A stretch of DNA of 64,000 nucleotides from a virus, in IMG/VR virus record IMGVR_UViG_3300027963_004416, positions 1-64,000 of that record. One strand, given 5' to 3'. The notes under the pieces were generated by a model. It saw only the letters and a list, made by a program, of their open reading frames with translations, was not told the origin of the DNA and did not search any database. The translations under genes and the position numbers were made by a program. Within the stretch, counting starts at the first letter, position 1; every line of letters begins with the position of its first letter. This document shows positions 1-64,000 of this stretch, one piece after another.

Positions 1-13
1 AAGAAGTAATTTT

Positions 14-21
14 TATAAATA
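14..21 (+). promoter_or_regulatory. T4-type late promoter for the capsid gene
   Basis: TATAAATA, the exact T4 late -10 consensus read by gp55/gp33/gp45-modified RNA polymerase, lies 37 bases before the gp23 start. A purine-rich ribosome site (GGAAGGGG) follows it. Confidence 0.8.
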
Positions 22-58
22 ATTATTAACCCAAATTAAAAAGGAAGGGGACTCAAAA

Positions 59-1405
59 ATGTATTTAAATGAAGAAATTCAACAAAAATGGCAGCCTGTG
101 CTTGAGCATCCCGATCTAGACCAGATCAAGGATCCACACAAGCGTTCAGTTACTGCTACCATCCTCGAGAACACCGAGCGCGCTTTACGCGAAGCCGGTC
201 ACGTTGCTCGTGGCAGCCAAAATCTTTTTGAAGCAGGCCAACCAGTTAACTCAGTTCAAGCTGGTGACGGTTCTAGCGCTATCGATACTTTCGATCCAGT
301 ATTGATCTCTCTAGTTCGCCGTGCAATGCCTAACCTAATCGCTTATGACATCTGCGGTGTCCAGCCTATGACTGGTCCTACAGGTCTTATTTTCGCGATG
401 CGTGCTCGTTATAGCAACCAAACCAGCACCGAGACATTCTACAACGAAGTTAACACCGGCTTCTCAGCTCTACCAGGCGGTGGCAACCAAATCGGTAACG
501 TTCACTTAGGTGCACTAGGTGGTCATACAAACACCACTTCACTAGCTACCTCAGCTAACGTTAACTATAGCTCAGGTATGCCAACAGCTTCAGCTGAATA
601 CCTAGGTTCAAACAACACCTTAGTATTCCCACAAATGGCTTTCTCAATCGAGAAGGTTTCTGTGACAGCTAAGTCACGTGCTCTTAAGGCTGAGTACACA
701 ATGGAACTTGCACAAGATCTACGTGCTATCCATGGCCTAGACGCTGAGACAGAGCTTTCGAACATCCTTTCAACCGAAATCCTAGCTGAAATCAACCGTG
801 AAGTTGTTCGTACAATCTACGTTACAGCCAAGCAAGGTGCTACAGAAGGCACAACAACATCTGGTATTTTCGACCTAGACACCGACTCGAACGGTCGTTG
901 GTCAGTTGAAAAGTTCAAGGGTCTAATGTTCCAACTCGAAAGAGAAGCAAACAAGATCGCCAAGGACACAAGACGTGGTAAGGGTAACTTCGTACTCTGC
1001 TCGTCAGACGTTGCTTCAGCCCTTCAAATGGCTGGCGTTCTAGATTACGCTCCTGCTCTAAACAGCAACAACCTAAACGTTGATGATACTGGTGCTACAT
1101 TCGCTGGTGTTCTAAACGGTCGTATTCGTGTCTATATTGATCCATATTCGACAGGTAACTTCTTCATGATGGGTTATAAGGGTTCGTCACCATTCGACGC
1201 TGGCCTTTTCTACTGCCCATACGTTCCTCTACAAATGGTTCGTGCTGTTGACCAAGACACCTTCCAGCCCAAGATTGGCTTCAAGACCAGATATGGTATG
1301 GTTGCCAACCCATTCGCTGAAGGTTCAAGTGATTCAGCTCTAGGCCGTCTAGCTGAAAACACAAACGTTTATTACAGACGTGTTCTAGTTAGCAACCTAA
1401 TGTAA
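59..1405 (+). CDS. 23: Major capsid protein (gp23-like)
   Basis: The 448-residue protein is a gp23-type HK97-fold major capsid protein. Its N terminus (QKWQPVLEHPDLDQIKD) has the T4 gp23 pattern in which a short pro-region is removed by the gp21 prohead protease. An (I/L)xE site, LFE followed by AG at residues 56-60, fits that cleavage rule and is my inferred processing site. It is shorter than T4 gp23 (521 residues), as in other distant T4 relatives. It has its own late promoter and strong ribosome site and is closed by a rho-independent terminator, which fits very high late expression. The tail tube gene follows. Confidence 0.95.
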   Translation: MYLNEEIQQKWQPVLEHPDLDQIKDPHKRSVTATILENTERALREAGHVARGSQNLFEAGQPVNSVQAGDGSSAIDTFDPVLISLVRRAMPNLIAYDICGVQPMTGPTGLIFAMRARYSNQTSTETFYNEVNTGFSALPGGGNQIGNVHLGALGGHTNTTSLATSANVNYSSGMPTASAEYLGSNNTLVFPQMAFSIEKVSVTAKSRALKAEYTMELAQDLRAIHGLDAETELSNILSTEILAEINREVVRTIYVTAKQGATEGTTTSGIFDLDTDSNGRWSVEKFKGLMFQLEREANKIAKDTRRGKGNFVLCSSDVASALQMAGVLDYAPALNSNNLNVDDTGATFAGVLNGRIRVYIDPYSTGNFFMMGYKGSSPFDAGLFYCPYVPLQMVRAVDQDTFQPKIGFKTRYGMVANPFAEGSSDSALGRLAENTNVYYRRVLVSNLM

Positions 1406-1438
1406 TAAAATAGAAAAATAATAATAAGAAGTAACTAA

Positions 1439-1463
1439 GCCCGCTTAACAGCGGGCTTTTTTT
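1439..1463 (+). terminator. Rho-independent terminator after gp23
   Basis: Perfect 6-bp GC-rich stem GCCCGC/GCGGGC with a 6-base loop, followed by seven T residues. It separates the capsid gene from the tail tube gene. Confidence 0.9.
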
Positions 1464-1466
1464 AAG

Positions 1467-1474
1467 TATAAATA
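1467..1474 (+). promoter_or_regulatory. T4-type late promoter for tail tube gene
   Basis: TATAAATA ends only 5 bases before the ATG of the tail tube gene. The transcript start would then fall at or next to the start codon, giving an almost leaderless message. Confidence 0.7.
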
Positions 1475-1479
1475 CTATC

Positions 1480-2004
1480 ATGAGTGCAATTACTAAAATA
1501 CCAACTAATACTAATTTTCTTTCTCCTCTAGGGTTTAAGTTTAACATTAAACGAACCCCTGGGCTGAACTACTTTGTTCAATCGGCTTCTATACCTGGTA
1601 TTAGTATCGGTGTAGCAACACTTGGTACACCATTCGTTGACTTACCATTTACTGGTGTAAAGAATACATACGATGACTTAGTAGTTACTTTTAAAGTTGA
1701 TGAGGAATTGCGCAACTACAAAGAACTATTTGACTGGATGATAGCAATAAGCTTCCCAGATGATTTTACTCAGCACCAGCAAATAGTAAATGCTAGACCA
1801 GGTTCCGGGGATGGTATTTTTTCAGATGCTACTTTGACTGTGCTAAGCAGTTCTAAAAACCCTATTGTTGAAGTTAACTTTAAAAATCTATTTCCTTATA
1901 ATCTGTCAGAGCTAAAATTCAGTTCGAGTGAAACGGATGTAAGTTATATGGAAGTAGATGTCACCTTTAAGTATCAATCATTCTCTTTCAATTACTTGAT
2001 TTAA
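1480..2004 (+). CDS. 19: Tail tube protein (gp19-like)
   Basis: The 174-residue protein matches the T4 gp19 tail tube family (163 residues in T4). The pattern LNYFVQSASIPGIS near residues 29-42 is typical. The family forms the hexameric rings of the inner tube through which DNA passes. It lies directly after gp23 behind its own late promoter. No ribosome site is visible between promoter and ATG, so translation may be leaderless. Confidence 0.88.
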   Translation: MSAITKIPTNTNFLSPLGFKFNIKRTPGLNYFVQSASIPGISIGVATLGTPFVDLPFTGVKNTYDDLVVTFKVDEELRNYKELFDWMIAISFPDDFTQHQQIVNARPGSGDGIFSDATLTVLSSSKNPIVEVNFKNLFPYNLSELKFSSSETDVSYMEVDVTFKYQSFSFNYLI

Positions 2005-2024
2005 GTTGCATAGTCTATTATAAT
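1996..2024 (+). promoter_or_regulatory. Sigma70-like promoter for uvsY
   Basis: TTGATT, 17-base spacer, TATAAT. It starts inside the end of the tail tube gene and faces uvsY, separating the early/middle recombination operon from the late genes. Confidence 0.65.
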
Positions 2025-2027
2025 AAT

Positions 2028-2050
2028 AGCAATTCGTTTAGGTAATTGCT
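2028..2050 (+). promoter_or_regulatory. Hairpin over the uvsY ribosome site
   Basis: AGCAATT and AATTGCT (7-bp perfect inverted repeat) flank a 9-base loop that holds the only ribosome-site-like bases (TTTAGG). The right arm touches the uvsY ATG. The stem could gate translation or be a RegA-type operator; this is inference. Confidence 0.45.
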
Positions 2051-2485
2051 ATGAGACTAGAAGAAATTCAAGAACTATGGGAAAGAGATAGCTGTATAGA
2101 TCGCACGGAGCTCGGTGAAGAGAGCTTACGTATACCTCAGCTGCATTCAAAATACTTTAAGATTTTCTCTAGTGAGAGAATGCTTCTAAGAAAACTGGAA
2201 GGCGAGTCAAAGATTCTATATCGACATAAGTTTGAATACTATAACGGATCATTAGACGAAAGTACGCTCAAATCAAACGGATGGGAGCCAAATCCTCTTA
2301 AAATTTTAAGATCCGATATACCGATGTACTTAGATTCTGATACCGAGCTTAGATCATATCAGAATAGAATCGAATTGCAGAAAGAAAAAGTAGAGTTCGT
2401 TGAGTCTATCATAAAGTCTCTACCTACAAGAAGCTATCAGATCTCTCAAGCGATAGCATGGGAAAAGTTTAAAGTAGGGGCTTAA
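2051..2485 (+). CDS. uvsY: UvsY-like recombination mediator
   Basis: 144 residues beginning MRLEEIQELWERDSCID, which resembles T4 UvsY (137 residues, MRLEDLQEELKKDVFID). UvsY loads the UvsX recombinase onto gp32-coated single-stranded DNA. It is followed by uvsW with a 1-base overlap, as in the T4 uvsY-uvsW region. It is highly charged and largely helical, as expected for the hexameric mediator. Assignment rests on N-terminal likeness, size and gene order. Confidence 0.82.
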   Translation: MRLEEIQELWERDSCIDRTELGEESLRIPQLHSKYFKIFSSERMLLRKLEGESKILYRHKFEYYNGSLDESTLKSNGWEPNPLKILRSDIPMYLDSDTELRSYQNRIELQKEKVEFVESIIKSLPTRSYQISQAIAWEKFKVGA

Positions 2486-3942
2486 TGTCAAAAATAGTCA
2501 TAGAGAAAATTAATGATGTAGTTATTAAAGCCCACTGCGATCCAGATGTAGCGCAGGAGCTTTCTGACTATTTTACATTTTCTGTTCCAGGAGCACGCTT
2601 CCTGCCCGCCGTGCGCCGCAAGGTGTGGGATGGTAAAATAAGACTTTTTAGTTCTGCCACGCGTACCATATACGCAGGCCTGAGACTTCACATTGAACTC
2701 TTTGCCCGGGAAAGAAACTACGAAGTAGATTTCTTAGATAGAGAGCATTTTCTTGATCAAGAATTTTCACTAGTAGATGCAAAAGAATATATTAAGTCAC
2801 TTGAACTTACTTTAGAGCCTAGAGACTATCAGATAGAAGCGTTTGCGCATGCGGTAAGAAATAGACGATGCGTGCTATTATCTCCAACTGCATCGGGTAA
2901 ATCGTTAATAATTTATATACTGAGTAGGTATTTCTATAAGAAGAAAACTCTTATAGTCGTACCTACTACTTCCCTAGTACATCAAATGGCATCTGACTTT
3001 GAGTCATATAGTGGTATGGATTCGAATAAGTTTGTTCATAGAATCCTATCTGGAGCAGAGAAGGATACTGAATTGCCTTTTGTCATCTCTACCTGGCAGT
3101 CCATCTATAAAATGCCAAAGAACTGGTTTAGTCAATTCGATACAATTATAGGGGATGAAGCTCATCTATTTAAAGCTAAGAGCTTGACATCTATAATGTC
3201 AAAACTTATTGACTGTCCTAACAGATTCGGCTTTACTGGTACACTAGATGGTACACATACTCATAAACTAGTTCTTGAAGGTCTATTTGGACCAGTAAAG
3301 AGAGTTACATCTACTGCTGACTTGATGGAGCAAAATCATCTTGCAGAACTTAAAATAAAAGCTATCATACTTCAGCATTCCGATTCGGCAAAGCAAATAG
3401 TTAAGAATGCAGACTATCATACTGAGATGGACTATATAGTATGTAATCCAGCGAGAAATAAGTTTATAACTAATCTAGCGTTGTCTCTTGAAGGCAATAC
3501 ACTCCTTCTTTTCCAGTACGTTGAAAAGCACGGCAAAGTTCTTTACGATATTTTAAAGCAAAGCGGCAGGGAGGTATACTTCGTATCAGGCGAAGTAGAT
3601 GGTGAGATTAGAGAAGATATAAGACTTGCAGTTGAGAAAAGCGAAAATTCAATCATAGTAGCATCCTACGGTACATTCTCAACTGGAGTTAATATTAAAA
3701 ACCTTCATAACGTCATATTTGCTAGTCCTTCGAAGTCAAGAATTAGAAACCTTCAGTCGATAGGTAGAGGTCTTAGAAAGAGCAGTACTAAGAATACCGC
3801 TACACTGTATGATATTGCAGATGACCTAACCTGGAAATCAAAGAAGAATCATACTATACTACACTTCGCAGAACGAATAAAGATTTATAATGAGGAAAAG
3901 TTCAATTATAAAATCTATAACATAGGACTTAAGGACTCATGA
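2485..3942 (+). CDS. uvsW: UvsW-like SF2 DNA/RNA helicase
   Basis: 485 residues (T4 UvsW 503). The Walker A motif SPTASGKS is at about residues 133-140 and the DEAH box at 224-227; motif III-like FTGTL and motif VI-like QSIGRGLR follow. The N-terminal 100 residues fit the UvsW DNA-recognition domain. UvsW unwinds R-loops and branched recombination intermediates and in T4 ends origin-dependent initiation. It overlaps uvsY by one base and the next gene by 4 bases. Confidence 0.93.
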   Translation: MSKIVIEKINDVVIKAHCDPDVAQELSDYFTFSVPGARFLPAVRRKVWDGKIRLFSSATRTIYAGLRLHIELFARERNYEVDFLDREHFLDQEFSLVDAKEYIKSLELTLEPRDYQIEAFAHAVRNRRCVLLSPTASGKSLIIYILSRYFYKKKTLIVVPTTSLVHQMASDFESYSGMDSNKFVHRILSGAEKDTELPFVISTWQSIYKMPKNWFSQFDTIIGDEAHLFKAKSLTSIMSKLIDCPNRFGFTGTLDGTHTHKLVLEGLFGPVKRVTSTADLMEQNHLAELKIKAIILQHSDSAKQIVKNADYHTEMDYIVCNPARNKFITNLALSLEGNTLLLFQYVEKHGKVLYDILKQSGREVYFVSGEVDGEIREDIRLAVEKSENSIIVASYGTFSTGVNIKNLHNVIFASPSKSRIRNLQSIGRGLRKSSTKNTATLYDIADDLTWKSKKNHTILHFAERIKIYNEEKFNYKIYNIGLKDS

Positions 3943-4325
3943 TTACACTAATTAAGCTCATAGATGGTACTGAGATCGTCGGAGAATCAACTCAGACTGG
4001 TGATAAGGTAGTAGTAAATAATCCCTTACAGATTAATTACTTTGTGCGTTCGCCTGCTGCTCCACCGGTTATCTCAATGCATAGATATATGCCTTTTGCA
4101 GGCAATACAAAGTTTTCATTTTATATTGATCATATTGTAACACAGACTGATCCTAAGCCGAGCATGGAACAGTTTTACAATGCTACTCTAAGAGATATTA
4201 CAGAGTACATGGACCCAGCGCTCGATACAACACTATCAGAAAAAGCTGATGCGCTTTTAGAAGATACAGGTGATATTGCACAGGCTTTAATAGAAAAAAT
4301 GATAAAGAAGCCTTATCTTAACTAA
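3939..4325 (+). CDS. Small LSm-like beta protein, paralogue 1
   Basis: The 128-residue protein starts ITLIKLIDGTEIVGES, followed by alternating beta segments. This resembles the first Sm/LSm motif, in which a short strand is followed by DGTEI.G. A second gene at 25984-26277 starts with the same pattern (IKIVRMINGEELIGEL). The C-terminal half is acidic and probably helical. It lies between uvsW and the late sigma factor with 4-base and 1-base overlaps. RNA binding is only an inference from fold resemblance. Confidence 0.6.
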   Translation: MITLIKLIDGTEIVGESTQTGDKVVVNNPLQINYFVRSPAAPPVISMHRYMPFAGNTKFSFYIDHIVTQTDPKPSMEQFYNATLRDITEYMDPALDTTLSEKADALLEDTGDIAQALIEKMIKKPYLN

Positions 4326-4897
4326 TGAATAATTACTACGTCGATAATAAGAAGCTCTATGCTGAAATGGTAGAGTATAAGAAACTAGTTACAGAACACG
4401 AACAGTCAAACGGTAAGATAGGTAAGCCTGTTGTACCTCGATATGTTGGTAGCTGTATTTTAATGATCGCAAATAGACTATCTTTAAAGCCTAACTTTAT
4501 TAATTACTCATACCGAGAAGAGATGATTAGTGATGGTATAGAGAATTGTATTACCTATATCGATAATTTTGATCCTAATAGAACAAATAATCCTTTCGCA
4601 TACTTTACTCAGATAATTTACTTTGCTTTCTTGAGACGTATACAGAAAGAGAAGAAGCAACTTTATATTAAACATAAGTCACTAGAAAACTCTATTATAT
4701 TAAACACCTTATCAGATGTTAACGATTTTGATGATGGGGAGTTCGATTCACCTGGATATGAGTTTGACAATCAAAATATGTCCGACTTTATTAGAAATTT
4801 TGAAGACGGTATAGAAAAGAAGAAGAAGAAAAGAAAACAGGGTTTAGAAGTTTTCCTTGAGGAAGAACAAGAAAATGAAGATAGCGATAGTAACTGA
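4325..4897 (+). CDS. 55: Late sigma factor (gp55-like)
   Basis: 190 residues (T4 gp55 185). The stretch EEMISDGIENCITYIDNFDPNRTNNPFAYFTQIIYFAFLRRI corresponds to sigma region 2, which recognises the TATAAATA late -10 element. The C-terminal tail is Lys- and Glu-rich. With the sliding clamp (17071-17730) it explains the late promoters on both strands of this window. It overlaps the following gp47 gene. Confidence 0.9.
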   Translation: MNNYYVDNKKLYAEMVEYKKLVTEHEQSNGKIGKPVVPRYVGSCILMIANRLSLKPNFINYSYREEMISDGIENCITYIDNFDPNRTNNPFAYFTQIIYFAFLRRIQKEKKQLYIKHKSLENSIILNTLSDVNDFDDGEFDSPGYEFDNQNMSDFIRNFEDGIEKKKKKRKQGLEVFLEEEQENEDSDSN

Positions 4898-5945
4898 TAC
4901 TCATTATGGAGCCCGGGGAGATAGCTCTTCGTTCTCTAATTTTTTTGCTAAGTTTTATAACGAAGTATTTTTTCAGTATATAGATGAGCATAAGATTGAT
5001 ACTGTACTCCATTTGGGGGATGTATTTGATAGACGTAAGTACATTAACTTTGCGTCGCTAAAGCATTGCAAAGAATACTTCTTTGATAATCTGGCGAAGA
5101 GGAATATTAAGACACATATCATCGCAGGTAATCACGACACATTTTTTAAGAATACAAACGATGTTAATTCACCCGACTTATTGCTCGGTGAATACCCTAA
5201 CATTACCACTTACAGTACCCCACATGAATTAAATCTCGACGGCACTGATATCCTTCTAATGCCATGGATATGTTCTGGCAACTATAACGATTGTTTAAAA
5301 GCCATAGATGATACGAAGAGCCAGCTACTCTTCGGTCATTTCGAGATAAGTGGATTTGAGATGTATAAAGGTTCGTTTAACGACGGGGGCTTTAGCTCCG
5401 ATACTTTCTCAAAGTTTGATATGGTACTATCTGGCCATTTTCATCACAAGTCATCACGACAAAATATTCATTATCTAGGTACACCTTACGAAATTACCTG
5501 GTCTGATTATGACGACCAGAAGGGGTTTCATATTTTTGACACACATACACGGGAGCTTACATTTGTTCCTAATCCTTTAAGAATGTTTTATAAAGTGTGG
5601 TATGATGATGTCAATAAGTCAATGGAAGAAGTTATTGTGGATAATTTTAATCAATATCGCGATAGTATTGTTAAAGTTGTGGTTAAGAATAAAACAAACC
5701 CTTACTGGTTTGATCTTTATATCGAAAAATTAGAAAAGAGCGGTGTGATAGATTTACAGGTAGTAGAGGATCATCTTAACTTAAATCTAGAAGATGATTC
5801 AGATATAATTAACGAAGCAGAAGACACCATAACAATACTCAACAAGTATGTCGAGCAATTGGAACTGAGTACAGATAAAATAAAACTTGAAAATCTATTA
5901 CGTAGTCTTTATAATGACGCTGTATCCCTTGAGCACAGTCTTTAA
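4875..5945 (+). CDS. 47: Recombination nuclease subunit (gp47, SbcD/Mre11-like)
   Basis: 356 residues (T4 gp47 339). Calcineurin-like phosphoesterase motifs appear in order: DTHYG near the N terminus, GDVFDRR, GNHD and GHFHH. These ligate two metal ions. With gp46 it resects DNA ends for recombination-dependent replication and degrades host DNA. I place the start at ATG 4875, which has GAGGAAGAAC upstream. An in-frame TTG at 4857 would add six residues. It overlaps the end of gene 55 and abuts gene 46. Confidence 0.93.
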   Translation: MKIAIVTDTHYGARGDSSSFSNFFAKFYNEVFFQYIDEHKIDTVLHLGDVFDRRKYINFASLKHCKEYFFDNLAKRNIKTHIIAGNHDTFFKNTNDVNSPDLLLGEYPNITTYSTPHELNLDGTDILLMPWICSGNYNDCLKAIDDTKSQLLFGHFEISGFEMYKGSFNDGGFSSDTFSKFDMVLSGHFHHKSSRQNIHYLGTPYEITWSDYDDQKGFHIFDTHTRELTFVPNPLRMFYKVWYDDVNKSMEEVIVDNFNQYRDSIVKVVVKNKTNPYWFDLYIEKLEKSGVIDLQVVEDHLNLNLEDDSDIINEAEDTITILNKYVEQLELSTDKIKLENLLRSLYNDAVSLEHSL

Positions 5946-7660
5946 TGATATATTTTAAAAATATACGCTGGAAGAACTTTCTTTCAACAGGCAATACGTT
6001 TACTGAAATAGACTTTACTCGTAACCGTTCAACTCTTATTGTAGGAGAGAATGGTGCTGGTAAATCTACTATTCTCGATGCTCTTGCATTTGCGCTTTAC
6101 GGCAAACCGTTTCGCAAGATTAACAAGCCTCAATTAATTAATACTATTAATCAGAAGAATCTCGAAGTTCATCTCGAGTTTAGCATTGGTAGGTATGATT
6201 ATAAAGTCATCAGAGGTATTAAGCCTAACGTATTTGAAATATACCAGAATGGCAATCTAATTAATCAGAGTTCGGAAAATAAAGAGTATCAAGAGATGTT
6301 TGAGAAAAGTATTCTCAAACTTAACTTTAAGTCATTCTCACAAATCGTCATATTAGGTAGCGCGTCGTTCGTACCGTTCATGCAACTACCAGCTGCACAC
6401 CGTAGAGAAGTTATTGAAGATCTACTTGATATTCAGATTTTCTCTACTATGAATACTCTCCTTAAAGATAGGGTTGTTACTAATAAAAATGATATAGTTG
6501 ATAATGATTACTTAATCAAGAGTCTTGCAGAAAAGATAGAGCTGCACAAAAAGCATATTGACTCAATGAAACAGAATAATGATGAACTTATTGAGCAAAA
6601 GAGAGTAAAGATAGCTGAATATGAACAGCAAATAATTACAGTTAATGAGAAAATACAGGAGTGCTCGACTCTTTCAAGTGCTTTAGATGCTGATGTAAAT
6701 CAGATAGAAGTTCTACGAGAAAATGATAGAAATCTGCGTGAACTCTATCGCAAGATGTACGAGAAATCAGTTAAGCTTATTAAAGAAAGTAATTTCTATC
6801 GAGACAACGATAATTGTCCTACGTGTAAGCAAGGTATTTCTCACGACTTTAAGGAACATGTTCTTAGCGATAATGATAATGTTGTTGGCGAAATTAGTGC
6901 AGGGCTAGGTCAAATGGATCGCAAGCTCAATCGTATTAATGAAAAGATTAGTCTTTATTCTAAGTCGTTTGAAAGACAGCAAGAACTACAAAAGGAAATT
7001 ACAGAGCATCATAATGCCGTTACAGTATGCAATGAATTTATAAAAGGACTTAATGCTGAGATATTGCTACTACAGAACAATACAAAGCATATTGATGCAG
7101 GTAATGAAGAGGTTAAAGAATTAAAAACTAACCTCAAAGATGCGTTAACTCGTAAAGAAAACCTAACTGAAGATAGAAAGCTACTAGATGTAGCTGGTAT
7201 TCTTCTTAAGGATTCAGGTATTAAGACGAAGATTATTAAGCAGTACGTGCCTGTTATGAATAAGCTTATTAACAAGTACCTGGCGGCTATGGACTTCTTT
7301 GTTAATTTTGAATTGAATGAGAATTTTGAAGAAACTATTAAATCGAGGTTTAGGGATGAATTTAGTTATGAATCTTTTAGCGAAGGTGAAAAGATGCGTA
7401 TTGACCTTGCTCTACTCTTTACCTGGAGAGCAATTGCTAAGCTGCGCAATTCTGCTAGTACTAATCTTCTTATCATGGACGAGGTTTTCGACAGCAGTCT
7501 AGATAATTCAGGTACAGATGAGTTCTTAAAGATTATTCAAACTATCACCGCAGATACTAATATCTTTATTATTAGTCATAAAGGTGATCAGTTATATGAT
7601 AAGTTTCATAGCGTTATTAAATTTGAAAAGCATAAAAACTTTAGCAGGATGGCAGCATGA
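5945..7660 (+). CDS. 46: Recombination ATPase subunit (gp46, SbcC/Rad50-like)
   Basis: 571 residues (T4 gp46 560). Walker A GENGAGKS lies at residues 34-41. A long coiled coil carries the zinc-hook CPTC in its middle, followed by the ABC signature SFSEGEKMRID and Walker B LLIMDEVFD. It partners gp47 in the Mre11/Rad50-type complex. The last codons overlap the peptide deformylase start (ATGA), suggesting translational coupling. Confidence 0.95.
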   Translation: MIYFKNIRWKNFLSTGNTFTEIDFTRNRSTLIVGENGAGKSTILDALAFALYGKPFRKINKPQLINTINQKNLEVHLEFSIGRYDYKVIRGIKPNVFEIYQNGNLINQSSENKEYQEMFEKSILKLNFKSFSQIVILGSASFVPFMQLPAAHRREVIEDLLDIQIFSTMNTLLKDRVVTNKNDIVDNDYLIKSLAEKIELHKKHIDSMKQNNDELIEQKRVKIAEYEQQIITVNEKIQECSTLSSALDADVNQIEVLRENDRNLRELYRKMYEKSVKLIKESNFYRDNDNCPTCKQGISHDFKEHVLSDNDNVVGEISAGLGQMDRKLNRINEKISLYSKSFERQQELQKEITEHHNAVTVCNEFIKGLNAEILLLQNNTKHIDAGNEEVKELKTNLKDALTRKENLTEDRKLLDVAGILLKDSGIKTKIIKQYVPVMNKLINKYLAAMDFFVNFELNENFEETIKSRFRDEFSYESFSEGEKMRIDLALLFTWRAIAKLRNSASTNLLIMDEVFDSSLDNSGTDEFLKIIQTITADTNIFIISHKGDQLYDKFHSVIKFEKHKNFSRMAA

Positions 7661-8181
7661 TATATGAATTAGTTAAACCTGATCATCATCTTCTCTTTAC
7701 TAAGTTGGAGAGATTTAACTTTACTGAACCACCTATTCATCCAGTTGAATTAGCTAATAACCTTATCGAGACTATGGTTCACAATAAAGGAATCGGTCTC
7801 TCAGCTAATCAAGTAGGATTACCTTACAGAGTGTTTGTTCTACATTCAGTAGAGCCCTTAGCTTTATTTAATCCTTCGATTGTTGACTCGACTACTGAGG
7901 AAGTAAAACTAGACGAGGGGTGCTTAACGTATCCTAATTTATTCTTACCAATTAAAAGACCATCGGTAATTAAGGTCAGGTATCAAGATGCATTTGGTGA
8001 ATTCCATACGGAAAAGTTTATCGGAATGACCGCGCGATGCGTACAACATGAGCTTGACCATTTAAACGGTATCGATTATACTAAGAGAGCTAATGCAATT
8101 CATTTAACAAGAGCTCTTAATCAAAAGAAGATTCTTGATAGGAAAGTTAAGAAGCTAAAGCAGATTGGCCGAGCTATATAA
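7657..8181 (+). CDS. def: Peptide deformylase
   Basis: 174 residues with all three metalloenzyme motifs: GIGLSANQVG at 45-54, EGCL at 87-90 and QHELDHLNG at 130-138. The Cys and two His bind the metal and the Glu is catalytic. It removes the N-formyl group from new proteins. Phage deformylases are common in aquatic T4-like phages and may help host or phage protein turnover. It overlaps gp46 by 4 bases. Confidence 0.95.
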   Translation: MIYELVKPDHHLLFTKLERFNFTEPPIHPVELANNLIETMVHNKGIGLSANQVGLPYRVFVLHSVEPLALFNPSIVDSTTEEVKLDEGCLTYPNLFLPIKRPSVIKVRYQDAFGEFHTEKFIGMTARCVQHELDHLNGIDYTKRANAIHLTRALNQKKILDRKVKKLKQIGRAI

Positions 8182-8217
8182 TTTATCGTGCCCTTCCACG
8201 TTAACTAGGAGTGAAAA

Positions 8218-9075
8218 ATGTCAAAAATTAAAGTCGCAGAGCTTTTTTATAGCCTGCAAGGTGAAGGGCGCTTTGTAGGTGTGCCTTCAATCTTTTTAAG
8301 AACTTTCGGTTGTAACTTCCAATGTGCCGGATTTGGCATGCCACCAGGACAGCTGAGTGATGAGAGAGATAATGTTGCTAGCCAAATTTCTAATTATAAA
8401 CTCTATGAAGAGCTTCCTCTGGTTCATACTGGATGTGATTCTTATGCTAGTTGGGATCCTCGTTTTAAGCATCTTAGTCCTGTACGATCTACTGACGAAA
8501 TTGCTCAAAAGATTTTTGAGCTGCTTCCAGAACGAAAATGGAAAAAAGAGCATTTAGTTATTACTGGCGGAGAGCCTCTTCTAGGATGGCAGCGTTCGTT
8601 CCCTGATCTTATCAAGCGCGCTGATTTCATCTACGATCTAGAAAACCTTACGTTTGAAACGAACGGTACTCAACCTTTAACAGAAGATTTTAAATACTTC
8701 TTGTTTGAAGAATTTACTAGATTTGGCCGTAACTTTGATCGACTTACATTCTCAGTATCAGCTAAACTTCCATGCTCAGGTGAGAAGTGGGAGGATGCTA
8801 TCAAGCCAGAAATTGTTCACGACTATCAAGGTATTGGTCATACCTATCTTAAGTTTGTAGTTGCGACGGAAGAAGATATTGAAGATGCTAAAAAGGCAGT
8901 TAAAGAATTTAAAGACGGCGGCTTTATCGGTGATGTATATTTGATGCCTGTTGGTGGTACAGAGCAAGTTTATTATTTAAACAATAAACAAGTAGCAGAG
9001 CATGCTATGAAATTAGGGTGGAGATACTCTCCGCGATTGCAAGTAGATATTTGGAGAAACGCATGGGGGACATAG
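8218..9075 (+). CDS. queE: 7-carboxy-7-deazaguanine synthase (QueE-like)
   Basis: 285 residues. QueE is a radical-SAM enzyme that converts 6-carboxytetrahydropterin (CPH4) to 7-carboxy-7-deazaguanine. The N terminus AELFYSLQGEGRFVGVPSIFLR and the ITGGEPLL motif are typical. The cluster motif is odd: Cys32 and Cys36 are followed by AGFGM rather than a third Cys, and the expected CD..Y..WD appears only at Cys73, after an insertion of about 36 residues. The gene opens the deazaguanine operon behind an AGGAG site. Confidence 0.92.
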   Translation: MSKIKVAELFYSLQGEGRFVGVPSIFLRTFGCNFQCAGFGMPPGQLSDERDNVASQISNYKLYEELPLVHTGCDSYASWDPRFKHLSPVRSTDEIAQKIFELLPERKWKKEHLVITGGEPLLGWQRSFPDLIKRADFIYDLENLTFETNGTQPLTEDFKYFLFEEFTRFGRNFDRLTFSVSAKLPCSGEKWEDAIKPEIVHDYQGIGHTYLKFVVATEEDIEDAKKAVKEFKDGGFIGDVYLMPVGGTEQVYYLNNKQVAEHAMKLGWRYSPRLQVDIWRNAWGT

Positions 9076-9497
9076 GAACCTATGAATTTACATTTGCTGA
9101 GTTTAGTTCAGCCATAGACGAACTAGTAGAGCAAATTAGAAAGAAGAAAATTAAGTATAATTATATCGTAGGCTTAACTAGAGGCGGTCTGATACCTGCT
9201 ACTATTCTAAGTCATAAGCTCGATGTCCCTATGCTAGCAAGCAATTGGGACACTGACCGTAAGAAGCCATCCATTACATTGATGGATATTCTCGATAATC
9301 CTAGAAATAAGGTCCTACTTGTAGATGAAATTTTAGATACGGGTAAGACTATTCAATCGTTTATGGAGATTCACGGCAAGACAGATGTAGCAGTGATAGT
9401 ATGGAACAAAGAACAGCCGGTAGTTCCAGACTACCATTACATGACAATACGGCGATCAGAATTTAGTGATTGGATTGATTTTTGGTGGGAGAAATAA
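9063..9497 (+). CDS. Phosphoribosyltransferase in the deazaguanine operon
   Basis: 144 residues with the type I PRTase PRPP-binding loop VLLVDEILDTGKT at residues 84-96 and the upstream IVGLTRGGLIPA motif, as in xanthine/hypoxanthine PRTases. Such enzymes join a purine-type base to PRPP. I chose ATG 9063 (GGAGAAA upstream) over an in-frame GTG at 9018; it overlaps queE by 13 bases. Its place between queE and queD suggests a deazapurine or guanine substrate, but this is unproven. Confidence 0.85.
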   Translation: MGDIGTYEFTFAEFSSAIDELVEQIRKKKIKYNYIVGLTRGGLIPATILSHKLDVPMLASNWDTDRKKPSITLMDILDNPRNKVLLVDEILDTGKTIQSFMEIHGKTDVAVIVWNKEQPVVPDYHYMTIRRSEFSDWIDFWWEK

Positions 9498-9498
9498 T

Positions 9499-9966
9499 AT
9501 GGGAAAGTTTTATAGTACTAAGACATACGGTAATGATCGAGGTCTAAGTTGTTGTTTTAGACAATGGAAAAGTACTCACAGTCATTGCTGTCTCTTGCAC
9601 GGATATTCTATTGGCGTGCATGTTACGTTTGAATGTGATAGTCTAGATGACCGCAATTGGGTTATGGACTTTGGTGGGCTGAAGGAGTTTAAAGAATGGC
9701 TAGAATACATGTTTGACCATACTTTAATTCTAGCAGAAGACGATCCGGAACTTAATACGCTTAAGCAGCTGCACGGTATGGGTGTAGCAGATGTTAGAGT
9801 AGTACCTGCTGTGGGTTGTGAGCGGTTTGCGGAGCTTGCCTATAATCAGCTTGCATTAATGCTGGATGACTGGAGAGAAAATGGAACTCTACTTAACCCC
9901 ACCGTGCGTGTAAGGTCAGTAGAAGTATTTGAGCATGCGGGTAACTCAGCATTTTATGAAGGTTAA
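9499..9966 (+). CDS. queD: 6-carboxytetrahydropterin synthase (QueD-like)
   Basis: 155 residues of the PTPS/QueD family. It converts dihydroneopterin triphosphate to 6-carboxytetrahydropterin. The zinc and catalytic region HSHCCLLHGYS lies at 27-37, followed by MDFGGLK and FDHTLIL, all family hallmarks. Start ATG 9499 has GGGAGAAA upstream. It sits 1 base after the PRTase and 2 bases before folE. Confidence 0.93.
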   Translation: MGKFYSTKTYGNDRGLSCCFRQWKSTHSHCCLLHGYSIGVHVTFECDSLDDRNWVMDFGGLKEFKEWLEYMFDHTLILAEDDPELNTLKQLHGMGVADVRVVPAVGCERFAELAYNQLALMLDDWRENGTLLNPTVRVRSVEVFEHAGNSAFYEG

Positions 9967-9968
9967 TA

Positions 9969-10652
9969 ATGAAGTATACTGAACTGTTGCGTAATAAACT
10001 CATTAACAACAAGATAAGGTATTGGGCCGGTGATAATATTTCCTCAATTCTCAATGATGCAGATCGTGAATTTATTATTGAAGAGGCTACAAAAGCGTTT
10101 GAAGGAGTACTGGATGCTTTGCTCATTGACCGGGAAAATGACCCAAACTCAAAGGGAACAGCGAAAAGACTAGCTAAGATGTATGTTCAGGAAATTATGG
10201 CTGGTAGATATTTTCCTAGACCAGATGCTACCTCGTTCCCTAACGTAGGTAATGCTGCATACAAAGGGATGCTTGTAGTCAGGTCCGAATTAAAGTCAAT
10301 GTGTTCGCATCATCATCAGCCCGTATCCGGTGTTGCTTATATTGGTATTATTCCTGAGGATAAGGTTATAGGGCTTTCAAAGTACACGCGTATTGCGCAG
10401 TGGTGTGCCCGGCGTGGAACTTTGCAAGAAGAACTCTGCAACGATATTGCTCGCGAAATTAAAAGTGCTACGGGTAGCAAAGACGTAGCGGTTTATATTC
10501 AGGCTACTCATGGGTGCTGTGAGAATAGAGGTATTGGTGCTCATTCATCTCTTACTCAAACAACCGTACTTAAAGGCCAGTTTAAAGAGGCAGATGTAAA
10601 GAAAGAGTTTTTTGATAACGTAAAGCTGCAACAAGAATTCGCACCCCGTTGA
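9969..10652 (+). CDS. folE: GTP cyclohydrolase I
   Basis: 227 residues with the FolE signature SMCSHHHQPVSGVAYIG (Cys112, His114-116) and ATHGCCENRGI near 180-188, giving the zinc ligands. It makes dihydroneopterin triphosphate from GTP, the first step of deazaguanine synthesis. A dedicated phage copy raises flux at an early step. It lies in the same operon as queE, queD, queF and queC. Confidence 0.95.
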   Translation: MKYTELLRNKLINNKIRYWAGDNISSILNDADREFIIEEATKAFEGVLDALLIDRENDPNSKGTAKRLAKMYVQEIMAGRYFPRPDATSFPNVGNAAYKGMLVVRSELKSMCSHHHQPVSGVAYIGIIPEDKVIGLSKYTRIAQWCARRGTLQEELCNDIAREIKSATGSKDVAVYIQATHGCCENRGIGAHSSLTQTTVLKGQFKEADVKKEFFDNVKLQQEFAPR

Positions 10653-10666
10653 GTTAAATACGCAGA

Positions 10667-11179
10667 GTGACTAAACTATCAGAAGAGTCGGCAAAAGAAG
10701 CTGATTATCTAATTCATAAATGTTTAAGTGAGATATTTAAAGATATGGTTTGGTATCAGAACTCAGAAGGCAGATACGGTGAATCTGGTCGTAAGGGGGA
10801 TAGCGGTGAAGGGGTAGTTGAGCGCTATCTTGTAGAGAATAATATTGAATATGAAAAGAAAGAAGATCCTCATAGTCAAGTTAAATTGAAAATAGATTTT
10901 ACAGTTGATGGGCATCCTATCGATGTTAAAACTAACATCTTTAAAGGATTTCTAGGAGTAGAAGTCTATGACGATAAAGCCCGTAACGGCTGGATTTATA
11001 CTACTACTGCCCGTGAAATCTACGGTGTTGATTTAGTCTACGAAAGCATTTACTGCTATGAGGTAGATGCAATGCGAGCGCATGTAGAGAAGAACAAGCA
11101 CAGAGCTAGGCTTGTCAAGAACGGAGCTTATATTCTCTGGGTATCAAAAAACGAACCATTTATTAAGAAGCTGCAATGA
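10667..11179 (+). CDS. PD-(D/E)XK-like nuclease within the modification operon
   Basis: 170 residues starting at GTG. A conserved-looking Glu in GEGVVERYL (Glu52) is followed by KIDFTVDGHPIDVKT, giving Asp77 and DVK at 86-88, the arrangement of the PD-(D/E)XK nuclease core. It overlaps the dpdA-like gene by 4 bases. I do not recognise the exact family. A role in cutting unmodified DNA is suggested only by context. Confidence 0.6.
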   Translation: MTKLSEESAKEADYLIHKCLSEIFKDMVWYQNSEGRYGESGRKGDSGEGVVERYLVENNIEYEKKEDPHSQVKLKIDFTVDGHPIDVKTNIFKGFLGVEVYDDKARNGWIYTTTAREIYGVDLVYESIYCYEVDAMRAHVEKNKHRARLVKNGAYILWVSKNEPFIKKLQ

Positions 11180-11964
11180 AAATAGCCCACGAAGCCCCTC
11201 TAAGTATTTTTAATAAAGTGCAAGAAGTAACCGACTATGATTATGCTCTTGTACATCTTTTTGAAGAAAATGAGAAGTACTATAGTCTTTTTGAAAGAGC
11301 ATTGCAGAAGAAACGTGAAGTAATACTTGACAATTCTGTATTTGAGCTCGGTACTGCTTTTGACAGAGACAAATACTGTGAATGGATTGAGAAGCTAGAT
11401 CCTACTTATTATATTATTCCGGATGTTCTTGAAGACGCCCAGCAAACAGTTAAGAATGTTCAGCAATGGCAACATCTTGCAGGTAAAAAGTCTATCGGGG
11501 TAGTTCAAGGTAAGAGCGTTCAAGAAATAGTCTGGTGCTATCAAGAGATTGAACCGTTAGTTGATAAGATTGCTATTTCTTTTGATTACTCTTTCTTTGT
11601 TAACGAAGAGATTAATGGCGTTCTCCCGACGAAGTACCATCACTATATGTACGGGCGAGATGCTTTAATTAATTACATGCTTAATATTGCAAATGTGATC
11701 AATATTAATAAGCCTCATCACCTTCTAGGCTGCGGGCTTCCTCAAGAGTTTGATGTGTATCGAGGCTATAAATGGATTGATTCTCTAGATACATCTAATC
11801 CTGTAGTTGCTGGTTTGAAAGATATTCGATATAATGGTATTAAAGGATTGGAAGATAAGCCTATCGAGAAGCTCTATACGCTTATTAACTCGGATATTAA
11901 TGATGAGCAATTGAGCAAGATTTTTTATAATATTGAGTGCTTTAGGTCAATAGTTAATGGTTAA
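11176..11964 (+). CDS. dpdA: DNA 7-deazaguanine transglycosylase (DpdA-like)
   Basis: 262 residues with a tRNA-guanine-transglycosylase-type barrel. VILDNSVFELG (Asp52) occupies the place of the base-binding Asp; IGVVQGKS at about 107-114, LLGCGLP at 183-189 and IDSLDTSNP near 201-209 follow. The family exchanges guanine in DNA for a 7-deazaguanine. It is shorter than tRNA enzymes and lacks their Cys zinc site, as in viral DpdA. The complete preQ1 gene set around it supports DNA as the substrate. Confidence 0.82.
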   Translation: MKIAHEAPLSIFNKVQEVTDYDYALVHLFEENEKYYSLFERALQKKREVILDNSVFELGTAFDRDKYCEWIEKLDPTYYIIPDVLEDAQQTVKNVQQWQHLAGKKSIGVVQGKSVQEIVWCYQEIEPLVDKIAISFDYSFFVNEEINGVLPTKYHHYMYGRDALINYMLNIANVININKPHHLLGCGLPQEFDVYRGYKWIDSLDTSNPVVAGLKDIRYNGIKGLEDKPIEKLYTLINSDINDEQLSKIFYNIECFRSIVNG

Positions 11965-12502
11965 AGATAGGCGATGGGTTGCTTTATTTTCTCAGACAGG
12001 TTCTGAGATATCTGCTATTTCTTCAAAGCTTGGTATTAAGCCGGATCTAGTATATACTAATAATCTAGAGCACGCTTCGTGGCATCCTTTTATTAATACC
12101 TGTAACGTCGTATCTAATACGCATGCTAATATTATGCGGCTTATTAGAAAGGACGCATCTGATACAGTCTATACGCTGCATGGATATCTTAGGATTATTA
12201 ATGAAGATATTGTTAACTCTCGTGAAATGTATAATGGGCATCCTGGACTAATTACAAAGTACCCGGAGCTTAAAGGTAAAGATCCTCAAGAGGTGGTAGC
12301 AAAGAATCTTTCTCTTTACGATAGAATTGGAAGTATCATTCATAAGGTTACACCTGAAGTAGATGCAGGAGAGATACTTTATGAGTTTGCTGTGTTTAAT
12401 AGTTGTAACTCGCGAGAAGAGATATACGATACTCTGAAGCTTACTTCTCTTCATTCATGGCTTGCTTTTTTTAAGGATAAATTTGAATGCGAATTGGTCT
12501 AA
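11957..12502 (+). CDS. Formyltransferase, putative dPreQ1 formyltransferase (DpdN-like)
   Basis: 181 residues with the PurN-type formyltransferase core: YNGHPGL (Asn93, His95) then VTPEVDAGEIL (Asp136), matching the Asn/His/Asp catalytic triad of 10-formyl-tetrahydrofolate enzymes. The first 70 residues are divergent. It overlaps dpdA by 8 bases. A formyltransferase named DpdN has been proposed for making formylated preQ1 in phage DNA; gene context makes that the best guess here. Glycinamide ribonucleotide or sugar formylation are alternatives. Confidence 0.75.
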   Translation: MVKDRRWVALFSQTGSEISAISSKLGIKPDLVYTNNLEHASWHPFINTCNVVSNTHANIMRLIRKDASDTVYTLHGYLRIINEDIVNSREMYNGHPGLITKYPELKGKDPQEVVAKNLSLYDRIGSIIHKVTPEVDAGEILYEFAVFNSCNSREEIYDTLKLTSLHSWLAFFKDKFECELV

Positions 12503-13038
12503 GCGGTGCACAGTCTACTGGTAAAACGACTCTATTGAATGCGTTGCGTTCAGAGCCGTTCTTTAAAACCTATGATGTTTGCAGTGAAGTGACGAGAAAG
12601 GTTGCATCATATGGTCTGCCTATTAACGAAGAAGGCACTGATACAACACAAGAGCTGATTATGAATCAGCATATAGTTAATCTTTCTATGCATAATCATA
12701 TGATTACAGATAGAACAGTACTTGATGGTTATGTCTATTCCAGATATTTACGAGAGAATGGCAAGATTAAGTCTGATACTATGGATTATGTTGAGACTGT
12801 TTTTAATCGAATGATAAGTGGGTATGATATGATTTTTTATATTGCACCAGAGTTCGAGATTAAAAATGATGGTGTTCGCTCTATTAATACTTTCTTTAGA
12901 GAACGTATAGTAAATATCTTCGACGAAGCCATTACACGTTTTGAGATTCCAGTCTATCGTGTAAAAGGTACGGTGAGGGAGCGAGTTCAATTTGTACTTA
13001 ATGCAGTAGAAATTAATAGGGAAATGAATAAAATATGA
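12487..13038 (+). CDS. P-loop nucleotide kinase-like ATPase
   Basis: 183 residues with Walker A GAQSTGKTT at 7-15 and later ITDRTVLDGYVYSRYL and FYIAPEFEI, as in NadR-type nucleoside kinases and the AAA_28 group. The substrate is unknown. It is co-transcribed between the formyltransferase (16-base overlap) and queF (4-base overlap), so a role in deazaguanine or deoxynucleotide metabolism is possible. The fold is clear; the function is not. Confidence 0.7.
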   Translation: MRIGLSGAQSTGKTTLLNALRSEPFFKTYDVCSEVTRKVASYGLPINEEGTDTTQELIMNQHIVNLSMHNHMITDRTVLDGYVYSRYLRENGKIKSDTMDYVETVFNRMISGYDMIFYIAPEFEIKNDGVRSINTFFRERIVNIFDEAITRFEIPVYRVKGTVRERVQFVLNAVEINREMNKI

Positions 13039-13964
13039 GTGATAATCAAAAAACATTAAATGATCTTGTCTCAGTTCACCTAGGTCGCGCAGGTGATGGG
13101 ACAGTAGTCAAGCCCTATGTTACACCAGATAGTGTAGATGAGTCGCTTCTGGTATCTGTGCCTAGACAGCTTAATCGAACTGAGTATGAGCTTCACGACG
13201 ACAATCTACCCTTCATCGGACACGATGCGTGGAATGCTTATGAATTCTCAACCTTACTTAAGAACGGATTTCCTATTTCCGGCTGGTTGAAGTTTGTTTG
13301 CGATAGCAAAAGCCCTAACATTGTAGAGTCAAAGTCAGTAAAGCTATATCTCAATTCTTATAATATGGCCAAGCTGATGGATACCCCGGATGATCTATGG
13401 ATGATCGAAGACCAGATCTCTTCTCATCTAAGCAGAGCCACCGGTGCTGATGTATGGGTACAGATTGCAATTGGTCATGTGGATGAGTCTATTCCTATTA
13501 AAGGTGACTTTACTTCGCTCGAATCGTATTGCAATATACTAGAACTAACGTTTGACGAATATACCGAAAGGTCTGATATTCTACAGGTTGTTCCTAGTAT
13601 AGGGCGTTACGAGCGTTGGCGTTCGCATTCGTTGCGTTCAAACTGCCGAGTAACTAATCAGCCTGATTGGGGAGATGTGTACGTTCATATTAAAGGTAAA
13701 AACGCAGTTACACCAGAATCTCTTCTGCAATATATTGTAAGCATGCGCAAAGAGAATCATTTCCATGAAGAGATTTGTGAATGTATTTACAAGCGACTTT
13801 ACGATATCCTAGAGCCAGAAGAGCTTCTAGTTGCATGCTTGTATACACGTCGTGGCGGTATTGATATTAATCCGGTTCGCGCTTCATCATCAGAAGTATT
13901 GTATCAATATGCAGGCTCTTTGGTGTCTGAATTTAATTTCTGCAAAAAGACGATGAGGCAGTAA
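13035..13964 (+). CDS. queF: 7-cyano-7-deazaguanine reductase (QueF, long form)
   Basis: 309 residues, the two-domain long type. Hallmarks are ESKSVKLYLNS at 98-108, the catalytic region SNCRVTNQPDWG (Cys204, Asp211), HEEICECIYKRL and the C-terminal YTRRGGIDINPVR. QueF reduces preQ0 to preQ1 with NADPH. Its presence shows that the base made by this phage goes at least to preQ1, not only preQ0. It overlaps the kinase gene by 4 bases. Confidence 0.95.
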   Translation: MSDNQKTLNDLVSVHLGRAGDGTVVKPYVTPDSVDESLLVSVPRQLNRTEYELHDDNLPFIGHDAWNAYEFSTLLKNGFPISGWLKFVCDSKSPNIVESKSVKLYLNSYNMAKLMDTPDDLWMIEDQISSHLSRATGADVWVQIAIGHVDESIPIKGDFTSLESYCNILELTFDEYTERSDILQVVPSIGRYERWRSHSLRSNCRVTNQPDWGDVYVHIKGKNAVTPESLLQYIVSMRKENHFHEEICECIYKRLYDILEPEELLVACLYTRRGGIDINPVRASSSEVLYQYAGSLVSEFNFCKKTMRQ

Positions 13965-14164
13965 TGGATTCACCGGATAAGAATGTTAATGAAATTTGTG
14001 ACGAGTTCGTTGCTAGATCTTTACACGGGTATAACAAGTACAGAGTTACAACAGAAAGAACCGATCTAAACTTTGATCAATGGGTACAGCATCTTAAAGA
14101 AGAGCTAATGGATGCTGTAGTCTATATTCATAGAGTGCAGAAGGAACGAAATGAACCTAAGTGA
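13964..14164 (+). CDS. Small MazG/pyrophosphohydrolase-like phage protein
   Basis: 66 residues. HGYNKYRVTTERTDLNFDQW followed by LKEELMDAVVYI resembles short phage proteins related to dNTP pyrophosphohydrolases, where EELxDA contributes metal-binding acidic residues. It is probably too short to be a whole MazG domain. It overlaps queC by 14 bases. Confidence 0.5.
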   Translation: MDSPDKNVNEICDEFVARSLHGYNKYRVTTERTDLNFDQWVQHLKEELMDAVVYIHRVQKERNEPK

Positions 14165-14903
14165 TGCTCTTAGTAGCCTACCTGATACTAATAAAAACGT
14201 TTTAGCCGTATTGTCAGGCGGGTTGGACTCTTCTATCATGACCATGCTTCTGGTAGAGAAATATGGGGCTGATAAAGTATTTGCGCTCTCATATGATTAT
14301 GGCCAGAAGCAGAAACATGAACTCAATTGCGCAACAACGCTATGTGAATCGCTAGGTATTGATCATAAAATTCTTGATCTATCTATTCTAGGAGAAATAG
14401 CTAAGCCTATTTCAGCTAATATTAGTGGTACAGATGTTGCCATGCCTACAATTAAAGACGTTTTAGGAGACCCTCAACCTAAAACGTACGTACCTTTTAG
14501 AAATTTGATTTTATTGTCTCTTACTCTTGCGCAGGCTGAAGCTACAGATGCATCATATGTGTTTACTGGTCTACAGGTTCATGACGAGTATGGCTATTGG
14601 GATACAACACAACGGTTTGTAGATAGCATTAATACGGTAGCGGAGCAGAATAGAACACATAAAGTTAAGATAGTTGCACCGTTCAGTCACCTCAGCAAGC
14701 ATCAAGAGATCGAAATCTGTAAAGAACTTAAGCTAGAACATCTCCTACAGTATACTTTGACTTGCTATAATCCATCAGACGATGGTGAGAGCTGCGGTAA
14801 GTGTCCTTCTTGTGCAGAAAGGATAGCTAACTTCGCTAAAGCAGGGTTAGAAGATCCGGTAGATTATTCTATTGATATACCGTGGGATAAGTTGATTAAG
14901 TAA
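14151..14903 (+). CDS. queC: 7-cyano-7-deazaguanine synthase (QueC)
   Basis: 250 residues. The PP-loop SGGLDS lies at 22-27, and the C-terminal zinc site CYNPSDDGESCGKCPSC is complete. QueC uses ATP and ammonia to turn 7-carboxy-7-deazaguanine into preQ0. It lacks the fused amidotransferase domain found in some phage Gat-QueC proteins, but a separate class II amidotransferase gene follows 43 bases downstream. Confidence 0.95.
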   Translation: MNLSDALSSLPDTNKNVLAVLSGGLDSSIMTMLLVEKYGADKVFALSYDYGQKQKHELNCATTLCESLGIDHKILDLSILGEIAKPISANISGTDVAMPTIKDVLGDPQPKTYVPFRNLILLSLTLAQAEATDASYVFTGLQVHDEYGYWDTTQRFVDSINTVAEQNRTHKVKIVAPFSHLSKHQEIEICKELKLEHLLQYTLTCYNPSDDGESCGKCPSCAERIANFAKAGLEDPVDYSIDIPWDKLIK

Positions 14904-14920
14904 TGAGTATATTCTATAAT
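14892..14920 (+). promoter_or_regulatory. Sigma70-like promoter before the amidotransferase gene
   Basis: TTGATT, 17-base spacer, TATAAT, overlapping the queC stop. It starts a new transcription unit at the class II amidotransferase gene. Confidence 0.65.
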
Positions 14921-14946
14921 TAATCAACTCAACGGATAATTATAAT

Positions 14947-15627
14947 ATGTGCGCAATTATTGGTTCATTTGATACAACAAAGCTACACGAGCTTATTAAG
15001 TTAAATTCCTATCGAGGAAGTCATTCGTATTCGTTCTCTCTGTATGATACGTATACCGGTACACTTACTTTAATCAAGCAAGGTCTTGGTAATATCGATT
15101 TGTCTTTGGTAGAAGTGCCGCAGAGACAGTACGGAGTGGTTCATGTTCAAGCACCTACTACAGAGTCAAATAGTATTAATTCAATTCACCCGGCGCGCAT
15201 GGATTTGATTTCGACGTTCCAGGTTAGTAAGGACGTCAAGCATGAAGTATATGAAAAATGCCTCTGGCATAATGGTATTCTAAAGGAAGATGTAGTTAAG
15301 AAGTTGCAGGAGCATAGCGGAGATATTAAATGGGATACAATGCTTATGCTTCTTGAACTCTATGCAAACGGATGGTATGCATTAGACAAGCTTGATGGTT
15401 CTTTTAGTTGCCTATATTATGCAACTAATAATATGTACTTGTTTAGGAATGAAATTTCACCGATGTTTATTGATGATAAGCTTAACGTATCATCTACGAA
15501 GTTTGAGAGTTCAAAGGCAACTGAGTCTAATAAAGTGTTGATGATGAACTTTGAAAATAAGACAGCAAGCCCGATCTTTAGTTTTAAGACGGTTGAGAAT
15601 CCTTACTTTTTTGGAGATGAAGTATGA
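14947..15627 (+). CDS. Class II glutamine amidotransferase-like protein
   Basis: 226 residues beginning MCAIIGSF, with Cys2 as the expected N-terminal nucleophile. SYRGSHS and LWHNGIL correspond to the RGxxS and HNGxI motifs of Ntn amidotransferases. Family members release ammonia from glutamine for a partner enzyme. No synthase domain is attached. Being next to queC, it recalls the phage Gat-QueC fusion, but similar lone genes occur in other T4-like phages, so the partner is uncertain. Confidence 0.75.
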   Translation: MCAIIGSFDTTKLHELIKLNSYRGSHSYSFSLYDTYTGTLTLIKQGLGNIDLSLVEVPQRQYGVVHVQAPTTESNSINSIHPARMDLISTFQVSKDVKHEVYEKCLWHNGILKEDVVKKLQEHSGDIKWDTMLMLLELYANGWYALDKLDGSFSCLYYATNNMYLFRNEISPMFIDDKLNVSSTKFESSKATESNKVLMMNFENKTASPIFSFKTVENPYFFGDEV

Positions 15628-16124
15628 AGCATGTTTACGGTCGACATTCAGAGACAACTCTTTCGCATGTTGATTCTAAGTCTGATGTGCAACCGAACGC
15701 AGTAGACTTGAGATTGGGTAAGGTATATAAAATAAGTAATACTGTATTTGAAATTACTAACCATAGTAAGACTCATAGAGGTTCGACAGAAATTCACCCG
15801 GATGTAGATGGATTTTTCGAGCTTGAACCTGGCTCTTATGAAGTAATCATGAAGAATAGTATCACCGTAGGCCCTAACGAGGCCGGGTGGGTAATTACAC
15901 GAAGCACGCTGAATCGCAATGGAGTATTTCTTACTTCTGGCCTTTACGATTCAGGGTATAGTGGTGTTATGGCAGGGGTAATGCATGTAACGTGCGGACC
16001 TGCTAGAATTAAAAAGGGTACTCGTATTGGTCAGTACTTGAGTTTTGATGCAGAGGCGCTACACCTATATGACGGCGACTATGGGGTAGGTAAGGAACAT
16101 GATAAAAAATATGGAGCATCGTAA
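15624..16124 (+). CDS. dUTPase/dCTP deaminase family protein
   Basis: 166 residues. TRSTLNRNGVFLTSGLYDSGYSG and the later GTRIGQYLSF match the trimeric dUTPase/dCTP deaminase fold, in which the first Arg-Ser and the Asp contact nucleotide. Either activity would feed dUMP to the ThyX encoded at 60006. It overlaps both neighbours by 1-4 bases. Confidence 0.8.
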   Translation: MKHVYGRHSETTLSHVDSKSDVQPNAVDLRLGKVYKISNTVFEITNHSKTHRGSTEIHPDVDGFFELEPGSYEVIMKNSITVGPNEAGWVITRSTLNRNGVFLTSGLYDSGYSGVMAGVMHVTCGPARIKKGTRIGQYLSFDAEALHLYDGDYGVGKEHDKKYGAS

Positions 16125-17074
16125 TGCAAATCCAAATCGCAGTTGAAGAATTACAGAAGAAAAAGCTATTCGTAGCTACGCCTATGTACGGTGGTCAGTG
16201 CGCAGGTATGTATACACGTAGCATTGCTGACCTTTCAGCAATGTGTGCAAAGTATAATATCCCTTTGCAGCTTTACTACTTGTTTAACGAGTCTCTTATT
16301 ACCAGAGCTCGTAACTATTGCGTAGATGAGTTTATGCGGTCAGATGCAACTCACCTAATGTTTATCGATAGTGATATCGGGTTTAACCCTCAAGACATTC
16401 TCGCTTTACTTGCTCTTATGACTGATGAGAGTGATTATGACGTTATGGGCGGCCCTTATCCCAAGAAGTGTATTTCCTGGGAAAAGATTAAGCAAGCAGT
16501 TGATAAGGGTGTAGCTGAAGAGGATCCAAACAAGCTAGAAAATTATGTTGGCGACTATGTATTCAATCCAAAGTCAAATACACGTGAGATTCCGCTTGGT
16601 GAGCCGGTTGAAGTTCTAGAAATTGGTACAGGCTTTATGATGGTTCAGCGTCGTGCATTTGAGCGCTATAAGGAAGCTTATCCATACCTGTCGTACAAGC
16701 CTGACCATGTCCGTACAGAGCATTTCGATGGTACACGTGAGATTCATGCCTACTTCGATTGTATTATCGACCGGGGTTTTAGCTATCAATCTCTACATGA
16801 TCTACTGGAAGACGTTGCTAACGGCAAGGAAGGTTTGCAAGCTGCAGCTAAGAAGATTGTTGACAACGAAAAAGAATCGTCTAAGCGTTACCTCTCAGAA
16901 GACTATAATTTCTGCTATCATGCAGCTAAGGCAGGTCTTAAGGTTTGGTTCTGCCCTTGGATGAAGCTACAGCACGTTGGCTCGTATATCTTCGGTGGTA
17001 GTTTGATTGACCTTGCTACGATTGGTGCTTCGGCAACAGCTGATGTATCGCAGCTACGGAAAGGTAAAAAATGA
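16124..17074 (+). CDS. GT-A type glycosyltransferase
   Basis: 316 residues. LFVATPMYGGQCAGMY opens a nucleotide-sugar fold, and HLMFIDSDIGF holds the DxD metal motif near residue 83. ALLALMTDESDYDVMGGPYP and the later EDYNFCYHAAKAG are typical of this phage glycosyltransferase group. The target could be phage DNA, host surface or protein; nothing in the sequence decides. It overlaps the sliding clamp gene by 4 bases. Confidence 0.8.
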   Translation: MQIQIAVEELQKKKLFVATPMYGGQCAGMYTRSIADLSAMCAKYNIPLQLYYLFNESLITRARNYCVDEFMRSDATHLMFIDSDIGFNPQDILALLALMTDESDYDVMGGPYPKKCISWEKIKQAVDKGVAEEDPNKLENYVGDYVFNPKSNTREIPLGEPVEVLEIGTGFMMVQRRAFERYKEAYPYLSYKPDHVRTEHFDGTREIHAYFDCIIDRGFSYQSLHDLLEDVANGKEGLQAAAKKIVDNEKESSKRYLSEDYNFCYHAAKAGLKVWFCPWMKLQHVGSYIFGGSLIDLATIGASATADVSQLRKGKK

Positions 17075-17730
17075 AATTAGATCAAAGAACAGTTCAAATC
17101 CTTAAGAACTTTTCTACGATTAACCCCTCTCTTATTTTTAGAGAGGGGAAGGTTCTCACGACAGTATCTCCTCAGAAAACAATTATGGCGTCAGCAACGA
17201 TTAAAGAAGAGATCCCCCGCTCCTTTGCAATCTATGATTTGTCGCGTTTTCTAGGAGTACTGTCGCTTTTCGATCAACCTGAATTAGATATTCAAGAAAG
17301 TAATATGACTATCTCTTCTGGTAAGCAGAAGGTTCAGTATACGTTTGCAGATCCTAGAATGATTATTAGTTCAGACGCTAAAGGTGTAAACATGCCAGAG
17401 GCGGAAATTAACTTTGTTCTAACTGCAGAAGACTTGCAGAAGGTTTCAAAAGCTTTGGGCGTACTTCAACTACCTGAAATCGCGGTAACAGGCGAGGATG
17501 GCGAGATGTATCTTGAGGCTATTGATTCAAAGAATCCTTCTAGTGATAACTACCGCGTTCACTTGAAGAGCACGGAGCATACTTTCAGGATGATCTTTAA
17601 GGCAGAAAATATTAAGGTAATGGGTGGTAGCTACGATGTTAACATCACTTCTAAGGGGGTCGCACAATTTAAGAGTGATGATGTTACATACTGGGTAGCA
17701 ACCGAAGCAAGTTCAAACTTTCAAGCATGA
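17071..17730 (+). CDS. 45: Sliding clamp (gp45-like)
   Basis: 219 residues (T4 gp45 228). The N-terminal LDQRTVQILKNFSTINPSLIF and the beta-rich remainder match the T4 clamp. It tethers DNA polymerase and activates late transcription with gp55 and gp33. It lies just before an inserted methyltransferase gene and gene 44. Confidence 0.92.
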   Translation: MKLDQRTVQILKNFSTINPSLIFREGKVLTTVSPQKTIMASATIKEEIPRSFAIYDLSRFLGVLSLFDQPELDIQESNMTISSGKQKVQYTFADPRMIISSDAKGVNMPEAEINFVLTAEDLQKVSKALGVLQLPEIAVTGEDGEMYLEAIDSKNPSSDNYRVHLKSTEHTFRMIFKAENIKVMGGSYDVNITSKGVAQFKSDDVTYWVATEASSNFQA

Positions 17731-18293
17731 AAAACTACGTCGAGATAGGCACTAGCGATTTTGACAATCTCGATAACTTCTTAACTCCGGATAACAGGGT
17801 CTACTTCGTAGAGCCTGTTTCAGAGTATCTTGACTCTCTTAAAAAAAGAATAGGCACTAATGATGGTGCCTTTTTTGATAACTGTGCTATTTCTAGCTAT
17901 AATGGGAAAGCTGAAATAACCTATATTGACCCTAATACTGCTTCAGAGCAATGGGTTAGAGGTATTAGTCATTTAAACTTCTCTAGTAGTAATTTAATTG
18001 AACGTAACTTAAAAGAAGGCTACTTAAGTTCATGCAAGGCTATTACGAGAAATGTTAAGTGTTTTACTTTAGATTACTTTTTTTACAGGCATGGTATTAG
18101 AGATGTAGAGTATTTAAAGATGGATGTAGAAGGTCATGAACTAGAGATTCTATGTGCTTATAACTGGAGAGTAAAACCGAAGAAGCTTAAAATAGAACAT
18201 AAGTTTGTTGATCTCAATGTGCTTTTGAGTATCTTAGCAGAACAAGGGTATACTGTTCTTGTTCATGGTGATGATGTATATGCGACGCTTTAG
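17727..18293 (+). CDS. FkbM-family methyltransferase
   Basis: 188 residues. YVEIGTSDFDNL is the SAM-binding first motif, followed by VYFVEP and VEYLKMDVEGHELEIL, the FkbM hallmark. Family members methylate sugars or other small molecules. It is wedged between genes 45 and 44, which are adjacent in T4, so it looks like an accessory gene. Together with the glycosyltransferase one gene upstream of gene 45 it may modify a glycan. Confidence 0.8.
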   Translation: MKNYVEIGTSDFDNLDNFLTPDNRVYFVEPVSEYLDSLKKRIGTNDGAFFDNCAISSYNGKAEITYIDPNTASEQWVRGISHLNFSSSNLIERNLKEGYLSSCKAITRNVKCFTLDYFFYRHGIRDVEYLKMDVEGHELEILCAYNWRVKPKKLKIEHKFVDLNVLLSILAEQGYTVLVHGDDVYATL

Positions 18294-18301
18294 GATATAT
18301 T

Positions 18302-19234
18302 ATGAAAGAATTTCTATGGGTAGAGAAGTATCGCCCGCGCACTATCGAAGAAACTATTCTTCCTGACGAATTAAAAACTGCTTTTCAAACGTTTGTCGAT
18401 CAAAAAAACGTACCTAATTTGCTATTAACTGGTCGTGCAGGTGTAGGTAAGACGACCGTTGCTAAGGCCATGCTTGAGCAGTTGGGGTGTGACTATATCG
18501 TAATTAACGGTTCTATGAACGGTAATATCGATACACTCCGTAATGAGATACAACAGTTTGCATCCTCCGTTTCCCTTGTTGGAGGTCGTAAATATGTTAT
18601 TCTAGATGAAGCAGACTATCTTAACCCAAACAGCACTCAGCCTGCCTTACGCAATTTTATGGAGGAATTCTCTAAGAATTGCGGGTTTATTCTTACATGC
18701 AACTTTCGTAACCGTATCATTGATCCTCTTCATTCACGGTGCTCAGTTGTTGAATTTAAGATTCCTAAGTCGTCTAGACCTAAGATGGCTACTAAGTTTT
18801 ATAATCGTGTAGCAGAGATTCTTAATTCTGAAAAGGTTGAGTTTGAGTCAAAAGCTCTTGCAGTAGTAGTAGAAAGGTTCTTTCCAGACTTCCGTAGAAC
18901 CTTAAACGAGCTTCAACGATACTCTGCTACGGGTAAAATTGATACCGGTATACTCTCTTCATTTACCGATACTAAGTTTAAAGAGCTAGTAGGTTTGCTA
19001 AAAGAAAAGAACTTTAGCGGTATTCGTAAATGGGTAGGTGAATCAGAGGTAGACGACGCAGTTTTTTTTAGACAGTTCTATGATTCAGCGTCTGAATGCT
19101 TGCAACCATCTTCTGTACCGCAGTTAATCTTAATCATAGCAGAGTATCAATACAAAGCTGCTTTTGTTGCGGACAGAGAGATTAATCTTGTAGCCTTTCT
19201 TACAGAGACAATGGTTAACTGTGAATTCAAATGA
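18302..19234 (+). CDS. 44: Clamp loader large subunit (gp44-like)
   Basis: 310 residues (T4 gp44 319). It has an AAA+ domain with Walker A GRAGVGKT at 44-51, DEAD box at 102-105 and the SRC motif (HSRCSVVEF). It loads gp45 onto primer ends with gp62, whose gene overlaps by 4 bases. Confidence 0.95.
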   Translation: MKEFLWVEKYRPRTIEETILPDELKTAFQTFVDQKNVPNLLLTGRAGVGKTTVAKAMLEQLGCDYIVINGSMNGNIDTLRNEIQQFASSVSLVGGRKYVILDEADYLNPNSTQPALRNFMEEFSKNCGFILTCNFRNRIIDPLHSRCSVVEFKIPKSSRPKMATKFYNRVAEILNSEKVEFESKALAVVVERFFPDFRRTLNELQRYSATGKIDTGILSSFTDTKFKELVGLLKEKNFSGIRKWVGESEVDDAVFFRQFYDSASECLQPSSVPQLILIIAEYQYKAAFVADREINLVAFLTETMVNCEFK

Positions 19235-19614
19235 ACCCGTTTGACTTTACAAATTCCATTACCTATAACAAAAAAGACCTAATAGGAGACTCGGATAACG
19301 AAGAACTCTCCGAGAAGTCTTATTCGCCTTTTCTAATTAATAAGTCGCTATCATATTTTCCTGATACCGTTCTTTATGCTAATGAAGTAAACCGATACAG
19401 CCATCTAGATAATAAACTTCAATATTACTATCTCCTATATAGTATTAGGTCCCAAAAGCGATTTGCTAAATGGGTAAAAAAACAAGATAGTAATGATTTT
19501 GAAGCTGTTAAGCAGTTTTATGGTTATAGCGATGAGAAAGCCTCTCAAGCATTATCCTTGCTATCGAATGATCAAATTAGCATGATCAAAAAACAATTAG
19601 AAAAAGGTGGCTAA
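19231..19614 (+). CDS. 62: Clamp loader small subunit (gp62-like)
   Basis: 127 residues, shorter than T4 gp62 (187). It keeps the QKRFAKWVK motif, like GKRYGKWAK of T4 gp62, and lies directly after gene 44 and before regA as in T4. Sequence likeness is weak outside that motif; position carries much of the call. Confidence 0.78.
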   Translation: MNPFDFTNSITYNKKDLIGDSDNEELSEKSYSPFLINKSLSYFPDTVLYANEVNRYSHLDNKLQYYYLLYSIRSQKRFAKWVKKQDSNDFEAVKQFYGYSDEKASQALSLLSNDQISMIKKQLEKGG

Positions 19615-20013
19615 ATGAACGTGCTTGATAGCTTGATTGAAGTTCGTCTAATAAAGGAGGACGACTTTTTAAAAATTCGTGAAACTCTCACTCGTATCGG
19701 TGTGGCTTCGAGAAAAGACCGTAAGCTTTATCAATCATGTCATATTCTCCATAAGCAAGGTAGATACTATGTTGTACATTTTAAAGAATTATTCTTATTG
19801 GATGGTAAGCCATCTAACTTCTCCGAGGATGATATTGCCCGGCGCAATACGATAGTTAATCTTCTTACTGAGTGGGGACTTATACAACAGATTAACCCTC
19901 TAAAAACCAGAGAACCAGTTTCACCTTTGTCACAGATCAAAGTTCTTCCCTATAAAGAAAAAGACGAATGGGAATTAGTAGCAAAGTACAACATTGGTCG
20001 TAAGGTAAGATAA
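19615..20013 (+). CDS. regA: RegA translational repressor
   Basis: 132 residues (T4 RegA 122). KIRETLTRIGVASRKDRKLYQSCHILHKQGRYYVVHFKE is very close to T4 RegA. RegA binds ribosome-site regions of many early messages, including its own and clamp-loader genes, and blocks translation. The gene order 45-44-62-regA is T4-like. Confidence 0.94.
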   Translation: MNVLDSLIEVRLIKEDDFLKIRETLTRIGVASRKDRKLYQSCHILHKQGRYYVVHFKELFLLDGKPSNFSEDDIARRNTIVNLLTEWGLIQQINPLKTREPVSPLSQIKVLPYKEKDEWELVAKYNIGRKVR

Positions 20014-20016
20014 CAA

Positions 20017-20045
20017 TTGCATTCTTTTACTTTCTAAACTATAAT
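20017..20045 (+). promoter_or_regulatory. Promoter of the tRNA cluster
   Basis: TTGCAT, 17-base spacer, TATAAT, ending 20 bases before the first tRNA. Confidence 0.65.
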
Positions 20046-20065
20046 TTATTTGTTGTTGAGAAATA

Positions 20066-20159
20066 CCTCCTGTAGTTTAATGGTAAAACACCCGGCTTAT
20101 ACCCGGCATTGGCTCTAGATGGGGGCACGTTACAGGTTCGAATCCTGTCGGGAGGACCA
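20066..20159 (+). tRNA. tRNA with UAU anticodon (Ile-type) and long variable arm
   Basis: The acceptor CCTCCTG/CGGGAGG, D-stem GTTT/AAAC, T-arm ACAGG/CCTGT and encoded CCA are all present. The anticodon loop CTTATAC reads UAU, for AUA codons. The variable region is about 24 nt with a possible GCTC/GGGC stem, which is unusual because class II arms belong to Leu, Ser and Tyr tRNAs. The anticodon stem has one C-C mismatch. Confidence 0.75.
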
Positions 20160-20167
20160 GATTAATT

Positions 20168-20250
20168 GCCCAGGTGGTGGAATTGGTAGACACGCTGGTC
20201 TTAGAAGCCAGTGCTTCGGCGTAAGAGTTCGAGTCTCTTCTTGGGCACCA
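20168..20250 (+). tRNA. tRNA-Leu (UAG)
   Basis: Class II tRNA with GCCCAGG acceptor, anticodon loop CTTAGAA and a variable arm closed by TTCG; CCA is encoded. Confidence 0.92.
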
Positions 20251-20256
20251 ATTTAT

Positions 20257-20346
20257 GGAAGTGTGGCAGCCCGGTTTATTGCAACAGTCTTGAAAACTGT
20301 CGTGCCAGCGATGGCACCGTGAGTTCGAATCTCACCGCTTCCGCCA
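20257..20346 (+). tRNA. tRNA-Ser (UGA)
   Basis: Class II tRNA with GGAAGTG acceptor, anticodon loop CTTGAAA and a long variable arm (GTGCCAGCGATGGCAC); CCA encoded. Confidence 0.92.
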
Positions 20347-20347
20347 A

Positions 20348-20421
20348 CCCGGTGTAGTTTAATGGCAGAACCGCAGCCTCCAAATCTGCATGTGGGAGTT
20401 CGATTCTCTCCACCGGGTCCA
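20348..20421 (+). tRNA. tRNA-Trp (CCA)
   Basis: Acceptor CCCGGTG/CACCGGG, anticodon loop CTCCAAA, T-loop TTCGATT, encoded CCA. Confidence 0.9.
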
Positions 20422-20423
20422 AG

Positions 20424-20451
20424 TTGACTTATATTCAATAAGCAGTATAAT
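20424..20451 (+). promoter_or_regulatory. Internal promoter in the tRNA cluster
   Basis: TTGACT, 16-base spacer, TATAAT, between tRNA-Trp and tRNA-Met. It would add transcription of the downstream tRNAs and the structured RNA. Confidence 0.6.
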
Positions 20452-20459
20452 GTACGTAT

Positions 20460-20533
20460 AGCGGGATAGTGAAATGGCATCACACAGGTCTCATAAGCCT
20501 GAGTTCTTAGTTCGAATCTAGGTCCCGCAACCA
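20460..20533 (+). tRNA. tRNA-Met (CAU), initiator-like acceptor end
   Basis: Anticodon loop CTCATAA. Counting from the conserved T8 and the T-stem, the first base is A20460, facing A at position 72; this unpaired 1-72 position is a mark of bacterial initiator tRNA. The anticodon stem (CAGGT/GCCTG) lacks the three initiator G-C pairs. An Ile-2 or elongator role cannot be excluded. Confidence 0.85.
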
Positions 20534-20539
20534 GTTTAT

Positions 20540-20615
20540 TCTCCGATAGCTCAGTCGGTAGAGCAACGGACTGTTAATCCGTGTGTCCCTGGTTCGAGCC
20601 CAGGTCGGGGAGCCA
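20540..20615 (+). tRNA. tRNA-Asn (GUU)
   Basis: Anticodon loop CTGTTAA, T-arm CCTGG/CCAGG, acceptor TCTCCGA/TCGGGGA with G-U pairing, encoded CCA. Confidence 0.92.
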
Positions 20616-20621
20616 AGTCTT

Positions 20622-20697
20622 GCCCTGTTAGCTCATTTGGTAGAGCAACGCACTTGTAATGCGTAGGTGGTCAGTTCGAATCCGACACAGGGCACCA
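20622..20697 (+). tRNA. tRNA-Thr (UGU)
   Basis: Acceptor GCCCTGT/ACAGGGC, anticodon loop CTTGTAA, encoded CCA. Confidence 0.92.
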
Positions 20698-20704
20698 GTT
20701 TTCT

Positions 20705-20777
20705 GCGAGTGTGGCGCAGTTGGTAGCGCAACGGACTTTTAATCCGCTGGTCGCGAGTTCGAGTCTCGCCACTCGTA
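20705..20777 (+). tRNA. tRNA-Lys (UUU)
   Basis: Acceptor GCGAGTG/CACTCGT, anticodon loop CTTTTAA, T-stem GCGAG/CTCGC. Unlike its neighbours it has no encoded CCA (CAA follows the discriminator A). Confidence 0.9.
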
Positions 20778-20784
20778 CAAGTTT

Positions 20785-20861
20785 CTCGGCGTAGTTCAGT
20801 CTGGTAGAATGCCTGCTTTGGGAGCAGGAGGTCGCAGGTTCGAACCCTGCCGCCGAGACCA
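20785..20861 (+). tRNA. tRNA-Pro (UGG)
   Basis: Acceptor CTCGGCG/CGCCGAG, anticodon loop TTTGGGA, encoded CCA. Confidence 0.92.
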
Positions 20862-20865
20862 AAAT

Positions 20866-20941
20866 AGGAGGTTAGCTCAGTTGGTAGAGCGTCACGCTTA
20901 CACCGTGAATGTGATCGGTTCGAACCCGGTACCTCCTACCA
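20866..20941 (+). tRNA. tRNA-Val (UAC)
   Basis: Acceptor AGGAGGT/ACCTCCT, anticodon loop CTTACAC, encoded CCA. It is the last tRNA before the structured non-coding region. Confidence 0.92.
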
Positions 20942-20949
20942 AACCCCCG

Positions 20950-21410
20950 TGTCTCCTTGGGTTTAGGAGAGGTGTGAGTTTGTGTTATGCCACAGCACTA
21001 TTGGCCAAATAGTGTCCAGAACTCTCAGGTGCCTAGTTCCACCATATGACTAGCGATTCTTAAAGATCGAATACTTTAAGCGTTATCGTCGAAGCGTTAT
21101 TAGACGTGGTCGGAGTAACCTCCCGGTCAAGTGGTTCCCCGGTAAGGAATGGCTTGACACCTATAACAGTCCTTCTGATGAGTCTTTAGGAGACGATAAC
21201 AGTAGCGCGTACAGCGAAATGGCGAGCCCTTCTTATAGGCCGTACCCAGAGTAGTCGTTACTGTCAAGGACCCGCCCCATACCTTTCGGTGTATTGGGTG
21301 CGAAGCGAAAGCTAGGGACGAAAGGGTGTATAAGTGTAGGAGCGGTCTAGAACGCGAACTGCAACCTGAGTAGCGTAACCGATTATTTTTCGTAGCAAGA
21401 GCCTACGACT
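20950..21410 (+). ncRNA. Large structured non-coding RNA candidate next to the tRNA cluster
   Basis: No credible gene lies between tRNA-Val and the convergent gene ending at 21516. The stretch is visibly richer in G+C than its surroundings and is full of perfect stems: TCTCCT/AGGAGA (20952-20970), CACTATT/AATAGTG (20996-21014), CTTAAAG/CTTTAAG (21059-21080), a long-range GTTATCGTC/GACGATAAC (21082-21090 with 21192-21200), GTCAAG/CTTGAC (21126-21158), TTCC/GGAA (21135-21149), ACAGTAGCG/CGTTACTGT (21199-21207 with 21256-21264), an AGC-GAAA-GCT hairpin (21304-21313) and TCGTAG/CTACGA (21390-21408). Size and place resemble the GOLLD and ROOL giant phage RNAs, which are often found beside tRNAs. 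Class and exact ends are not established. Confidence 0.6.
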
Positions 21411-21461
21411 TTAAATGTATTAAACTTAATCCAGTAAGTCATAGTGTCAAGGGCTGCCATA

Positions 21462-21504
21462 CAAGATGCTTTATCTTGAAATTCTAAAAATACCTTGCCA
21501 GGTA
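21462..21504. terminator. Two hairpins between the RNA and the convergent gene
   Basis: CAAGAT/ATCTTG (21462-21478) and TACCT/AGGTA (21491-21504) are perfect short stems just before the stop codon of the minus-strand gene. They could end transcription from either side; T tracts are weak. Confidence 0.35.
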
Positions 21505-21515
21505 TGTCTGCCGGA

Positions 21516-22298
21516 TTATTGATTTGCACTACTATTATTAGTAGAATCCATTTCATCTTTTGCCTCTGTCCAATAAACTATTTCCCATAATCCATCATGG
21601 TGTTCAACTAGCGCAGAGCAGCTCTCAACCCAATCACCGGTATTCATATATGTAACACCGTTAATAGTTTTAATTTCCGGTGTATGAATATGACCACATA
21701 TTATTCCGTCAAAATTTCTTTTAGCAGCATAGCTAGTTACATTTAATTCAAATTTAAATACAAAATCTACTGCTTTTTTTACTTTATGCTTTAAAAATCT
21801 AGATAAACTCCAATATCCAAATCCTAACTTATGACGCCACCAATTAAATTTAGTGTTGAGCCATAAAACACAATCATAAGCTTTATCGCCCAGGAATGAT
21901 AGCCATGGAGCTAATCTAGTTATTCCGTCGAACATATCTCCGTGAACTATTAAATACTTCTCCCCGTTTATTGATCTGTATTCTGCAGAGTTTACTATGT
22001 TAATGTTACCGAGTGAGAAGGAACCGACATATGGTCTTAAGAACTCATCATGGTTCCCAGTAACATAAGTAATCGAGGTGTTATCTCTGCTTAGTTTAAG
22101 GATTCTTCTAATAAAGGCGGAATGACTTTTTTTCCAATGCCATTTTTTTTGTTGAATTCTCCAGCCATCGATGATATCACCCACTAGAAATAAATTCTCA
22201 CAGGTATTATACTTTAAAAAGTTGGCAGCTAAATCAGCTCTGCTGTCTTTAGTTCCAAGATGTACATCAGAAATAAAAATGGATTTGTATTTTGTCAT
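21516..22298 (-). CDS. LpxH-like metallophosphoesterase
   Basis: 260 residues with the calcineurin-like motifs in order: SDVHLG, VGDIIDGW, TGNHDEF, HGDMFD and CGHIHTPE. The pattern is that of UDP-2,3-diacylglucosamine hydrolase-type enzymes of lipid A synthesis. It is on the minus strand behind a late promoter and a GGAGGGG site, so it acts late, perhaps on host lipid or on a nucleotide-linked substrate. The last 15 residues are polar and may be disordered. Confidence 0.82.
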   Translation of the reverse strand: MTKYKSIFISDVHLGTKDSRADLAANFLKYNTCENLFLVGDIIDGWRIQQKKWHWKKSHSAFIRRILKLSRDNTSITYVTGNHDEFLRPYVGSFSLGNINIVNSAEYRSINGEKYLIVHGDMFDGITRLAPWLSFLGDKAYDCVLWLNTKFNWWRHKLGFGYWSLSRFLKHKVKKAVDFVFKFELNVTSYAAKRNFDGIICGHIHTPEIKTINGVTYMNTGDWVESCSALVEHHDGLWEIVYWTEAKDEMDSTNNSSANQ

Positions 22299-22313
22299 TT
22301 TTCCCCTCCACTT

Positions 22314-22321
22314 TATTTATA
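22314..22321 (-). promoter_or_regulatory. Minus-strand late promoter
   Basis: TATTTATA on the plus strand is TATAAATA on the minus strand, 15 bases before the start of the LpxH-like gene. Confidence 0.7.
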
Positions 22322-22322
22322 G

Positions 22323-22351
22323 TTGATATCTTTTCACGAGTAGGATATAAT
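22323..22351 (+). promoter_or_regulatory. Promoter of the second tRNA group
   Basis: TTGATA, 17-base spacer, TATAAT, 7 bases before tRNA-Arg and back to back with the minus-strand late promoter. Confidence 0.7.
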
Positions 22352-22358
22352 AAATCAT

Positions 22359-22435
<77 letters not shown>

Positions 22436-22441
22436 GTTTTA

Positions 22442-22517
22442 GCGCTTGTAGCTTAATGGTTAAAGCAGCGGACTCATAATCCGTTGAGTGTAGGTTCGAA
22501 TCCTACCGGGCGCACCA
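22442..22517 (+). tRNA. tRNA-Met (CAU), elongator-like
   Basis: Acceptor GCGCTTG/CGGGCGC fully paired with G-U, anticodon loop CTCATAA, encoded CCA. An Ile-2 identity (lysidine-modified CAU) is possible. Confidence 0.9.
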
Positions 22518-22534
22518 ATATAAAGGAGAAGTAA

Positions 22535-22882
22535 ATGTTAACAATTATCGGTATCATTGCTGCAGCCCTAGCAGTTGCATTTGTATGGAACTATCTGGAT
22601 AAAGCAGGACTAGAATATCTAGATGATATTAAACAACCGGAGCCTCCTCCTGCTCCTGCTCCTGCCCCAGAACCAGTTAAAGAAGTTCAAAGCGTGATTA
22701 TTACAGATAACTCCGAGGTTTCAGATATTAAGATCGAACTGCCTCCTGAGCCAGCTCCTGTGGTAGAAGAACCAGCTCCTGTAGTAGATGAGCCTGTTGT
22801 ACAGGAAGTAGTGGAAACTAAGCCTCCTGTTGCTAAGAAACCTGGTCGTAAACCTGGTCGTAAGCCAGCCGCTAAAAAGTAA
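22535..22882 (+). CDS. Membrane-anchored proline-rich protein with basic tail
   Basis: 115 residues. A single N-terminal membrane helix (about residues 3-18) leads into Pro/Glu/Val-rich repeats (PAPAPAPEP, EPAPVVEE) and ends in a basic KPGRKPGRKPAAKK tail like tandem AT-hook cores. It lies between two tRNA genes behind a good AGGAG site. It may tether DNA or RNA to the membrane; no family is recognised. Confidence 0.7.
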   Translation: MLTIIGIIAAALAVAFVWNYLDKAGLEYLDDIKQPEPPPAPAPAPEPVKEVQSVIITDNSEVSDIKIELPPEPAPVVEEPAPVVDEPVVQEVVETKPPVAKKPGRKPGRKPAAKK

Positions 22883-22887
22883 TATTT

Positions 22888-22975
22888 GCCCGGGTGGTGA
22901 AATAGGTAGACACAGCAGACTTAAAATCTGCCGCCTTAAAACGGCGTACCGGTTCGATTCCGGTCCCGGGCACCA
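22888..22975 (+). tRNA. tRNA-Leu (UAA)
   Basis: Class II tRNA: acceptor GCCCGGG/CCCGGGC, anticodon loop CTTAAAA, variable arm GCCTTAAAACGGC, encoded CCA. Confidence 0.93.
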
Positions 22976-22989
22976 ATTAAGGAGTAAGC

Positions 22990-23460
22990 ATGCTAAAAAT
23001 AGATATTAATGAAGTAAAAGAGTTTATCGAAGCACAAGGCCCTAGCACAAAAATTTATATTGGTGGCGACTCTGAAAGATTCATTAATAACAATATTTGG
23101 TATGCTGATTACACACTCGCAATAGTAGTACACATTGACGGAAGACATGGTTGCAAGCTCTTTGGCGAAGTTCAAAGAGAACGCGATTATGATCAAAGCA
23201 AGAACCGCCCAAGAATGCGGCTAATGAATGAAGTATATAAAGTTGCAGAGCTGTATTTAAAACTACAAGAAGTTCTAGAAGATAGAGATGTTGAAGTTCA
23301 TCTAGATATTAATCCAAGTGATCTTCACGGTTCGAGTTGTATTATTAACGAGGCAGTAGGATATATTAAGGGCATGTGCAATGTTACACCCCTTATTAAG
23401 CCTCAAGCGTTTGCAGCGAGTTATGCTGCTGATAGGATTAAAGAAGTATTGGCTGCCTAG
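22990..23460 (+). CDS. RNase H-like protein (YkuK/DUF458 type)
   Basis: 156 residues. IYIGGDSERFINNNIWYADYTLAIVVHID opens an RNase H-like beta sheet with the first Asp, and VHLDINPSDLHGSS carries a second acidic strand. This pattern matches the YkuK/DUF458 family. Activity is unknown; it could process RNA. Its TAG stop shares its last base with the first base of tRNA-Gly. Confidence 0.7.
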   Translation: MLKIDINEVKEFIEAQGPSTKIYIGGDSERFINNNIWYADYTLAIVVHIDGRHGCKLFGEVQRERDYDQSKNRPRMRLMNEVYKVAELYLKLQEVLEDRDVEVHLDINPSDLHGSSCIINEAVGYIKGMCNVTPLIKPQAFAASYAADRIKEVLAA

Positions 23461-23533
23461 CGGGATTCGTAAAATGGTATTACCCTAGCCTTCCAAGCTA
23501 GAGTCGCGGGTTCGATTCCCGCATCCCGCTCCA
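23460..23533 (+). tRNA. tRNA-Gly (UCC)
   Basis: Acceptor GCGGGAT/ATCCCGC, anticodon loop CTTCCAA, encoded CCA. Its first base is the last base of the upstream stop codon. Confidence 0.92.
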
Positions 23534-23549
23534 ACTTTAAGGATATATT

Positions 23550-23912
23550 ATGTCTAAATTTACTTTTACTCATACGCTTGACGATCTCAAGATTACTCAT
23601 GAGTTTGATGAGATTCAACTTAATAATGTTATAGAAAATTTTGAATCTTTTCTTCGCGGTTGTGGATTTGTCTTTAATGGTAACTTAGAAATTATTGAGA
23701 ATAGCAACTTTGAATTTTCTTCTCATGGCTGTGAAACTGTTAGTTTTTTAGGTGACAGTATGATAGGTATAGAAGGGGCTGCAGGCTCAGACTATATTAG
23801 TATTGACCCTTCAGGAGCTGTTGGTTCTGCAGGACCCTACGACACCTATCTTGGTGATTGGGATACTCAATGCAAAAATATTGATACCATTGCTAAAGGT
23901 AAGAACAAGTGA
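23550..23912 (+). CDS. Conserved-type phage protein, function unknown
   Basis: 120 residues, acidic. The first third (FTFTHTLDDLKITHEFDEIQLNNVIENFESFLRGCGF) looks helical; the rest is Gly/Ser/Asp-rich (GIEGAAGSDYISIDPSGAVG). It has an AGGA site and overlaps the next gene through GTGA. No family recognised. Confidence 0.75.
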   Translation: MSKFTFTHTLDDLKITHEFDEIQLNNVIENFESFLRGCGFVFNGNLEIIENSNFEFSSHGCETVSFLGDSMIGIEGAAGSDYISIDPSGAVGSAGPYDTYLGDWDTQCKNIDTIAKGKNK

Positions 23913-24355
23913 AAAAGTCATTTGTTTTAAGTGTTCAAGAAGGTGTTGATAAGGAACTCTATCTTCAGCTTAACGATGAAATCTTAGAAGCCTCTGGATT
24001 TAAAATCGGTGACAAGCTACAATGGATTAACAATAAAGATGGCTCATGGAGCATAATTAAAGTGGATGATAATCTTAATTATTTTGTTGTAGATGTTCTA
24101 AGCACGTTCCGAAATCGATATGTTGTAAAGGCAAAGGGCCTTGATGATGCTATGGACGAGGTTGTCTTTAACGAGCACGATCCTGACTTTAAGGAATTTT
24201 CCCAGAAGCATCTAGGTACTCAGGTTTTCGATGGCCGTCAGATTGAATATGCTGATTTACTGGAACTTAGCAAGAAAGATAATGATTACATAAGCACGTG
24301 GACAGATGCAGAAGTAATTGAACAACTTACTAATACTATCGACTATAAGGACTAA
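23909..24355 (+). CDS. Protein with AbrB-like N terminus, function unknown
   Basis: 148 residues from a GTG start that overlaps the upstream stop (GTGA). LYLQLNDEILEASGFKIGDKLQW resembles a SpoVT/AbrB swapped-hairpin strand set. The C-terminal two thirds are unrecognised. A DNA-binding role is only suggested. Confidence 0.65.
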   Translation: MKKSFVLSVQEGVDKELYLQLNDEILEASGFKIGDKLQWINNKDGSWSIIKVDDNLNYFVVDVLSTFRNRYVVKAKGLDDAMDEVVFNEHDPDFKEFSQKHLGTQVFDGRQIEYADLLELSKKDNDYISTWTDAEVIEQLTNTIDYKD

Positions 24356-24356
24356 A

Positions 24357-24542
24357 ATGTTTCGTAGTCAAGCTCAGCTTAAAGTTATGCGTGACCAGAA
24401 GGAATCTGCTATGAGCGGTTTCTTCTATAATCTAGTAGAGACAACACAATTTGCTTTAGAAGATATTCAGGACATGTTTCTAGAAGAATTTCCTGATGAG
24501 CATGACTTTCTTAATGAACTTGTTTCGGAGCTTGATAATTGA
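24357..24542 (+). CDS. Small acidic protein, function unknown
   Basis: 61 residues from ATG 24357, one base after the upstream stop. Mostly helical and acidic at the C terminus (FLEEFPDEHDFLNELVSELD). An upstream in-frame start at 24318 would overlap the previous gene and is less likely. Confidence 0.6.
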   Translation: MFRSQAQLKVMRDQKESAMSGFFYNLVETTQFALEDIQDMFLEEFPDEHDFLNELVSELDN

Positions 24543-24733
24543 TAGTAAAAGTAAGTAACTCCGGGCGTAAACCTTCGAAAAAAGCCCGCGATAAGCAAAA
24601 AGCTGCTTGGAAAGCATGGTGTGAAAAATATGGACTCAAAGAACAAACTAGTAAACAACGTCGACAATTGGCGATGGAATCTATCGTTAGAGAGTCCAGT
24701 CAGCTTAACAAGTTTGGACAAATCCAGAGATAA
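24539..24733 (+). CDS. Small basic protein, function unknown
   Basis: 64 residues from a TTG start that overlaps the preceding stop by 4 bases. The N-terminal half is Lys/Arg-rich (GRKPSKKARDKQKAAWKAW), which suggests nucleic-acid binding. Confidence 0.5.
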   Translation: MIVKVSNSGRKPSKKARDKQKAAWKAWCEKYGLKEQTSKQRRQLAMESIVRESSQLNKFGQIQR

Positions 24734-25151
24734 ATGGGATCAAAGGTTCTTAGATCTTGCAGCACACATAAGTAGTTGGTCTAAAGACCCTAGCACGAAG
24801 GTTGGAGCAGTTATAGTAAATGATAAAAATCATATTATCTCTCTTGGTTATAATGGTCTTCCTAGAGGCGTTGATGATTGTGAGGCTCGCTACAATCATC
24901 GAGATGTCAAATATAAATTTGTATGTCATGCCGAACGAAACGCCATCGATAATGCACACACCGATGTTACAGGGTGCACTATATACGTAACATTAATGCC
25001 GTGCAATGAATGTGCTAAATCAATCATTCAGCGCGGTATAAAAAGAGTTGTATGTAAGGCTTCAGATGAGATTAAGCCTTACCTCAACTGGGACGTAACT
25101 AAGGTTATGTTCGAGGAAGCTGGCATTCAGTTGGATGTCCTAGCTAAATAA
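24714..25151 (+). CDS. cd: Deoxycytidylate deaminase
   Basis: 145 residues from the proposed TTG. The zinc motifs HAE (72-74) and PCNEC (96-100) and the KDPSTKVGAVIV strand are diagnostic. It converts dCMP to dUMP for ThyX. In-frame starts at 24621 or 24630 would add up to 31 residues but overlap the previous gene by about 100 bases; typical family N termini favour the shorter form. Confidence 0.88.
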   Translation: MDKSRDKWDQRFLDLAAHISSWSKDPSTKVGAVIVNDKNHIISLGYNGLPRGVDDCEARYNHRDVKYKFVCHAERNAIDNAHTDVTGCTIYVTLMPCNECAKSIIQRGIKRVVCKASDEIKPYLNWDVTKVMFEEAGIQLDVLAK

Positions 25152-25155
25152 TAAC

Positions 25156-25201
25156 GCGATGCCTTCGGGGTCGCAATTTGCAATCTTGCTTAATTAAGGA
25201 G
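25156..25201 (+). promoter_or_regulatory. ROSE-like RNA thermometer candidate before hsp20
   Basis: The leader folds into a UUCG-capped hairpin (GCGAT..CC with GGGTCGC, 25156-25174) and a short stem pairing CTTGCTT (25185-25191) with AAGGAG (25196-25201) across AATT. The UUGCU anti-ribosome-site element with a central G-G mismatch is the hallmark of ROSE thermometers, which control small heat-shock genes. Function is inferred. Confidence 0.5.
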
Positions 25202-25207
25202 AAATTT

Positions 25208-25702
25208 ATGACTACAATTCCTAGTCTCTTTACCGGTTCTTATAAGGACCTCGATAAGTTCTTTGTTGGTTTCGATGAAACCTTTAACCGTCTGGCAAAG
25301 TTCCATGACGATGTAGCTAAGAACATTCCAAACTATCCTCCATACAACATCAAGAAGGTTGATGATAACAAGTACGTTATCGAACTCGCAGTGGCCGGCT
25401 TCGCTAAGCATGAGCTTGAGCTTGAGCTTATTGATAGCGTTCTTACAGTTAAAGGCCAATCTACTCTTGATTCTCTAACTGCTGATGGTGTTGATCAGAC
25501 CTATATCTACAAGGGTATTTCTGACCGTGCCTTCTCACGCAAGTTTAATCTCGCTGATACGGTTGAGATTAAAAATGCCGAATATCTAAACGGCATGCTG
25601 AAGGTTTTCCTTGAGCGTATTATTCCTGAACACAAAAAGCCAAAGAAGATCGAAATCAGTACTTCTTCTGATAAGCAACTTCTTACTGAAGATAAGGCTT
25701 AA
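25208..25702 (+). CDS. Small heat-shock protein (Hsp20/IbpA-like)
   Basis: 164 residues from ATG 25208 with AAGGAG upstream. The alpha-crystallin domain runs from about residue 35 (YPPYNIKKVDDNKYVIELAVAGF) to the conserved GMLKVFL near residue 140. Family members hold unfolded proteins; T4-like phages of aquatic bacteria often carry one. The leader may be temperature-controlled. The in-frame TTG at 25178 lies inside the leader structure and is unlikely. Confidence 0.93.
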   Translation: MTTIPSLFTGSYKDLDKFFVGFDETFNRLAKFHDDVAKNIPNYPPYNIKKVDDNKYVIELAVAGFAKHELELELIDSVLTVKGQSTLDSLTADGVDQTYIYKGISDRAFSRKFNLADTVEIKNAEYLNGMLKVFLERIIPEHKKPKKIEISTSSDKQLLTEDKA

Positions 25703-25703
25703 T

Positions 25704-25754
25704 CATGTGGCCCGTTACTGATGAAGAATGGGCATGGCTAAATCAGTGGAATTG
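25704..25754 (+). CDS. Possible 16-residue Trp-rich leader peptide
   Basis: ATG one base after the hsp20 stop opens a 16-residue reading frame with four Trp codons (MWPVTDEEWAWLNQWN). A strong hairpin follows 4 bases after its stop. The arrangement recalls attenuator leader peptides, but there is no clear ribosome site beyond the end of hsp20, so it may be chance. Confidence 0.3.
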
Positions 25755-25758
25755 AAGG

Positions 25759-25778
25759 AGGGGGCTTCGGCCCCCTTT
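25759..25778 (+). terminator. UUCG-capped GC hairpin
   Basis: AGGGGGC-TTCG-GCCCCCT, 7 perfect base pairs, followed by a short TT. It could end the hsp20 message or attenuate the next gene, whose likely ATG is 5 bases further on. Confidence 0.65.
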
Positions 25779-25781
25779 ACT

Positions 25782-25991
25782 ATGGAAACAATTATTAAGT
25801 GGGCATCATCTTTCTTCGTAGTGCTAGCAGCAGGGCTAACAGCATATGATATTACACCTATCAATTTTATCTTTTATCTTCTAGGTAATTTTGGTTGGAT
25901 GTATATTTCATTTAAGTGGAAAGAGTGGAGTCTATTCTTTGTAAGCACTATAATTACCATTCTCTACACTATTGGATATCTAAATGGCTAG
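25782..25991 (+). CDS. Small two-helix membrane protein
   Basis: 69 residues from ATG 25782 with two hydrophobic segments (about 8-42 and 50-67) separated by SFKWKEWS. No ribosome site is visible because the hairpin lies immediately upstream; translation might instead begin at 25734 and run through the hairpin sequence. It overlaps the next gene by 8 bases. Confidence 0.55.
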   Translation: METIIKWASSFFVVLAAGLTAYDITPINFIFYLLGNFGWMYISFKWKEWSLFFVSTIITILYTIGYLNG

Positions 25992-26277
25992 CATTAAAAT
26001 TGTTCGTATGATTAACGGGGAAGAGCTTATTGGCGAGCTTACCTTCGATAACGCAACTTTTTTCAAGCTCAAGAACATCGCTATTGTTCAGATGCTTCCA
26101 TCTCAATCTGGCAATTTTACTGTAGGGCTGATCCCTTTCGCCCCATATGCCGAAGAGGTTGAGTTTGCGTTTGACACCGTTCATCGTACGTGCACCTTCA
26201 CACCTAACGTTGAGCTCCTAAATAACTACAACCGTATTTACGGATCAGGGCTCGTAGTTGCTAAGACAATGAAGTGA
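25984..26277 (+). CDS. Small LSm-like beta protein, paralogue 2
   Basis: 97 residues. IKIVRMINGEELIGELTFDNATFFKLKN matches the start of the gene at 3939-4325 and the first Sm motif. Further strands (FTVGLIPFAPYAEEVEFAF) parallel PFAGNTKFSFYI in that paralogue. It lies just before DNA polymerase. RNA binding is inferred from fold resemblance only. Confidence 0.65.
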   Translation: MASIKIVRMINGEELIGELTFDNATFFKLKNIAIVQMLPSQSGNFTVGLIPFAPYAEEVEFAFDTVHRTCTFTPNVELLNNYNRIYGSGLVVAKTMK

Positions 26278-26292
26278 GATTAAATCTTCATA

Positions 26293-28830
26293 ATGAGATT
26301 TTATACTAACGTCCACCTGTATAAAGGTGAATTTCTAATTCGAGGTTATGAAAGCGGGGAACGAGTTCAATATACCGTTCCATGCGAGCCTTTCTTATTT
26401 ACTACCGACCGGGTAAGTCTTGATGAGTATAAAACTCTTCAGGGTCGTACAGTATATAAGAAGGTTTTTGATAATCCCTACGAAGCTAGAAACTATATTA
26501 AGGAAAATTCCGATATCTCCGGTAAAGAAATCTACGGGATGACTAACTGGGTATATCCGTTTATTAACGAACACTACTCCGGAGAGGTGGACTATGATGC
26601 GAAGAAAATCTCAGTTGTCTCAATCGATATCGAAATCGAGGCGACGGGCGGTTTTCCAGACATCTCGACAGCAGAAAGACCCCTCACAGCAATCACCCTC
26701 GCTAAAAACGGAAAATACGTCGTCTTCGGATATCACGAATATACCGTTACTGACGAAAACGTAACATATCTTCGTTGCAAGGATGAGCTAGATTTAATCA
26801 ATAAGTTTATTACCGTTTGGCGATCAAAGCAGTTTTTGCCTGATATCGTTACAGGCTGGAACGTAGAGTTCTTTGATATGCCTTACATCATTAATCGTGT
26901 TACGCGTTTGGTAGGACCGGAATCAGCTAAGCGACTTTCACCATGGGGTCTTCTATCAGAACGCGAGGTAGAAATAGCAGGCAAGACGTTTAATATTCCT
27001 ATCATCGTTGGCGTTACAATTCTTGATTATTTGCAACTTCACAAGAAGTTTTCGTTTACTAATCAAGAAAGCTATAAGCTAGATCATATTGCATTTGTTG
27101 AACTAGGTGAAAAGAAGCTAGACTATAATGCTCTAGGCTTTGATAATCTGGATGACTTCTATAAAAATGACTTCCAGAACTATATTAATTATAACATTCG
27201 AGACGTTCAGCTAGTTGACAGGCTAGAAGATAAGCTTAAGTTTATCGAGCAGGTATTTGCTCTAGCATACGATGCTAAGGTCAACTATCTTGATACGTTT
27301 ACTTCCGTTCGAATGTGGGATATTATTATCCATAACTATCTTATGGGTCAAGGTATTGTAGTTCCTAACTTTGACGTAGCTGACAGGCGGGAAAAGGACA
27401 AGCAGATTGTAGGTGCCTATGTTAAGGACCCTCAGCTCGGTATGCACAAGTGGGTGGTATCGTTTGACCTGAATAGTCTATATCCTCATCTAATCATGCA
27501 ATATAATATCTCACCTGAGACCTATAAGGGAACGTTTGCAGCACTTGCAACTGACTCAGGCATCGAAAAGATACTTAACGGAGCTCTAAACGATCTCTCA
27601 ATTAGAAACGAGATGCTAACGCAGAACTATACTGTTGCTGCTTCTGGCTGCTACTTTGATAGAGACTATCAAGGGTTTCTACCTAAGCTGATGGAACAGA
27701 TGTATAATGACCGCGTCAAGTATAAGAAGTTGATGATTGAAGCTAAGAAGAAGTATGAAGCTAATCCTTCGTATGAATTCGAGAAGGAAATTGCACGTTG
27801 TCATAATATGCAGCTTGCTAAGAAAATTCAGCTGAATAGCGCTTATGGTGCACTTGGCAATATGTTTTTCCGCTGGTTTGACCCTCGCTACGCGGAGTCA
27901 ATCACTAAGTCAGGTCAACTATCCATCCGCTGGATGGAAAAGAAGATTAATGAGTATCTAAACAAGACTCTTAAAACGAACGGCATTGATTACGTATTAG
28001 CTGTAGATACTGATTCAATGTATATTACCTTGGACAGACTAGTACAGCATGCTGCTCCGGATCAGACTGATGAAAAAACAGTTAAGTTTCTAGATAAGTT
28101 CTGCGACCAGGTGCTCGAGCCTTATATTGATAAATGCTATGAAGAGCTTGCTCTTTATGTAAATGCATACGATCAAAAGATGAAGATGAAGCGAGAAGTA
28201 ATCGCTAATAAGGGAATTTTCACCGCTAAGAAACGATACATCCTTAATGTCCATAACTCAGAAGGCGTGCAGTATGCGGAGCCTAAACTGAAGATGATGG
28301 GCATCGAAGCAGTTAGGTCTTCAACACCTGCGTCTTGTAGAACTCTTATTAAAAAAGCTATCAAGCTTATTATCGAGAAGACGGAAGACGATCTAATTAA
28401 TTTTATCGCGCAAGAGCGAGACGAGTTTAAGAAGCTTGGTTTTGATGCTATAGCGTTCCCTCGAGGGTGTAAAGAGCTGGACAAGTGGCAAGATAAGAGC
28501 GGCGGTAAGATATTTAAGACTGGTACTCCAATTCACGTTAAAGGTGCTATTCTCTATAATCATGCGTTGAAGGAGAGAGGCTTAGACAAGAGATATGATC
28601 TAATTAACAAAGGCGATAAGATTAAGTTCTGTTATCTAAAGTCGCCTAACTATCTCGGTGAGCACGTTATTACTACTCCTGGCAAACTGCCTAAGGAACT
28701 AGAGCTCGATCATATGATCGACTATGATAAGCAGTTTGAGAAGGCATTTATTGAGCCTCTCAAAGGTATTCTAGACGTTATCGGATGGGAAACAGAACGT
28801 AGAAGCACGCTAGAAGGATTTTTCGTATGA
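26293..28830 (+). CDS. 43: DNA polymerase (gp43, family B)
   Basis: 845 residues (T4 898). The 3'-5' exonuclease motifs SIDIEIE, GWNVEFFDMPY and YNIRDVQLVD are intact, followed by polymerase motif A SFDLNSLYPHLI, motif B KIQLNSAYGALGN and motif C VDTDSMYI. No split or intron interrupts it. It overlaps the next gene by 4 bases. Confidence 0.97.
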   Translation: MRFYTNVHLYKGEFLIRGYESGERVQYTVPCEPFLFTTDRVSLDEYKTLQGRTVYKKVFDNPYEARNYIKENSDISGKEIYGMTNWVYPFINEHYSGEVDYDAKKISVVSIDIEIEATGGFPDISTAERPLTAITLAKNGKYVVFGYHEYTVTDENVTYLRCKDELDLINKFITVWRSKQFLPDIVTGWNVEFFDMPYIINRVTRLVGPESAKRLSPWGLLSEREVEIAGKTFNIPIIVGVTILDYLQLHKKFSFTNQESYKLDHIAFVELGEKKLDYNALGFDNLDDFYKNDFQNYINYNIRDVQLVDRLEDKLKFIEQVFALAYDAKVNYLDTFTSVRMWDIIIHNYLMGQGIVVPNFDVADRREKDKQIVGAYVKDPQLGMHKWVVSFDLNSLYPHLIMQYNISPETYKGTFAALATDSGIEKILNGALNDLSIRNEMLTQNYTVAASGCYFDRDYQGFLPKLMEQMYNDRVKYKKLMIEAKKKYEANPSYEFEKEIARCHNMQLAKKIQLNSAYGALGNMFFRWFDPRYAESITKSGQLSIRWMEKKINEYLNKTLKTNGIDYVLAVDTDSMYITLDRLVQHAAPDQTDEKTVKFLDKFCDQVLEPYIDKCYEELALYVNAYDQKMKMKREVIANKGIFTAKKRYILNVHNSEGVQYAEPKLKMMGIEAVRSSTPASCRTLIKKAIKLIIEKTEDDLINFIAQERDEFKKLGFDAIAFPRGCKELDKWQDKSGGKIFKTGTPIHVKGAILYNHALKERGLDKRYDLINKGDKIKFCYLKSPNYLGEHVITTPGKLPKELELDHMIDYDKQFEKAFIEPLKGILDVIGWETERRSTLEGFFV

Positions 28831-29099
28831 ACTTAAAAATTAACGATGATTTTGACTTTGGATTTAGTTTAGTTAATGAGACTGAACTTGAAGCTGTTCA
28901 AGAAGCTCAAGAAACAGTAGTTTCTACTACTAAAGTAGCATCTGCTACAGCACAAAAAATAGATAAGCTCTACAATATGATAGTACCTCTATTAAATAAT
29001 CTTGCAAAAAATCCAGAGAAAGAATATATTTACTGGCCTAATCGTGTAGAAAAAATTGAAGCCTTTAGAGAAAAACTTAATGAGGTTTACAACGGCTAA
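28827..29099 (+). CDS. Small protein after DNA polymerase, function unknown
   Basis: 90 residues. The acidic N terminus is followed by a helical part ending YIYWPNRVEKIEAFREKLNEVYNG. Similar-looking small proteins follow DNA polymerase in marine T4-like phages. It is translationally coupled to gene 43 (ATGA). Confidence 0.7.
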   Translation: MNLKINDDFDFGFSLVNETELEAVQEAQETVVSTTKVASATAQKIDKLYNMIVPLLNNLAKNPEKEYIYWPNRVEKIEAFREKLNEVYNG

Positions 29100-29105
29100 T
29101 ATTCT

Positions 29106-29279
29106 ATGAAGTATTTTTATTATGCAGCAGATGAGTTCGGAGATAAGTTTCGTAAATTTGAAACTAAACGATATGCTGAGGTCTTTATTAATAAAAGAGA
29201 TGGATGGTACTTAATTAAGGAAGAGCGTATAATTAAGCCTATTATTGACTGGAATAACTTTGAAGAGGCTTTATTTTGA
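29106..29279 (+). CDS. 57-residue protein, function unknown
   Basis: ATG 29106 to TGA 29279, starting MKYFYYAADEFGDKF and rich in Tyr, Lys and Ile. It fills the gap between two genes and its stop overlaps the next start by 4 bases, which supports it as a real gene. Confidence 0.6.
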   Translation: MKYFYYAADEFGDKFRKFETKRYAEVFINKRDGWYLIKEERIIKPIIDWNNFEEALF

Positions 29280-29767
29280 AAGTGCATATCGGTAGGTATC
29301 CTAAAGATAGTACTAAAGAGCGTAAGATTGATATCCGTATCGACAAGTGGGATACATGGGGTATGGATCATACGCTTGCACTTATTATCCTTCCTATGCT
29401 TAAGCAGATTAAAGCTAACAAACAAGGTTCACCAGGAAGCCTTCCAGAATTTCAACAAACATCTGATCAATATCCTCAACTATGCTTTGACTTCTATGCA
29501 GACGGAAATCAAGATGCATGGGATGCTGGTCATAAGCATTGGATTGAAATCTTGGATAAAATGATTTGGTCATTTGAGCAAGTTCTAGACGATGATTGGG
29601 AAGAGCAATATTGGCTAGTCAAGCCTGAAATCGATTGGTACAAGGGTGGAGAAATTAAATGGAAGGTTCGAGGTGAATGTGACTGGGACGGTCGTATGAT
29701 GCATCTGCAACGTATCAATGAAGGTCTAGAACTCTTCGGTAATTATTATCAGGATTTGTGGGATTAA
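29276..29767 (+). CDS. Conserved-type phage protein, function unknown
   Basis: 163 residues from TTG 29276, coupled to the upstream stop. Very rich in Trp and Asp (for example DTWGMDHTLALIILPMLKQI and DDDWEEQYWLVKPEIDWYKGG). It looks like a soluble alpha/beta protein seen in T4-like phages, but I cannot name a function. Confidence 0.7.
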   Translation: MKVHIGRYPKDSTKERKIDIRIDKWDTWGMDHTLALIILPMLKQIKANKQGSPGSLPEFQQTSDQYPQLCFDFYADGNQDAWDAGHKHWIEILDKMIWSFEQVLDDDWEEQYWLVKPEIDWYKGGEIKWKVRGECDWDGRMMHLQRINEGLELFGNYYQDLWD

Positions 29768-29768
29768 T

Positions 29769-29945
29769 ATGATAGAAAAGTCTCAATTAGATGGTATTTT
29801 ATTTGCTATGGTTGGTGATGACACCTTGGTAGAGCGCTGGTGGAATGGTCCAAACAAAGCTTTTGATATGCAAAAACCAATCGATATATTTGAAGTTGAT
29901 TCTGAGCGAGTAATAGATTATATTATGAAATGTGCACGCTTTTAA
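29769..29945 (+). CDS. DUF2384/Xre-antitoxin C-domain-like mini protein
   Basis: 58 residues from ATG 29769. VERWWNGPNKAFDMQKPIDIFEVDSERVIDYI matches the toxin-binding C-terminal domain of Xre/MbcA/ParS antitoxins (W..PN.AF....P.D.......V..Y). The DNA-binding half is missing and no RES-type toxin gene lies nearby. It may act against a host toxin; this is inference. Confidence 0.6.
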   Translation: MIEKSQLDGILFAMVGDDTLVERWWNGPNKAFDMQKPIDIFEVDSERVIDYIMKCARF

Positions 29946-29958
29946 TAAAGGATAGACG

Positions 29959-31005
29959 ATGAGCTTTTTTAGAGATTTAGTGGAGACGATTAAAGATGAA
30001 GATACTTGTATTGCCGCTGACGGCAATGGCAGTGCTGAGTTTGGGGGCTTTATTGATACTGGCAGCTATATTCTCAACGCTGTCCTCTCTGGTAGCCTCT
30101 ATGGCGGCGTACCTGATAATAAAGTTACTGCTTTTGCAGGGGAGTCCGCTACTGGTAAAACTTTTTTCGTTCTTGGGGTCGTCCGATCTTTCCTTGACCG
30201 AAACCCAACCGGAGGAGTTGTCTACTACGACACCGAAGCGGCGGTCACAAAGCAGATGATGGAAGAACGCGGTATCGATACTAACCGAGTCATTATTGCA
30301 GAACCAGATACAATTCAGAAGTTTAAGACTCATGCGCTAAGAATGATCGAGGCATATGAAAAGCAGCCGGAAGAAAAGCGTCCTCCTATGATGTTTGTGC
30401 TTGATTCTCTAGGCCTGTTATCTACTTCTAAGGAAATGGAAGATAGTCTTGAAGGTAAGGATACGCGAGATATGACTAAATCGCAAGTCATTAAAGCTAC
30501 CTTCCGTGTACTTACATTGAAACTTGCTAAGGTGCGAGTTCCGATGCTAGTTACCAACCACGTCTATGAAATGGTTGGCTCTTATGTCCCTATGAAGGAG
30601 GTATCAGGTGGTTCAGGCCTTAAATACGCTGCCAGCACTATTGCAATGCTTAGCAAAAAGAAAGAAAAAGACGGAGATGAAGTTATCGGAAACGTTATCC
30701 GAGTCAAAATGTATAAGTCCCGTCTCTCTAAAGAGCACGCTCAAGCAGAAGTGCTACTTACTTACGACAAAGGCCTCGACAGATATTACGGGCTTCTAGA
30801 CCTAGCAGAGAAACATAATATCTTTGTTAAGTCATCAACCCGCTATGAATTACCAGATGGCTCTAAAGTATTTGGTAAGGAAATTAATCGTAACCCCGAG
30901 AAGTATTTTACAGAAGAAGTCATGGCAAGGCTAGAAGACGTAGCTAAGAAAGAGTTTAGTTACGGTGCAGGTCAACAATCACAGGTGACTGATACTGATG
31001 ATTGA
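29959..31005 (+). CDS. uvsX: Recombinase UvsX (RecA-like)
   Basis: 348 residues (T4 UvsX 391). Walker A GESATGKT lies at 61-68; MMFVLDSLGLL is Walker B and VTNHVYEMVGSYVP aligns with the loop regions. It forms the strand-exchange filament with UvsY. It overlaps the gp41 gene by 8 bases. Confidence 0.95.
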   Translation: MSFFRDLVETIKDEDTCIAADGNGSAEFGGFIDTGSYILNAVLSGSLYGGVPDNKVTAFAGESATGKTFFVLGVVRSFLDRNPTGGVVYYDTEAAVTKQMMEERGIDTNRVIIAEPDTIQKFKTHALRMIEAYEKQPEEKRPPMMFVLDSLGLLSTSKEMEDSLEGKDTRDMTKSQVIKATFRVLTLKLAKVRVPMLVTNHVYEMVGSYVPMKEVSGGSGLKYAASTIAMLSKKKEKDGDEVIGNVIRVKMYKSRLSKEHAQAEVLLTYDKGLDRYYGLLDLAEKHNIFVKSSTRYELPDGSKVFGKEINRNPEKYFTEEVMARLEDVAKKEFSYGAGQQSQVTDTDD

Positions 31006-32383
31006 AAAGAGTATCTTTTCTAACTTACTTTACAATGAAACGTTTGCACGTAAGACTCTTCCATTCCTTAAAGAAGATTATTTTCAGAATAAACTAGATA
31101 AGAAGCTCTATAAACTTATTGATGTTTATGTTGACAAATATAATACAGTGCCTACTAAAGCAGCACTGGTTATTGAGGCCGCTGAAGTAGCTGGTCTTAA
31201 TGACGAAGAGCATAAACTTCTAGTTGAGAACATTCAGACACTAGAAGAAGTAAAGTCTGATGAGCGCTGGTTAGTAGATCAGACTGAAAAGTTTTGTCAG
31301 GATAAAGCTATTTACAATGCTATTATGGAGTCTATTCAAATTATGAATGGACAGTCTGATAATGGTAAAGGTAATATTCCTAAAATTCTATCTGATGCAT
31401 TAGCAATATCGTTTGATACTCATATCGGTCATGATTTTTTAGACGATTACGAAGCCCGCTATGAATTTTATCATCAGAAAGAGAGAAGAGTTCCCTTTGA
31501 CTTAGATTACTTTAATACTATTACTAAAGGCGGACTACCATTAAAGACTCTTAATATTGCACTTGCGGGTACCGGTGTTGGTAAGTCATTGTTTATGTGT
31601 CACTGCGCAGCGTCTAACTTATCATCCGGTTATAATGTTCTTTACATTACAATGGAAATGGCTGAAGAAAAGATTGCAGAAAGAATTGATGCTAATCTTT
31701 TGAACGAGGCTATGGATATGCTTACTATGCTTCCAAAAGAGACATATGAAAAAAAGGTAGAGAGGGTTAAGAGTAAGACTACAGGCAAGCTTATTATTAA
31801 AGAATATCCTACTGCATCAGCTGGTGCCGGGCACTTCAGGCATCTTATGAATGAATTGAAGTTGAAAAGAAATTTCGTTCCTGATATAATCTATATCGAC
31901 TACTTAAACATCTGCATGTCTTCAAGGCTGAAGTATGGTTCGAATGTTAATTCGTATACGTATATTAAATCGATTGCTGAAGAACTACGCGGCCTCGCTG
32001 TTGAATTCAACGTTCCGATTGTTTCGGCTACTCAAACTACGCGTTCAGGTTATACTAATACTGATCTCGGTCTCGAAGACACTAGCGAGAGTTTCGGGCT
32101 ACCGGCGACTGCCGATTTTATGTTCGCTCTTATATCGACCGAGGAAATGGAAGATCTTGGCCAAATACTGGTCAAACAACTTAAGAACAGGTACAATGAT
32201 CCAAGCATGCATCGCAAGTTTGTGGTTGGTATTGACCGGGCGAAGATGAGACTTTATAACGTCGAGCAAGTCGCGCAAGACGATATTATAGATGATAAGC
32301 CCCTTTTCGATCAGTCTTCTACAGGAGAGAGGTTGAGGGGAGAAAAGAAGTTTAATAAAGATATTTTTGATACATTTAAATGA
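30998..32383 (+). CDS. 41: Replicative helicase (gp41, DnaB-like)
   Basis: 461 residues (T4 475). Walker A GTGVGKSL is at 191-198, Walker B is IIYIDYLN, and VPIVSATQTTRSG and the C-terminal arginine-finger region follow. It unwinds the fork 5'-3' and recruits the primase gp61 (58993-60009). The 4-base overlap with the next gene continues the operon. Confidence 0.95.
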   Translation: MIEKSIFSNLLYNETFARKTLPFLKEDYFQNKLDKKLYKLIDVYVDKYNTVPTKAALVIEAAEVAGLNDEEHKLLVENIQTLEEVKSDERWLVDQTEKFCQDKAIYNAIMESIQIMNGQSDNGKGNIPKILSDALAISFDTHIGHDFLDDYEARYEFYHQKERRVPFDLDYFNTITKGGLPLKTLNIALAGTGVGKSLFMCHCAASNLSSGYNVLYITMEMAEEKIAERIDANLLNEAMDMLTMLPKETYEKKVERVKSKTTGKLIIKEYPTASAGAGHFRHLMNELKLKRNFVPDIIYIDYLNICMSSRLKYGSNVNSYTYIKSIAEELRGLAVEFNVPIVSATQTTRSGYTNTDLGLEDTSESFGLPATADFMFALISTEEMEDLGQILVKQLKNRYNDPSMHRKFVVGIDRAKMRLYNVEQVAQDDIIDDKPLFDQSSTGERLRGEKKFNKDIFDTFK

Positions 32384-32850
32384 AATATTACAAATACGAT
32401 TATGAAGAAGGAAAGCTGGCTAACTTTACTATTCGTGGTCGTAGTAGAAAAATTCTAAGAAATGCTGTGGAGTTTTTCGCTTCAAAGATTTTTACTCAGA
32501 ACTCACTTTATAAGATACATTTCTTTATCAATGTAAAGAATAAACTTGAACAATCTGCTCTTGGTTATTGCTCGTTTAATAATGACTTTAATGAGCCGGA
32601 GTTTGATATTGAGATACTAAATACTAAAGATATTGATGATATGCTTTCTACTCTGGCTCATGAAATGGTTCACGCTAGACAATATTATAGGAAAGAGCTT
32701 AAATTCTCTAATAATAAGAATTATTGGAAGAAGCAAGAACATAGTGAGGATGACGGAATTAACAGTCCATGGGAACGAGAAGCTTATATTAACGAAAGAA
32801 TCCTACTAGACCTTTTTAGAGATAATTATGACAGAAAAGAAAAAAGCTAA
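32380..32850 (+). CDS. SprT-like zinc metalloprotease, copy 1
   Basis: 156 residues with LAHEMVHARQYY (HExxH at 94-98) and a downstream WEREAYINE that may give the third ligand, as in SprT-like proteins. Such proteases can remove DNA-protein crosslinks. It is in the replication operon directly after gp41. A second, diverged copy is at 36646-37155. Confidence 0.75.
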   Translation: MKYYKYDYEEGKLANFTIRGRSRKILRNAVEFFASKIFTQNSLYKIHFFINVKNKLEQSALGYCSFNNDFNEPEFDIEILNTKDIDDMLSTLAHEMVHARQYYRKELKFSNNKNYWKKQEHSEDDGINSPWEREAYINERILLDLFRDNYDRKEKS

Positions 32851-33058
32851 AGAAAAGTCATATCACCTTTATGTTTCTCTTAATTCAATTAAGGTTGGTG
32901 ACTGGACTGTTAAAGCAAGTTCTATGGGTAGTAGAGGGATTCTTCTAATTCTTTTTAATGAAAAGACTATTGAATCTATTACTAGGTATTTTACAAATGA
33001 AATAGAGGCCGCTAGCTTTATGTCCGATCTAGGAGCTAGGGCCTCTAATAGAGCTTAA
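32828..33058 (+). CDS. Small protein, function unknown
   Basis: 76 residues; a Lys-rich start is followed by likely beta strands (YHLYVSLNSIKVGDWTVKAS). It overlaps the SprT-like gene by 23 bases and meets the minus-strand block with a 4-base overlap of the stop codons. Confidence 0.65.
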   Translation: MTEKKKAKEKSYHLYVSLNSIKVGDWTVKASSMGSRGILLILFNEKTIESITRYFTNEIEAASFMSDLGARASNRA

Positions 33059-33579
33059 TTAGCTAGAGGATTATCAAGAGCTTTCTTGATTTTATCATCT
33101 ACATCCTTACGAAGCTTTCTAAATTCACCATCATTCTCTTTATCGATTCTAGTCATCTCTGAGCGAAGATCCTTATCCAACTTGCTCATATCAGTTCTAG
33201 AATCTTTAACAGCATTATCCATATCACGCTGTGATTGTTTAGTATTTCTTTCGACCTGCTCAACTACTTCCTCTAGTCTACGAATATCAGCTTTGAGATC
33301 ATTTTTAATATCTCTAGTATAATCAGTAGATTTAGCAGAGTTTTCTTCTACTATAGCTAACTTCTTATCGATTTCAGATAAGTCTGGAGCAACGTAAGTT
33401 TGAATTGCTTCTTTCATATCCATATAATCTTTGTAGATTTCAAATCCACCCCAGAGAGTTCCTACAACAGCTGATACAATAGATCCAGCTAACATTAACT
33501 TCATTGGGGTAAAGCTAAAATTACCAATCTTTATTTCAGTATCAGCAATTTGTTCTTCTAAGTTTTTTTCTTCTAACAT
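33055..33579 (-). CDS. Membrane-anchored coiled-coil protein
   Basis: 174 residues. One membrane helix at about residues 30-46 (LAGSIVSAVVGTLWGG) precedes a long charged coiled coil (from about residue 65 to 165). It is the last gene of a three-gene minus-strand late block, 1 base after the Cys-repeat protein gene. A spanin or virion-membrane role is possible but unproven. Confidence 0.75.
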   Translation of the reverse strand: MLEEKNLEEQIADTEIKIGNFSFTPMKLMLAGSIVSAVVGTLWGGFEIYKDYMDMKEAIQTYVAPDLSEIDKKLAIVEENSAKSTDYTRDIKNDLKADIRRLEEVVEQVERNTKQSQRDMDNAVKDSRTDMSKLDKDLRSEMTRIDKENDGEFRKLRKDVDDKIKKALDNPLAN

Positions 33580-33580
33580 T

Positions 33581-35401
33581 TTAGTTACCTTTTAGTGAGT
33601 ATTGACTATCGATCATTTTTTCATGAAGCCTGTCACTACCACCTGATAAACCACGAAGCAAGCGTATATTATCAACATTATTTTGATTTTTATAAACTTC
33701 TACCTTCTTATAAAACTGAATATCTTTAAGAGTATTGTTTAAATAAGCATCAAACCCGGGAACAAATCCCATTGCTCCTATTACAATACCCTGATTATTA
33801 ATTTGTTCGTTCATTGATTTAGCTTGTCCCATGTTAGCAGCAGCTTGCGATCCTTTTTCAGCATTTGATTTCTGCGCAGATTCTTTAGCAGCGGCTCTAG
33901 CTGAAGCCATTTTAGCTGACTCAGGCTTGCTTTCAGTTTTAGTTTCTGACTTGGGTTCTGATTTAGACTCAGGTTTCGATTCTTGTTTACCAGGTTGACC
34001 TTGCTCCATCGGCGATTGCATTTGTGTAGACTGAGGCTGAGCTGTAAGGTTTACAGGAGCGGCTGGCGCAGCTCCTGTCGGTGCAGCGGTTGTAGCAGTT
34101 GATGTAATGGTCTGATTAACTACTGCATCAGGTACAAGGGCTACAGATGAAGGAGAGTTTGAAGAAGTCGAGACCGCAGTTGTTGACGCAGTTTCGGGTT
34201 TAGGAGTGTTTATTATATGTTGCTTGGCATATTCTTCAGCATACTTTGGACAGGTTCTATCGTATAGTCCATTAAGATTGCATTGTTGATTAAAGTAAGC
34301 AGTGCTGTACCCTGGGCAACCAGTATGATATAATGGATTCAACGAACATTGCTGATTGTAATACGCTAACTCATATCCCGGGCAACCAGTATCATAGAGA
34401 GGATTTAAAGAGCATTGATGGTTGTAATAAGCTTGATTGTAGCCAGGGCAACCAGTGTCGTATAAAGGATCAGTAGAACATTGCTGATTATAATATGCTT
34501 GTGTATACCCTGGGCATCCAGTATCGTACAGCGCGTTTAAAGAACATTGTTGAATATAATATGCTGCACCGTAACCGGGGCAGGAAGAACTAAACAGAGC
34601 AGTTATAGTGCACTGCTGGGCAAGATACGCTTCAGCATATCCCGGGCAAGAAGCATCGAATAGAGGATTAATTATACAAGGATTTCCTCCGCCTGTTCCT
34701 CCTAGTGCTTGCCATGAAACAGATCCACCTTGATTTATGTTTATCCCGCTCCCGTGATAGAATTGATAAAACTCACCCTTGCTTATATCTCCAATCATGC
34801 CTGAAGTAACCGGGCTTCCGGTTACAAGTGCTCCGGCTATTCTAGTATCAACAAGACCGGAAGCATCAATTTTTACTTCGAAGCTATTTCTATTATTAAT
34901 ATTTCCATACTGACTTACTCCGTACCACCCATATGTTAATGCATTAGCTTCGCGTAAGTAATAATGACTTCCTCCTTGATATGCTATTAAATCAGTCCAT
35001 AAAGGAACAATGGAATAATTGTATGCTGGGTTTCTTAAGGTGTTTAAGTTTTCTCCTGCGCAGCAAAAGCCTCCAGGAACATCTGGACCTTTAAAACTTA
35101 CTCCACCATTAGAATACATCCATGAGTTTGTAAAGCTTTGACCAAAGAAAGGAAAAGTAAACCCTAAAGGTATATTAACGTTACTATCATCACCCATAGT
35201 AACGTTAAAGGCTTGAGGGTTGTTTTTTATTTCAGCAAGAGGTATAGCATTTACACCTGTACCTACTGTTACGTTTAGTCCAGGTGCACCAGGAATAGGG
35301 ACGGTAATTATATCTGCTTTAGCAGGCTTAATAGCAGCTAATAATAAAACAGAGATAACAATTGCACCCCATAGTAAAAAGTTAATTAACTTATCTTTCA
35401 C
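33581..35401 (-). CDS. Secreted or virion surface protein with Cys-rich 22-residue repeats
   Basis: 606 residues. An N-terminal signal/membrane segment (about 8-24) is followed by a NIDO-like beta domain (about 65-235: FPFFGQSFTNSWMYSNGGVSF, IVPLWTDL). Seven 22-residue repeats (residues 242-395) have the pattern C..NPLYD..CPGY..AY..QQ, two Cys per unit. The C-terminal third is low-complexity (Ala/Ser/Lys/Glu, about 425-535) before a short folded end. Likely a late adhesin or host-surface protein; the function is not proven. It overlaps the upstream gene by 4 bases. Confidence 0.75.
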   Translation of the reverse strand: MKDKLINFLLWGAIVISVLLLAAIKPAKADIITVPIPGAPGLNVTVGTGVNAIPLAEIKNNPQAFNVTMGDDSNVNIPLGFTFPFFGQSFTNSWMYSNGGVSFKGPDVPGGFCCAGENLNTLRNPAYNYSIVPLWTDLIAYQGGSHYYLREANALTYGWYGVSQYGNINNRNSFEVKIDASGLVDTRIAGALVTGSPVTSGMIGDISKGEFYQFYHGSGININQGGSVSWQALGGTGGGNPCIINPLFDASCPGYAEAYLAQQCTITALFSSSCPGYGAAYYIQQCSLNALYDTGCPGYTQAYYNQQCSTDPLYDTGCPGYNQAYYNHQCSLNPLYDTGCPGYELAYYNQQCSLNPLYHTGCPGYSTAYFNQQCNLNGLYDRTCPKYAEEYAKQHIINTPKPETASTTAVSTSSNSPSSVALVPDAVVNQTITSTATTAAPTGAAPAAPVNLTAQPQSTQMQSPMEQGQPGKQESKPESKSEPKSETKTESKPESAKMASARAAAKESAQKSNAEKGSQAAANMGQAKSMNEQINNQGIVIGAMGFVPGFDAYLNNTLKDIQFYKKVEVYKNQNNVDNIRLLRGLSGGSDRLHEKMIDSQYSLKGN

Positions 35402-35865
35402 TCTTTACTTTTTACTTTTTGAGGCTGGCGAGTTGGATTAGCTTCCCAAATTTCTCTAGCCTTTTCACCTATTTGACCATCAACAGGACAGGGCGTTCCA
35501 GCATTTAACATAGCTGAGAATACTCTTTCATCTTGACAGAGAACAGATACTGCAGCTACTTTCATGCCCATGTCATAAAGATTCTTAGCAAGCTTTAAGC
35601 GCTCACAATTCTTATCGACATAGGTAGAACCAATAGCAATGCCTAGGATTTGAGTTTGAGCTGCTCCAGAAATACCAACAGCGCATACATCGCTATTAAT
35701 ACTTGTGAAGGATGGAGCTACAGCGGTTGGAGGAGGTGACTTGACGGTAGTTTCGCTTTTAGAGTCAGAGAAGCTTCTTGTAGTCGAATCAGTAACGATT
35801 GGCTCAGCGAATGAAGAAGAAGCAAATAATATAGCCATAACCAATGCAAGAGTGTTTTTATTCAT
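35398..35865 (-). CDS. Secreted protein with signal peptide, function unknown
   Basis: 155 residues with a clear signal peptide (MNKNTLALVMAILFASSSFA, then E). Four Cys in the mature part suggest disulfides in the periplasm. First gene of the minus-strand late block; a late-type promoter variant lies 31 bases upstream. Similar proteins occur next to Cys-repeat proteins in T4-like phages, as far as I recall. Confidence 0.75.
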   Translation of the reverse strand: MNKNTLALVMAILFASSSFAEPIVTDSTTRSFSDSKSETTVKSPPPTAVAPSFTSINSDVCAVGISGAAQTQILGIAIGSTYVDKNCERLKLAKNLYDMGMKVAAVSVLCQDERVFSAMLNAGTPCPVDGQIGEKAREIWEANPTRQPQKVKSKE

Positions 35866-35892
35866 GTTATTCCCTTGGGTTAGTTTACAGCG

Positions 35893-36504
35893 TTAGTATT
35901 TATTAAAGTTGTCAGCTGTGGACTTTGATCTCCCTAATCTATATCCTTCTGGTATCTTATCTGTGACTCTAATAACCTTTTCTTCTCCTGTGATAGGATT
36001 AAAACAGAAGGTCCATCCTTCCCTATGCTTGTTACCTATCTTTTTCTCTGCTATCTTTCGTTTTGATTCTTCAGTATGTTTTTTACCTGTGAAATTACTA
36101 GGTTGAGTCTTCTTTGTAGCGCTTATTTTCTGCTTATGCTCTTCAGTTAAGCCATTAGCATTTGGATGTAGTTCTTTGCTAAACTGTTTTCTTCTTCTTT
36201 CTCTATCTTCATCGGTAATCTTAAACTTAGTACCTGGTTTAGGACCGGGCTTTAACGGTTTTCTTAGAGGGTTTCTTAGAGGGGATACTTCTTTTTTGTC
36301 TAAGAAAGTTTTAACCGGGCATTTATATAACTTTCTTAGAGGTTCTATGCGGTTTCCCGCTATGAATTTGTCTTGATGTTTCTCTAATAATTCTATATGA
36401 AATAATCTAGGAGAATATTCTATGAAAACTGTCTTTTCTCCATCAAAGATATGGATTAACTTAGACTGAGTTAGCTTTTCAGTTATTAGATACACGCAGT
36501 ACAT
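35893..36504 (-). CDS. NUMOD3-bearing homing-endonuclease-like protein
   Basis: 203 residues. Two NUMOD3-type DNA-binding motifs (LTEEHKQKISATKK and HTEESKRKIAEKK, about residues 118-156) are followed by FCFNPITGEEKVI, as in phage homing nucleases. The N terminus has no clear GIY-YIG or HNH catalytic motif; the start YCVYLITEK might be a degenerate GIY-YIG strand. It may be a nuclease remnant or a free-standing DNA-binding protein. Confidence 0.65.
   Translation of the reverse strand: MYCVYLITEKLTQSKLIHIFDGEKTVFIEYSPRLFHIELLEKHQDKFIAGNRIEPLRKLYKCPVKTFLDKKEVSPLRNPLRKPLKPGPKPGTKFKITDEDRERRRKQFSKELHPNANGLTEEHKQKISATKKTQPSNFTGKKHTEESKRKIAEKKIGNKHREGWTFCFNPITGEEKVIRVTDKIPEGYRLGRSKSTADNFNKY
35897..35904 (-). 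promoter_or_regulatory. Late promoter variant (AATAAATA), minus strand
   Basis: TATTTATT on the plus strand reads AATAAATA on the minus strand, one base off the T4 late consensus, and precedes the three-gene minus-strand block. Confidence 0.5.
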
Positions 36505-36578
36505 AAGATAAGGTTATTAAAGCACTTTCGAAAATTGTTATCTATATCTATCTTGGCTAAAATCAGGGGAGAAAGTGG

Positions 36579-36607
36579 TTGACTTTTTTTCCGAGCGCTC
36601 GTAAAAT
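36579..36607 (+). promoter_or_regulatory. Early promoter, leader family A
   Basis: TTGACT, 17-base spacer, TAAAAT. The leader carries TTAGGGAAACACACACAAGG, shared with the promoter at 37152. Confidence 0.8.
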
Positions 36608-36645
36608 GATTGTGTTGTTAGGGAAACACACACAAGGAGACATAG

Positions 36646-37155
36646 ATGAGCAGCAACAAGACCGATATCAAAGTAGACGAAAACGTTTTCACTACCGTCC
36701 AGATCAATACCTACATGAAGGGTAACCTGGAAGTTTTTCGCAAGGTTGTCGCAGCAGCGAAGAAGGCTATCGAAGCTCCGTTGCGCGAAAAGCTGACAGA
36801 TGCAGGTAACGATGTTCGTATCATATACTACCTGAAGAACCTCAAGACCAAGCGCACGCACGGCAAGTGCATCCGTAGCAGTAACGGCAAGCTGATTACC
36901 GTACTGCTTAACGCAAAGGTTTTGCCGAGCTTCAAGGATATGGCTGAGACGCTCGGTCATGAGATGGTTCACGTTGAGCAGTACATGTCCGGGCGCCTTG
37001 CTCGCGACGGGTATCACCACGTCTGGAACGGTCAGAAGCATGTAGGTCGCGGTGCTACCTTCGAGAGCTATCGCAACCTGCCTTGGGAGATTGAGGCGTT
37101 CGATCGCCAGGCTGCCGAAGCTTCGAAGATCGTCAATGCGTACCACAAGGGTTGA
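36646..37155 (+). CDS. SprT-like zinc metalloprotease, copy 2
   Basis: 169 residues with LGHEMVHVEQY (HExxH at 105-109) and LPWEIEAFDRQ downstream, the same plan as the gene at 32380-32850. Codon choice is more G+C-rich than in copy 1. It has its own strong early promoter, so it would act just after infection. Confidence 0.75.
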   Translation: MSSNKTDIKVDENVFTTVQINTYMKGNLEVFRKVVAAAKKAIEAPLREKLTDAGNDVRIIYYLKNLKTKRTHGKCIRSSNGKLITVLLNAKVLPSFKDMAETLGHEMVHVEQYMSGRLARDGYHHVWNGQKHVGRGATFESYRNLPWEIEAFDRQAAEASKIVNAYHKG

Positions 37156-37180
37156 CTTTATTTCTGCGTGACGCTATCAT
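37152..37180 (+). promoter_or_regulatory. Early promoter, leader family A
   Basis: TTGACT, 17-base spacer, TATCAT; it overlaps the stop of the SprT-like gene. The leader repeats TTAGGGAAAACACACACAAG. Confidence 0.8.
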
Positions 37181-37218
37181 GTATTGGTCGTTAGGGAAAA
37201 CACACACAAGGAGAGAAA

Positions 37219-38094
37219 ATGATTTCTGTGACTCAAGTCGGTAACAAGTTCGTCGGTTCGATCGACGGTGTCGAAGTTGTTCGTTCGGTGAACGCTTCGT
37301 ATGTCAACAAGAAGGTTCGCGAGATGAGCTCGTCAAGCTTCATACCTCAAGCTGCTGAACCGGTTTCGCAGTTCGGCATTAATCAGCGTTTTGACTTTAC
37401 TTCAGATCTCGTGACGATGGTCGCGAAGGGTCAGACTGCTTCGGCCGTTATTACTGGCGAAGGCGGTCTTGGCAAGTCGTTTACGGTAGTTGCTGCTCTG
37501 AAGGCCGCTGGTCTGAAAGACTTTAGCGAAAAGGAACCGGGTGAGGTTGCTGCTCCGCGTTCGACTTATCGCATCGTTAAGGGCTTTTCGACTGCGAAGG
37601 GTCTTTATCGTGTTCTGTATGAGAACCGTAACTCGATTATCGTTTTCGATGATTGCGATAGCATTCTGAAGGACGCTGATGCGCTTAACCTGCTCAAGGG
37701 TGCGCTTGATTCGTATGATCGTCGCATTATCTCGTGGAATACTTCGCGTATTGACGATCTGCCGCGTTTCTTCCAGTTCAAGGGCGGGGTCGTGTTCATC
37801 TCGAATATGCCGCAATCAAAGATCGATCAGGCTATTCGTTCGCGTTCGATGAACGTTGACCTGTCGATGACGACCGATCAGAAGATCGAGCGCATGGAGA
37901 CTCTCGTTATTACTCCGAGCTTTCAGCCGGATATGAATGCAGGTGTTAAGCGTGATGCTCTTGATCTGATTAAGCAGAAGCGTAATGAGGCTCGTGAGAT
38001 TAGCTTGCGTACGCTGCTGATGGTTGCGAAGATTCGTAACTCGGGTAAGCCGGACTGGAAGAGCCTGGCGACTTATATGCTGGTTAACGGTTAA
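37219..38094 (+). CDS. AAA+ ATPase
   Basis: 291 residues. Walker A GEGGLGKSF lies at 80-88, Walker B IIVFDDCDS at about 138-146, and a sensor-like VVFISNMPQ and an SRSM arginine segment follow. It resembles phage-encoded single-domain AAA proteins of unknown role. Strong early promoter and AAGGAG site indicate abundant early expression. Confidence 0.8.
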   Translation: MISVTQVGNKFVGSIDGVEVVRSVNASYVNKKVREMSSSSFIPQAAEPVSQFGINQRFDFTSDLVTMVAKGQTASAVITGEGGLGKSFTVVAALKAAGLKDFSEKEPGEVAAPRSTYRIVKGFSTAKGLYRVLYENRNSIIVFDDCDSILKDADALNLLKGALDSYDRRIISWNTSRIDDLPRFFQFKGGVVFISNMPQSKIDQAIRSRSMNVDLSMTTDQKIERMETLVITPSFQPDMNAGVKRDALDLIKQKRNEAREISLRTLLMVAKIRNSGKPDWKSLATYMLVNG

Positions 38095-38095
38095 A

Positions 38096-38320
38096 ATGAA
38101 CAACCGATTAACTGCATTGGTTAATGTTGCCACTAGAGCTACGGCAAACAAGCCAGAAACTATGCCAGCTCTTTTGGCGCAGCTTATTATTGAAGACTGT
38201 ATTAAGTTGTGTAATATAGATTCTGATAGTGATAAGACATGGGAAATTGATATTGGCAGAATGATGGCTGCTGCAGAGATTCAATTAAAAATAAAAAAGG
38301 CATATAAAGATAATGATTAG
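38096..38320 (+). CDS. Small helical protein, function unknown
   Basis: 74 residues from ATG 38096, one base after the AAA gene stop. Mostly helical (NRLTALVNVATRATANKPETM). It overlaps the next gene by 8 bases. Confidence 0.6.
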   Translation: MNNRLTALVNVATRATANKPETMPALLAQLIIEDCIKLCNIDSDSDKTWEIDIGRMMAAAEIQLKIKKAYKDND

Positions 38321-38624
38321 TGTTCGTGAGATTACTAACTGGGATTGGAGTAATCATACCTATTTTCTTAATGACTCTCAAAACAAGCTATTAGGTTATC
38401 AAATAGATGGCGAGAAACCGGTCACGTTCACCTCGCCGATGGACTTCGATAAACGCGGGCGTAAGTTTGAAGTTATTAAAGCTGATACAGAAAAGAATAC
38501 TCGCATCATTCGAGGTTCAAAAGGTAGTGTTTATTATATTACTAATGTAAATGGCGTTGAACGATGTACGTGTACTGGATTTAAGTATCACGGCAAATGC
38601 AAACATATTAAGGAGGCAGTATGA
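38313..38624 (+). CDS. SWIM-type zinc-finger protein
   Basis: 103 residues ending CTCTGFKYHGKCKHIKEAV, a CxCx(n)CxH SWIM zinc motif. SWIM domains bind DNA or protein. The N-terminal 85 residues are beta-rich and unrecognised. Confidence 0.75.
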   Translation: MISVREITNWDWSNHTYFLNDSQNKLLGYQIDGEKPVTFTSPMDFDKRGRKFEVIKADTEKNTRIIRGSKGSVYYITNVNGVERCTCTGFKYHGKCKHIKEAV

Positions 38625-38776
38625 GTAAGTCACCGTTTGAAATTCGTCTAGATATTTTCCGTCAAGCATATCATATTACATGGGAAAATTCTAATAAGGA
38701 TGCTACAGCAGAAGAAGTAATTAACGCTTCTTTTGAACTAGCTGCACGTATTAAGGCCTTTGTGGATAAAAGCTAA
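38621..38776 (+). CDS. 51-residue protein, function unknown
   Basis: ATG 38621 behind a perfect AAGGAGG site; overlaps both the previous stop and the next start (TAATG). Sequence begins MSKSPFEIRLDIFRQAYHI and looks helical. Confidence 0.7.
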   Translation: MSKSPFEIRLDIFRQAYHITWENSNKDATAEEVINASFELAARIKAFVDKS

Positions 38777-39126
38777 TGAGCGATAATATTATTAAGCCTT
38801 TCGATCTTCAAGAAACTATTGACGATTTTATCGATTATTTCGATTGGGAACGCGTTAATGATGTGATGGAACATTTGGATTGGAGATGGGCTACTATCGG
38901 AAACGATATTCCTTCTATTCCTCAAATGAAGAAGCATGCTCGTAAATATCTTCGAGAAGTCGCTGAAGGAGTATTGAAGCAAGCAACTGAAAAACCAGAT
39001 CTTGATTCGGTAAACTATTATACTAGTACAGGTGGCTTTTATTACGAAGCTACCAAATACAAAGATAGCGATAAAATCTATCTAAAGATGCACTTCGCCG
39101 TATCGGAGTGGAGCAATTACGACTAG
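38776..39126 (+). CDS. Phage protein, function unknown
   Basis: 116 residues, rich in Asp, Trp and Tyr. The likely-helical N terminus contains DWERVNDVMEHLDWRWATIG; the second half (YYTSTGGFYYEATKY) is strand-rich. Similar proteins occur in early regions of T4-like phages; no function is known to me. Confidence 0.7.
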   Translation: MSDNIIKPFDLQETIDDFIDYFDWERVNDVMEHLDWRWATIGNDIPSIPQMKKHARKYLREVAEGVLKQATEKPDLDSVNYYTSTGGFYYEATKYKDSDKIYLKMHFAVSEWSNYD

Positions 39127-39155
39127 TTGACTTTATTTCTTCGTCACGCTACAAT
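39127..39155 (+). promoter_or_regulatory. Early promoter
   Basis: TTGACT, 17-base spacer, TACAAT, next to the stop of the upstream gene. Confidence 0.78.
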
Positions 39156-39180
39156 GTCTATGTTGAGTGAGGAGAACGAA

Positions 39181-39306
39181 ATGAAACCAAGGAACTTTTT
39201 TGCAGTGCATGCGCACTTCCGCAAGGGCGGTGCGCATGGTAAGACCAACAAGGCTAATCGCAAGCAAGGTAAGCAGAACCTTCAAAAGGAGCTTCGTAGT
39301 GTTTGA
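39181..39306 (+). CDS. 41-residue very basic protein
   Basis: ATG 39181 with GAGGAGAA upstream. His, Lys and Arg make up a large part (HAHFRKGGAHGKTNKANRKQ). It is the first gene after an early promoter, so it could bind nucleic acid or a host protein early on. Confidence 0.65.
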   Translation: MKPRNFFAVHAHFRKGGAHGKTNKANRKQGKQNLQKELRSV

Positions 39307-39529
39307 TTCTCATGCTCGAGAACAGAACTTCGAGGAATCCGAGATGGGCCAGCTACATGCTATCCATCTAAGCGAGAACGCCGTAGCGAGGGTGAGAGCA
39401 GGTCTCTCCTATGCTCCTAGCCTGTCGCATTGTATTGACTGCGGAGAAGAAATTCCAGAAGCCCGGCGCAAAGCTGCATCAGGCGTATGTCGATGCATCT
39501 TTTGTCAAGAGGATTTCGAAAGGAGATAG
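39299..39529 (+). CDS. DksA/TraR-like C4 zinc-finger protein
   Basis: 76 residues from GTG 39299 with AAGGAG upstream. HCIDCGEEIPEARR..ASGVCRCIFCQ gives Cys45, Cys48, Cys66 and Cys69 of the TraR zinc finger. TraR binds the secondary channel of host RNA polymerase and changes promoter choice without ppGpp, fitting an early host-takeover role. Confidence 0.85.
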   Translation: MFDSHAREQNFEESEMGQLHAIHLSENAVARVRAGLSYAPSLSHCIDCGEEIPEARRKAASGVCRCIFCQEDFERR

Positions 39530-39530
39530 C

Positions 39531-39665
39531 ATGAGTCGTTATCGCTACTGGATGGACAATAGATGCCCTCGATTGCTAAAGTTCCTTGACCAGTTTACTT
39601 TCATAGAGTGGGCTTTTGTGGTTGCTTTAATTTCTTTTCCCCTGTATACTGTCTTTGTTAACTAA
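39531..39665 (+). CDS. 44-residue membrane protein
   Basis: ATG 39531 behind AAGGAGAT. Basic N terminus (MSRYRYWMDNRCPRLLKFL) followed by one membrane helix (EWAFVVALISFPLYTVFV). Confidence 0.65.
   Translation: MSRYRYWMDNRCPRLLKFLDQFTFIEWAFVVALISFPLYTVFVN
39622..39650 (+). promoter_or_regulatory. Early promoter
   Basis: TTGCTT, 17-base spacer, TATACT, inside the end of the small membrane gene; the following leader has AAGGAGACACACACATG. Confidence 0.65.
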
Positions 39666-39677
39666 GGAGACACACAC

Positions 39678-39866
39678 ATGACGAACTTGACGAACGATCA
39701 ACGCGGCGAAACTATCCTCAACCTCATCGAGGCTGGCGATATGGATATTCGCTTCATTGCCAACCGACTGGTTGCGCGCAATCCTGAGCAAGCAGCGCTG
39801 CTTGCCGACTTCCTAAACACCTACATTCAAATCTTTGACGTGAAGAACTCGCAGGAGGTTGCGTAA
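39678..39866 (+). CDS. Small helical protein, function unknown
   Basis: 62 residues (TNDQRGETILNLIEAGDMDIRF), acidic and helical. ATG preceded by AAGGAG; the stop overlaps the next ATG by 1 base. Confidence 0.65.
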   Translation: MTNLTNDQRGETILNLIEAGDMDIRFIANRLVARNPEQAALLADFLNTYIQIFDVKNSQEVA

Positions 39867-40351
39867 TGTTTACTCTTACTAAAGAAGAGCAAGAGAGCAT
39901 TCATAATGGCATTTGTCGTCTTGAGAGCGCTATTCAAGAGCTTGAGGATGTCCTTTCGCCTCGTTTGATTAGTACTCTTCAAAAGGCCAAGCAGGGTATT
40001 GAAAAAGGCTTCAAAAACGTTCGCTTGCAGGAAGCCGAATGGTTTAATACTCAGATGGATGTTTTTGAACAGATTCGAATGGCTAACGGGCTTCATACTA
40101 CCTGGTCTATTTTCGAAGTCGAGAATATCTACGACGATTCTAAAATCCGAGGTACTACTTTGGTATTTGAGGGCTGGGAAAGTGATGCCGAGGTTCCCAT
40201 TACCTGTAATCCGATTAACGGTGAAGTGTCTTGGATGCATTTGTGGATGGCTGCCGATAAGGCTATTCAGGAATCTAACGATCATCATACCTTTATTGAG
40301 AAGTTCATTCCGATGTCCGATGGGCGCGTTCGTCTGATTTGTGGGAGCTAA
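39866..40351 (+). CDS. Phage protein with helical N terminus, function unknown
   Basis: 161 residues. The first 70 residues are a likely coiled coil (EEQESIHNGICRLESAIQEL); the rest is mixed (TTWSIFEVENIYDD, ...EVSWMHLWMAADKAI). No family recognised. It is followed by three tightly packed small genes. Confidence 0.65.
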   Translation: MFTLTKEEQESIHNGICRLESAIQELEDVLSPRLISTLQKAKQGIEKGFKNVRLQEAEWFNTQMDVFEQIRMANGLHTTWSIFEVENIYDDSKIRGTTLVFEGWESDAEVPITCNPINGEVSWMHLWMAADKAIQESNDHHTFIEKFIPMSDGRVRLICGS

Positions 40352-40352
40352 T

Positions 40353-40532
40353 ATGAACGAATATTTTAAGAAACAAATTGAAGAAGGTGCCACAAACCAG
40401 TTTTTCTATGCTATAATGCAAGAAGGTAACTTGACCATTCAGCGGCATCGTGGCACACTGGATACCTTGCCCATGTTAGAATATGTGCGGCACTTGACTG
40501 ATGGTGTGCCCCTGTTCAAGGAAACAAAATGA
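40353..40532 (+). CDS. Small protein, function unknown
   Basis: 59 residues from ATG 40353 (GGGAG upstream), an alternative GTG at 40341 being less likely. Overlaps the next gene by 4 bases. Confidence 0.6.
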   Translation: MNEYFKKQIEEGATNQFFYAIMQEGNLTIQRHRGTLDTLPMLEYVRHLTDGVPLFKETK

Positions 40533-40756
40533 ACCAACGAATTCGAGAACTTGCTGAACAGGCTGGATTTTATTATACTGACAAGACTGGGTTTATTACA
40601 CCTGCTGGTTGTAATCCTGCAAAGTTCGCCGAGTTGATTGTGCAGGAATGTTTAGGCATTGTAGACGATGCTGAACGAGGTGGTAGTAATGATATTTGGG
40701 ACAATGCCGTGAAGTTTATTAAACGAGATTTACAAGAACATTTCGGAGTTGAATGA
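40529..40756 (+). CDS. Small protein, function unknown
   Basis: 75 residues: NQRIRELAEQAGFYYTDKTG, then KFAELIVQECLGIVDDAE. This pattern is common in small Caudoviricetes proteins of unknown role. Overlaps both neighbours by 4 bases. Confidence 0.7.
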   Translation: MNQRIRELAEQAGFYYTDKTGFITPAGCNPAKFAELIVQECLGIVDDAERGGSNDIWDNAVKFIKRDLQEHFGVE

Positions 40757-40971
40757 TGGGATTCTTTAATACTGGTATTCCTCGTTATAGTTACCGCGGT
40801 AGTAATGATCGTATTCCTTCGCGGGATGATAATTCATATTGCGCATACAAAGCTCCTGAGAAGCGTTATACTGGGAACAATATGGTAGGTATTACCATTA
40901 TGCACAAGAGCTGCCTTCAGCCTATCTTTAATGAAGAGTCGGCTATTGATGCTGCTACAATGAGACGTTGA
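40753..40971 (+). CDS. Small protein, function unknown
   Basis: 72 residues (or 71 from ATG 40756), polar, rich in Arg, Ser and Tyr in the first half (GIPRYSYRGSNDRIPSRDDN). Coupled to the gene upstream. Confidence 0.6.
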   Translation: MMGFFNTGIPRYSYRGSNDRIPSRDDNSYCAYKAPEKRYTGNNMVGITIMHKSCLQPIFNEESAIDAATMRR

Positions 40972-40996
40972 GTTATTATTCATTATAGGTCATAAT
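40968..40996 (+). promoter_or_regulatory. Early promoter close to a start codon
   Basis: TTGAGT, 17-base spacer, CATAAT. The -10 ends 6 bases before ATG 41003, so transcription would start at or beside the codon. Confidence 0.65.
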
Positions 40997-41002
40997 AGAG
41001 CT

Positions 41003-41311
41003 ATGTTATACGCCGATATTAAATTAGTTGACGGTTCCGTTACGCGGAAGTTTTTCGAGGACCGTGCGAAGGGTTATGGAGATTTTGGTTATGTTAAGTA
41101 TCTTCTTCGCAAAGAGTTTGGAAAAGATTCCACTCTATTATCCATTGGTGCAATTCCTGACGAACGAGTTCACGGATGGACACCTCCTAAGCCTCCTATC
41201 GATTATGAGTTTGAGAACATGAGGCATACAAAGTTTGCATTCGGACGAACAACGAAAAAGGTCATCGGTTTCGTTCCTCGCGACGACGACTTCGACGAGG
41301 AAAGTGCTTGA
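41003..41311 (+). CDS. Phage protein, function unknown, likely leaderless
   Basis: 102 residues (MLYADIKLVDGSVTRKFFED). The stretch YVKYLLRKEFGKDSTLLSIG looks alpha/beta; the C terminus is acidic (RDDDFDEESA). No ribosome site is visible, and the promoter is so close that the message is probably leaderless. Confidence 0.65.
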   Translation: MLYADIKLVDGSVTRKFFEDRAKGYGDFGYVKYLLRKEFGKDSTLLSIGAIPDERVHGWTPPKPPIDYEFENMRHTKFAFGRTTKKVIGFVPRDDDFDEESA

Positions 41312-41336
41312 CTTAATTCTCGTGCCACGCTAAAAT
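41308..41336 (+). promoter_or_regulatory. Early promoter cassette
   Basis: TTGACT, 17-base spacer, TAAAAT, followed by a GAGAGAAAGGAG leader. Confidence 0.8.
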
Positions 41337-41367
41337 TAGTTCAACATTGAGAGAAAGGAGATGTGAG

Positions 41368-41541
41368 ATGGCTAAGGTAAACGTGGTGTACAAGACGGTT
41401 CTGTACTTCCAGCAGCAGGTCGAGGTTCCAGAAGACCAGCTGGACAACATCAAGCAATACATTCTTGATAACGACAAGCTCAACTTCGTTGATGAGTTCG
41501 ACAGCGACACGACTATCCTCAGCTACGGGGTTGCCTCTTGA
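41368..41541 (+). CDS. Small protein, function unknown
   Basis: 57 residues from ATG 41368 (AAAGGAG upstream). KVNVVYKTVLYFQQQVEVPE suggests two strands then a helix. Its stop lies in the next promoter cassette. Confidence 0.6.
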   Translation: MAKVNVVYKTVLYFQQQVEVPEDQLDNIKQYILDNDKLNFVDEFDSDTTILSYGVAS

Positions 41542-41566
41542 CTTTATTTCCTCACCAGGCTATAAT
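41538..41566 (+). promoter_or_regulatory. Early promoter cassette, leader family B
   Basis: TTGACT, 17-base spacer, TATAAT, then GAATCATCATTGAGAGAGAG, the leader shared by several later cassettes. Confidence 0.85.
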
Positions 41567-41596
41567 GAATCATCATTGAGAGAGAGGAGAAGCAAG

Positions 41597-41803
41597 ATGA
41601 ACACGAAAGAAGCACTGGCAATCATAGAACAGATCCAAGCGTTCCTGCAGCAGCACGTCAACAAGGATGCTGACTTCATCCATGCGATGGAGTACACGCG
41701 AGACAACCTCGAGAGTTGTTATCAGGAAGAGAAGGAAGCGTATGCCCACCTGGTCGTGGAGATGCGCAAGATGTTCGCAGCAGTCGAGTCCATCAGGGCT
41801 TGA
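41597..41803 (+). CDS. Small helical protein, function unknown
   Basis: 68 residues from ATG 41597 behind GAGAGGAG. Helical throughout (NTKEALAIIEQIQAFLQQHV). Confidence 0.65.
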   Translation: MNTKEALAIIEQIQAFLQQHVNKDADFIHAMEYTRDNLESCYQEEKEAYAHLVVEMRKMFAAVESIRA

Positions 41804-41828
41804 TTTTATTCTCGCGCCAGCTTATAAT
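41800..41828 (+). promoter_or_regulatory. Early promoter cassette
   Basis: TTGATT, 17-base spacer, TATAAT; leader ends GAGAGAGGGG. Confidence 0.78.
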
Positions 41829-41860
41829 TAGTTTAACATGATGAGAGAGGGGAATGCATA

Positions 41861-42100
41861 ATGAAAGTATCTAAACTGATTGAGCTGTTAGAAGGCTTCG
41901 ATGCAGAAGCCGAAATCCATTTTACGTATGGATACAATGACTATTGGCGCACGCAGGTCGCGCCGGCTGTTCGTGATGTATTCGAGGGAGAGGTTGAGTA
42001 TAGTGAATATCACAGAACGGACAAGCTGCTTGAAGACTATGAAGGTCCTCAAGACGATGACGACGACCGAGTAGTGAGAAAGGTCGTAGTTATTCAATAA
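41861..42100 (+). CDS. Small acidic protein, function unknown
   Basis: 79 residues. KVSKLIELLEGFDAEAEIHF resembles the start of small phage proteins of the 'reduce wear'-like strand-helix type; the C-terminal part contains five Asp in a row. Its end overlaps the convergent gene by 7 bases. Confidence 0.65.
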   Translation: MKVSKLIELLEGFDAEAEIHFTYGYNDYWRTQVAPAVRDVFEGEVEYSEYHRTDKLLEDYEGPQDDDDDRVVRKVVVIQ

Positions 42101-42291
42101 CGATTTTTGCGTTTGCGCTTGACAGTTGCAGGGGCGGTGAAGGCACCTGCAACTCTCTTAGCGATAGCCTTTTTGGTGACCGGCAGGAGATTGGTCGCGA
42201 TTTTGCCAATCCCCCTGAGTCGTTTAGACGCAACAGAGAGCCCGGTCAAGTCACCGATCAGGCCTTCGTTGAACTCTCTGAATGTCTTCAT
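42094..42291 (-). CDS. Basic internal head protein candidate with capsid-targeting N terminus
   Basis: 65 residues. MKTFREFNEG closely resembles the T4 internal-protein capsid-targeting signal (MKTYQEFIAE, cut after Glu by gp21). The remainder is strongly basic (KRKRKNRY end), as expected for a DNA-bound protein packed in the head. It is the last gene of a minus-strand late trio. T4-type packaging is inferred. Confidence 0.6.
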   Translation of the reverse strand: MKTFREFNEGLIGDLTGLSVASKRLRGIGKIATNLLPVTKKAIAKRVAGAFTAPATVKRKRKNRY

Positions 42292-42629
42292 GGTGCAGGG
42301 TCGTTTTCGTTAGCTGCATCCATTTCAGCTTTTTGGTTTAGCGCATGTGCAACGCCGGCCATAGCAGCTTCCTTGCCGGTTCCCGCAAGCATGATGCCCG
42401 AGAGCGTGCCGCAAAGGAATGTAGCAACGGGGATGATTAGCTCGAAGAACTTTTGATCGATGGGCGAAATAGCCCCAAGCGGTTGCGTTACAAAGATGAT
42501 TGAGTACAGGACCACGAACACGATGCCGATTAGCGTCAATGCCAGGCACATGCCAATGAAGAACTTCAGACGAACCATCAATTCTTCTGATGTATATCTT
42601 TCGCCTCTTTTAGATGAAACTTCGCTCAT
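42288..42629 (-). CDS. Two-helix membrane protein, holin-like
   Basis: 113 residues. Two membrane helices (about 24-48 and 63-82, LTLIGIVFVVLYSIIFV and IIPVATFLCGTLSGIMLAG) with a charged N terminus and a polar C tail. It lies between a lipoprotein gene and an internal head protein gene. A holin role is possible; similar membrane proteins in phages are mostly unassigned. Confidence 0.7.
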   Translation of the reverse strand: MSEVSSKRGERYTSEELMVRLKFFIGMCLALTLIGIVFVVLYSIIFVTQPLGAISPIDQKFFELIIPVATFLCGTLSGIMLAGTGKEAAMAGVAHALNQKAEMDAANENDPAP

Positions 42630-42829
42630 TTTTTAGCTCCTTGTTCACTAGGAAGAATCTGCATCACTTCCGGTTGTGATTCAAAAATATATTTAGGACA
42701 GTCCCGATTTATTTCACATACAGGCGCCTTACATTCAGGCTTTTTCCAATTCTCATTATCTTGGCAAGGATACCGAAACTCAGCATCACAGCCACTTAAC
42801 AATAGCATAGTTAACATTATTCTTTTCAT
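42626..42829 (-). CDS. Small lipoprotein
   Basis: 67 residues from ATG 42829, which has a GGGGGGA site. The lipobox LLLSGC (Cys at about residue 14) follows a short basic start (MKRIMLTM). The Cys-rich mature part (PVCEINRDCP) may form disulfides. An outer-membrane spanin-like or exclusion role is possible. A longer frame upstream to 42949 lacks support. Confidence 0.7.
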   Translation of the reverse strand: MKRIMLTMLLLSGCDAEFRYPCQDNENWKKPECKAPVCEINRDCPKYIFESQPEVMQILPSEQGAKK

Positions 42830-42858
42830 ATTCCCCCCTTTTAAGTCAACATGCCTTT

Positions 42859-42866
42859 TATTTATA
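42859..42866 (-). promoter_or_regulatory. Minus-strand late promoter
   Basis: TATTTATA on the plus strand, TATAAATA on the minus strand, 29 bases before the lipoprotein start. Confidence 0.7.
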
Positions 42867-42876
42867 GAGAAAGAAC

Positions 42877-43056
42877 ATGGTAATATATTATGTAGTACTA
42901 ATGACGCTGTCCGGTTCCCAGAACCTAACGCTAAAAGAATTCTCCACACATACTGAATGTGAATCGTATATGAAGAGCAACCATAAACGATTAACTAAAG
43001 TGTATTATGTGGAGAACAAACAACGAATGACCGGATCAGGATGTAGAAACAAATAA
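42877..43056 (+). CDS. 59-residue protein, function unknown
   Basis: ATG 42877 to TAA 43056, MVIYYVVLMTLSGSQNLTLKEFS..., with two Cys in the second half. The pattern VLMTLSG..LTLKEF..ECESYM resembles small exported phage proteins. No clear ribosome site is seen beyond AGAGAAAGAA. Confidence 0.5.
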   Translation: MVIYYVVLMTLSGSQNLTLKEFSTHTECESYMKSNHKRLTKVYYVENKQRMTGSGCRNK

Positions 43057-43057
43057 T

Positions 43058-43222
43058 ATGATATTGCTTCTCCTAATAGGATTGATAATACTAGGATGCA
43101 TGTTCGAAACTATATTGAGCATTGTGTTTCATATAGCTATCATTGCAATGCTCATGATGGGATTCGGAGTAATGGCAGCAGGAGTATACGCCCTATTGGT
43201 TACTCTGGTAGTTCTTAGCTGA
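43058..43222 (+). CDS. 54-residue hydrophobic membrane protein
   Basis: ATG 43058, one base after the preceding stop. Two membrane helices cover nearly the whole chain (MILLLLIGLIILGCMFETIL, then AMLMMGFGVMAAGVYALLV). LILGC could be a lipobox. Confidence 0.55.
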   Translation: MILLLLIGLIILGCMFETILSIVFHIAIIAMLMMGFGVMAAGVYALLVTLVVLS

Positions 43223-43743
43223 TTTATTAGCGAGTTTCATAGAGATATATTTTGTTAAACTGAATCGTCAAAATGTATATGGATCGCTATGATATAAGAG
43301 AATGCGTTCAATAGCGAGGTGCTGAGAAGGTCTCTGATATATTCTCTCGCTGTTTTTCTCTATGAAATACTCTATGAAATACTCTATGAAATACTCTATG
43401 CATTCCCCGCTATGAAACCGCTATGAAAACTCTATGCATTATCGCGCCGCGCTACTATGTACAGCAAATGATTTGCAGCATTATACTACCGCAATAATCT
43501 TTCGCAAATCACTATCGCAAACAGATACAGCTAGTCATTAGCGCATTCAGCTTTCGCGCACATGATCTTCCATTATGCCTGATCTCTGAAATTAAATCAA
43601 CTCAGATCAGTAGCGCAATTTGTTTGCGGTGCTAGGGCTGTGGGCCACCCGTCCCGTCCATCCCAGGCGTGCCTTTCGAATCATTAAAGACATTGTACTG
43701 GGGCGCGGAAAAAAAAACCAGCACTTTTGGGGCGAGAAAGTTG
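43223..43743. other. Gene-free stretch with short direct repeats
   Basis: About 520 bases without a credible gene. It holds a 12-base tandem repeat (43358-43404), related CGCTATGAAA units, two TCTATGCATT words, and many GCGCA/CGCAAA words. CAGCAAATGATTTGCAG (43462-43478) is an inverted repeat. It ends at the promoter for the gene at 43801. An origin or recombination site is possible. Confidence 0.5.
43358..43440 (+). repeat. Iteron-like tandem repeat CTCTATGAAATA
   Basis: Three exact 12-base copies begin at 43358, 43370 and 43382; a fourth diverges to CTCTATGCATTC. Two CGCTATGAAA units and a further CTCTATGCATT follow. Confidence 0.8.
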
Positions 43744-43772
43744 TTGACTTTTTTTCCGCGCCAGGATATAAT
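43744..43772 (+). promoter_or_regulatory. Early promoter cassette, leader family B
   Basis: TTGACT, 17-base spacer, TATAAT, then GAATCATCATGAGAGAGAGG. The sequence before it (GAGAAAGT.GTTGAC) matches that before the promoter at 36579. Confidence 0.88.
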
Positions 43773-43800
43773 GAATCATCATGAGAGAGAGGAGTGAGAA

Positions 43801-44028
43801 ATGATCTACACGGAATCGATGATTGACCATATGATGGGCCTCGATGCACTGAGTATCGAAAAGGGCTTTCGCAATGCAGAGTACTTCGATATCAAAATTA
43901 AGTCAAGCAAGTTCGTTGGTCTGAATAGCGATGGCCATTTCGTATATAAGTGCGAGTTCTCAGAAGGAATGAAGCAAAACGTTTTCGCTACTCTTAACGA
44001 GAACTCGAAGCTGATGTGTGAATTTTGA
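43801..44028 (+). CDS. Small protein, function unknown
   Basis: 75 residues (MIYTESMIDHMMGLDALSIE, then YFDIKIKSSKFVGL). Alpha/beta, no family recognised. Strong early promoter cassette and GAGGAG site. Confidence 0.65.
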   Translation: MIYTESMIDHMMGLDALSIEKGFRNAEYFDIKIKSSKFVGLNSDGHFVYKCEFSEGMKQNVFATLNENSKLMCEF

Positions 44029-44030
44029 GC

Positions 44031-44059
44031 TTGACTTAATTTTCGCGTCAGGATATAAT
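44031..44059 (+). promoter_or_regulatory. Early promoter cassette, leader family B
   Basis: TTGACT, 17-base spacer, TATAAT, same GAATCATCATGAGAGAGAGG leader; starts 3 bases after the upstream stop. Confidence 0.88.
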
Positions 44060-44087
44060 GAATCATCATGAGAGAGAGGAGAGAGAA

Positions 44088-44303
44088 ATGAGCAATCAAC
44101 GTGAGATGGTTCTTGACAGTCAGATGGATGTTCTGGATAGCGCAATCATCGCCATCGGTCGTGCGATTCAAGAACTGGATAGCGGTGATCGCTGGTGCGA
44201 TTTGGATACCAATGATGCGATCTTGAAGCTCGAAGCGATTCGTCAAGAACTGACAGATCAGTACATGCTTATCGAAGACGAATTGCGTCAAATCGAGGCT
44301 TGA
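44088..44303 (+). CDS. Coiled-coil protein, tandem paralogue 1
   Basis: 71 residues (SNQREMVLDSQMDVLDSAII... DLDTNDAILKLEAIRQEL). Acidic, fully helical. It shares its plan, spacing and many residues with the next gene, so the two are tandem duplicates, each with its own promoter. Confidence 0.7.
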   Translation: MSNQREMVLDSQMDVLDSAIIAIGRAIQELDSGDRWCDLDTNDAILKLEAIRQELTDQYMLIEDELRQIEA

Positions 44304-44328
44304 CTTTTTTTCCGGGCTCATGCATAAT
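44300..44328 (+). promoter_or_regulatory. Early promoter cassette
   Basis: TTGACT, 17-base spacer, CATAAT; leader GAACGTACATTAAGAGAGAG, a variant of family B. Confidence 0.8.
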
Positions 44329-44357
44329 GAACGTACATTAAGAGAGAGGAGTAGGAA

Positions 44358-44579
44358 ATGAACAATCAACGTGAAATGATTCTCGAAAGCCAATTGAGCA
44401 TCCTGACCAACGCAATCGTTGCATTGAGTCGCACGATCAATGAACTGGATGAAGCTGATCGCTTTCCGGATCTGGATACGAAAGAAGCTATCGCTAAACT
44501 CGAAGACGTTCGTCAGGATCTGGAAGATCAGGTGATGGGTATCGAAGAAGAGTTGAACGAAATCGAAGATAGCTTTTGA
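44358..44579 (+). CDS. Coiled-coil protein, tandem paralogue 2
   Basis: 73 residues (NNQREMILESQLSILTNAIV... DLDTKEAIAKLEDVRQDL). Clear duplicate of the preceding gene, with similar length and the same QREM and DLDT landmarks. Confidence 0.7.
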   Translation: MNNQREMILESQLSILTNAIVALSRTINELDEADRFPDLDTKEAIAKLEDVRQDLEDQVMGIEEELNEIEDSF

Positions 44580-44589
44580 ACGAAGTCGC

Positions 44590-44618
44590 TTGACTTAATT
44601 TCCGCGGCAGGATATAAT
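44590..44618 (+). promoter_or_regulatory. Early promoter cassette, leader family B
   Basis: TTGACT, 17-base spacer, TATAAT, then GAATCATCATGAGAGAGAGG. Confidence 0.88.
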
Positions 44619-44643
44619 GAATCATCATGAGAGAGAGGAGAGT

Positions 44644-44832
44644 ATGATGACGGAACTGAAACAAATCACGCTGATGCTTAACGCCGATGAAGCCGAGTTC
44701 TTGGCGCAGGCGTTGGAGATTCACGCAGACAAGTACGCAGGCAGAATCTCGTTTGTTGAGGAGCTTGATCGCTACGTGCGTTCGACTCTGCAGACGAAGT
44801 TCGATCCGGCTTTCGCGGAGGACGTAGAATGA
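44644..44832 (+). CDS. Small protein, function unknown
   Basis: 62 residues from ATG 44644 (or 44647). LKQITLMLNADEAEFLAQAL resembles a strand-helix start as in small phage regulators. Overlaps the next gene by 4 bases. The in-frame ATG at 44617 belongs to the shared leader and is not needed. Confidence 0.65.
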   Translation: MMTELKQITLMLNADEAEFLAQALEIHADKYAGRISFVEELDRYVRSTLQTKFDPAFAEDVE

Positions 44833-44990
44833 CTGAGCAACAAATTGAGCTGGTCGTTGAGAAGTGGTTCGATCGCATCGACCGCCAGTATATGGGCAAC
44901 GAGTTATCCTATCAAGACTACATGGCAGAGGTCGAGGCCGTGCGCCTCTGGGCTGATGCAAAGTATGCTGAGATGACGGCGTTGCATTAA
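44829..44990 (+). CDS. 53-residue helical protein
   Basis: ATG 44829 overlapping the upstream stop (ATGA). MTEQQIELVVEKWFDRIDRQ, Tyr/Trp-rich and helical. Its stop lies within the next promoter. Confidence 0.6.
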   Translation: MTEQQIELVVEKWFDRIDRQYMGNELSYQDYMAEVEAVRLWADAKYAEMTALH

Positions 44991-45010
44991 TTTCCTCAGG
45001 AAGCTACAAT
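44982..45010 (+). promoter_or_regulatory. Early promoter cassette
   Basis: TTGCAT, 17-base spacer, TACAAT; leader GAAGTACATTGTGAGAGAGG, shared with the cassette at 45590. Confidence 0.72.
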
Positions 45011-45039
45011 GAAGTACATTGTGAGAGAGGAGAAAGACG

Positions 45040-45207
45040 GTGTACGATGCAGATGGATGGGATAGCTACGCCGCGTACGCTCATGAGCAGATGCTCGAGC
45101 TGATGTTCAAGGAGTCGGACGATTGCGTGGAGTTTGTCAACAAGTGGATCCAGGATCAGCTGGCCACGGCGGTTCCTACGGAAGTGTTTCAGGAGATTGA
45201 GCAATGA
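45040..45207 (+). CDS. 55-residue protein, function unknown
   Basis: GTG 45040 (GAGGAG upstream) to TGA 45207; MYDADGWDSYAAYAHEQMLE. Overlaps the next ATG by 4 bases. Confidence 0.55.
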   Translation: MYDADGWDSYAAYAHEQMLELMFKESDDCVEFVNKWIQDQLATAVPTEVFQEIEQ

Positions 45208-45398
45208 GTGCAATGAGTGATCTGGATATCGTCAAGCAAGAGGTCTTCGAGTTCTTGGATGACCTGCGGTTGAGCGGTGAGACCAACATGTTTGGAGCTG
45301 CACCGTACATCGTCGAGGAGTTTGGCATGAACAAGGCTGAGGCGCGCGTCCTGTTGAGTGCATGGATGCAGACGTTCAGCGAGCGTCACGCAGCGTAA
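45204..45398 (+). CDS. Small protein, possible winged-helix-like
   Basis: 64 residues (IVKQEVFEFLDDLRLSGETNMFGAAPYIVEEFGMNKAEARVLLSAWM). The helix-turn-helix-like pattern is common in small phage proteins of this type. Function unknown. Confidence 0.65.
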   Translation: MSAMSDLDIVKQEVFEFLDDLRLSGETNMFGAAPYIVEEFGMNKAEARVLLSAWMQTFSERHAA

Positions 45399-45401
45399 GA
45401 A

Positions 45402-45585
45402 CCGACCAGGTGGTGTACGGCTGCCAAAGCCACCGGGTGACTATGAGCAGGGTCGAGCCTGGGACATGACCCAAAAACAGGCAACGATTTCCCCCGGTGG
45501 CCTCGGCTCCTCTCTCACTCTCCGCAGAGGCCACCACCCAACCTGTCGCCCGCGTGCGACCCCGGACCAGTAACCGGGACCTTTT
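45402..45585 (+). ncRNA. GC-rich structured non-coding stretch with terminator
   Basis: Between genes at 45398 and 45649. Stems: GGTGGTG/CACCACC (45409-45415 with 45532-45538), GCCACCGGG/CCCGGTGGC (45429-45437 with 45493-45501), GGGTC/GACCC (45450-45472). A CCCGG/CCGGG hairpin at 45561-45578 followed by ACCTTTT looks like a terminator. Nested stems suggest a small RNA processed from the upstream message. Confidence 0.45.
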
Positions 45586-45589
45586 CTGG

Positions 45590-45618
45590 TTGCGTTTATT
45601 TCCTGAAGACGTCATAAT
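45590..45618 (+). promoter_or_regulatory. Early promoter cassette
   Basis: TTGCGT, 17-base spacer, CATAAT; leader GAAGTACATTGTGAGAGAGG. Confidence 0.7.
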
Positions 45619-45648
45619 GAAGTACATTGTGAGAGAGGAGTGAAAGAA

Positions 45649-46020
45649 ATGCAAGCAACCTACACCTTCGACGAAAACATCGTCAGCGACCTGCACAAGG
45701 ATGCCTACGGCTTTCGTCCGAGCCAGTCGTTCTGGGAGTACTGGACAGGTGCCGACGACGACCGCAAGCAGCGGATCTGGGACGACCTGCTGGGTGCCCT
45801 GGATCGTGAGATGGAGTACCAGCGTCAGCGTGAAGCTGAGGCCGTGGAGGATTTCGATGAGATGCTCGATCGACTGTACCGGGCCGGTGCGAAGGACTTC
45901 ACGATGGCGATCAAGTGGGCACATGATGCGCACGATACGGACGGGGACGATGAGTACCTGGAGTACACCCTCGGTCTGCCGTTCAACCACATCCGCAAAG
46001 CACGCGAGGCCACGAAGTAG
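45649..46020 (+). CDS. Acidic phage protein, function unknown
   Basis: 123 residues from ATG 45649 (AGGAG 8 bases upstream). YTFDENIVSDLHKDAYGFRPS followed by FWEYW resembles a recurrent early phage protein in which that motif precedes a helical C terminus. Codons are markedly G+C-rich at third positions. Confidence 0.72.
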   Translation: MQATYTFDENIVSDLHKDAYGFRPSQSFWEYWTGADDDRKQRIWDDLLGALDREMEYQRQREAEAVEDFDEMLDRLYRAGAKDFTMAIKWAHDAHDTDGDDEYLEYTLGLPFNHIRKAREATK

Positions 46021-46049
46021 TGGCCTTATTTTCGTGTGGCGCCGATAAT
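46021..46049 (+). promoter_or_regulatory. Weak early promoter cassette
   Basis: TGGCCT, 17-base spacer, GATAAT, then GAATCATCAAGAGAGAGAAA. Spacing and leader match the family although the -35 is poor. Confidence 0.5.
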
Positions 46050-46082
46050 GAATCATCAAGAGAGAGAAAGAGGAGTAGGGAA

Positions 46083-46172
46083 ATGAAAGAACTGATCTTT
46101 GTTGCATTCTGCGTTATGGGTGGTTACGGTCTGCATGACATGGTTATCACTTTGAGCAAGCTGGCTCACTAA
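46083..46172 (+). CDS. 29-residue membrane peptide
   Basis: ATG 46083 behind GAGGAG; one hydrophobic segment (LIFVAFCVMGGYGLHDMVI). The next gene follows with its own AAGGAG. Confidence 0.5.
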   Translation: MKELIFVAFCVMGGYGLHDMVITLSKLAH

Positions 46173-46184
46173 GGAGAGAGAGAA

Positions 46185-46457
46185 ATGAGTCTAGAATGGG
46201 AATTGAGCTGTTACGGTGTTGCTGAGAAGCACCTCGAAGAGACCTTCAAGTCGTCGTACGTGCAGATGGTCGGTATCGACATGTACGTGGCAGGCATCAT
46301 GAGTGACTGTCAGGAGATCCTGGAGCACTATGATGACAAGGAGGGCAAGGAGGCTGTCCGTCAGCTCCTGAATCGGGCGAAGTACTATCTGAGCCGTCGC
46401 TATGATGAGCAGCGTCAGGCTGCTGATGAAGACTTCCGGAAGCGGAGGGTTGCATGA
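46185..46457 (+). CDS. Helical protein, function unknown
   Basis: 90 residues (SLEWELSCYGVAEKHLEETF ... LEHYDDKEGKEAVRQLL). Fully helical. Overlaps the next gene by 4 bases. Confidence 0.65.
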   Translation: MSLEWELSCYGVAEKHLEETFKSSYVQMVGIDMYVAGIMSDCQEILEHYDDKEGKEAVRQLLNRAKYYLSRRYDEQRQAADEDFRKRRVA

Positions 46458-46663
46458 TGGAGTACAGTGTCGAGTTGTATGAGGACCCGGACCAGTGGTC
46501 CTTCTGGGAGGTGATCGAATGGGGTCCTCATCCACATCCAGAAGACACCGTACGTCGACGGACCGGCATGATCCTCCATCGTGTCCGTGGCAATGACTGG
46601 GTATCTGAAATGGCTGCTCGTGAGTGGCTACACATCTACAAAAAGGAGAATGGAATTGAATAA
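46454..46663 (+). CDS. Small Trp-rich protein, function unknown
   Basis: 69 residues (SVELYEDPDQWSFWEVIEWG, later MAAREWLHIYKKENGIE). The number of Trp is high. Start at the first of two adjacent ATG codons. Confidence 0.6.
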   Translation: MMEYSVELYEDPDQWSFWEVIEWGPHPHPEDTVRRRTGMILHRVRGNDWVSEMAAREWLHIYKKENGIE

Positions 46664-46745
46664 TGGTGACATGTACGTGGGTTACGCCCTCTGGTTCGTG
46701 GCAGGCTTCCTGCTAGGCTACATCGTGTTAGGTGCACTAGTATGA
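46656..46745 (+). CDS. 29-residue membrane peptide
   Basis: TTG 46656 behind AAAGGAG; residues 6-29 form one membrane helix (YVGYALWFVAGFLLGYIVLG). Overlaps both neighbours. Confidence 0.45.
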   Translation: MNNGDMYVGYALWFVAGFLLGYIVLGALV

Positions 46746-46885
46746 TCTACTTACAGTACGTAGTGACACTAGTATGTGCACTGCTGGTGCCGGTGTTCGT
46801 AGTGCGTGGTGACACGTACCATGCCGTCATCTTCTCCATCATGGCCGGCGTCAACCTGGTCATGATACTGGACCGTCGTACATGA
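46742..46885 (+). CDS. 47-residue membrane protein
   Basis: ATG 46742 overlapping the previous stop. Two hydrophobic segments (YVVTLVCALLVPVFVV and AVIFSIMAGVNLVMIL) separated by RGDTYH. Many CACTAGT-type words surround it. Confidence 0.5.
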   Translation: MIYLQYVVTLVCALLVPVFVVRGDTYHAVIFSIMAGVNLVMILDRRT

Positions 46886-47143
46886 GGCACTAGTGTACAG
46901 TGATTGCAGAATTAGTACTAGTAGGGTACATGGGTACAAAAATAGTTGGTACGTTAACGAAGATTTAACCGTGTAATTTTTTGCGTGCTCTCATAACCTC
47001 TTTATCCCTCCCCCAGTACAAAAATAGTGCGTGCCTCTGAGATTTTTATCCGCGGGAAAATCGCGCGCGCAAAAACCCCGTAGAATTGCTTTTCTCAGAG
47101 ACCTATATTAATATACAGTATTATTCTTCACTCAGGAGGTGTC
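46886..47143. other. Intergenic stretch, no gene seen
   Basis: Holds a run of GTAC/ACTAGT words (46886-46950), two copies of GTACAAAAATAGT (near 46932 and 47017), and the GC-rich CGCGGGAAAATCGCGCGCGC around 47051-47070. A weak promoter ends it. Confidence 0.5.
47086..47114 (+). promoter_or_regulatory. Possible promoter
   Basis: TTGCTT, 17-base spacer, TAATAT, 29 bases before the gene at 47144. Weak match. Confidence 0.4.
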
Positions 47144-47296
47144 ATGACACTGGCAGATAATCTTAAAAATCTTCTTCAGAAAAAAAACTCTTCATCTCAT
47201 GTAGACAAGAAGAGGGGTAGTGGTGTTGACGTAGTCTCCAAGAGTCAGGTGAACGTCAACAAGCCTCAAAGAAAGAGTGCAGGGAGGGGTCGATGA
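47144..47296 (+). CDS. 50-residue basic protein
   Basis: ATG 47144 with the strong AGGAGGTG site. Lys/Ser-rich (NLKNLLQKKNSSSHVDKKRG) ending GRGR. Overlaps the next gene by 4 bases. Confidence 0.6.
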   Translation: MTLADNLKNLLQKKNSSSHVDKKRGSGVDVVSKSQVNVNKPQRKSAGRGR

Positions 47297-47412
47297 AGCA
47301 AGTCAAGGTGGTAAGAAACAAAAACGGGACGACTCGTAGTTACATACGTACTCAGACTGGCAAATGGCAGAAGTGTGGTCAGAGTACGTACAACAATAGG
47401 AAGAAGCGGTAG
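47293..47412 (+). CDS. 39-residue very basic protein
   Basis: ATG 47293 to TAG 47412; KQVKVVRNKNGTTRSYIRTQ, ending NNRKKR. Probably nucleic-acid binding. Confidence 0.55.
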   Translation: MKQVKVVRNKNGTTRSYIRTQTGKWQKCGQSTYNNRKKR

Positions 47413-47457
47413 GGAAAATTTTTTGGCCTAAGGCTGTGAGATTCAAAGGAGAAGGAA

Positions 47458-47703
47458 GTGAAAAGAGAACAGATAATTGAAATGGCATATCAGTATAAGT
47501 TTGATGGTAGTGACGGTGTATTCCAGTGGAACAATGAAGAACACTTTAAAGCCGGTTTTCTGTCTTTTGAGAGGTTTGTGAATGACTTCGAAGAGCGAAT
47601 CAGGCTTGAATGTGCTAACCTGGCCGATGAGTTGGGTTCGTACGAAGTAGCCAGCGCAATTCGTACTCTTGCATACAATGATGAGAGAAGCGATCGTTAT
47701 TAG
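47458..47703 (+). CDS. Small protein, function unknown
   Basis: 81 residues from GTG 47458 (AAAGGAGAAGGA upstream): REQIIEMAYQYKFDGSDGVF then LSFERFVNDFEERIRLECA. This plan (short helix, aromatic loop, helix) recurs in small phage proteins of unknown function. Confidence 0.65.
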   Translation: MKREQIIEMAYQYKFDGSDGVFQWNNEEHFKAGFLSFERFVNDFEERIRLECANLADELGSYEVASAIRTLAYNDERSDRY

Positions 47704-47754
47704 CCGAACCGGCGCTCTATCTAAATACCTTAGTGTAGAGCATAGGTAGGTAGC

Positions 47755-48474
47755 ATGTCGGCTAAATCAGATCAGTACGAAAAAGACGTAGCATCATATA
47801 TTAATAGCATCCCTGGGATTAAGGCTACTCGGCCACCTGGGGATACTGGCTATTCTGATGTCTTGATCTACTACAAGAACAAAAAAGAATGGCTAGAAGT
47901 CAAGATGAATCACACCGACAATCTAGCAAACCCGCGCATGTTCTATTCTGATGGTAGATGGAAAGCATCTTATAGTACACCATCAGCGACAGCAGCCGTT
48001 AATATCTTAAATTCTTCATCACAAACTAAAAAGTTTGTTGAAGACTTGGCTATGTTTGCAAAAATACCTCTTAAAGAAATAAAAATTCCAACTACAAAAG
48101 GTGGTCTGAAAGAACCCGGTGCGGTGCCTCTCAGCGTAATGAAAGCATACTTTGATCAGCCAGGCAAGAATCGGTACATTGCTAGTAAAGAAAGCAATCT
48201 AGGATCTGTAGTTATTAATCACTACACCAAAGGTAAAAAAAGTCCTGCATACTATATGCAGGCCGGTGATGATTTTTTTCTTATCTCTAATGCCGATCCT
48301 TTGGGAATTGGTCAAGGAGTTCCGCAGCTGAAAGGCACGGGTGAATTTAAAGTTCGCGTGTCGACTCGTTCAGAATTCTATGAAGTACAGGCTGAAATTA
48401 AGATCATAAATATGGGTACTAGTAAATACTCACTCAAGCCCGGTACAAAAAAATTGAACCCGTTTCTAAGATGA
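47755..48474 (+). CDS. PD-(D/E)XK-type nuclease-like protein
   Basis: 239 residues. KATRPPGDTGYSDVLIYYKNKKEWLEVKM gives Asp (SDV) then ExK (EVK), the nuclease core order. The C-terminal half (FKVRVSTRSEFYEVQAEIKI) is beta-rich. It overlaps the ligase-like gene by 4 bases at the head of the structural block. A TCTAAATA at 47720-47727 could be a weak late promoter. Target unknown. Confidence 0.65.
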   Translation: MSAKSDQYEKDVASYINSIPGIKATRPPGDTGYSDVLIYYKNKKEWLEVKMNHTDNLANPRMFYSDGRWKASYSTPSATAAVNILNSSSQTKKFVEDLAMFAKIPLKEIKIPTTKGGLKEPGAVPLSVMKAYFDQPGKNRYIASKESNLGSVVINHYTKGKKSPAYYMQAGDDFFLISNADPLGIGQGVPQLKGTGEFKVRVSTRSEFYEVQAEIKIINMGTSKYSLKPGTKKLNPFLR

Positions 48475-49664
48475 TCACATTTAAAAATTTCCTTACCGAA
48501 GCCGTTTCGGATGAATCGAAGCTAACTCACCTTGAGCATGCTGAAGATCATGTTATAAATGCCGGGAAAAAGGCTTCGGCGCATGCCTATCATAATCTTA
48601 CTGACGTGCATGATAAGCTTAAAGGCAAGCACAACAGCACAACAGTTACTACTAAGTATGACGGTTCACCTTCTATTGTGTTTGGACATCACCCTGAAAC
48701 GGGTAAGTTCTTTGTTGGTTCAAAATCAGTTTTTAATAAGTCACCAAAAATTAACTACTCAAATGAAGACATCGATAAGAACCATGGTCATGCACCGGGG
48801 CTTGCCGAGAAGTTAAAAACTGCATTGAAGCACCTTCCTAAAGTGACGCCTAAGCATGGCGTCTTTCAAGGGGATGTGATGCATTCTGGCGTCAAGTCAA
48901 AATCTACCCCTCACGGTGATGTTGAAGAACATGGCGGCAAGTTTCACTTCAAGCCAAATACAATCTCTTATTCTACAAAGACCGGATCAGAAGAAGGTAG
49001 GAAGATTGCTAAGTCAAAGTTTGGTGTTGCGGTTCATACTGCATATCATGGTTCAGACTTAGAGAACATGAAAGCACATTATAACGCTGATACATCTCAC
49101 TTTAAAGAGCATCCCGATGTTCATGTGATATCAACACATCACGACTTTAGTAAATCACATTATCCAAAAGAAGAGCAAGATAAGTTCGAGCATCATATTA
49201 AAGCTGCTGTAAAAGCTTTTCACGACTCACCAAAAGATTTTCACAAAGCTATTGAACCACACACAGAGCATTTAAAGACTTATATTAATAAGACTGTACG
49301 GGAAGGCACTAAACCTACAGTCGCCGGCTATAAGCAGCATCTAAAAGATCATTTTACTAAAGAGATTGGTAAAGTCAAAACATCAGCTGCTATAGAGAAG
49401 AAGAAAGGTGTTATGGATCAACACCTTGCTCACGTAGATAAGCACCCGGGACATTTTCAAAGCACACTTAACATGCATAAGCATTCAGCCGCTGCTAAGG
49501 ATGTTCTTGTTCACGCTATGTCAAAAGATCCTAAGTTTGAACATCACATTGGTGGTCAAGCTGCTAAGCCAGAAGGCTTTGTATCCGTTAGAGGTAACCG
49601 ACCAACTAAATTAGTAGATAGAAGCGAGTTCAGTAGAGCTAACTTCCTTGCAAGGGAAAGATAA
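48471..49664 (+). CDS. Ligase/nucleotidyltransferase-like protein with capsid-targeting N terminus
   Basis: 397 residues. TKYDGSPSIVFG (Lys62-Tyr-Asp-Gly65) matches the covalent nucleotidyltransferase motif of DNA/RNA ligases; GVFQGDVM and EGFVSVRG...TKLVDR fit later motifs. The N terminus MITFKNFLTEA matches T4 capsid-targeting peptides, with LTE followed by A as the expected protease site. It is extremely His/Lys-rich. Inferred: an enzyme carried in the head. Activity is not proven. Confidence 0.7.
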   Translation: MITFKNFLTEAVSDESKLTHLEHAEDHVINAGKKASAHAYHNLTDVHDKLKGKHNSTTVTTKYDGSPSIVFGHHPETGKFFVGSKSVFNKSPKINYSNEDIDKNHGHAPGLAEKLKTALKHLPKVTPKHGVFQGDVMHSGVKSKSTPHGDVEEHGGKFHFKPNTISYSTKTGSEEGRKIAKSKFGVAVHTAYHGSDLENMKAHYNADTSHFKEHPDVHVISTHHDFSKSHYPKEEQDKFEHHIKAAVKAFHDSPKDFHKAIEPHTEHLKTYINKTVREGTKPTVAGYKQHLKDHFTKEIGKVKTSAAIEKKKGVMDQHLAHVDKHPGHFQSTLNMHKHSAAAKDVLVHAMSKDPKFEHHIGGQAAKPEGFVSVRGNRPTKLVDRSEFSRANFLARER

Positions 49665-49691
49665 TGGCGCCTGGCTTGAGCAACTATAAGG

Positions 49692-49699
49692 TATAAATA
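49692..49699 (+). promoter_or_regulatory. T4-type late promoter
   Basis: Exact TATAAATA, 43 bases before the gene at 49743, within an intergenic gap. Confidence 0.7.
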
Positions 49700-49742
49700 C
49701 CTTTACGGATAAGTCTACGGAAAACTCCGATAAGGATAAAAT

Positions 49743-51470
49743 ATGGCATTAGATGATCAAGTTACGTCATTCCCTAACAAGGGAAAGAAGGTAAAGGTAC
49801 CTTCTACAAAAAAAGACAAGATAGTAGTCAACCCAAAAGTGGTTGACACTAACATTAATGAAGAGAAAGACTCTACAGCTGTCATGGCCTTTGGTAGGTT
49901 TAATCCACCTACAGTTGGTCATGAGAAGCTAATTCATAAAGTCGCACAAATTGCTAAAGAGCATGGCGGTACAGCTCATGTCATAGCAAGTCATAGCGAA
50001 AACAAACCAAAAGATCCTCTACCTCAAGATAAGAAGATTCAACATCTCAAGAAGGTAGCTCCCTCCTCAGTTCATGTCAGCGGCTCTTCTAAAGAAGCAC
50101 CGTCGTTCCTGCATGCCGCTAAGAAACTTCACGAAGCCGGTCATAAGCATCTAGTCATGGTTGCAGGTAGTGATAGAGTTAATGAATATAAAGAAAGACT
50201 CAATCACTACAATGGTAAGGAAGGTCACTATAACTTTAAATCTATTAAAGTAGTTTCATCTGGTGAGAGAGACCCGGACGCTGAAGGTGTTGAAGGTATG
50301 TCAGGTACCAAGATGAGAGCTCATGCAAGAGCTGGTGAAATGGATAAATTTAAATCTGGGCTTCCTAAAGCACTACACTCACACGCTAATGAAATAGCAA
50401 ACCATATTAGATCTGTTAAAGAAGAATTAGATCTTAATGAATCGTTTAAGGCAAGATTTTCTTCAAATATTACATTTGAACACTTTAATAAAATCTATGA
50501 TTTTGTAGAAGACTACAAGCCTTCCAATCAAGGTGTTAATTCACTCTTTAAAAAATCTTCTGAATATAACATTCCTCTTAAGACAATAGTTGAGGTCTAT
50601 CAAAGAGGAGTAGAAGACTGGGTTAAATCTATGCCTGAAGATAAAACAGCGCAGCAATGGGCATTTGCTAGAGTTAATTCCTTTATTAATGGTGGAAAGG
50701 CTCTTGAAGAGGATACTGACTTATTTGAAAGTCTAAAGGATGCTTCTGACAATCCATGCTGGAAAGGATACAAGCCGGTAGGTACTAAGAAGAAAAACGG
50801 AAAAGAAGTTCCTAATTGCGTGCCTGAGGAGAGAAATATGGATCTTAATCGAGAATTTAGTCGGGCCTTTCAACTGCAAGAAGGACAAGCAGACTCTAAG
50901 CCCAGACCAGGTGCTTATGAAGTAGCTATTCATCATGGCCAGACAGATGAAAAACTAAGACACTACAAGATTAAGCATGCAGAATCAGTTTTCCATGCAC
51001 AAAATATTGCTGGCAAGATAGCTAAAAAAGATCCAGAATTAAAGTGGTATAAGGTTAAGGTTGTAAGTAAGCCTGACCTCAAAGAAGACGTAGAACAGAT
51101 TGATGAGATATCAACTAGTACTAGAATGAGATATGTTGCTAAAGCGGCTACATCAACTCACGAACCAAAAGATAATGAGTCTCAATCTCAGTATCTAGAA
51201 AGACTCCATAAGAGAATGAGTGGAATTAAGAAGGCTCTATCTAAGGTATCTCCAGCTTCTAGATTTCAGAAAGAAGCCGTACAAATACCCGACAATACAG
51301 TGAGACATCTTAAGAAGGTTACTAAGCAGCTGGATAAATCAGTTAAAACGCATCACCAGCAAAGCGTACTGCTTAAAAAACTTGTTAATGCAGACACACC
51401 GGATATAAAAGAGAACAGAAACTGTGGTTGTGGTCAAACTCCGTGCAAGACCTACGGGGCTGTAAAATGA
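49743..51470 (+). CDS. NMN-adenylyltransferase-like protein fused to head-cargo modules
   Basis: 575 residues. AFGRFNPPTVGHEKL (His60 in the xxGH motif) and the later EGMSGTKMRAHA (ISSTxxR-like) mark a nucleotidylyltransferase domain over about residues 46-220. The C-terminal half has helical modules, among them DVEQIDEIS and FQLQEG with (I/L)xE protease-like sites, and ends in a Cys pair region (CGCGQTPC). Late promoter upstream. A packaged NAD-related enzyme is the inference; other nucleotidylyl activities are possible. Confidence 0.72.
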   Translation: MALDDQVTSFPNKGKKVKVPSTKKDKIVVNPKVVDTNINEEKDSTAVMAFGRFNPPTVGHEKLIHKVAQIAKEHGGTAHVIASHSENKPKDPLPQDKKIQHLKKVAPSSVHVSGSSKEAPSFLHAAKKLHEAGHKHLVMVAGSDRVNEYKERLNHYNGKEGHYNFKSIKVVSSGERDPDAEGVEGMSGTKMRAHARAGEMDKFKSGLPKALHSHANEIANHIRSVKEELDLNESFKARFSSNITFEHFNKIYDFVEDYKPSNQGVNSLFKKSSEYNIPLKTIVEVYQRGVEDWVKSMPEDKTAQQWAFARVNSFINGGKALEEDTDLFESLKDASDNPCWKGYKPVGTKKKNGKEVPNCVPEERNMDLNREFSRAFQLQEGQADSKPRPGAYEVAIHHGQTDEKLRHYKIKHAESVFHAQNIAGKIAKKDPELKWYKVKVVSKPDLKEDVEQIDEISTSTRMRYVAKAATSTHEPKDNESQSQYLERLHKRMSGIKKALSKVSPASRFQKEAVQIPDNTVRHLKKVTKQLDKSVKTHHQQSVLLKKLVNADTPDIKENRNCGCGQTPCKTYGAVK

Positions 51471-51658
51471 TCTCCTTTAAACTTTTCTCAGAAAACTTTA
51501 TGAACGGTAAGAATCCAGAAGATAAAGGTGACATGGCTAGGCATGGTCTTAAAGGAAAGTCGATTACTCAGCTAAAGAAAATTCGCTCATCAAATTCTGC
51601 ATCACCAAGAACAAAACAGCTTGCTCACTGGTATATTAATATGCATAAGAAAGACTAA
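51467..51658 (+). CDS. Small protein with capsid-targeting-like N terminus
   Basis: 63 residues from ATG 51467: MISFKLFSENFMNG, then NPEDKGDMARHGLKGKS. The start resembles the targeting peptide pattern; the rest is basic and recurs in aquatic T4-like phages, in my memory. Overlaps the upstream gene by 4 bases. Confidence 0.62.
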   Translation: MISFKLFSENFMNGKNPEDKGDMARHGLKGKSITQLKKIRSSNSASPRTKQLAHWYINMHKKD

Positions 51659-51659
51659 C

Positions 51660-51953
51660 ATGCTAACTTTTAAAGAATTTATTTTAGAGTCTGCGGCTTG
51701 GCAAAGAAAAGAAGGTAAGAGCCCTACCGGTGGTCTTAATCAAAAAGGTATTGCAAGTTACAGAAGAGAGAATCCAGGTAGTAAGCTTTCTATGGCAGTA
51801 ACTACAAAGCCTTCTAAGCTTAAAAAAGGTAGTAAAGCTTATAACAGACGCAAGTCGTTTTGTGCTAGAATGGGTGGAGCAAGAGGTCCTATGAAGGATG
51901 AAAAAGGTCACCCGACGCGCAAGGCTCTTGCATTAAGAAAGTGGAATTGCTAA
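51660..51953 (+). CDS. Basic DUF6321-type protein with capsid-targeting N terminus
   Basis: 97 residues from ATG 51660: MLTFKEFILES (ILE then S as cut site), followed by AAWQRKEGKSPTGGLNQKG and SFCARMGGARG ... ALRKWNC, the pattern of a basic phage family (DUF6321). Its size and charge suit a DNA-bound internal head protein. Confidence 0.68.
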   Translation: MLTFKEFILESAAWQRKEGKSPTGGLNQKGIASYRRENPGSKLSMAVTTKPSKLKKGSKAYNRRKSFCARMGGARGPMKDEKGHPTRKALALRKWNC

Positions 51954-52378
51954 TGAAAACATTTTTACAGCACCTAATTGAGAAAGAAACAAGCTGCCCT
52001 GCTGCCACTTTTGATCTTTCGCTTAATTTAGAAAATAGACAGCGAGCTATTGATGAGTACGGGTATGGACCTTTAAACCCTATGGAGCCATCGAATGAGT
52101 TTTGGAGTGCTAAAGCAAAGATGTGGAAGGTCGCTCCTGAATATGCAAAAACAGCTAGATGTGGCAATTGCGCTGCATTTAATATAACAGACAAGATGCG
52201 TGAGTGTATAGTAAATGGTCGTGCTGATAAAGACGATGCTGGAGAAGTAGATAATTTTGAATCTACAGTAGATAAAGCTGATCTAGGGTATTGTAATATA
52301 CTTCATTTTAAGTGCGCCGGTACAAGAACATGCGATGCATGGCTTACCAACGGGCCGTTAGATAACAAGGATGTATGA
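51953..52378 (+). CDS. Cys-rich protein with capsid-targeting-like N terminus
   Basis: 141 residues from ATG 51953: MKTFLQHLIEKE (LIE then K). The remainder has ARCGNCAAF, then GYCNILHFKCAGTRTCDAW; the Cys spacing suggests a metal or iron-sulfur site as in HiPIP-like proteins. Function unknown. Overlaps the Dps-like gene by 4 bases. Confidence 0.65.
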   Translation: MKTFLQHLIEKETSCPAATFDLSLNLENRQRAIDEYGYGPLNPMEPSNEFWSAKAKMWKVAPEYAKTARCGNCAAFNITDKMRECIVNGRADKDDAGEVDNFESTVDKADLGYCNILHFKCAGTRTCDAWLTNGPLDNKDV

Positions 52379-52827
52379 TGGATGAATTAGTTAATCAAAT
52401 GAACAAGCTTTTAGCTGATGCGTTTACGCTCTATCTTAAGGCTCATTACTATCACTGGAACGTTGAGGGTAGCAACTTTCCTCAATATCATGAGTTCCTT
52501 GGTGAGCTCTATGAAGAGATTTTTGGATCGGTTGATAATATAGCAGAACACATCAGAGCATTGAATGCCTATGCTCCTGGCACCCTTACTAGATTTAAAG
52601 AGTTAACAAGCATCACTGAAACTATATCGGTCCCTTCGGCAGAAGCTATGTTTCTGGACTTGTTTAATCAGAATAAGCAATACCTGGGTATGCTAATGAC
52701 CGTGTATGTTCTTGCAGACAGATTCAATGAATTAGGCTTAGCTAATTTCTTACAGGATAGAATGGCAGCTCATAAGAAACATGAATGGATGCTTCGCTCT
52801 ATTCTTAAAAAGGCAGAAAATGAATAA
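52375..52827 (+). CDS. Dps-like ferritin-fold protein
   Basis: 150 residues. YLKAHYYHWNVEGSNFPQYH followed by GELYEEIFGSVDNIAEHIRAL is the Dps/ferritin signature, with His, Asp and Glu residues of the inter-subunit iron site. Dps binds DNA and stores iron, protecting DNA from oxidation. In the structural block it may be a virion or late DNA-protection protein. Confidence 0.85.
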   Translation: MMDELVNQMNKLLADAFTLYLKAHYYHWNVEGSNFPQYHEFLGELYEEIFGSVDNIAEHIRALNAYAPGTLTRFKELTSITETISVPSAEAMFLDLFNQNKQYLGMLMTVYVLADRFNELGLANFLQDRMAAHKKHEWMLRSILKKAENE

Positions 52828-53449
52828 GTATAAATCACTGATATCAGTGTATAGAGACTCTCAAAAAGGTCTTATTGAGACTAGTTCAAGGGCATCGCTT
52901 GTAAATTCTATTAAGAGAGTAATCTTAGGTGAGCAGCCGCATTATATAGAAAAGCATGTTAAGGATCAAATAGTAGCTGGTACATACCATACCAAAAACT
53001 TCGAGCAAGCACCTAAAGCGCAGATTCTCTACACCAAGCTACCTAAAGACACTCCCCCAGATGTTGCGGAAAAAGCTGCCATATTTCAAGATCAACTATT
53101 TGCTATAGAAAAACAAGTTCTTGCTACTAGCAGAGCCACTCCTGAAGATGTTGAGAGTGCACGCGTACTGGTAGATAAAATTATGCACATGGCAAGTATG
53201 ATGAACCTTAAAGATGAGCATTCATATGTTAATGATAGCTTTGCAAAGATACAAAAATACGCTTCTCAAGATTCAAATGTCGTTGATCAAAACAAGTTAG
53301 ATCTTAACAAAGAGGTCGAGCGTAGATTCGGTGTACCTCCCTATGAAGAAACACCTGAAAGACGTGATATGGACATCGACAATTCTAAGTTTTTGCTAAG
53401 TAGAAATTTAAAAGCTCAACGCAAGTTAAAAATTATTGATAACGACTAG
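52820..53449 (+). CDS. Structural-region protein, function unknown
   Basis: 209 residues from ATG 52820. It starts MNKYKSLISVYRDSQKGLIE and is mainly helical. No family recognised. Overlaps the Dps-like gene by 8 bases. Confidence 0.68.
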   Translation: MNKYKSLISVYRDSQKGLIETSSRASLVNSIKRVILGEQPHYIEKHVKDQIVAGTYHTKNFEQAPKAQILYTKLPKDTPPDVAEKAAIFQDQLFAIEKQVLATSRATPEDVESARVLVDKIMHMASMMNLKDEHSYVNDSFAKIQKYASQDSNVVDQNKLDLNKEVERRFGVPPYEETPERRDMDIDNSKFLLSRNLKAQRKLKIIDND

Positions 53450-53458
53450 GAGACAGAA

Positions 53459-54694
53459 ATGTTATTTAAAGGCCCAAAATCATTGTTAGACTCGATTACA
53501 AATGTAATCAAAGAAGAAAGAGTTCAGTACGCTAAAGAGCAAGCTGAAATGGATAAGCTTGTAGCAGAAAAAATGCTTTCACCAAAGCAAAAGAAGATTG
53601 CTAAGGTCGCCGGAGATCCAGATAAGATGGATGCTGCTGATTTTGCTGCTCTTCGTTCAGGTAAGAAGATGAATAGTGAAGGCTATAATGCCAAGAGAGA
53701 GCATGAGCTAAACATGGATGCAGCTCAAAGACATATGGATCGCAGAGCAGCTGAAGGCGAAGACATGACTGGTGCTAAAATTCATCCTAAGACATATGAA
53801 ATTATTATGCCTAAGAGTAATACTAAGAAAATGGCCAAAGAAGAAGTAGAGCAAGTTCAGGAAGGAGACCCTTCGTACTACAAAGGAAAGAGCACCACTG
53901 GTAATGCTTTACCACCTCCAGGTTCTTTTGCAGACAGAAAGCGAACTGGCAATACTTTTTTGAAGGGATTTAAGTCCAATCCGCAGCCAATCAAGCCCTA
54001 CGTAGCCCCTAAAAGCAAAAATGAAGAAATTGAGCATCTGGACGAACTCTCCGTAGATTTACTTAAAAGAGCTCGTGATAAAGCAGAAAGAATTTCTGGC
54101 GATTCACTTGGTAAAAATCCAATAAAGATGAAAGCATATCAGCGCCAAGCAGACACATTTACTGATGCACTTCACAAGAAATATAAGGCACAATTGTCAT
54201 CTGGTAAAAGAAAGTATGTTGAAGAATACGAACATATTGATGAAACTTTAGGTGCAACTTCAAGTAAATATGGTCCTGGCTTAGATGTTCCTAGCTTAGG
54301 AAAAGAAGAATTGAAAAAAAAATACTTGGATGCCGATACTCGCACTAGATATACTTTAGGTAAAGCTCCTGAAAATCATACTGATGCATTAAAAGGATTA
54401 GCAAAAATAAACAAACGCGGTGAAATAGCTAACAAAGTTCGTCAGAGTCTTAAAAATGAAGCTACTGATACTCCTGGAAACGGTCGCGAGCATCAATGCG
54501 CTATTCATGTTAAGAATGAGCAATTCGGTGAAGGTAAGACTCTTACAACACAACATGCTGAGCCTGATGAGAACGGGGATATTGCTTGGTATGATGTCAT
54601 GTTCGATCATGGTATTGAGCGCGTAATGACTGAAGATCTTGATATTTTAGTTTCAGAAGCTCATGTTCACAATAAGCCAAAGAAGGGAATGTAA
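53459..54694 (+). CDS. Head-cargo polyprotein-like protein
   Basis: 411 residues, strongly charged. Internal modules IEHLDELSVDLLKRARDKAE and EEYEHIDETLGA contain (I/L)xE sites suited to the gp21-type protease; VEQVQEG is a weaker one. The C-terminal 80 residues (HQCAIHVKNEQFGEGKTL... WYDVMFDHGIER) look like a separate fold. The probable role is an internal head protein cut during maturation. RBS AGGAGA. Confidence 0.62.
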   Translation: MLFKGPKSLLDSITNVIKEERVQYAKEQAEMDKLVAEKMLSPKQKKIAKVAGDPDKMDAADFAALRSGKKMNSEGYNAKREHELNMDAAQRHMDRRAAEGEDMTGAKIHPKTYEIIMPKSNTKKMAKEEVEQVQEGDPSYYKGKSTTGNALPPPGSFADRKRTGNTFLKGFKSNPQPIKPYVAPKSKNEEIEHLDELSVDLLKRARDKAERISGDSLGKNPIKMKAYQRQADTFTDALHKKYKAQLSSGKRKYVEEYEHIDETLGATSSKYGPGLDVPSLGKEELKKKYLDADTRTRYTLGKAPENHTDALKGLAKINKRGEIANKVRQSLKNEATDTPGNGREHQCAIHVKNEQFGEGKTLTTQHAEPDENGDIAWYDVMFDHGIERVMTEDLDILVSEAHVHNKPKKGM

Positions 54695-54696
54695 TT

Positions 54697-55248
54697 ATGG
54701 ATAAGCCACCATTCGAACCTGATAATAATCCTAAAAAGATAGCTGTTGCTGGTAAAAAAGGCTATGGAGCATCGGCAGCAGCCCACTTAGCTAAACAAGG
54801 TATGCAGAGTGTGATGAAGAAAAAAGAAGAAAAGAATATGAAAGAAGAAAGACAACTCCTTACCTTAAGACAGATTTTAGAGGGCCGCGGCCGTCCCCGC
54901 AAGAACCCAGATGATCCTAAATGGCAAAAGAAACCAGCTGCTGCGGCCAAAGGTAACGATGATCATGATGAAGAAGATCATGGACCGGCTAGGCCAGATA
55001 GCCCTCACCTTAATACTGAGCCGGATAAGCATATTTCAGTACAGCTAAAAGTAGCTCATGATATGAAAGATGAAAAAGGTGGATCTGATGTTAAATTTGC
55101 AAATGGCAAAACACACTTCGTCAAGCACGATGTAGCTGGTAAAGTACTACACGCTCTTGATAAGCTTAAGCCCGCCGACAGAGCAAAAGTACATGATCAT
55201 ATGGCACAGTCTCATGAAAATCTAATGGCGGTCCATAAGGTGCTCTAA
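54697..55248 (+). CDS. AT-hook-bearing head protein candidate
   Basis: 183 residues. LLTLRQILEGRGRPRKNPDD holds an ILE-then-G protease-like site directly before an AT-hook core GRPRK. Upstream is a Lys-rich region; downstream, a Gly/Ala and Asp/His linker precedes a helical domain. After cleavage the AT-hook would be the new N terminus. An alternative start is ATG 54838. Confidence 0.62.
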   Translation: MDKPPFEPDNNPKKIAVAGKKGYGASAAAHLAKQGMQSVMKKKEEKNMKEERQLLTLRQILEGRGRPRKNPDDPKWQKKPAAAAKGNDDHDEEDHGPARPDSPHLNTEPDKHISVQLKVAHDMKDEKGGSDVKFANGKTHFVKHDVAGKVLHALDKLKPADRAKVHDHMAQSHENLMAVHKVL

Positions 55249-55619
55249 TGCCATTAATAGTAGGCGGTCAAAAAACACAACCTGAAAAACCAAAGGCACC
55301 CATAGAAAAGTCTATAAGTTTTTCTGAACTTAGAGCTTCTTTAAAACCTAGAGAAGAAGTGCAAGAAACTATAGAAGTGCAAAAAACACAACCTGAAAAA
55401 CCAAAGGCACCCATAGAAAAGTCTATAAGTTTTTCTGAACTTAGAGCTTCTTTAAAACCTAGAGAAGAAGTGCAAGAAACTATAGAAGTGCAAGAAACTA
55501 TAATAGAAGCAGTAAAAGAAACTGAGCTTTTACCACCGCCGCATGCTACAATTAAAGAGCAGATAGAAAAGAACAAGCATTCAGATTTTCTACTTGACAT
55601 GTTTACTTTAGACGAATAA
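55248..55619 (+). CDS. Protein with exact tandem duplication, function unknown
   Basis: 123 residues. A 37-residue unit (KTQPEKPKAPIEKSISFSEL... REEVQETIEV) is present twice in a row and is identical at DNA level. Without the duplication it would be about 86 residues. It is acidic and proline-rich; it may be a flexible structural protein. Confidence 0.65.
   Translation: MPLIVGGQKTQPEKPKAPIEKSISFSELRASLKPREEVQETIEVQKTQPEKPKAPIEKSISFSELRASLKPREEVQETIEVQETIIEAVKETELLPPPHATIKEQIEKNKHSDFLLDMFTLDE
55269..55490 (+). repeat. Perfect 111-bp tandem duplication
   Basis: 55269-55379 and 55380-55490 are identical over 111 bases and keep the reading frame, so the duplication is recent or under exchange. 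Confidence 0.9.
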
Positions 55620-55625
55620 TAAATA
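55618..55625 (+). promoter_or_regulatory. Late promoter variant (AATAAATA)
   Basis: AATAAATA, one base off the late consensus, overlapping the upstream stop and 26 bases before the structural gene at 55652. Confidence 0.5.
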
Positions 55626-55651
55626 ACTAAGTTAAAACAAGGAGAAGTAAA

Positions 55652-56491
55652 ATGGGTACACAATGGGGTAAATCAGACGCTGCTTCTAACAGCGTTATTT
55701 GGGCGCCAACAAGCGTTAAGCTTTCGCCCAATACAACAAATAGAAATAACCTATATTCTAATGTAACTCCAGATGCTTTCATTACAGGTGTTACTGAAGG
55801 TATGTTTGCTGTAGATGCAACCGAATCAGCAGTTGGATCAGGCAATGTTGCTCAGATTACTGTAACATTTGCTGGATCTGGATACACTGGAAACGCTACA
55901 GTATCATTCTCAGGTGGTGGTGGCTCATCTGCCTCCGCTAACGCATTTGCTAATCTATCAATCGGAAAGATTACGACAGTTAATATTACAGCAGCTGGTT
56001 CAAGCTACGAAACAAATCCAACCGTTGCAATATCAGCTCCAACAGCTATAACATTTAATGCGCTATCAGCTGTTTCAAACACCAATGATACCATTGCACT
56101 TACGACTGCTAATAGCAAATTTGTTGTTGGAGATAGACTTACATACACAGTAGCAGCTGGTAATACGGCTGTTGGTGGGCTAACAACAGGTACACAGTAT
56201 TACGTTGTTGCAGCTAATACAACAACTATTAAGCTCTCGAGCACCGCATCCGGTAGCGCAATCGATCTAACAGCTGGCGTTACTGAGACAGGTCATAGTC
56301 TCACAGGCGAAACTGCTACTGCTACTGCTGTGGTCGGTGGAGCTCAAAACAAGGGTGTTCAGCATGCCGGTTGGGTTCTACGTACAGTAGGAACTGGTGG
56401 TCGCGCAGGCCGTGTTCAATACGAAACCTTGGTTGCTATGGGATCGATAGCTACTGATAGTTCTGATGATTCAATACTACCTGACGCATAA
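55652..56491 (+). CDS. Beta-rich virion protein
   Basis: 279 residues, Gly/Ala/Thr/Ser-rich with repeated beta hairpins (ITVTFAGSGYTGNATVSFSG, IALTTANSKFVVGDRLTYTV). The N terminus MGTQWGKSDAASNSVIWAP and the C-terminal HAGWVLRTVGTGGRAGRVQYE are typical of structural proteins of aquatic T4-like phages. Probably a capsid decoration, neck or whisker-type protein; the precise role is unknown. AGGAGAAG site. Confidence 0.75.
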   Translation: MGTQWGKSDAASNSVIWAPTSVKLSPNTTNRNNLYSNVTPDAFITGVTEGMFAVDATESAVGSGNVAQITVTFAGSGYTGNATVSFSGGGGSSASANAFANLSIGKITTVNITAAGSSYETNPTVAISAPTAITFNALSAVSNTNDTIALTTANSKFVVGDRLTYTVAAGNTAVGGLTTGTQYYVVAANTTTIKLSSTASGSAIDLTAGVTETGHSLTGETATATAVVGGAQNKGVQHAGWVLRTVGTGGRAGRVQYETLVAMGSIATDSSDDSILPDA

Positions 56492-56886
56492 TGACTGATA
56501 GAGCTAAAAAAGTATCAGAGCTCACTGCTCTTACTAATGCCACCGCGGATGATCTACTATTAATTATAGATGATCCCGGTGGTACTCCTGAGTCAAAGAA
56601 GATAACCATTGCTAATTTCTTTGGCAATGTTTCTACTAATGCAGTTTTTAAGAATACTTTAACTGTTAACGGTTCAATTACGTTAGCAGGTAATACAACA
56701 ATTAACAAGCCAGTTACGCTTTCTAATACTGCTACTGTAACAGGTAAATTAGTATTATCTGTAGCAGCTCCAACCTCTAATACAGACACAGGTACAGCCG
56801 GTGAGATAAGAATAGATTCTAACTCTCTGTATGTTTGTATTAATACTAACTCATGGAAGAAAGTAGACTTAACTGACTTTACTTAG
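56491..56886 (+). CDS. Beta-rich virion protein, fibre/neck-like
   Basis: 131 residues. KKVSELTALTNATADDLLLI then ADD-rich start followed by KKITIANFF is a recurrent motif of phage fibre and structural proteins; the rest is a repeated strand pattern (TLTVNGSITLAGNTTINKPV). Overlaps the upstream gene by 1 base. Confidence 0.7.
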   Translation: MTDRAKKVSELTALTNATADDLLLIIDDPGGTPESKKITIANFFGNVSTNAVFKNTLTVNGSITLAGNTTINKPVTLSNTATVTGKLVLSVAAPTSNTDTGTAGEIRIDSNSLYVCINTNSWKKVDLTDFT

Positions 56887-56887
56887 T

Positions 56888-57283
56888 ATGCATATTGAAA
56901 AATTAGATGAGTCCAACTTTTTATTATACGCTGCAAAACATTACGATAACCCGTCATGTTTTGACACTATAGAATTTTATGAAGATCTTAATAGGTTCAA
57001 GTATATAAAAAGACTCTTTAGTAGATACGAAGAAACAGGCGAGCTTAAAGAAAGACTGATTTTAAATCATATAATTATACTTTATAATTTATTTGGTACC
57101 GTTGCTGCTACTAGAATGCTATTCTTAAAGTTAAAAGGCCATTATCATCTATTAAAGCCGTTTTTAGTCTTTTTAGAGTACTGCCCTGATAAAGTAGATA
57201 GAATAGGAATAGAAGGAACTAATGTTATTACATCTGATATTGTTATGGATGAAAGTGTAGTCTACGCTCTAAGGAAAATTTAA
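56888..57283 (+). CDS. T4-like structural-region protein, function unknown
   Basis: 131 residues, helical (FLLYAAKHYDNPSCFDTIEF, YIKRLFSRYEETGELKERLI). Conserved-looking in T4-like phages of aquatic bacteria by my recollection; role unknown. Overlaps the next gene by 1 base. Confidence 0.7.
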   Translation: MHIEKLDESNFLLYAAKHYDNPSCFDTIEFYEDLNRFKYIKRLFSRYEETGELKERLILNHIIILYNLFGTVAATRMLFLKLKGHYHLLKPFLVFLEYCPDKVDRIGIEGTNVITSDIVMDESVVYALRKI

Positions 57284-57780
57284 TGTCATCTAGACCGCTT
57301 GATCTGCTTTATACCTATCAGTTCTTAAAAAGACTTGCTACTCCTTTTAAGGAGTGGGATGCCTTTAAGCTCGGTATTATTGACGAAGATGGTAAAGTTC
57401 TTAGAAAGAGTTCTACTTTAAAGACTGTAGAAGAAAAAAATGCCTGGGGTAATTTTGATAGGTTAGTTGCTAATTTGAAAAAGCTATTAGGCAAATTACC
57501 CTTAGGTAAAACAAGACTAGCATCATACGCTGCGGCATTGCTTTTACTAAAAGAGTCCAATAATAAAGAGTTAGAAAGATTAGATGAAGAAGAGCTTAGT
57601 CTTGCGGTTAATAAATTGTTTGAGAAGGTATATTACAGCTTAGAAGAAGATATTGCAAATGTAGCTGGTGCGGGTAATATAGCTGGGATTGGTATTGGAC
57701 CGCAGGGTGAGCCTCCAAAGAAAAAGAAAACTCTAGTGATAAAGAATGTTATTAAACGAAAGGCGCCTGTAAATGTATAA
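57283..57780 (+). CDS. T4-like structural-region protein, function unknown
   Basis: 165 residues. RPLDLLYTYQFLKRLATPF, WDAFKLGIIDEDGKVLRK and KTRLASYAAALLLLKE form a pattern I know from aquatic T4-like phages without assigned function. The C-terminal tail is basic (KKKKTLVIKNVIKRK). Overlaps the lipoprotein gene by 8 bases. Confidence 0.72.
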   Translation: MSSRPLDLLYTYQFLKRLATPFKEWDAFKLGIIDEDGKVLRKSSTLKTVEEKNAWGNFDRLVANLKKLLGKLPLGKTRLASYAAALLLLKESNNKELERLDEEELSLAVNKLFEKVYYSLEEDIANVAGAGNIAGIGIGPQGEPPKKKKTLVIKNVIKRKAPVNV

Positions 57781-58171
57781 GTTAATTCCTCTTATCTTTC
57801 TTTTGACAGGTTGCGCTGTAATAGATGCCTATAGAATGGGTAAATATGATGTAATTGAACATGATAAAATTAATAACATTCGTTCTTCTGCTGAGTTGTC
57901 AATTCCATACTGCGGTGATAATGATACAGTAAAAGTTATTTCAACTAACCTTTACAATAAAAGTGTTGAGCTAAAGAATTATTCCTCAACATTGCCTAAC
58001 AACAAAGAAGCTGGCGAATTAAGTGGAATGCTAGTCGAGGTGACTGGTAGTATGATGAAGGCGTATCAGGAAGACAAACCTCATAGCAAGGTATTCTGTG
58101 AGCTAAAGCTAAAAAATGTTGAAGACTCTGCTATAAAAATTCAAACTGTTATAGCAAGGAAGCCAAGATGA
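57773..58171 (+). CDS. Lipoprotein, function unknown
   Basis: 132 residues with lipobox FLLTGC (Cys at residue 14). The mature part is helical with a few Cys. It heads a small membrane-protein group including a holin-like gene, so a lysis or envelope role is likely. Confidence 0.7.
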   Translation: MYKLIPLIFLLTGCAVIDAYRMGKYDVIEHDKINNIRSSAELSIPYCGDNDTVKVISTNLYNKSVELKNYSSTLPNNKEAGELSGMLVEVTGSMMKAYQEDKPHSKVFCELKLKNVEDSAIKIQTVIARKPR

Positions 58172-58416
58172 ACTTCAAAGAAGCTCTAGATCCATTCATA
58201 AAAAGTAATGACTTAATAATCTGCACAGTTGCTGCAAAAGCAGAATCATATACTGATGAGTTTAAAAAAGGAAACTTAAGCTTAAGTGAGTATAAAGATC
58301 TTATGAACGATCTTACTATACTAAAGAGGATTGATGAATCTGCTGATTTACTTCAGCAGAGAATTAGTTTAAACACTGCTATTAATGGACTTATAGCTGC
58401 TGCATCTTTAGTATAA
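58168..58416 (+). CDS. Small helical protein, function unknown
   Basis: 82 residues (NFKEALDPFIKSNDLIICTV). Overlaps both neighbours (4 and 1 bases). Its start recalls the targeting peptides only faintly; no (I/L)xE cut site follows. Confidence 0.62.
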   Translation: MNFKEALDPFIKSNDLIICTVAAKAESYTDEFKKGNLSLSEYKDLMNDLTILKRIDESADLLQQRISLNTAINGLIAAASLV

Positions 58417-58703
58417 TGCAGGAAAATACTGAAGACTGGATGACAAAAAAGTGGAGGCCTATGATGGCCGTCACATATATGGCTATAAATATATGTGATT
58501 TTATTATTTTTCCAGTTATGCATACGTTTGTGTTTTTTTGGAATAATCCGGCTAACGTTGCTACTTTCAAGCAGTGGGAGCCGATCACATTACAATATGG
58601 TGGATTAATACACTTGGCTTTTGGAGCAATTTTGGGCATTTCTGCATGGACGCGAGGTCAAGAGAAAGTAGCAGCAATTAATAAAAATAATAATCAGGTA
58701 TAG
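58416..58703 (+). CDS. Holin-like membrane protein (3TM type)
   Basis: 95 residues. WMTKKWRPMMAVTYMAINICDFIIFPVMH..., then PITLQYGGLIHLAFGAILGISAW, match the phage/GTA '3TM holin' pattern, where W-RP precedes the first helix. Holins make the membrane lesion that starts lysis. A coiled-coil membrane gene follows at once. Confidence 0.78.
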   Translation: MQENTEDWMTKKWRPMMAVTYMAINICDFIIFPVMHTFVFFWNNPANVATFKQWEPITLQYGGLIHLAFGAILGISAWTRGQEKVAAINKNNNQV

Positions 58704-58705
58704 AG

Positions 58706-58936
58706 ATGGAAACATTCGATACAAATTCAAGGATTGCAGTGCTAGAAAACGAAGTCAAAAACATAGCCTCGGACATCAAGGAGCTTAGATTGGAACAAAA
58801 AGAGCAACACGATGCTCTGATGAAGCATTTTGTTTCAATTGAGGAAAGATTAACTAATCTTGAAAAATGGCGCTGGATGGTCGTAGGCGGAGCTTTGGTT
58901 GTTGGCTTCCTACTTTCACACATAATAAAATATTAA
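58706..58936 (+). CDS. XhlA-like coiled-coil membrane protein
   Basis: 76 residues: an N-terminal coiled coil (RIAVLENEVKNIASDIKELR) and a C-terminal membrane helix (WMVVGGALVVGFLLSHII). This is the plan of XhlA-type proteins that work with holins. Confidence 0.7.
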   Translation: METFDTNSRIAVLENEVKNIASDIKELRLEQKEQHDALMKHFVSIEERLTNLEKWRWMVVGGALVVGFLLSHIIKY

Positions 58937-58940
58937 ATAG

Positions 58941-58969
58941 TTGAATTAAGTACCTGTTTCGTATATAAT
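58941..58969 (+). promoter_or_regulatory. Sigma70-like promoter for the primase gene
   Basis: TTGAAT, 17-base spacer, TATAAT, 23 bases before the gp61 start. Confidence 0.7.
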
Positions 58970-58992
58970 GAATTGTTGACAACAGGTACTAT

Positions 58993-60009
58993 ATGCTGTA
59001 TATTGATCTTAAGTATATCGGTCTTATTTCTAATCGCTTAGAACGTCTCAAGCGAAAAACTAACAATATATTCAATTGTAGATGCCCTTTGTGTGGCGAT
59101 TCCAGATCTGATCGCACAAAGACGCGTGGCTACCTATTCGAGAAGAAAGGCAACATGCTGTACTTTTGCCACAACTGTGGTGCATCGATGTCGTTCGCTA
59201 ATTTCCTTAAATCTATAGATGGTGAGCTATACAAAGAATATGCTCAAGAGACGTTCATTGAGAAATATTCTAGCAACACCACTGTACAGCCGGTAGATAT
59301 TACTAATCCTTCACCTCCTAAATTCATGAAGGATTCGCCGCTTAAACAACTGAAAAAAATCTCACAGCTACCGTACAATCATCCGGCAAAGCTGTATGTG
59401 GAGAAGCGTAAAATACCACCGGCTTCACATTATAAACTATTTTATGCACCAAAATTTAAAACCTGGGTGAATACTTTTATCCCGGATAAGTTTGCAGTAG
59501 AAATTGATGAGCCTAGACTGATACTCCCGTTCCTGGATAAGGAAAAAAACTGCTTTGGGTTTCAAGGTCGAGCCTTTGCGGCGTCTGCACTGAGATATAT
59601 CACTATAATGTTAGATTCAGATAAGCCCAAGATATTTGGCCTTGACTCGCTTGATATAACGCGACCGTTTTATATTACCGAAGGTCCAATCGACTCACTC
59701 TTTTTACCTAATGCGATTGCAATGGCCGGTGCCGACGCCAGCATTGATTGGATCGATCCTTCGTATAGAAAAAATAGCGTATATGTTTACGATAATGAAC
59801 CACGTAATAGTCAGATAACAAGCCGAATGGAAAAGGTTATCGACAAGGGATATAAGGTTGTAGTGTGGCCATCAGAAACGAAAGAGAAAGATATAAATGA
59901 TATGGTGCTAACTGGTAAACCACTACCCGCGCTAAAGGACATTATAGATAGTAATACATTTGAGGGATTGAGCGCCAAGCTTGCCTTTACAACATGGAAA
60001 AAAATATGA
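58993..60009 (+). CDS. 61: DNA primase (gp61-like)
   Basis: 338 residues (T4 gp61 342). Zinc ribbon CPLCGDS...FCHNCG (Cys31, 34, 59, 62), then a Toprim-like domain with FYITEGPIDSLFL (Glu near 226) and VYVYDNEP. It makes RNA primers with the gp41 helicase. It is separated from gp41 by 26 kb here. Confidence 0.92.
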   Translation: MLYIDLKYIGLISNRLERLKRKTNNIFNCRCPLCGDSRSDRTKTRGYLFEKKGNMLYFCHNCGASMSFANFLKSIDGELYKEYAQETFIEKYSSNTTVQPVDITNPSPPKFMKDSPLKQLKKISQLPYNHPAKLYVEKRKIPPASHYKLFYAPKFKTWVNTFIPDKFAVEIDEPRLILPFLDKEKNCFGFQGRAFAASALRYITIMLDSDKPKIFGLDSLDITRPFYITEGPIDSLFLPNAIAMAGADASIDWIDPSYRKNSVYVYDNEPRNSQITSRMEKVIDKGYKVVVWPSETKEKDINDMVLTGKPLPALKDIIDSNTFEGLSAKLAFTTWKKI

Positions 60010-60671
60010 ACGTTAAAATTATAAGCTATTCGCAGCCCCCTGTAGGTACATCACTCGGACTCAAAAGCGCACAGGAGCTAGTAGCATATTGCGCTAGAGT
60101 ATCAAATCCATCAAATCAGCTTAATACGGAAACGTCAGACAAGCTTATTAAATATCTCGTCAAGAATAAACACTGGTCACCACTTGAAATGGTATCACTA
60201 TGTTTAGAGGTTAACACAACGAGAGACATAGCGAGACAAATTCTTAGACATAGGAGCTTCTCGTTTCAAGAGTTTAGTCAGAGGTATGCTGACCCTGTCA
60301 AAGAGCTTAGTTTTATTACTCGGGAGGCTCGACTTCAAGATCTTGAGAATCGTCAAAATTCTATAGAGATACATAATAAGCTGTTACAAGAGCAATGGGA
60401 ATTACATCAAAAGGAAGTAATAGAATTAGCTAAGTCAAAGTATGAATGGGCAATAAAGTCCGGTATTGCAAAAGAACAGGCGCGGGTAGTTCTTCCAGAA
60501 GGCTTAATTGAATCAAAACTTTATGTAAATGGAACTTTGAGGTCATGGGTTCACTACATACAGCTCAGATCAGGTAACGGTACGCAAAAAGAACATAAGG
60601 AAATAGCTCAAGCTTGCGCTAAGGTTATTGCTGATGTGTTCCCTATTATAGAAGACTTTAATGATATGTAG
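60006..60671 (+). CDS. thyX: Flavin-dependent thymidylate synthase (ThyX)
   Basis: 221 residues from ATG 60006 (GGAAAAA upstream; ATG 59994 would add four residues). The ThyX motif RHRSFSFQEFSQR lies at 81-93. It makes dTMP from dUMP with folate and FAD. T4 itself uses ThyA-type Td, so this is a functional replacement. It pairs with the dCMP deaminase and dUTPase-like genes. Confidence 0.95.
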   Translation: MNVKIISYSQPPVGTSLGLKSAQELVAYCARVSNPSNQLNTETSDKLIKYLVKNKHWSPLEMVSLCLEVNTTRDIARQILRHRSFSFQEFSQRYADPVKELSFITREARLQDLENRQNSIEIHNKLLQEQWELHQKEVIELAKSKYEWAIKSGIAKEQARVVLPEGLIESKLYVNGTLRSWVHYIQLRSGNGTQKEHKEIAQACAKVIADVFPIIEDFNDM

Positions 60672-60679
60672 AGGTAACT

Positions 60680-61276
60680 ATGTGGTTAATTAATTTTATA
60701 CCAGACTGGGTTTTTCATTTAGCAACTTTAGCGGGGATTCTTCTTTTAGTTACCTCAATTGTCTTAGGCTTTATTCCTTTCATTTCAAAATTTAAAACCC
60801 CTTTGCTTGTTTTAGGGGTAGTAGTGATGAGTGCGGGATTATTTTTTGAAGGTACCTTATACTGTAATGCTCAATGGAATGAAAAGGTAGCAGAGCTAGA
60901 GCGCAAGGTAGCAGCGGCAGAAGTTGCATCGGCTAAGCAGAATACTAGAATTGTCACTAAGTATATAACGAATGTAGAGAAGATAAAGGATACAACGGAT
61001 GAAAATATTAAACTCGTCGAGCAGCATGTTACTGGTGATGATAGCAAGTGTACTGTCCCTAACTCTGTCGTCGTGCTCCACGACAGTGCCAGTAAGAATC
61101 AGCTTCCCCCAAGCACCGGAGGAGCTTATGAAGGAGCCTCCGATGTTAAAATCAGTGAACTCACAACAACCGTCGTTGAAAACTACGGAACCTACTACCA
61201 AATCTCCGAGCAATTAAAAGCGTGGCAAGAGTGGTATAAAACTCAAAAAGATATTTTCGAAAAAGCTTTTAATTAA
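60680..61276 (+). CDS. Inner-membrane spanin-like protein (Rz type)
   Basis: 198 residues. Two N-terminal membrane segments (about 12-32 and 40-58) precede a periplasmic coiled coil (NEKVAELERKVAAAEVASAK). It has more membrane segments than classical Rz. An outer-membrane lipoprotein is encoded inside it in the +1 frame, the hallmark of embedded Rz/Rz1 spanins. Confidence 0.78.
   Translation: MWLINFIPDWVFHLATLAGILLLVTSIVLGFIPFISKFKTPLLVLGVVVMSAGLFFEGTLYCNAQWNEKVAELERKVAAAEVASAKQNTRIVTKYITNVEKIKDTTDENIKLVEQHVTGDDSKCTVPNSVVVLHDSASKNQLPPSTGGAYEGASDVKISELTTTVVENYGTYYQISEQLKAWQEWYKTQKDIFEKAFN
60999..61217 (+). CDS. Embedded outer-membrane spanin-like lipoprotein (Rz1 type)
   Basis: 72 residues in another frame inside the Rz-type gene. 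It has a signal peptide with lipobox TLSSC (Cys at residue 26) and a Pro-rich mature part (PQAPEELMKEPPML). AAGGA lies 8 bases upstream of ATG 60999. It would be tethered to the outer membrane and pair with the inner-membrane partner to fuse membranes at lysis. Confidence 0.78.
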   Translation: MKILNSSSSMLLVMIASVLSLTLSSCSTTVPVRISFPQAPEELMKEPPMLKSVNSQQPSLKTTEPTTKSPSN

Positions 61277-61284
61277 GAGGTAGC

Positions 61285-63081
61285 ATGAACAATATTGTAC
61301 ACGGTATTACGGTAGACTATTCGCGTGATTCTTTGTTTGACGAGTTAGGAATTAAGCGACTAAAAGAATCATATATGACAGATGAAGAGGTATCCCCTCA
61401 GGAGAGATTTGCTTATGTATCAAAAATCTTTGGATCGAATCCTGAACATTCTCAGAGACTTTATGACTATAGTAGTCGGCATTGGCTATCTTATAGTACT
61501 CCTATCCTTTCATTTGGCCGTAGTAAGCGGAGTCTTCCTATATCATGTTTTTTACCTTATTTACACGATAGTGCGGAAGGCTTGGTTGACTGCTTATCAG
61601 AAGTAAACTGGCTATCAATGCTTGGAGGTGGGATTGGAATTGGTCTTGGTATTCGCAGTGCTGATGATAAGTCTGTTGGTATTATGCCTCATCTTAGAAC
61701 TTATGATGCATCCTCTCTTGCATATCGTCAAGGCAGGACTCGTCGCGGTAGCTATGCTGCTTATCTTGACATATCTCACCCGGATATTTTGATCTTTCTA
61801 GAGATGCGCAAGCCTACCGGTGATCAGAACATGCGCTGTTTGAACTTGCATCACGGCATTAATATCACGGATGACTTCATGCAGATTATTGAAAAGTGCA
61901 TGATTGATCCTACAGCAGAAGATACCTGGGAACTAAAAGATCCTCATAATAATGAGGTGAAGGAAAAAGTATCTGCACGTGAGCTTTGGCAGCGTATTCT
62001 TGAAATGCGTATGGTTACGGGTGAGCCATACTTACATTTTATTGATACAAGCAACAATGCATTACCAGAGTCACAAAAAGCTTTAGGTCTTAAGGTCAGG
62101 CAATCAAACCTATGTTCAGAAATTGTTTTACCAACAGATAAAGATAGAACCGCAGTATGCTGTCTATCATCTGTAAATCTGGAGTATTACGATGAATGGA
62201 AAAATGATCCTAGATTTCTTCGGGATATTGCGGAAATGCTTGATAATGTGCTACAACACTTTATTGATAATGCTCCAGATGTTATTCACCGTGCTCGTTT
62301 TAGCGCCGCTCGTGAGCGAAGTATTGGTATCGGAGCTCTTGGTTTCCATGCGTACCTTCAAAAGACGAATGTTCCCTGGGAGTCGCCGCTAGCAGTTAGC
62401 GCTAATCACCGTATTTTTAAGTACATGAAGGAGCAGGTAGATGCTGCAAATAAACAGCTTGGTGGTGAACGCGGCGAAGCTCCAGATGCTGCTGGTACTG
62501 GAAACCGCTTCTGCCACCTTATGGCTATCGCGCCTAACGCCTCATCATCAATTATCATGGGAAATACTTCGCCAAGTATTGAACCGTACCGTGCTAATGC
62601 CTATAGACAAGACACTCTCTCCGGATCGTTCTTAAATAAAAACAGATATCTTGATAAAATCATTAAAGACGCATCCGAAAAAGATAACAAGATAGATTAC
62701 CATGAGACATGGTCCAGTATTATTGCGAATGATGGCTCAGTACAGCATTTAGAATGGATGGACGAGTGGGTGAAGGATGTATTTAAGACGTCCATGGAGA
62801 TAGATCAAAGATGGATTATTCAGCATGCTGCTGATCGTCAACCGTATATTGATCAGGCCCAGTCGTTAAATCTCTTCTTCAGACCGAATACAAACGTTAA
62901 GTATTTACATGCGGTTCATTTTATGGCCTGGAAACAGGGTCTAAAGACGCTTTACTATTGCCGATCTGAAAAAATTGGTAAAGCAGATAAAGTAGCAAAA
63001 AAGATTGAAAGACAGGTTATCGAAGAATTAGATCTTAAACAAATAGCAGAAGGCGAGGTTTGCCTTGCATGCGAGGGATAA
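61285..63081 (+). CDS. nrdA: Ribonucleotide reductase large subunit (class I)
   Basis: 598 residues; the N-terminal ATP-cone allosteric domain of longer relatives is missing. Catalytic-site elements are present: LPISCFLPY, VCCLSSVNLE, and PNASSSIIMGNTSPSIEPYRAN. The radical-path tyrosine pair is in LKTLYYCRS, and the C-terminal thiols are in CLAC. It reduces NDPs to dNDPs with NrdB, whose ATG follows directly. Confidence 0.94.
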   Translation: MNNIVHGITVDYSRDSLFDELGIKRLKESYMTDEEVSPQERFAYVSKIFGSNPEHSQRLYDYSSRHWLSYSTPILSFGRSKRSLPISCFLPYLHDSAEGLVDCLSEVNWLSMLGGGIGIGLGIRSADDKSVGIMPHLRTYDASSLAYRQGRTRRGSYAAYLDISHPDILIFLEMRKPTGDQNMRCLNLHHGINITDDFMQIIEKCMIDPTAEDTWELKDPHNNEVKEKVSARELWQRILEMRMVTGEPYLHFIDTSNNALPESQKALGLKVRQSNLCSEIVLPTDKDRTAVCCLSSVNLEYYDEWKNDPRFLRDIAEMLDNVLQHFIDNAPDVIHRARFSAARERSIGIGALGFHAYLQKTNVPWESPLAVSANHRIFKYMKEQVDAANKQLGGERGEAPDAAGTGNRFCHLMAIAPNASSSIIMGNTSPSIEPYRANAYRQDTLSGSFLNKNRYLDKIIKDASEKDNKIDYHETWSSIIANDGSVQHLEWMDEWVKDVFKTSMEIDQRWIIQHAADRQPYIDQAQSLNLFFRPNTNVKYLHAVHFMAWKQGLKTLYYCRSEKIGKADKVAKKIERQVIEELDLKQIAEGEVCLACEG

Positions 63082-64000
63082 ATGATTAAAAAAACAAAAT
63101 CAAGACTTACCGATGAGCGGGAATCATTTAAGCCATTTAACTACCCTTGGGCATATGAAGACTGGCTCAAGCATGAACAAGCTCACTGGCTCCATACAGA
63201 GGTGCCAATGCTTGAGGATGTAAAGGATTGGAAAAACAAACTTACAGACCCACAGAAGCATTTCCTTACAAATATTTTTAGATTTTTTACACAAGGTGAT
63301 GTTGATGTAGCAGGTGGATATGTAAAAAATTATTTACCTTACTTTCCGCAACCGGAAATAAGAATGATGTTGATGGGATTTGCTGCCAGAGAGGCACTAC
63401 ATGTAGCGGCCTACTCACATCTTATAGAGACACTAGGCATGCCAGAATCGACTTATGCTGAATTTCTGGAATATTCGCAGATGCGTGACAAGCATGATTA
63501 TTTTGTAGATCTTTCACATAAAAATGGCACTGCAGCATCGGTAGCAGCAAATATTGCTGCTTTTTCAGCCTTCACTGAAGGTATGCAACTATTCAGTTCA
63601 TTTATTATGTTGCTTAATTTTCCTCGACATGGGCTTATGAAGGGTATGGGTCAAATCGTGACATGGTCTATTGTAGATGAAACCATGCATGCTGAATCAA
63701 TGATCAAGCTTTTCAGAACATATATAGAAGAAAATAAGGAATTGTGGAACGATGAACTTAAGAGTACAATTTATACCATCGCTGAAAAGATGGTTGAGCT
63801 TGAGGACAAATTTATTGATCTTGCTTTTAACATGGGTGATATGCCAGGTCTCACAGCGGACGACGTTAAGCGCTATATTAGGTATATTGCTGACCGCCGG
63901 CTTATATCTCTCGGTCTCAAGGGAATATTTAAAGTTAAGAAAAATCCTCTCTCGTGGGTAGAGGAAATGATTAATGCACCAACCCACACTAACTTTTTTG
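63082..64000 (+). CDS. nrdB: Ribonucleotide reductase small subunit (class I), cut by window end
   Basis: Open from ATG 63082 to the window end (306 full codons). Metal ligands fit class I: the Asp in QGDVDVAGG, REALHVAAY (Glu, His and radical Tyr), FTEGMQLF and VDETMHAE. It stores the tyrosyl radical used by NrdA. ATG overlaps the nrdA stop region (TAAATG). The C terminus lies outside the window. Confidence 0.94.
   Translation, partial: MIKKTKSRLTDERESFKPFNYPWAYEDWLKHEQAHWLHTEVPMLEDVKDWKNKLTDPQKHFLTNIFRFFTQGDVDVAGGYVKNYLPYFPQPEIRMMLMGFAAREALHVAAYSHLIETLGMPESTYAEFLEYSQMRDKHDYFVDLSHKNGTAASVAANIAAFSAFTEGMQLFSSFIMLLNFPRHGLMKGMGQIVTWSIVDETMHAESMIKLFRTYIEENKELWNDELKSTIYTIAEKMVELEDKFIDLAFNMGDMPGLTADDVKRYIRYIADRRLISLGLKGIFKVKKNPLSWVEEMINAPTHTNFF

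Follow-up and report, generated by a model that had tools for sequence, protein, structure and literature searches.

The plus-strand RNA that directly follows the tRNA-Val gene of a phage tRNA array (positions 20942-21382, about 441 nt) probably represents a phage RNA family built round a type I hammerhead ribozyme, which would cut the array transcript after position 21265 and thereby free an RNA headed by a conserved 3' domain. The window (the whole 64,000-nt stretch of DNA that was analysed) is part of a virus record of 145,707 bases. Judged from the comparison of homologous sequences, the centre of the RNA is very probably a variant of the type I hammerhead ribozyme with new partner domains. 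The features of the locus are listed in the table.

Table. Features of the structured RNA and of its surroundings (positions in the window)
Feature	Position	Strand	Basis or remark
Predicted sigma-70-like promoter TTGACT-16-TATAAT, in tRNA array	20424..20451	+	11/12 consensus matches
tRNA-Val (TAC)	20866..20941	+	ARAGORN; structured RNA starts directly 3' of it
5' domain, ~227 nt	20942..21168	+	compensatory changes among L228, L244, L260, L248, L259, L258, L167
5'-domain helix P4	20996-21002/21008-21014	+	covarying
5'-domain helix P5	21059-21065/21074-21080	+	covarying
5'-domain helix P7a	21126-21131/21153-21158	+	covarying
5'-domain helix P7b	21135-21138/21146-21149	+	covarying
Type I hammerhead core	21169..21271	+	descriptor, shuffles, covariation, model R1, Rfam match of L245
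Stem I	21169-21174/21266-21271	+	
CUGAUGA strand	21175-21181	+	
Stem II	21182-21186/21190-21194	+	
G12-A15.1 strand GAUAA, one inserted U (U13a = 21197)	21195-21199	+	
Stem III, one perfect 9-bp stretch	21199-21207/21256-21264	+	
Structured stem III enlargement	21208..21255	+	7/10 distinct sequences; absent from compact copies
Predicted self-cleavage site GUC^A, H17 = C21265	21265..21266	+	inferred from H17 in the hammerhead model
3' domain, ~117 nt, begins at predicted cut	21266..21382	+	alignments, covariation in its helices
3'-domain hairpin helices, strongly conserved	21273-21279/21295-21302, 21280-21283/21288-21291	+	C-G/U-A covariation
3'-domain small hairpin	21304-21306/21311-21313	+	A-U/G-C covariation
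57-aa protein gene	21383..21556	-	homologues follow metallophosphoesterase gene, about 40 viral contigs (tblastn)
Metallophosphoesterase gene	21516..22298	-	PHROG metallo-phosphoesterase, E 7.4e-10

The tRNA array is preceded by regA and the genes for the sliding clamp gp45 and the clamp loader gp44, and a gene for a family B DNA polymerase comes after it; these genes indicated a T4-like phage. ARAGORN placed ten tRNA genes at 20066-20941 and then four at 22359-23533, and the structured RNA lies between tRNA-Val and a pair of genes on the opposite strand. The promoter predicted within the array was also present in two relatives (L228 and L244), and in a third (L247) a perfect consensus promoter stands immediately before the ribozyme; the plus strand is therefore likely to be transcribed, and the promoter at 20424-20451 is the likely source of the RNA transcript.

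The arrays of these phages held other unusual tRNA-related genes. Genes for tRNA-Ile (TAT) of 92-95 nt, seemingly with a long class II-like variable arm, were recurrent (window 20066-20159, L228 619-712, L258 1822-1915, L002 6924-7018 and L054 13601-13692), and a tRNA with the anticodon CTA (called Pyl by ARAGORN) at 9917-9991 of L247, within an array of 30 tRNAs, is a possible amber suppressor. In L167, the interval from tRNA-Cys to tRNA-Asp contains a non-coding stretch rich in stems (197-354), which may be another structured RNA of such arrays. ARAGORN also called permuted tmRNA genes in phage contigs (L086 7280-7606, L093 1673-2106, L094 3518-3963, L031 13780-14191, L150 2717-3128 and L151 1527-1965); the tags were partly plausible (ANDSQFALAA, ANDSVYALAA) and other tmRNA calls were doubtful.

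A sequence-only reading of this locus had described positions 20942-21515 as a GC-rich, gene-free, structured non-coding RNA beside the tRNA genes. Up to position 21382 this description was borne out, with no plausible gene and a G+C content of about 0.47-0.50 compared with about 0.33-0.39 in most neighbouring genes; positions 21383-21515 turned out to be the 3' end of the 57-aa minus-strand gene. Given that this open reading frame is conserved behind the metallophosphoesterase gene in about 40 contigs it is a real gene, and since the same RNA end is shared with L228, the RNA is about 441 nt long and not 574. In L228, which has no metallophosphoesterase/57-aa pair at this locus, the RNA (1413-1856, 95% identical to window 20943-21382) stops at the same place, and a short spacer separates it from tRNA-Arg. 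By this comparison the two-gene cassette is an insertion beside the RNA in the window that L228 does not have. The 57-aa gene overlaps the metallophosphoesterase gene, the cassette recurs in other settings (about 40 viral contigs), and the 57-aa protein has a conserved NNPxDxPG...WxKFxxFK...C pattern and no clear family. A small open reading frame starting MSDGGKGS was found directly after the RNA in L244 and L245 and one tRNA later in L248, and the site 3' of the RNA seems to collect inserts.

The support for structure comes from the comparison with relatives and not from folding energy, as the folding-energy z-scores (-1.44 for the 574 nt and -1.25 for the corrected stretch) were not beyond chance and, by thermodynamic z-scores, the plus strand folded only slightly better than the minus strand. 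That comparison favoured the proposal that a structured, non-coding RNA lies next to the tRNAs: the compensatory changes on which the earlier reading had made its proposal depend were found in the ribozyme and in both the 5' and 3' domains. Stems are numerous in the RNA, and covariation shows several of them to be real. Of the two perfect 9-bp long-range helices in the earlier reading, 21199-21207/21256-21264 is stem III of the hammerhead, whereas 21082-21090/21192-21200 is mismatched in L228, L244 and L260 and looks like a coincidence. The closing helices of the minimum-energy structure (20984-20990/21373-21379 and 21024-21030/21364-21370) were likewise rejected, being strong yet broken in relatives. 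This calls for caution, given that energy-based folding did not make the structure stand out and preferred long-range helices at odds with a handful of relatives.

The predicted core reads GUCCUU-CUGAUGA-GUCUU(UAG)GAGAC-GAUAA-CAGUAGCG...CGUUACUG-U-C^AAGGAC in the window, and the minimum-energy structure of this 103-nt piece is exactly the hammerhead junction. In the compact copy of L245 the core is GUCCUU CUGAUGA GUCUUCAGGAGAC GAAA CGGUAGUUUACUACCGUC^AAGGAC. The strand C3 U4 G5 A6 N7 G8 A9 of the hammerhead is CUGAUGA in the window and CUGAYGA or CUGAAGA in all homologues; the A15.1-U16.1 pair followed by H17 (not G) corresponds to A21199-U21264 and C21265 in the window and to UC or UA in all homologues. 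A strict type I descriptor matched once in the window; no match arose when the 64-kb window was shuffled 300 times or the RNA segment 20,000 times, and at looser settings the homologues alone were matched among 2.5 Mb of loci.

Covariation was examined in an alignment of nine copies that was made with the hammerhead model in mind and in which inner stem III and some loops were trimmed by hand; in this alignment 98.6% of the cells in the ribozyme stems and 3'-domain helices were paired, compared with 33-45% when the partners were slid. Stems I-III were found in type I order, with helices 1-3 paired in 95.6-98.4%. Seven pairs were changed on both sides compared with 2.7 in shuffles, and 0/500 shuffles reached seven in a control that ignores the relatedness among the nine copies. 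The slid-partner control and the descriptor result agree with this outcome and thus point in the same direction despite the kinship-blind shuffle and the model-guided alignment. Pairs changed on both sides were located in stem II (two) and stem III (three), and stem I is nearly invariant among these copies.

The sequence of L245 aligned end to end with the Rfam model Hammerhead_1 (RF00163) at 30.7 bits (E 3.9e-6). This is the best score of any copy and lies just below the gathering cut-off of 34 bits, which is a curated threshold and not a feature of the ribozyme. The window's own copy scored 17 bits, against the type III model RF00008; this type III alignment was rejected given that it leaves no stem I hairpin, and type I was preferred because it accounts for all stems. 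An alternative for L248 and L259 with a GAAA further along was set aside, stems II and III being weaker.

Pattern scans of IMG/VR returned ten homologous records from nine distinct viruses, all of them uncultivated phages, and in every one the homologue of the RNA was located inside a tRNA array. The whole RNA is present in L228, L244 (and L246, identical to it over 4.2 kb) and L260, and L258 has the entire RNA in more diverged form. An open reading frame separates the 5' domain from the ribozyme in L248 and L259, L167 and L245 have a compact ribozyme plus the 3' domain (about 180 nt), and L247 is a remote homologue. A covariance model (R1) seeded with nine sequences, the window included, recovered L247, which was not in the seed, at E 1.2e-10 and found one copy in the window's own genome. 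No record with the RNA was obtained by following the synteny of the clamp-loader or metallophosphoesterase genes, in agreement with the lack of R1 matches in 31 metallophosphoesterase-related and 46 clamp-loader-related records, and no DNA similar to the RNA was found in annotated GenBank phages. In genome contigs the longer pattern gave no match and the shorter pattern 16 matches, 0/16 of which passed the hammerhead descriptor; L257 was similarly a chance pattern match without a descriptor match.

The RNA is better conserved than its surroundings. Between the window and L228 no base differs over 102 nt of the ribozyme; identity is 97% for the 3' domain, 93% for the 5' domain and no more than 73% for the adjacent regA gene. 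In L260 the 5' domain matches that of the window at 95% identity while the neighbouring genes share no similar DNA, and the module therefore appears to move between phages. One could go further and regard it as a mobile or selfish RNA hitchhiking in tRNA arrays, with the ribozyme serving its own spread, for instance through a circular RNA. This same pair of sequences, together with the shuffling of parts relative to one another and to open reading frames (L167, L248), would fit such a scheme, which we nevertheless judge highly improbable: each copy has one ribozyme and lacks a second cut site for a unit-length RNA, the genome holds a single copy, and no link to a reverse transcriptase or ligase was seen. 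RNA ligase PF09414 was not found in this genome; a search with PF09511 gave no match, its control being silent too.

Both partner domains are structured in their own right, and neither matched any Rfam family when the window and its homologues were scanned. The 5' domain is separable from the ribozyme (L248, L259, L167), and its helix P7b occurs among relatives as UUCC/GGAA, CUCG/CGAG, CCCG/CGGG and CCUG/CAGG. In the 3' domain the hairpins are followed by AGGGAYGAAA, one of three alternative middle parts and the end GUARCRYAACCG. Conservation of this domain in L247, L248 and the later finds is partly built in because these were detected by 3'-domain patterns; L167 and L245 were detected otherwise. 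In the stem III enlargement, the alignment gave the pairings UGG/CCA in the window and L258, CGG/CCG in L248 and AUGGA/UCCAU in L260.

The core itself differs between copies. The strand G12 A13 A14 A15.1 is GAAA in L167, L245, L260 and L247, the last combined with a U10.1-U11.1 mismatch. In the window, L228 and L244 it reads GA-U-AA, with U13a inserted, and L248, L258 and L259 have a GUAA core paired with a GUA cut site and all stems kept, a combination for which we know of no precedent. Given the insertion in the window core and the GUAA/GUA combination in these three records, some copies of the ribozyme may be slow or inactive. The hammerhead might even be a relic, kept as a three-way junction that does not cut in the GAUAA lineage, so that the uncut RNA would act as a scaffold or regulator. 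The altered cores in 6/10 distinct sequences (GAUAA in the window, L228 and L244; GUAA in L248, L258 and L259) and the conservation of the 5' and 3' domains in their own right speak for this; we consider it unlikely, as the U-H cut site, the CUGANGA strand and the three stems are retained even in the variant copies, and as U13a is among the core variants described in natural hammerheads, where it is argued to point out of the core and to be tolerated (Perreault et al. 2011, PMC3088659). The U10.1-U11.1 mismatch has been described in natural hammerheads as well (PMC3088659).

Cutting could also be regulated. The minimum-energy fold of the canonical copies L245, L167 and L260 buries the CUGANGA strand in a competing hairpin (CUUCUGA/UCAGGAG), which counts against the self-cleaving reading and is a possible off-state. 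Stem III in its enlarged form, alone or together with the 5' domain, might further be a natural sensor of a ligand, a protein or the state of a tRNA that controls cutting by the hammerhead, an idea that we regard as decidedly unlikely. The enlargement is absent from the compact canonical copies and most expanded copies have altered cores, L260 combining the enlargement with a normal core; this co-occurrence is compatible with a sensor and is not a demonstration of one. If true, the phage would encode an allosteric ribozyme deciding when the array transcript is cut and the 3'-domain RNA released.

On hammerhead cleavage the upstream product ends in a 2',3'-cyclic phosphate and the downstream product starts with a 5'-hydroxyl. 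In the self-cleaving ribozyme that we favour, the RNA would be transcribed within the tRNA array, stems I, II and III would fold round CUGAUGA and GA(U)AA, and the RNA would cut its own strand after position 21265. The polycistronic transcript would be split into an upstream piece with the tRNAs, the 5' domain and the ribozyme, ending in the cyclic phosphate, and a downstream piece with a 5'-hydroxyl, headed by the conserved 3' domain. As structured modules, the two flanking domains would probably influence what becomes of each piece, and our best guess is that the freed 3' domain protects or regulates the downstream transcript. A direct role at the 3' end of the upstream tRNA, as proposed for theta ribozymes (PMC10879173), would be suggested by the position of the module, which in most homologues begins within about ten bases of the tRNA's encoded CCA, with a promoter in between in L247. 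Such a role fits poorly and is quite improbable, because from the end of the tRNA to the predicted cut there are 324 nt in the window, 64 nt in L167 and 57 nt in L245.

These findings assign phage hammerheads to a definite location, tRNA arrays in T4-like phages and related ones, with two conserved domains outside Rfam adjoining and natural core variants side by side. A role of the ribozyme thereby becomes directly testable, and the question is raised of a self-cutting RNA that processes a phage tRNA operon and of the purpose of the released 3' domain.

The earlier reading had suggested GOLLD or ROOL, or else a new class. To our knowledge a hammerhead core has been described in neither of the two. 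Neither GOLLD (RF02032, conserved 3' region) nor ROOL (RF03087) was matched in the Rfam scan, which admitted E values up to 10, or when the whole genome was searched with each family singly, for ROOL without a positive control, and membership was thus not supported; the second suggestion came nearer, as two RNA domains without Rfam match are joined to a ribozyme of a known class. The RNA resembles GOLLD and ROOL as a large structured phage RNA by a tRNA island, where both are often found (PMC12286853), and unlike them it is built round a predicted self-cleaving ribozyme and has compact versions. A divergent cage RNA of the GOLLD or ROOL kind would share the setting in phage tRNA islands and the similar size; with a hammerhead core at the centre, homologues down to about 180 nt (L167, L245) and the negative searches, it is extremely improbable.

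With known type I hammerheads (RF00163; also RF03152, RAGATH-1-hammerhead) the family shares the CUGANGA strand, the stem order and the U-H cut site, and natural phage and bacterial examples, together with the U13a and U10.1-U11.1 variants, have already been described (Perreault et al. 2011, PMC3088659). It differs from them in being located inside tRNA arrays, in a stem III enlarged to a structured domain, in the conserved 3' domain that always follows and the conserved 5' domain that often precedes, in the GUAA cores of some copies and in a best score just under the Rfam cut-off. The hammerhead of Pseudomonas phage PaP3, a core variant studied in the same work (PMC3088659), is similarly an intergenic, hammerhead-like phage motif (CUGAUGA...GAAA at 44106, minus strand); it lies outside the PaP3 tRNA cluster at 1628-1954, and companion domains were not seen with it. 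No report of hammerheads in phage tRNA arrays was found in the open-access PMC literature; the family is perhaps new in this respect, phage hammerheads and tRNA-adjacent theta ribozymes being known already. The HDV-like theta ribozymes are also small self-cleaving ribozymes by tRNA genes of tailed phages and cut within 5 nt of the tRNA end (PMC10879173). They belong to another ribozyme class, and no HDV-type fold was matched by Rfam in the window RNA. In theta ribozymes the cut falls at the 3' end of the tRNA, whereas the predicted cut of the present family lies 57-324 nt away and would release a conserved RNA domain.
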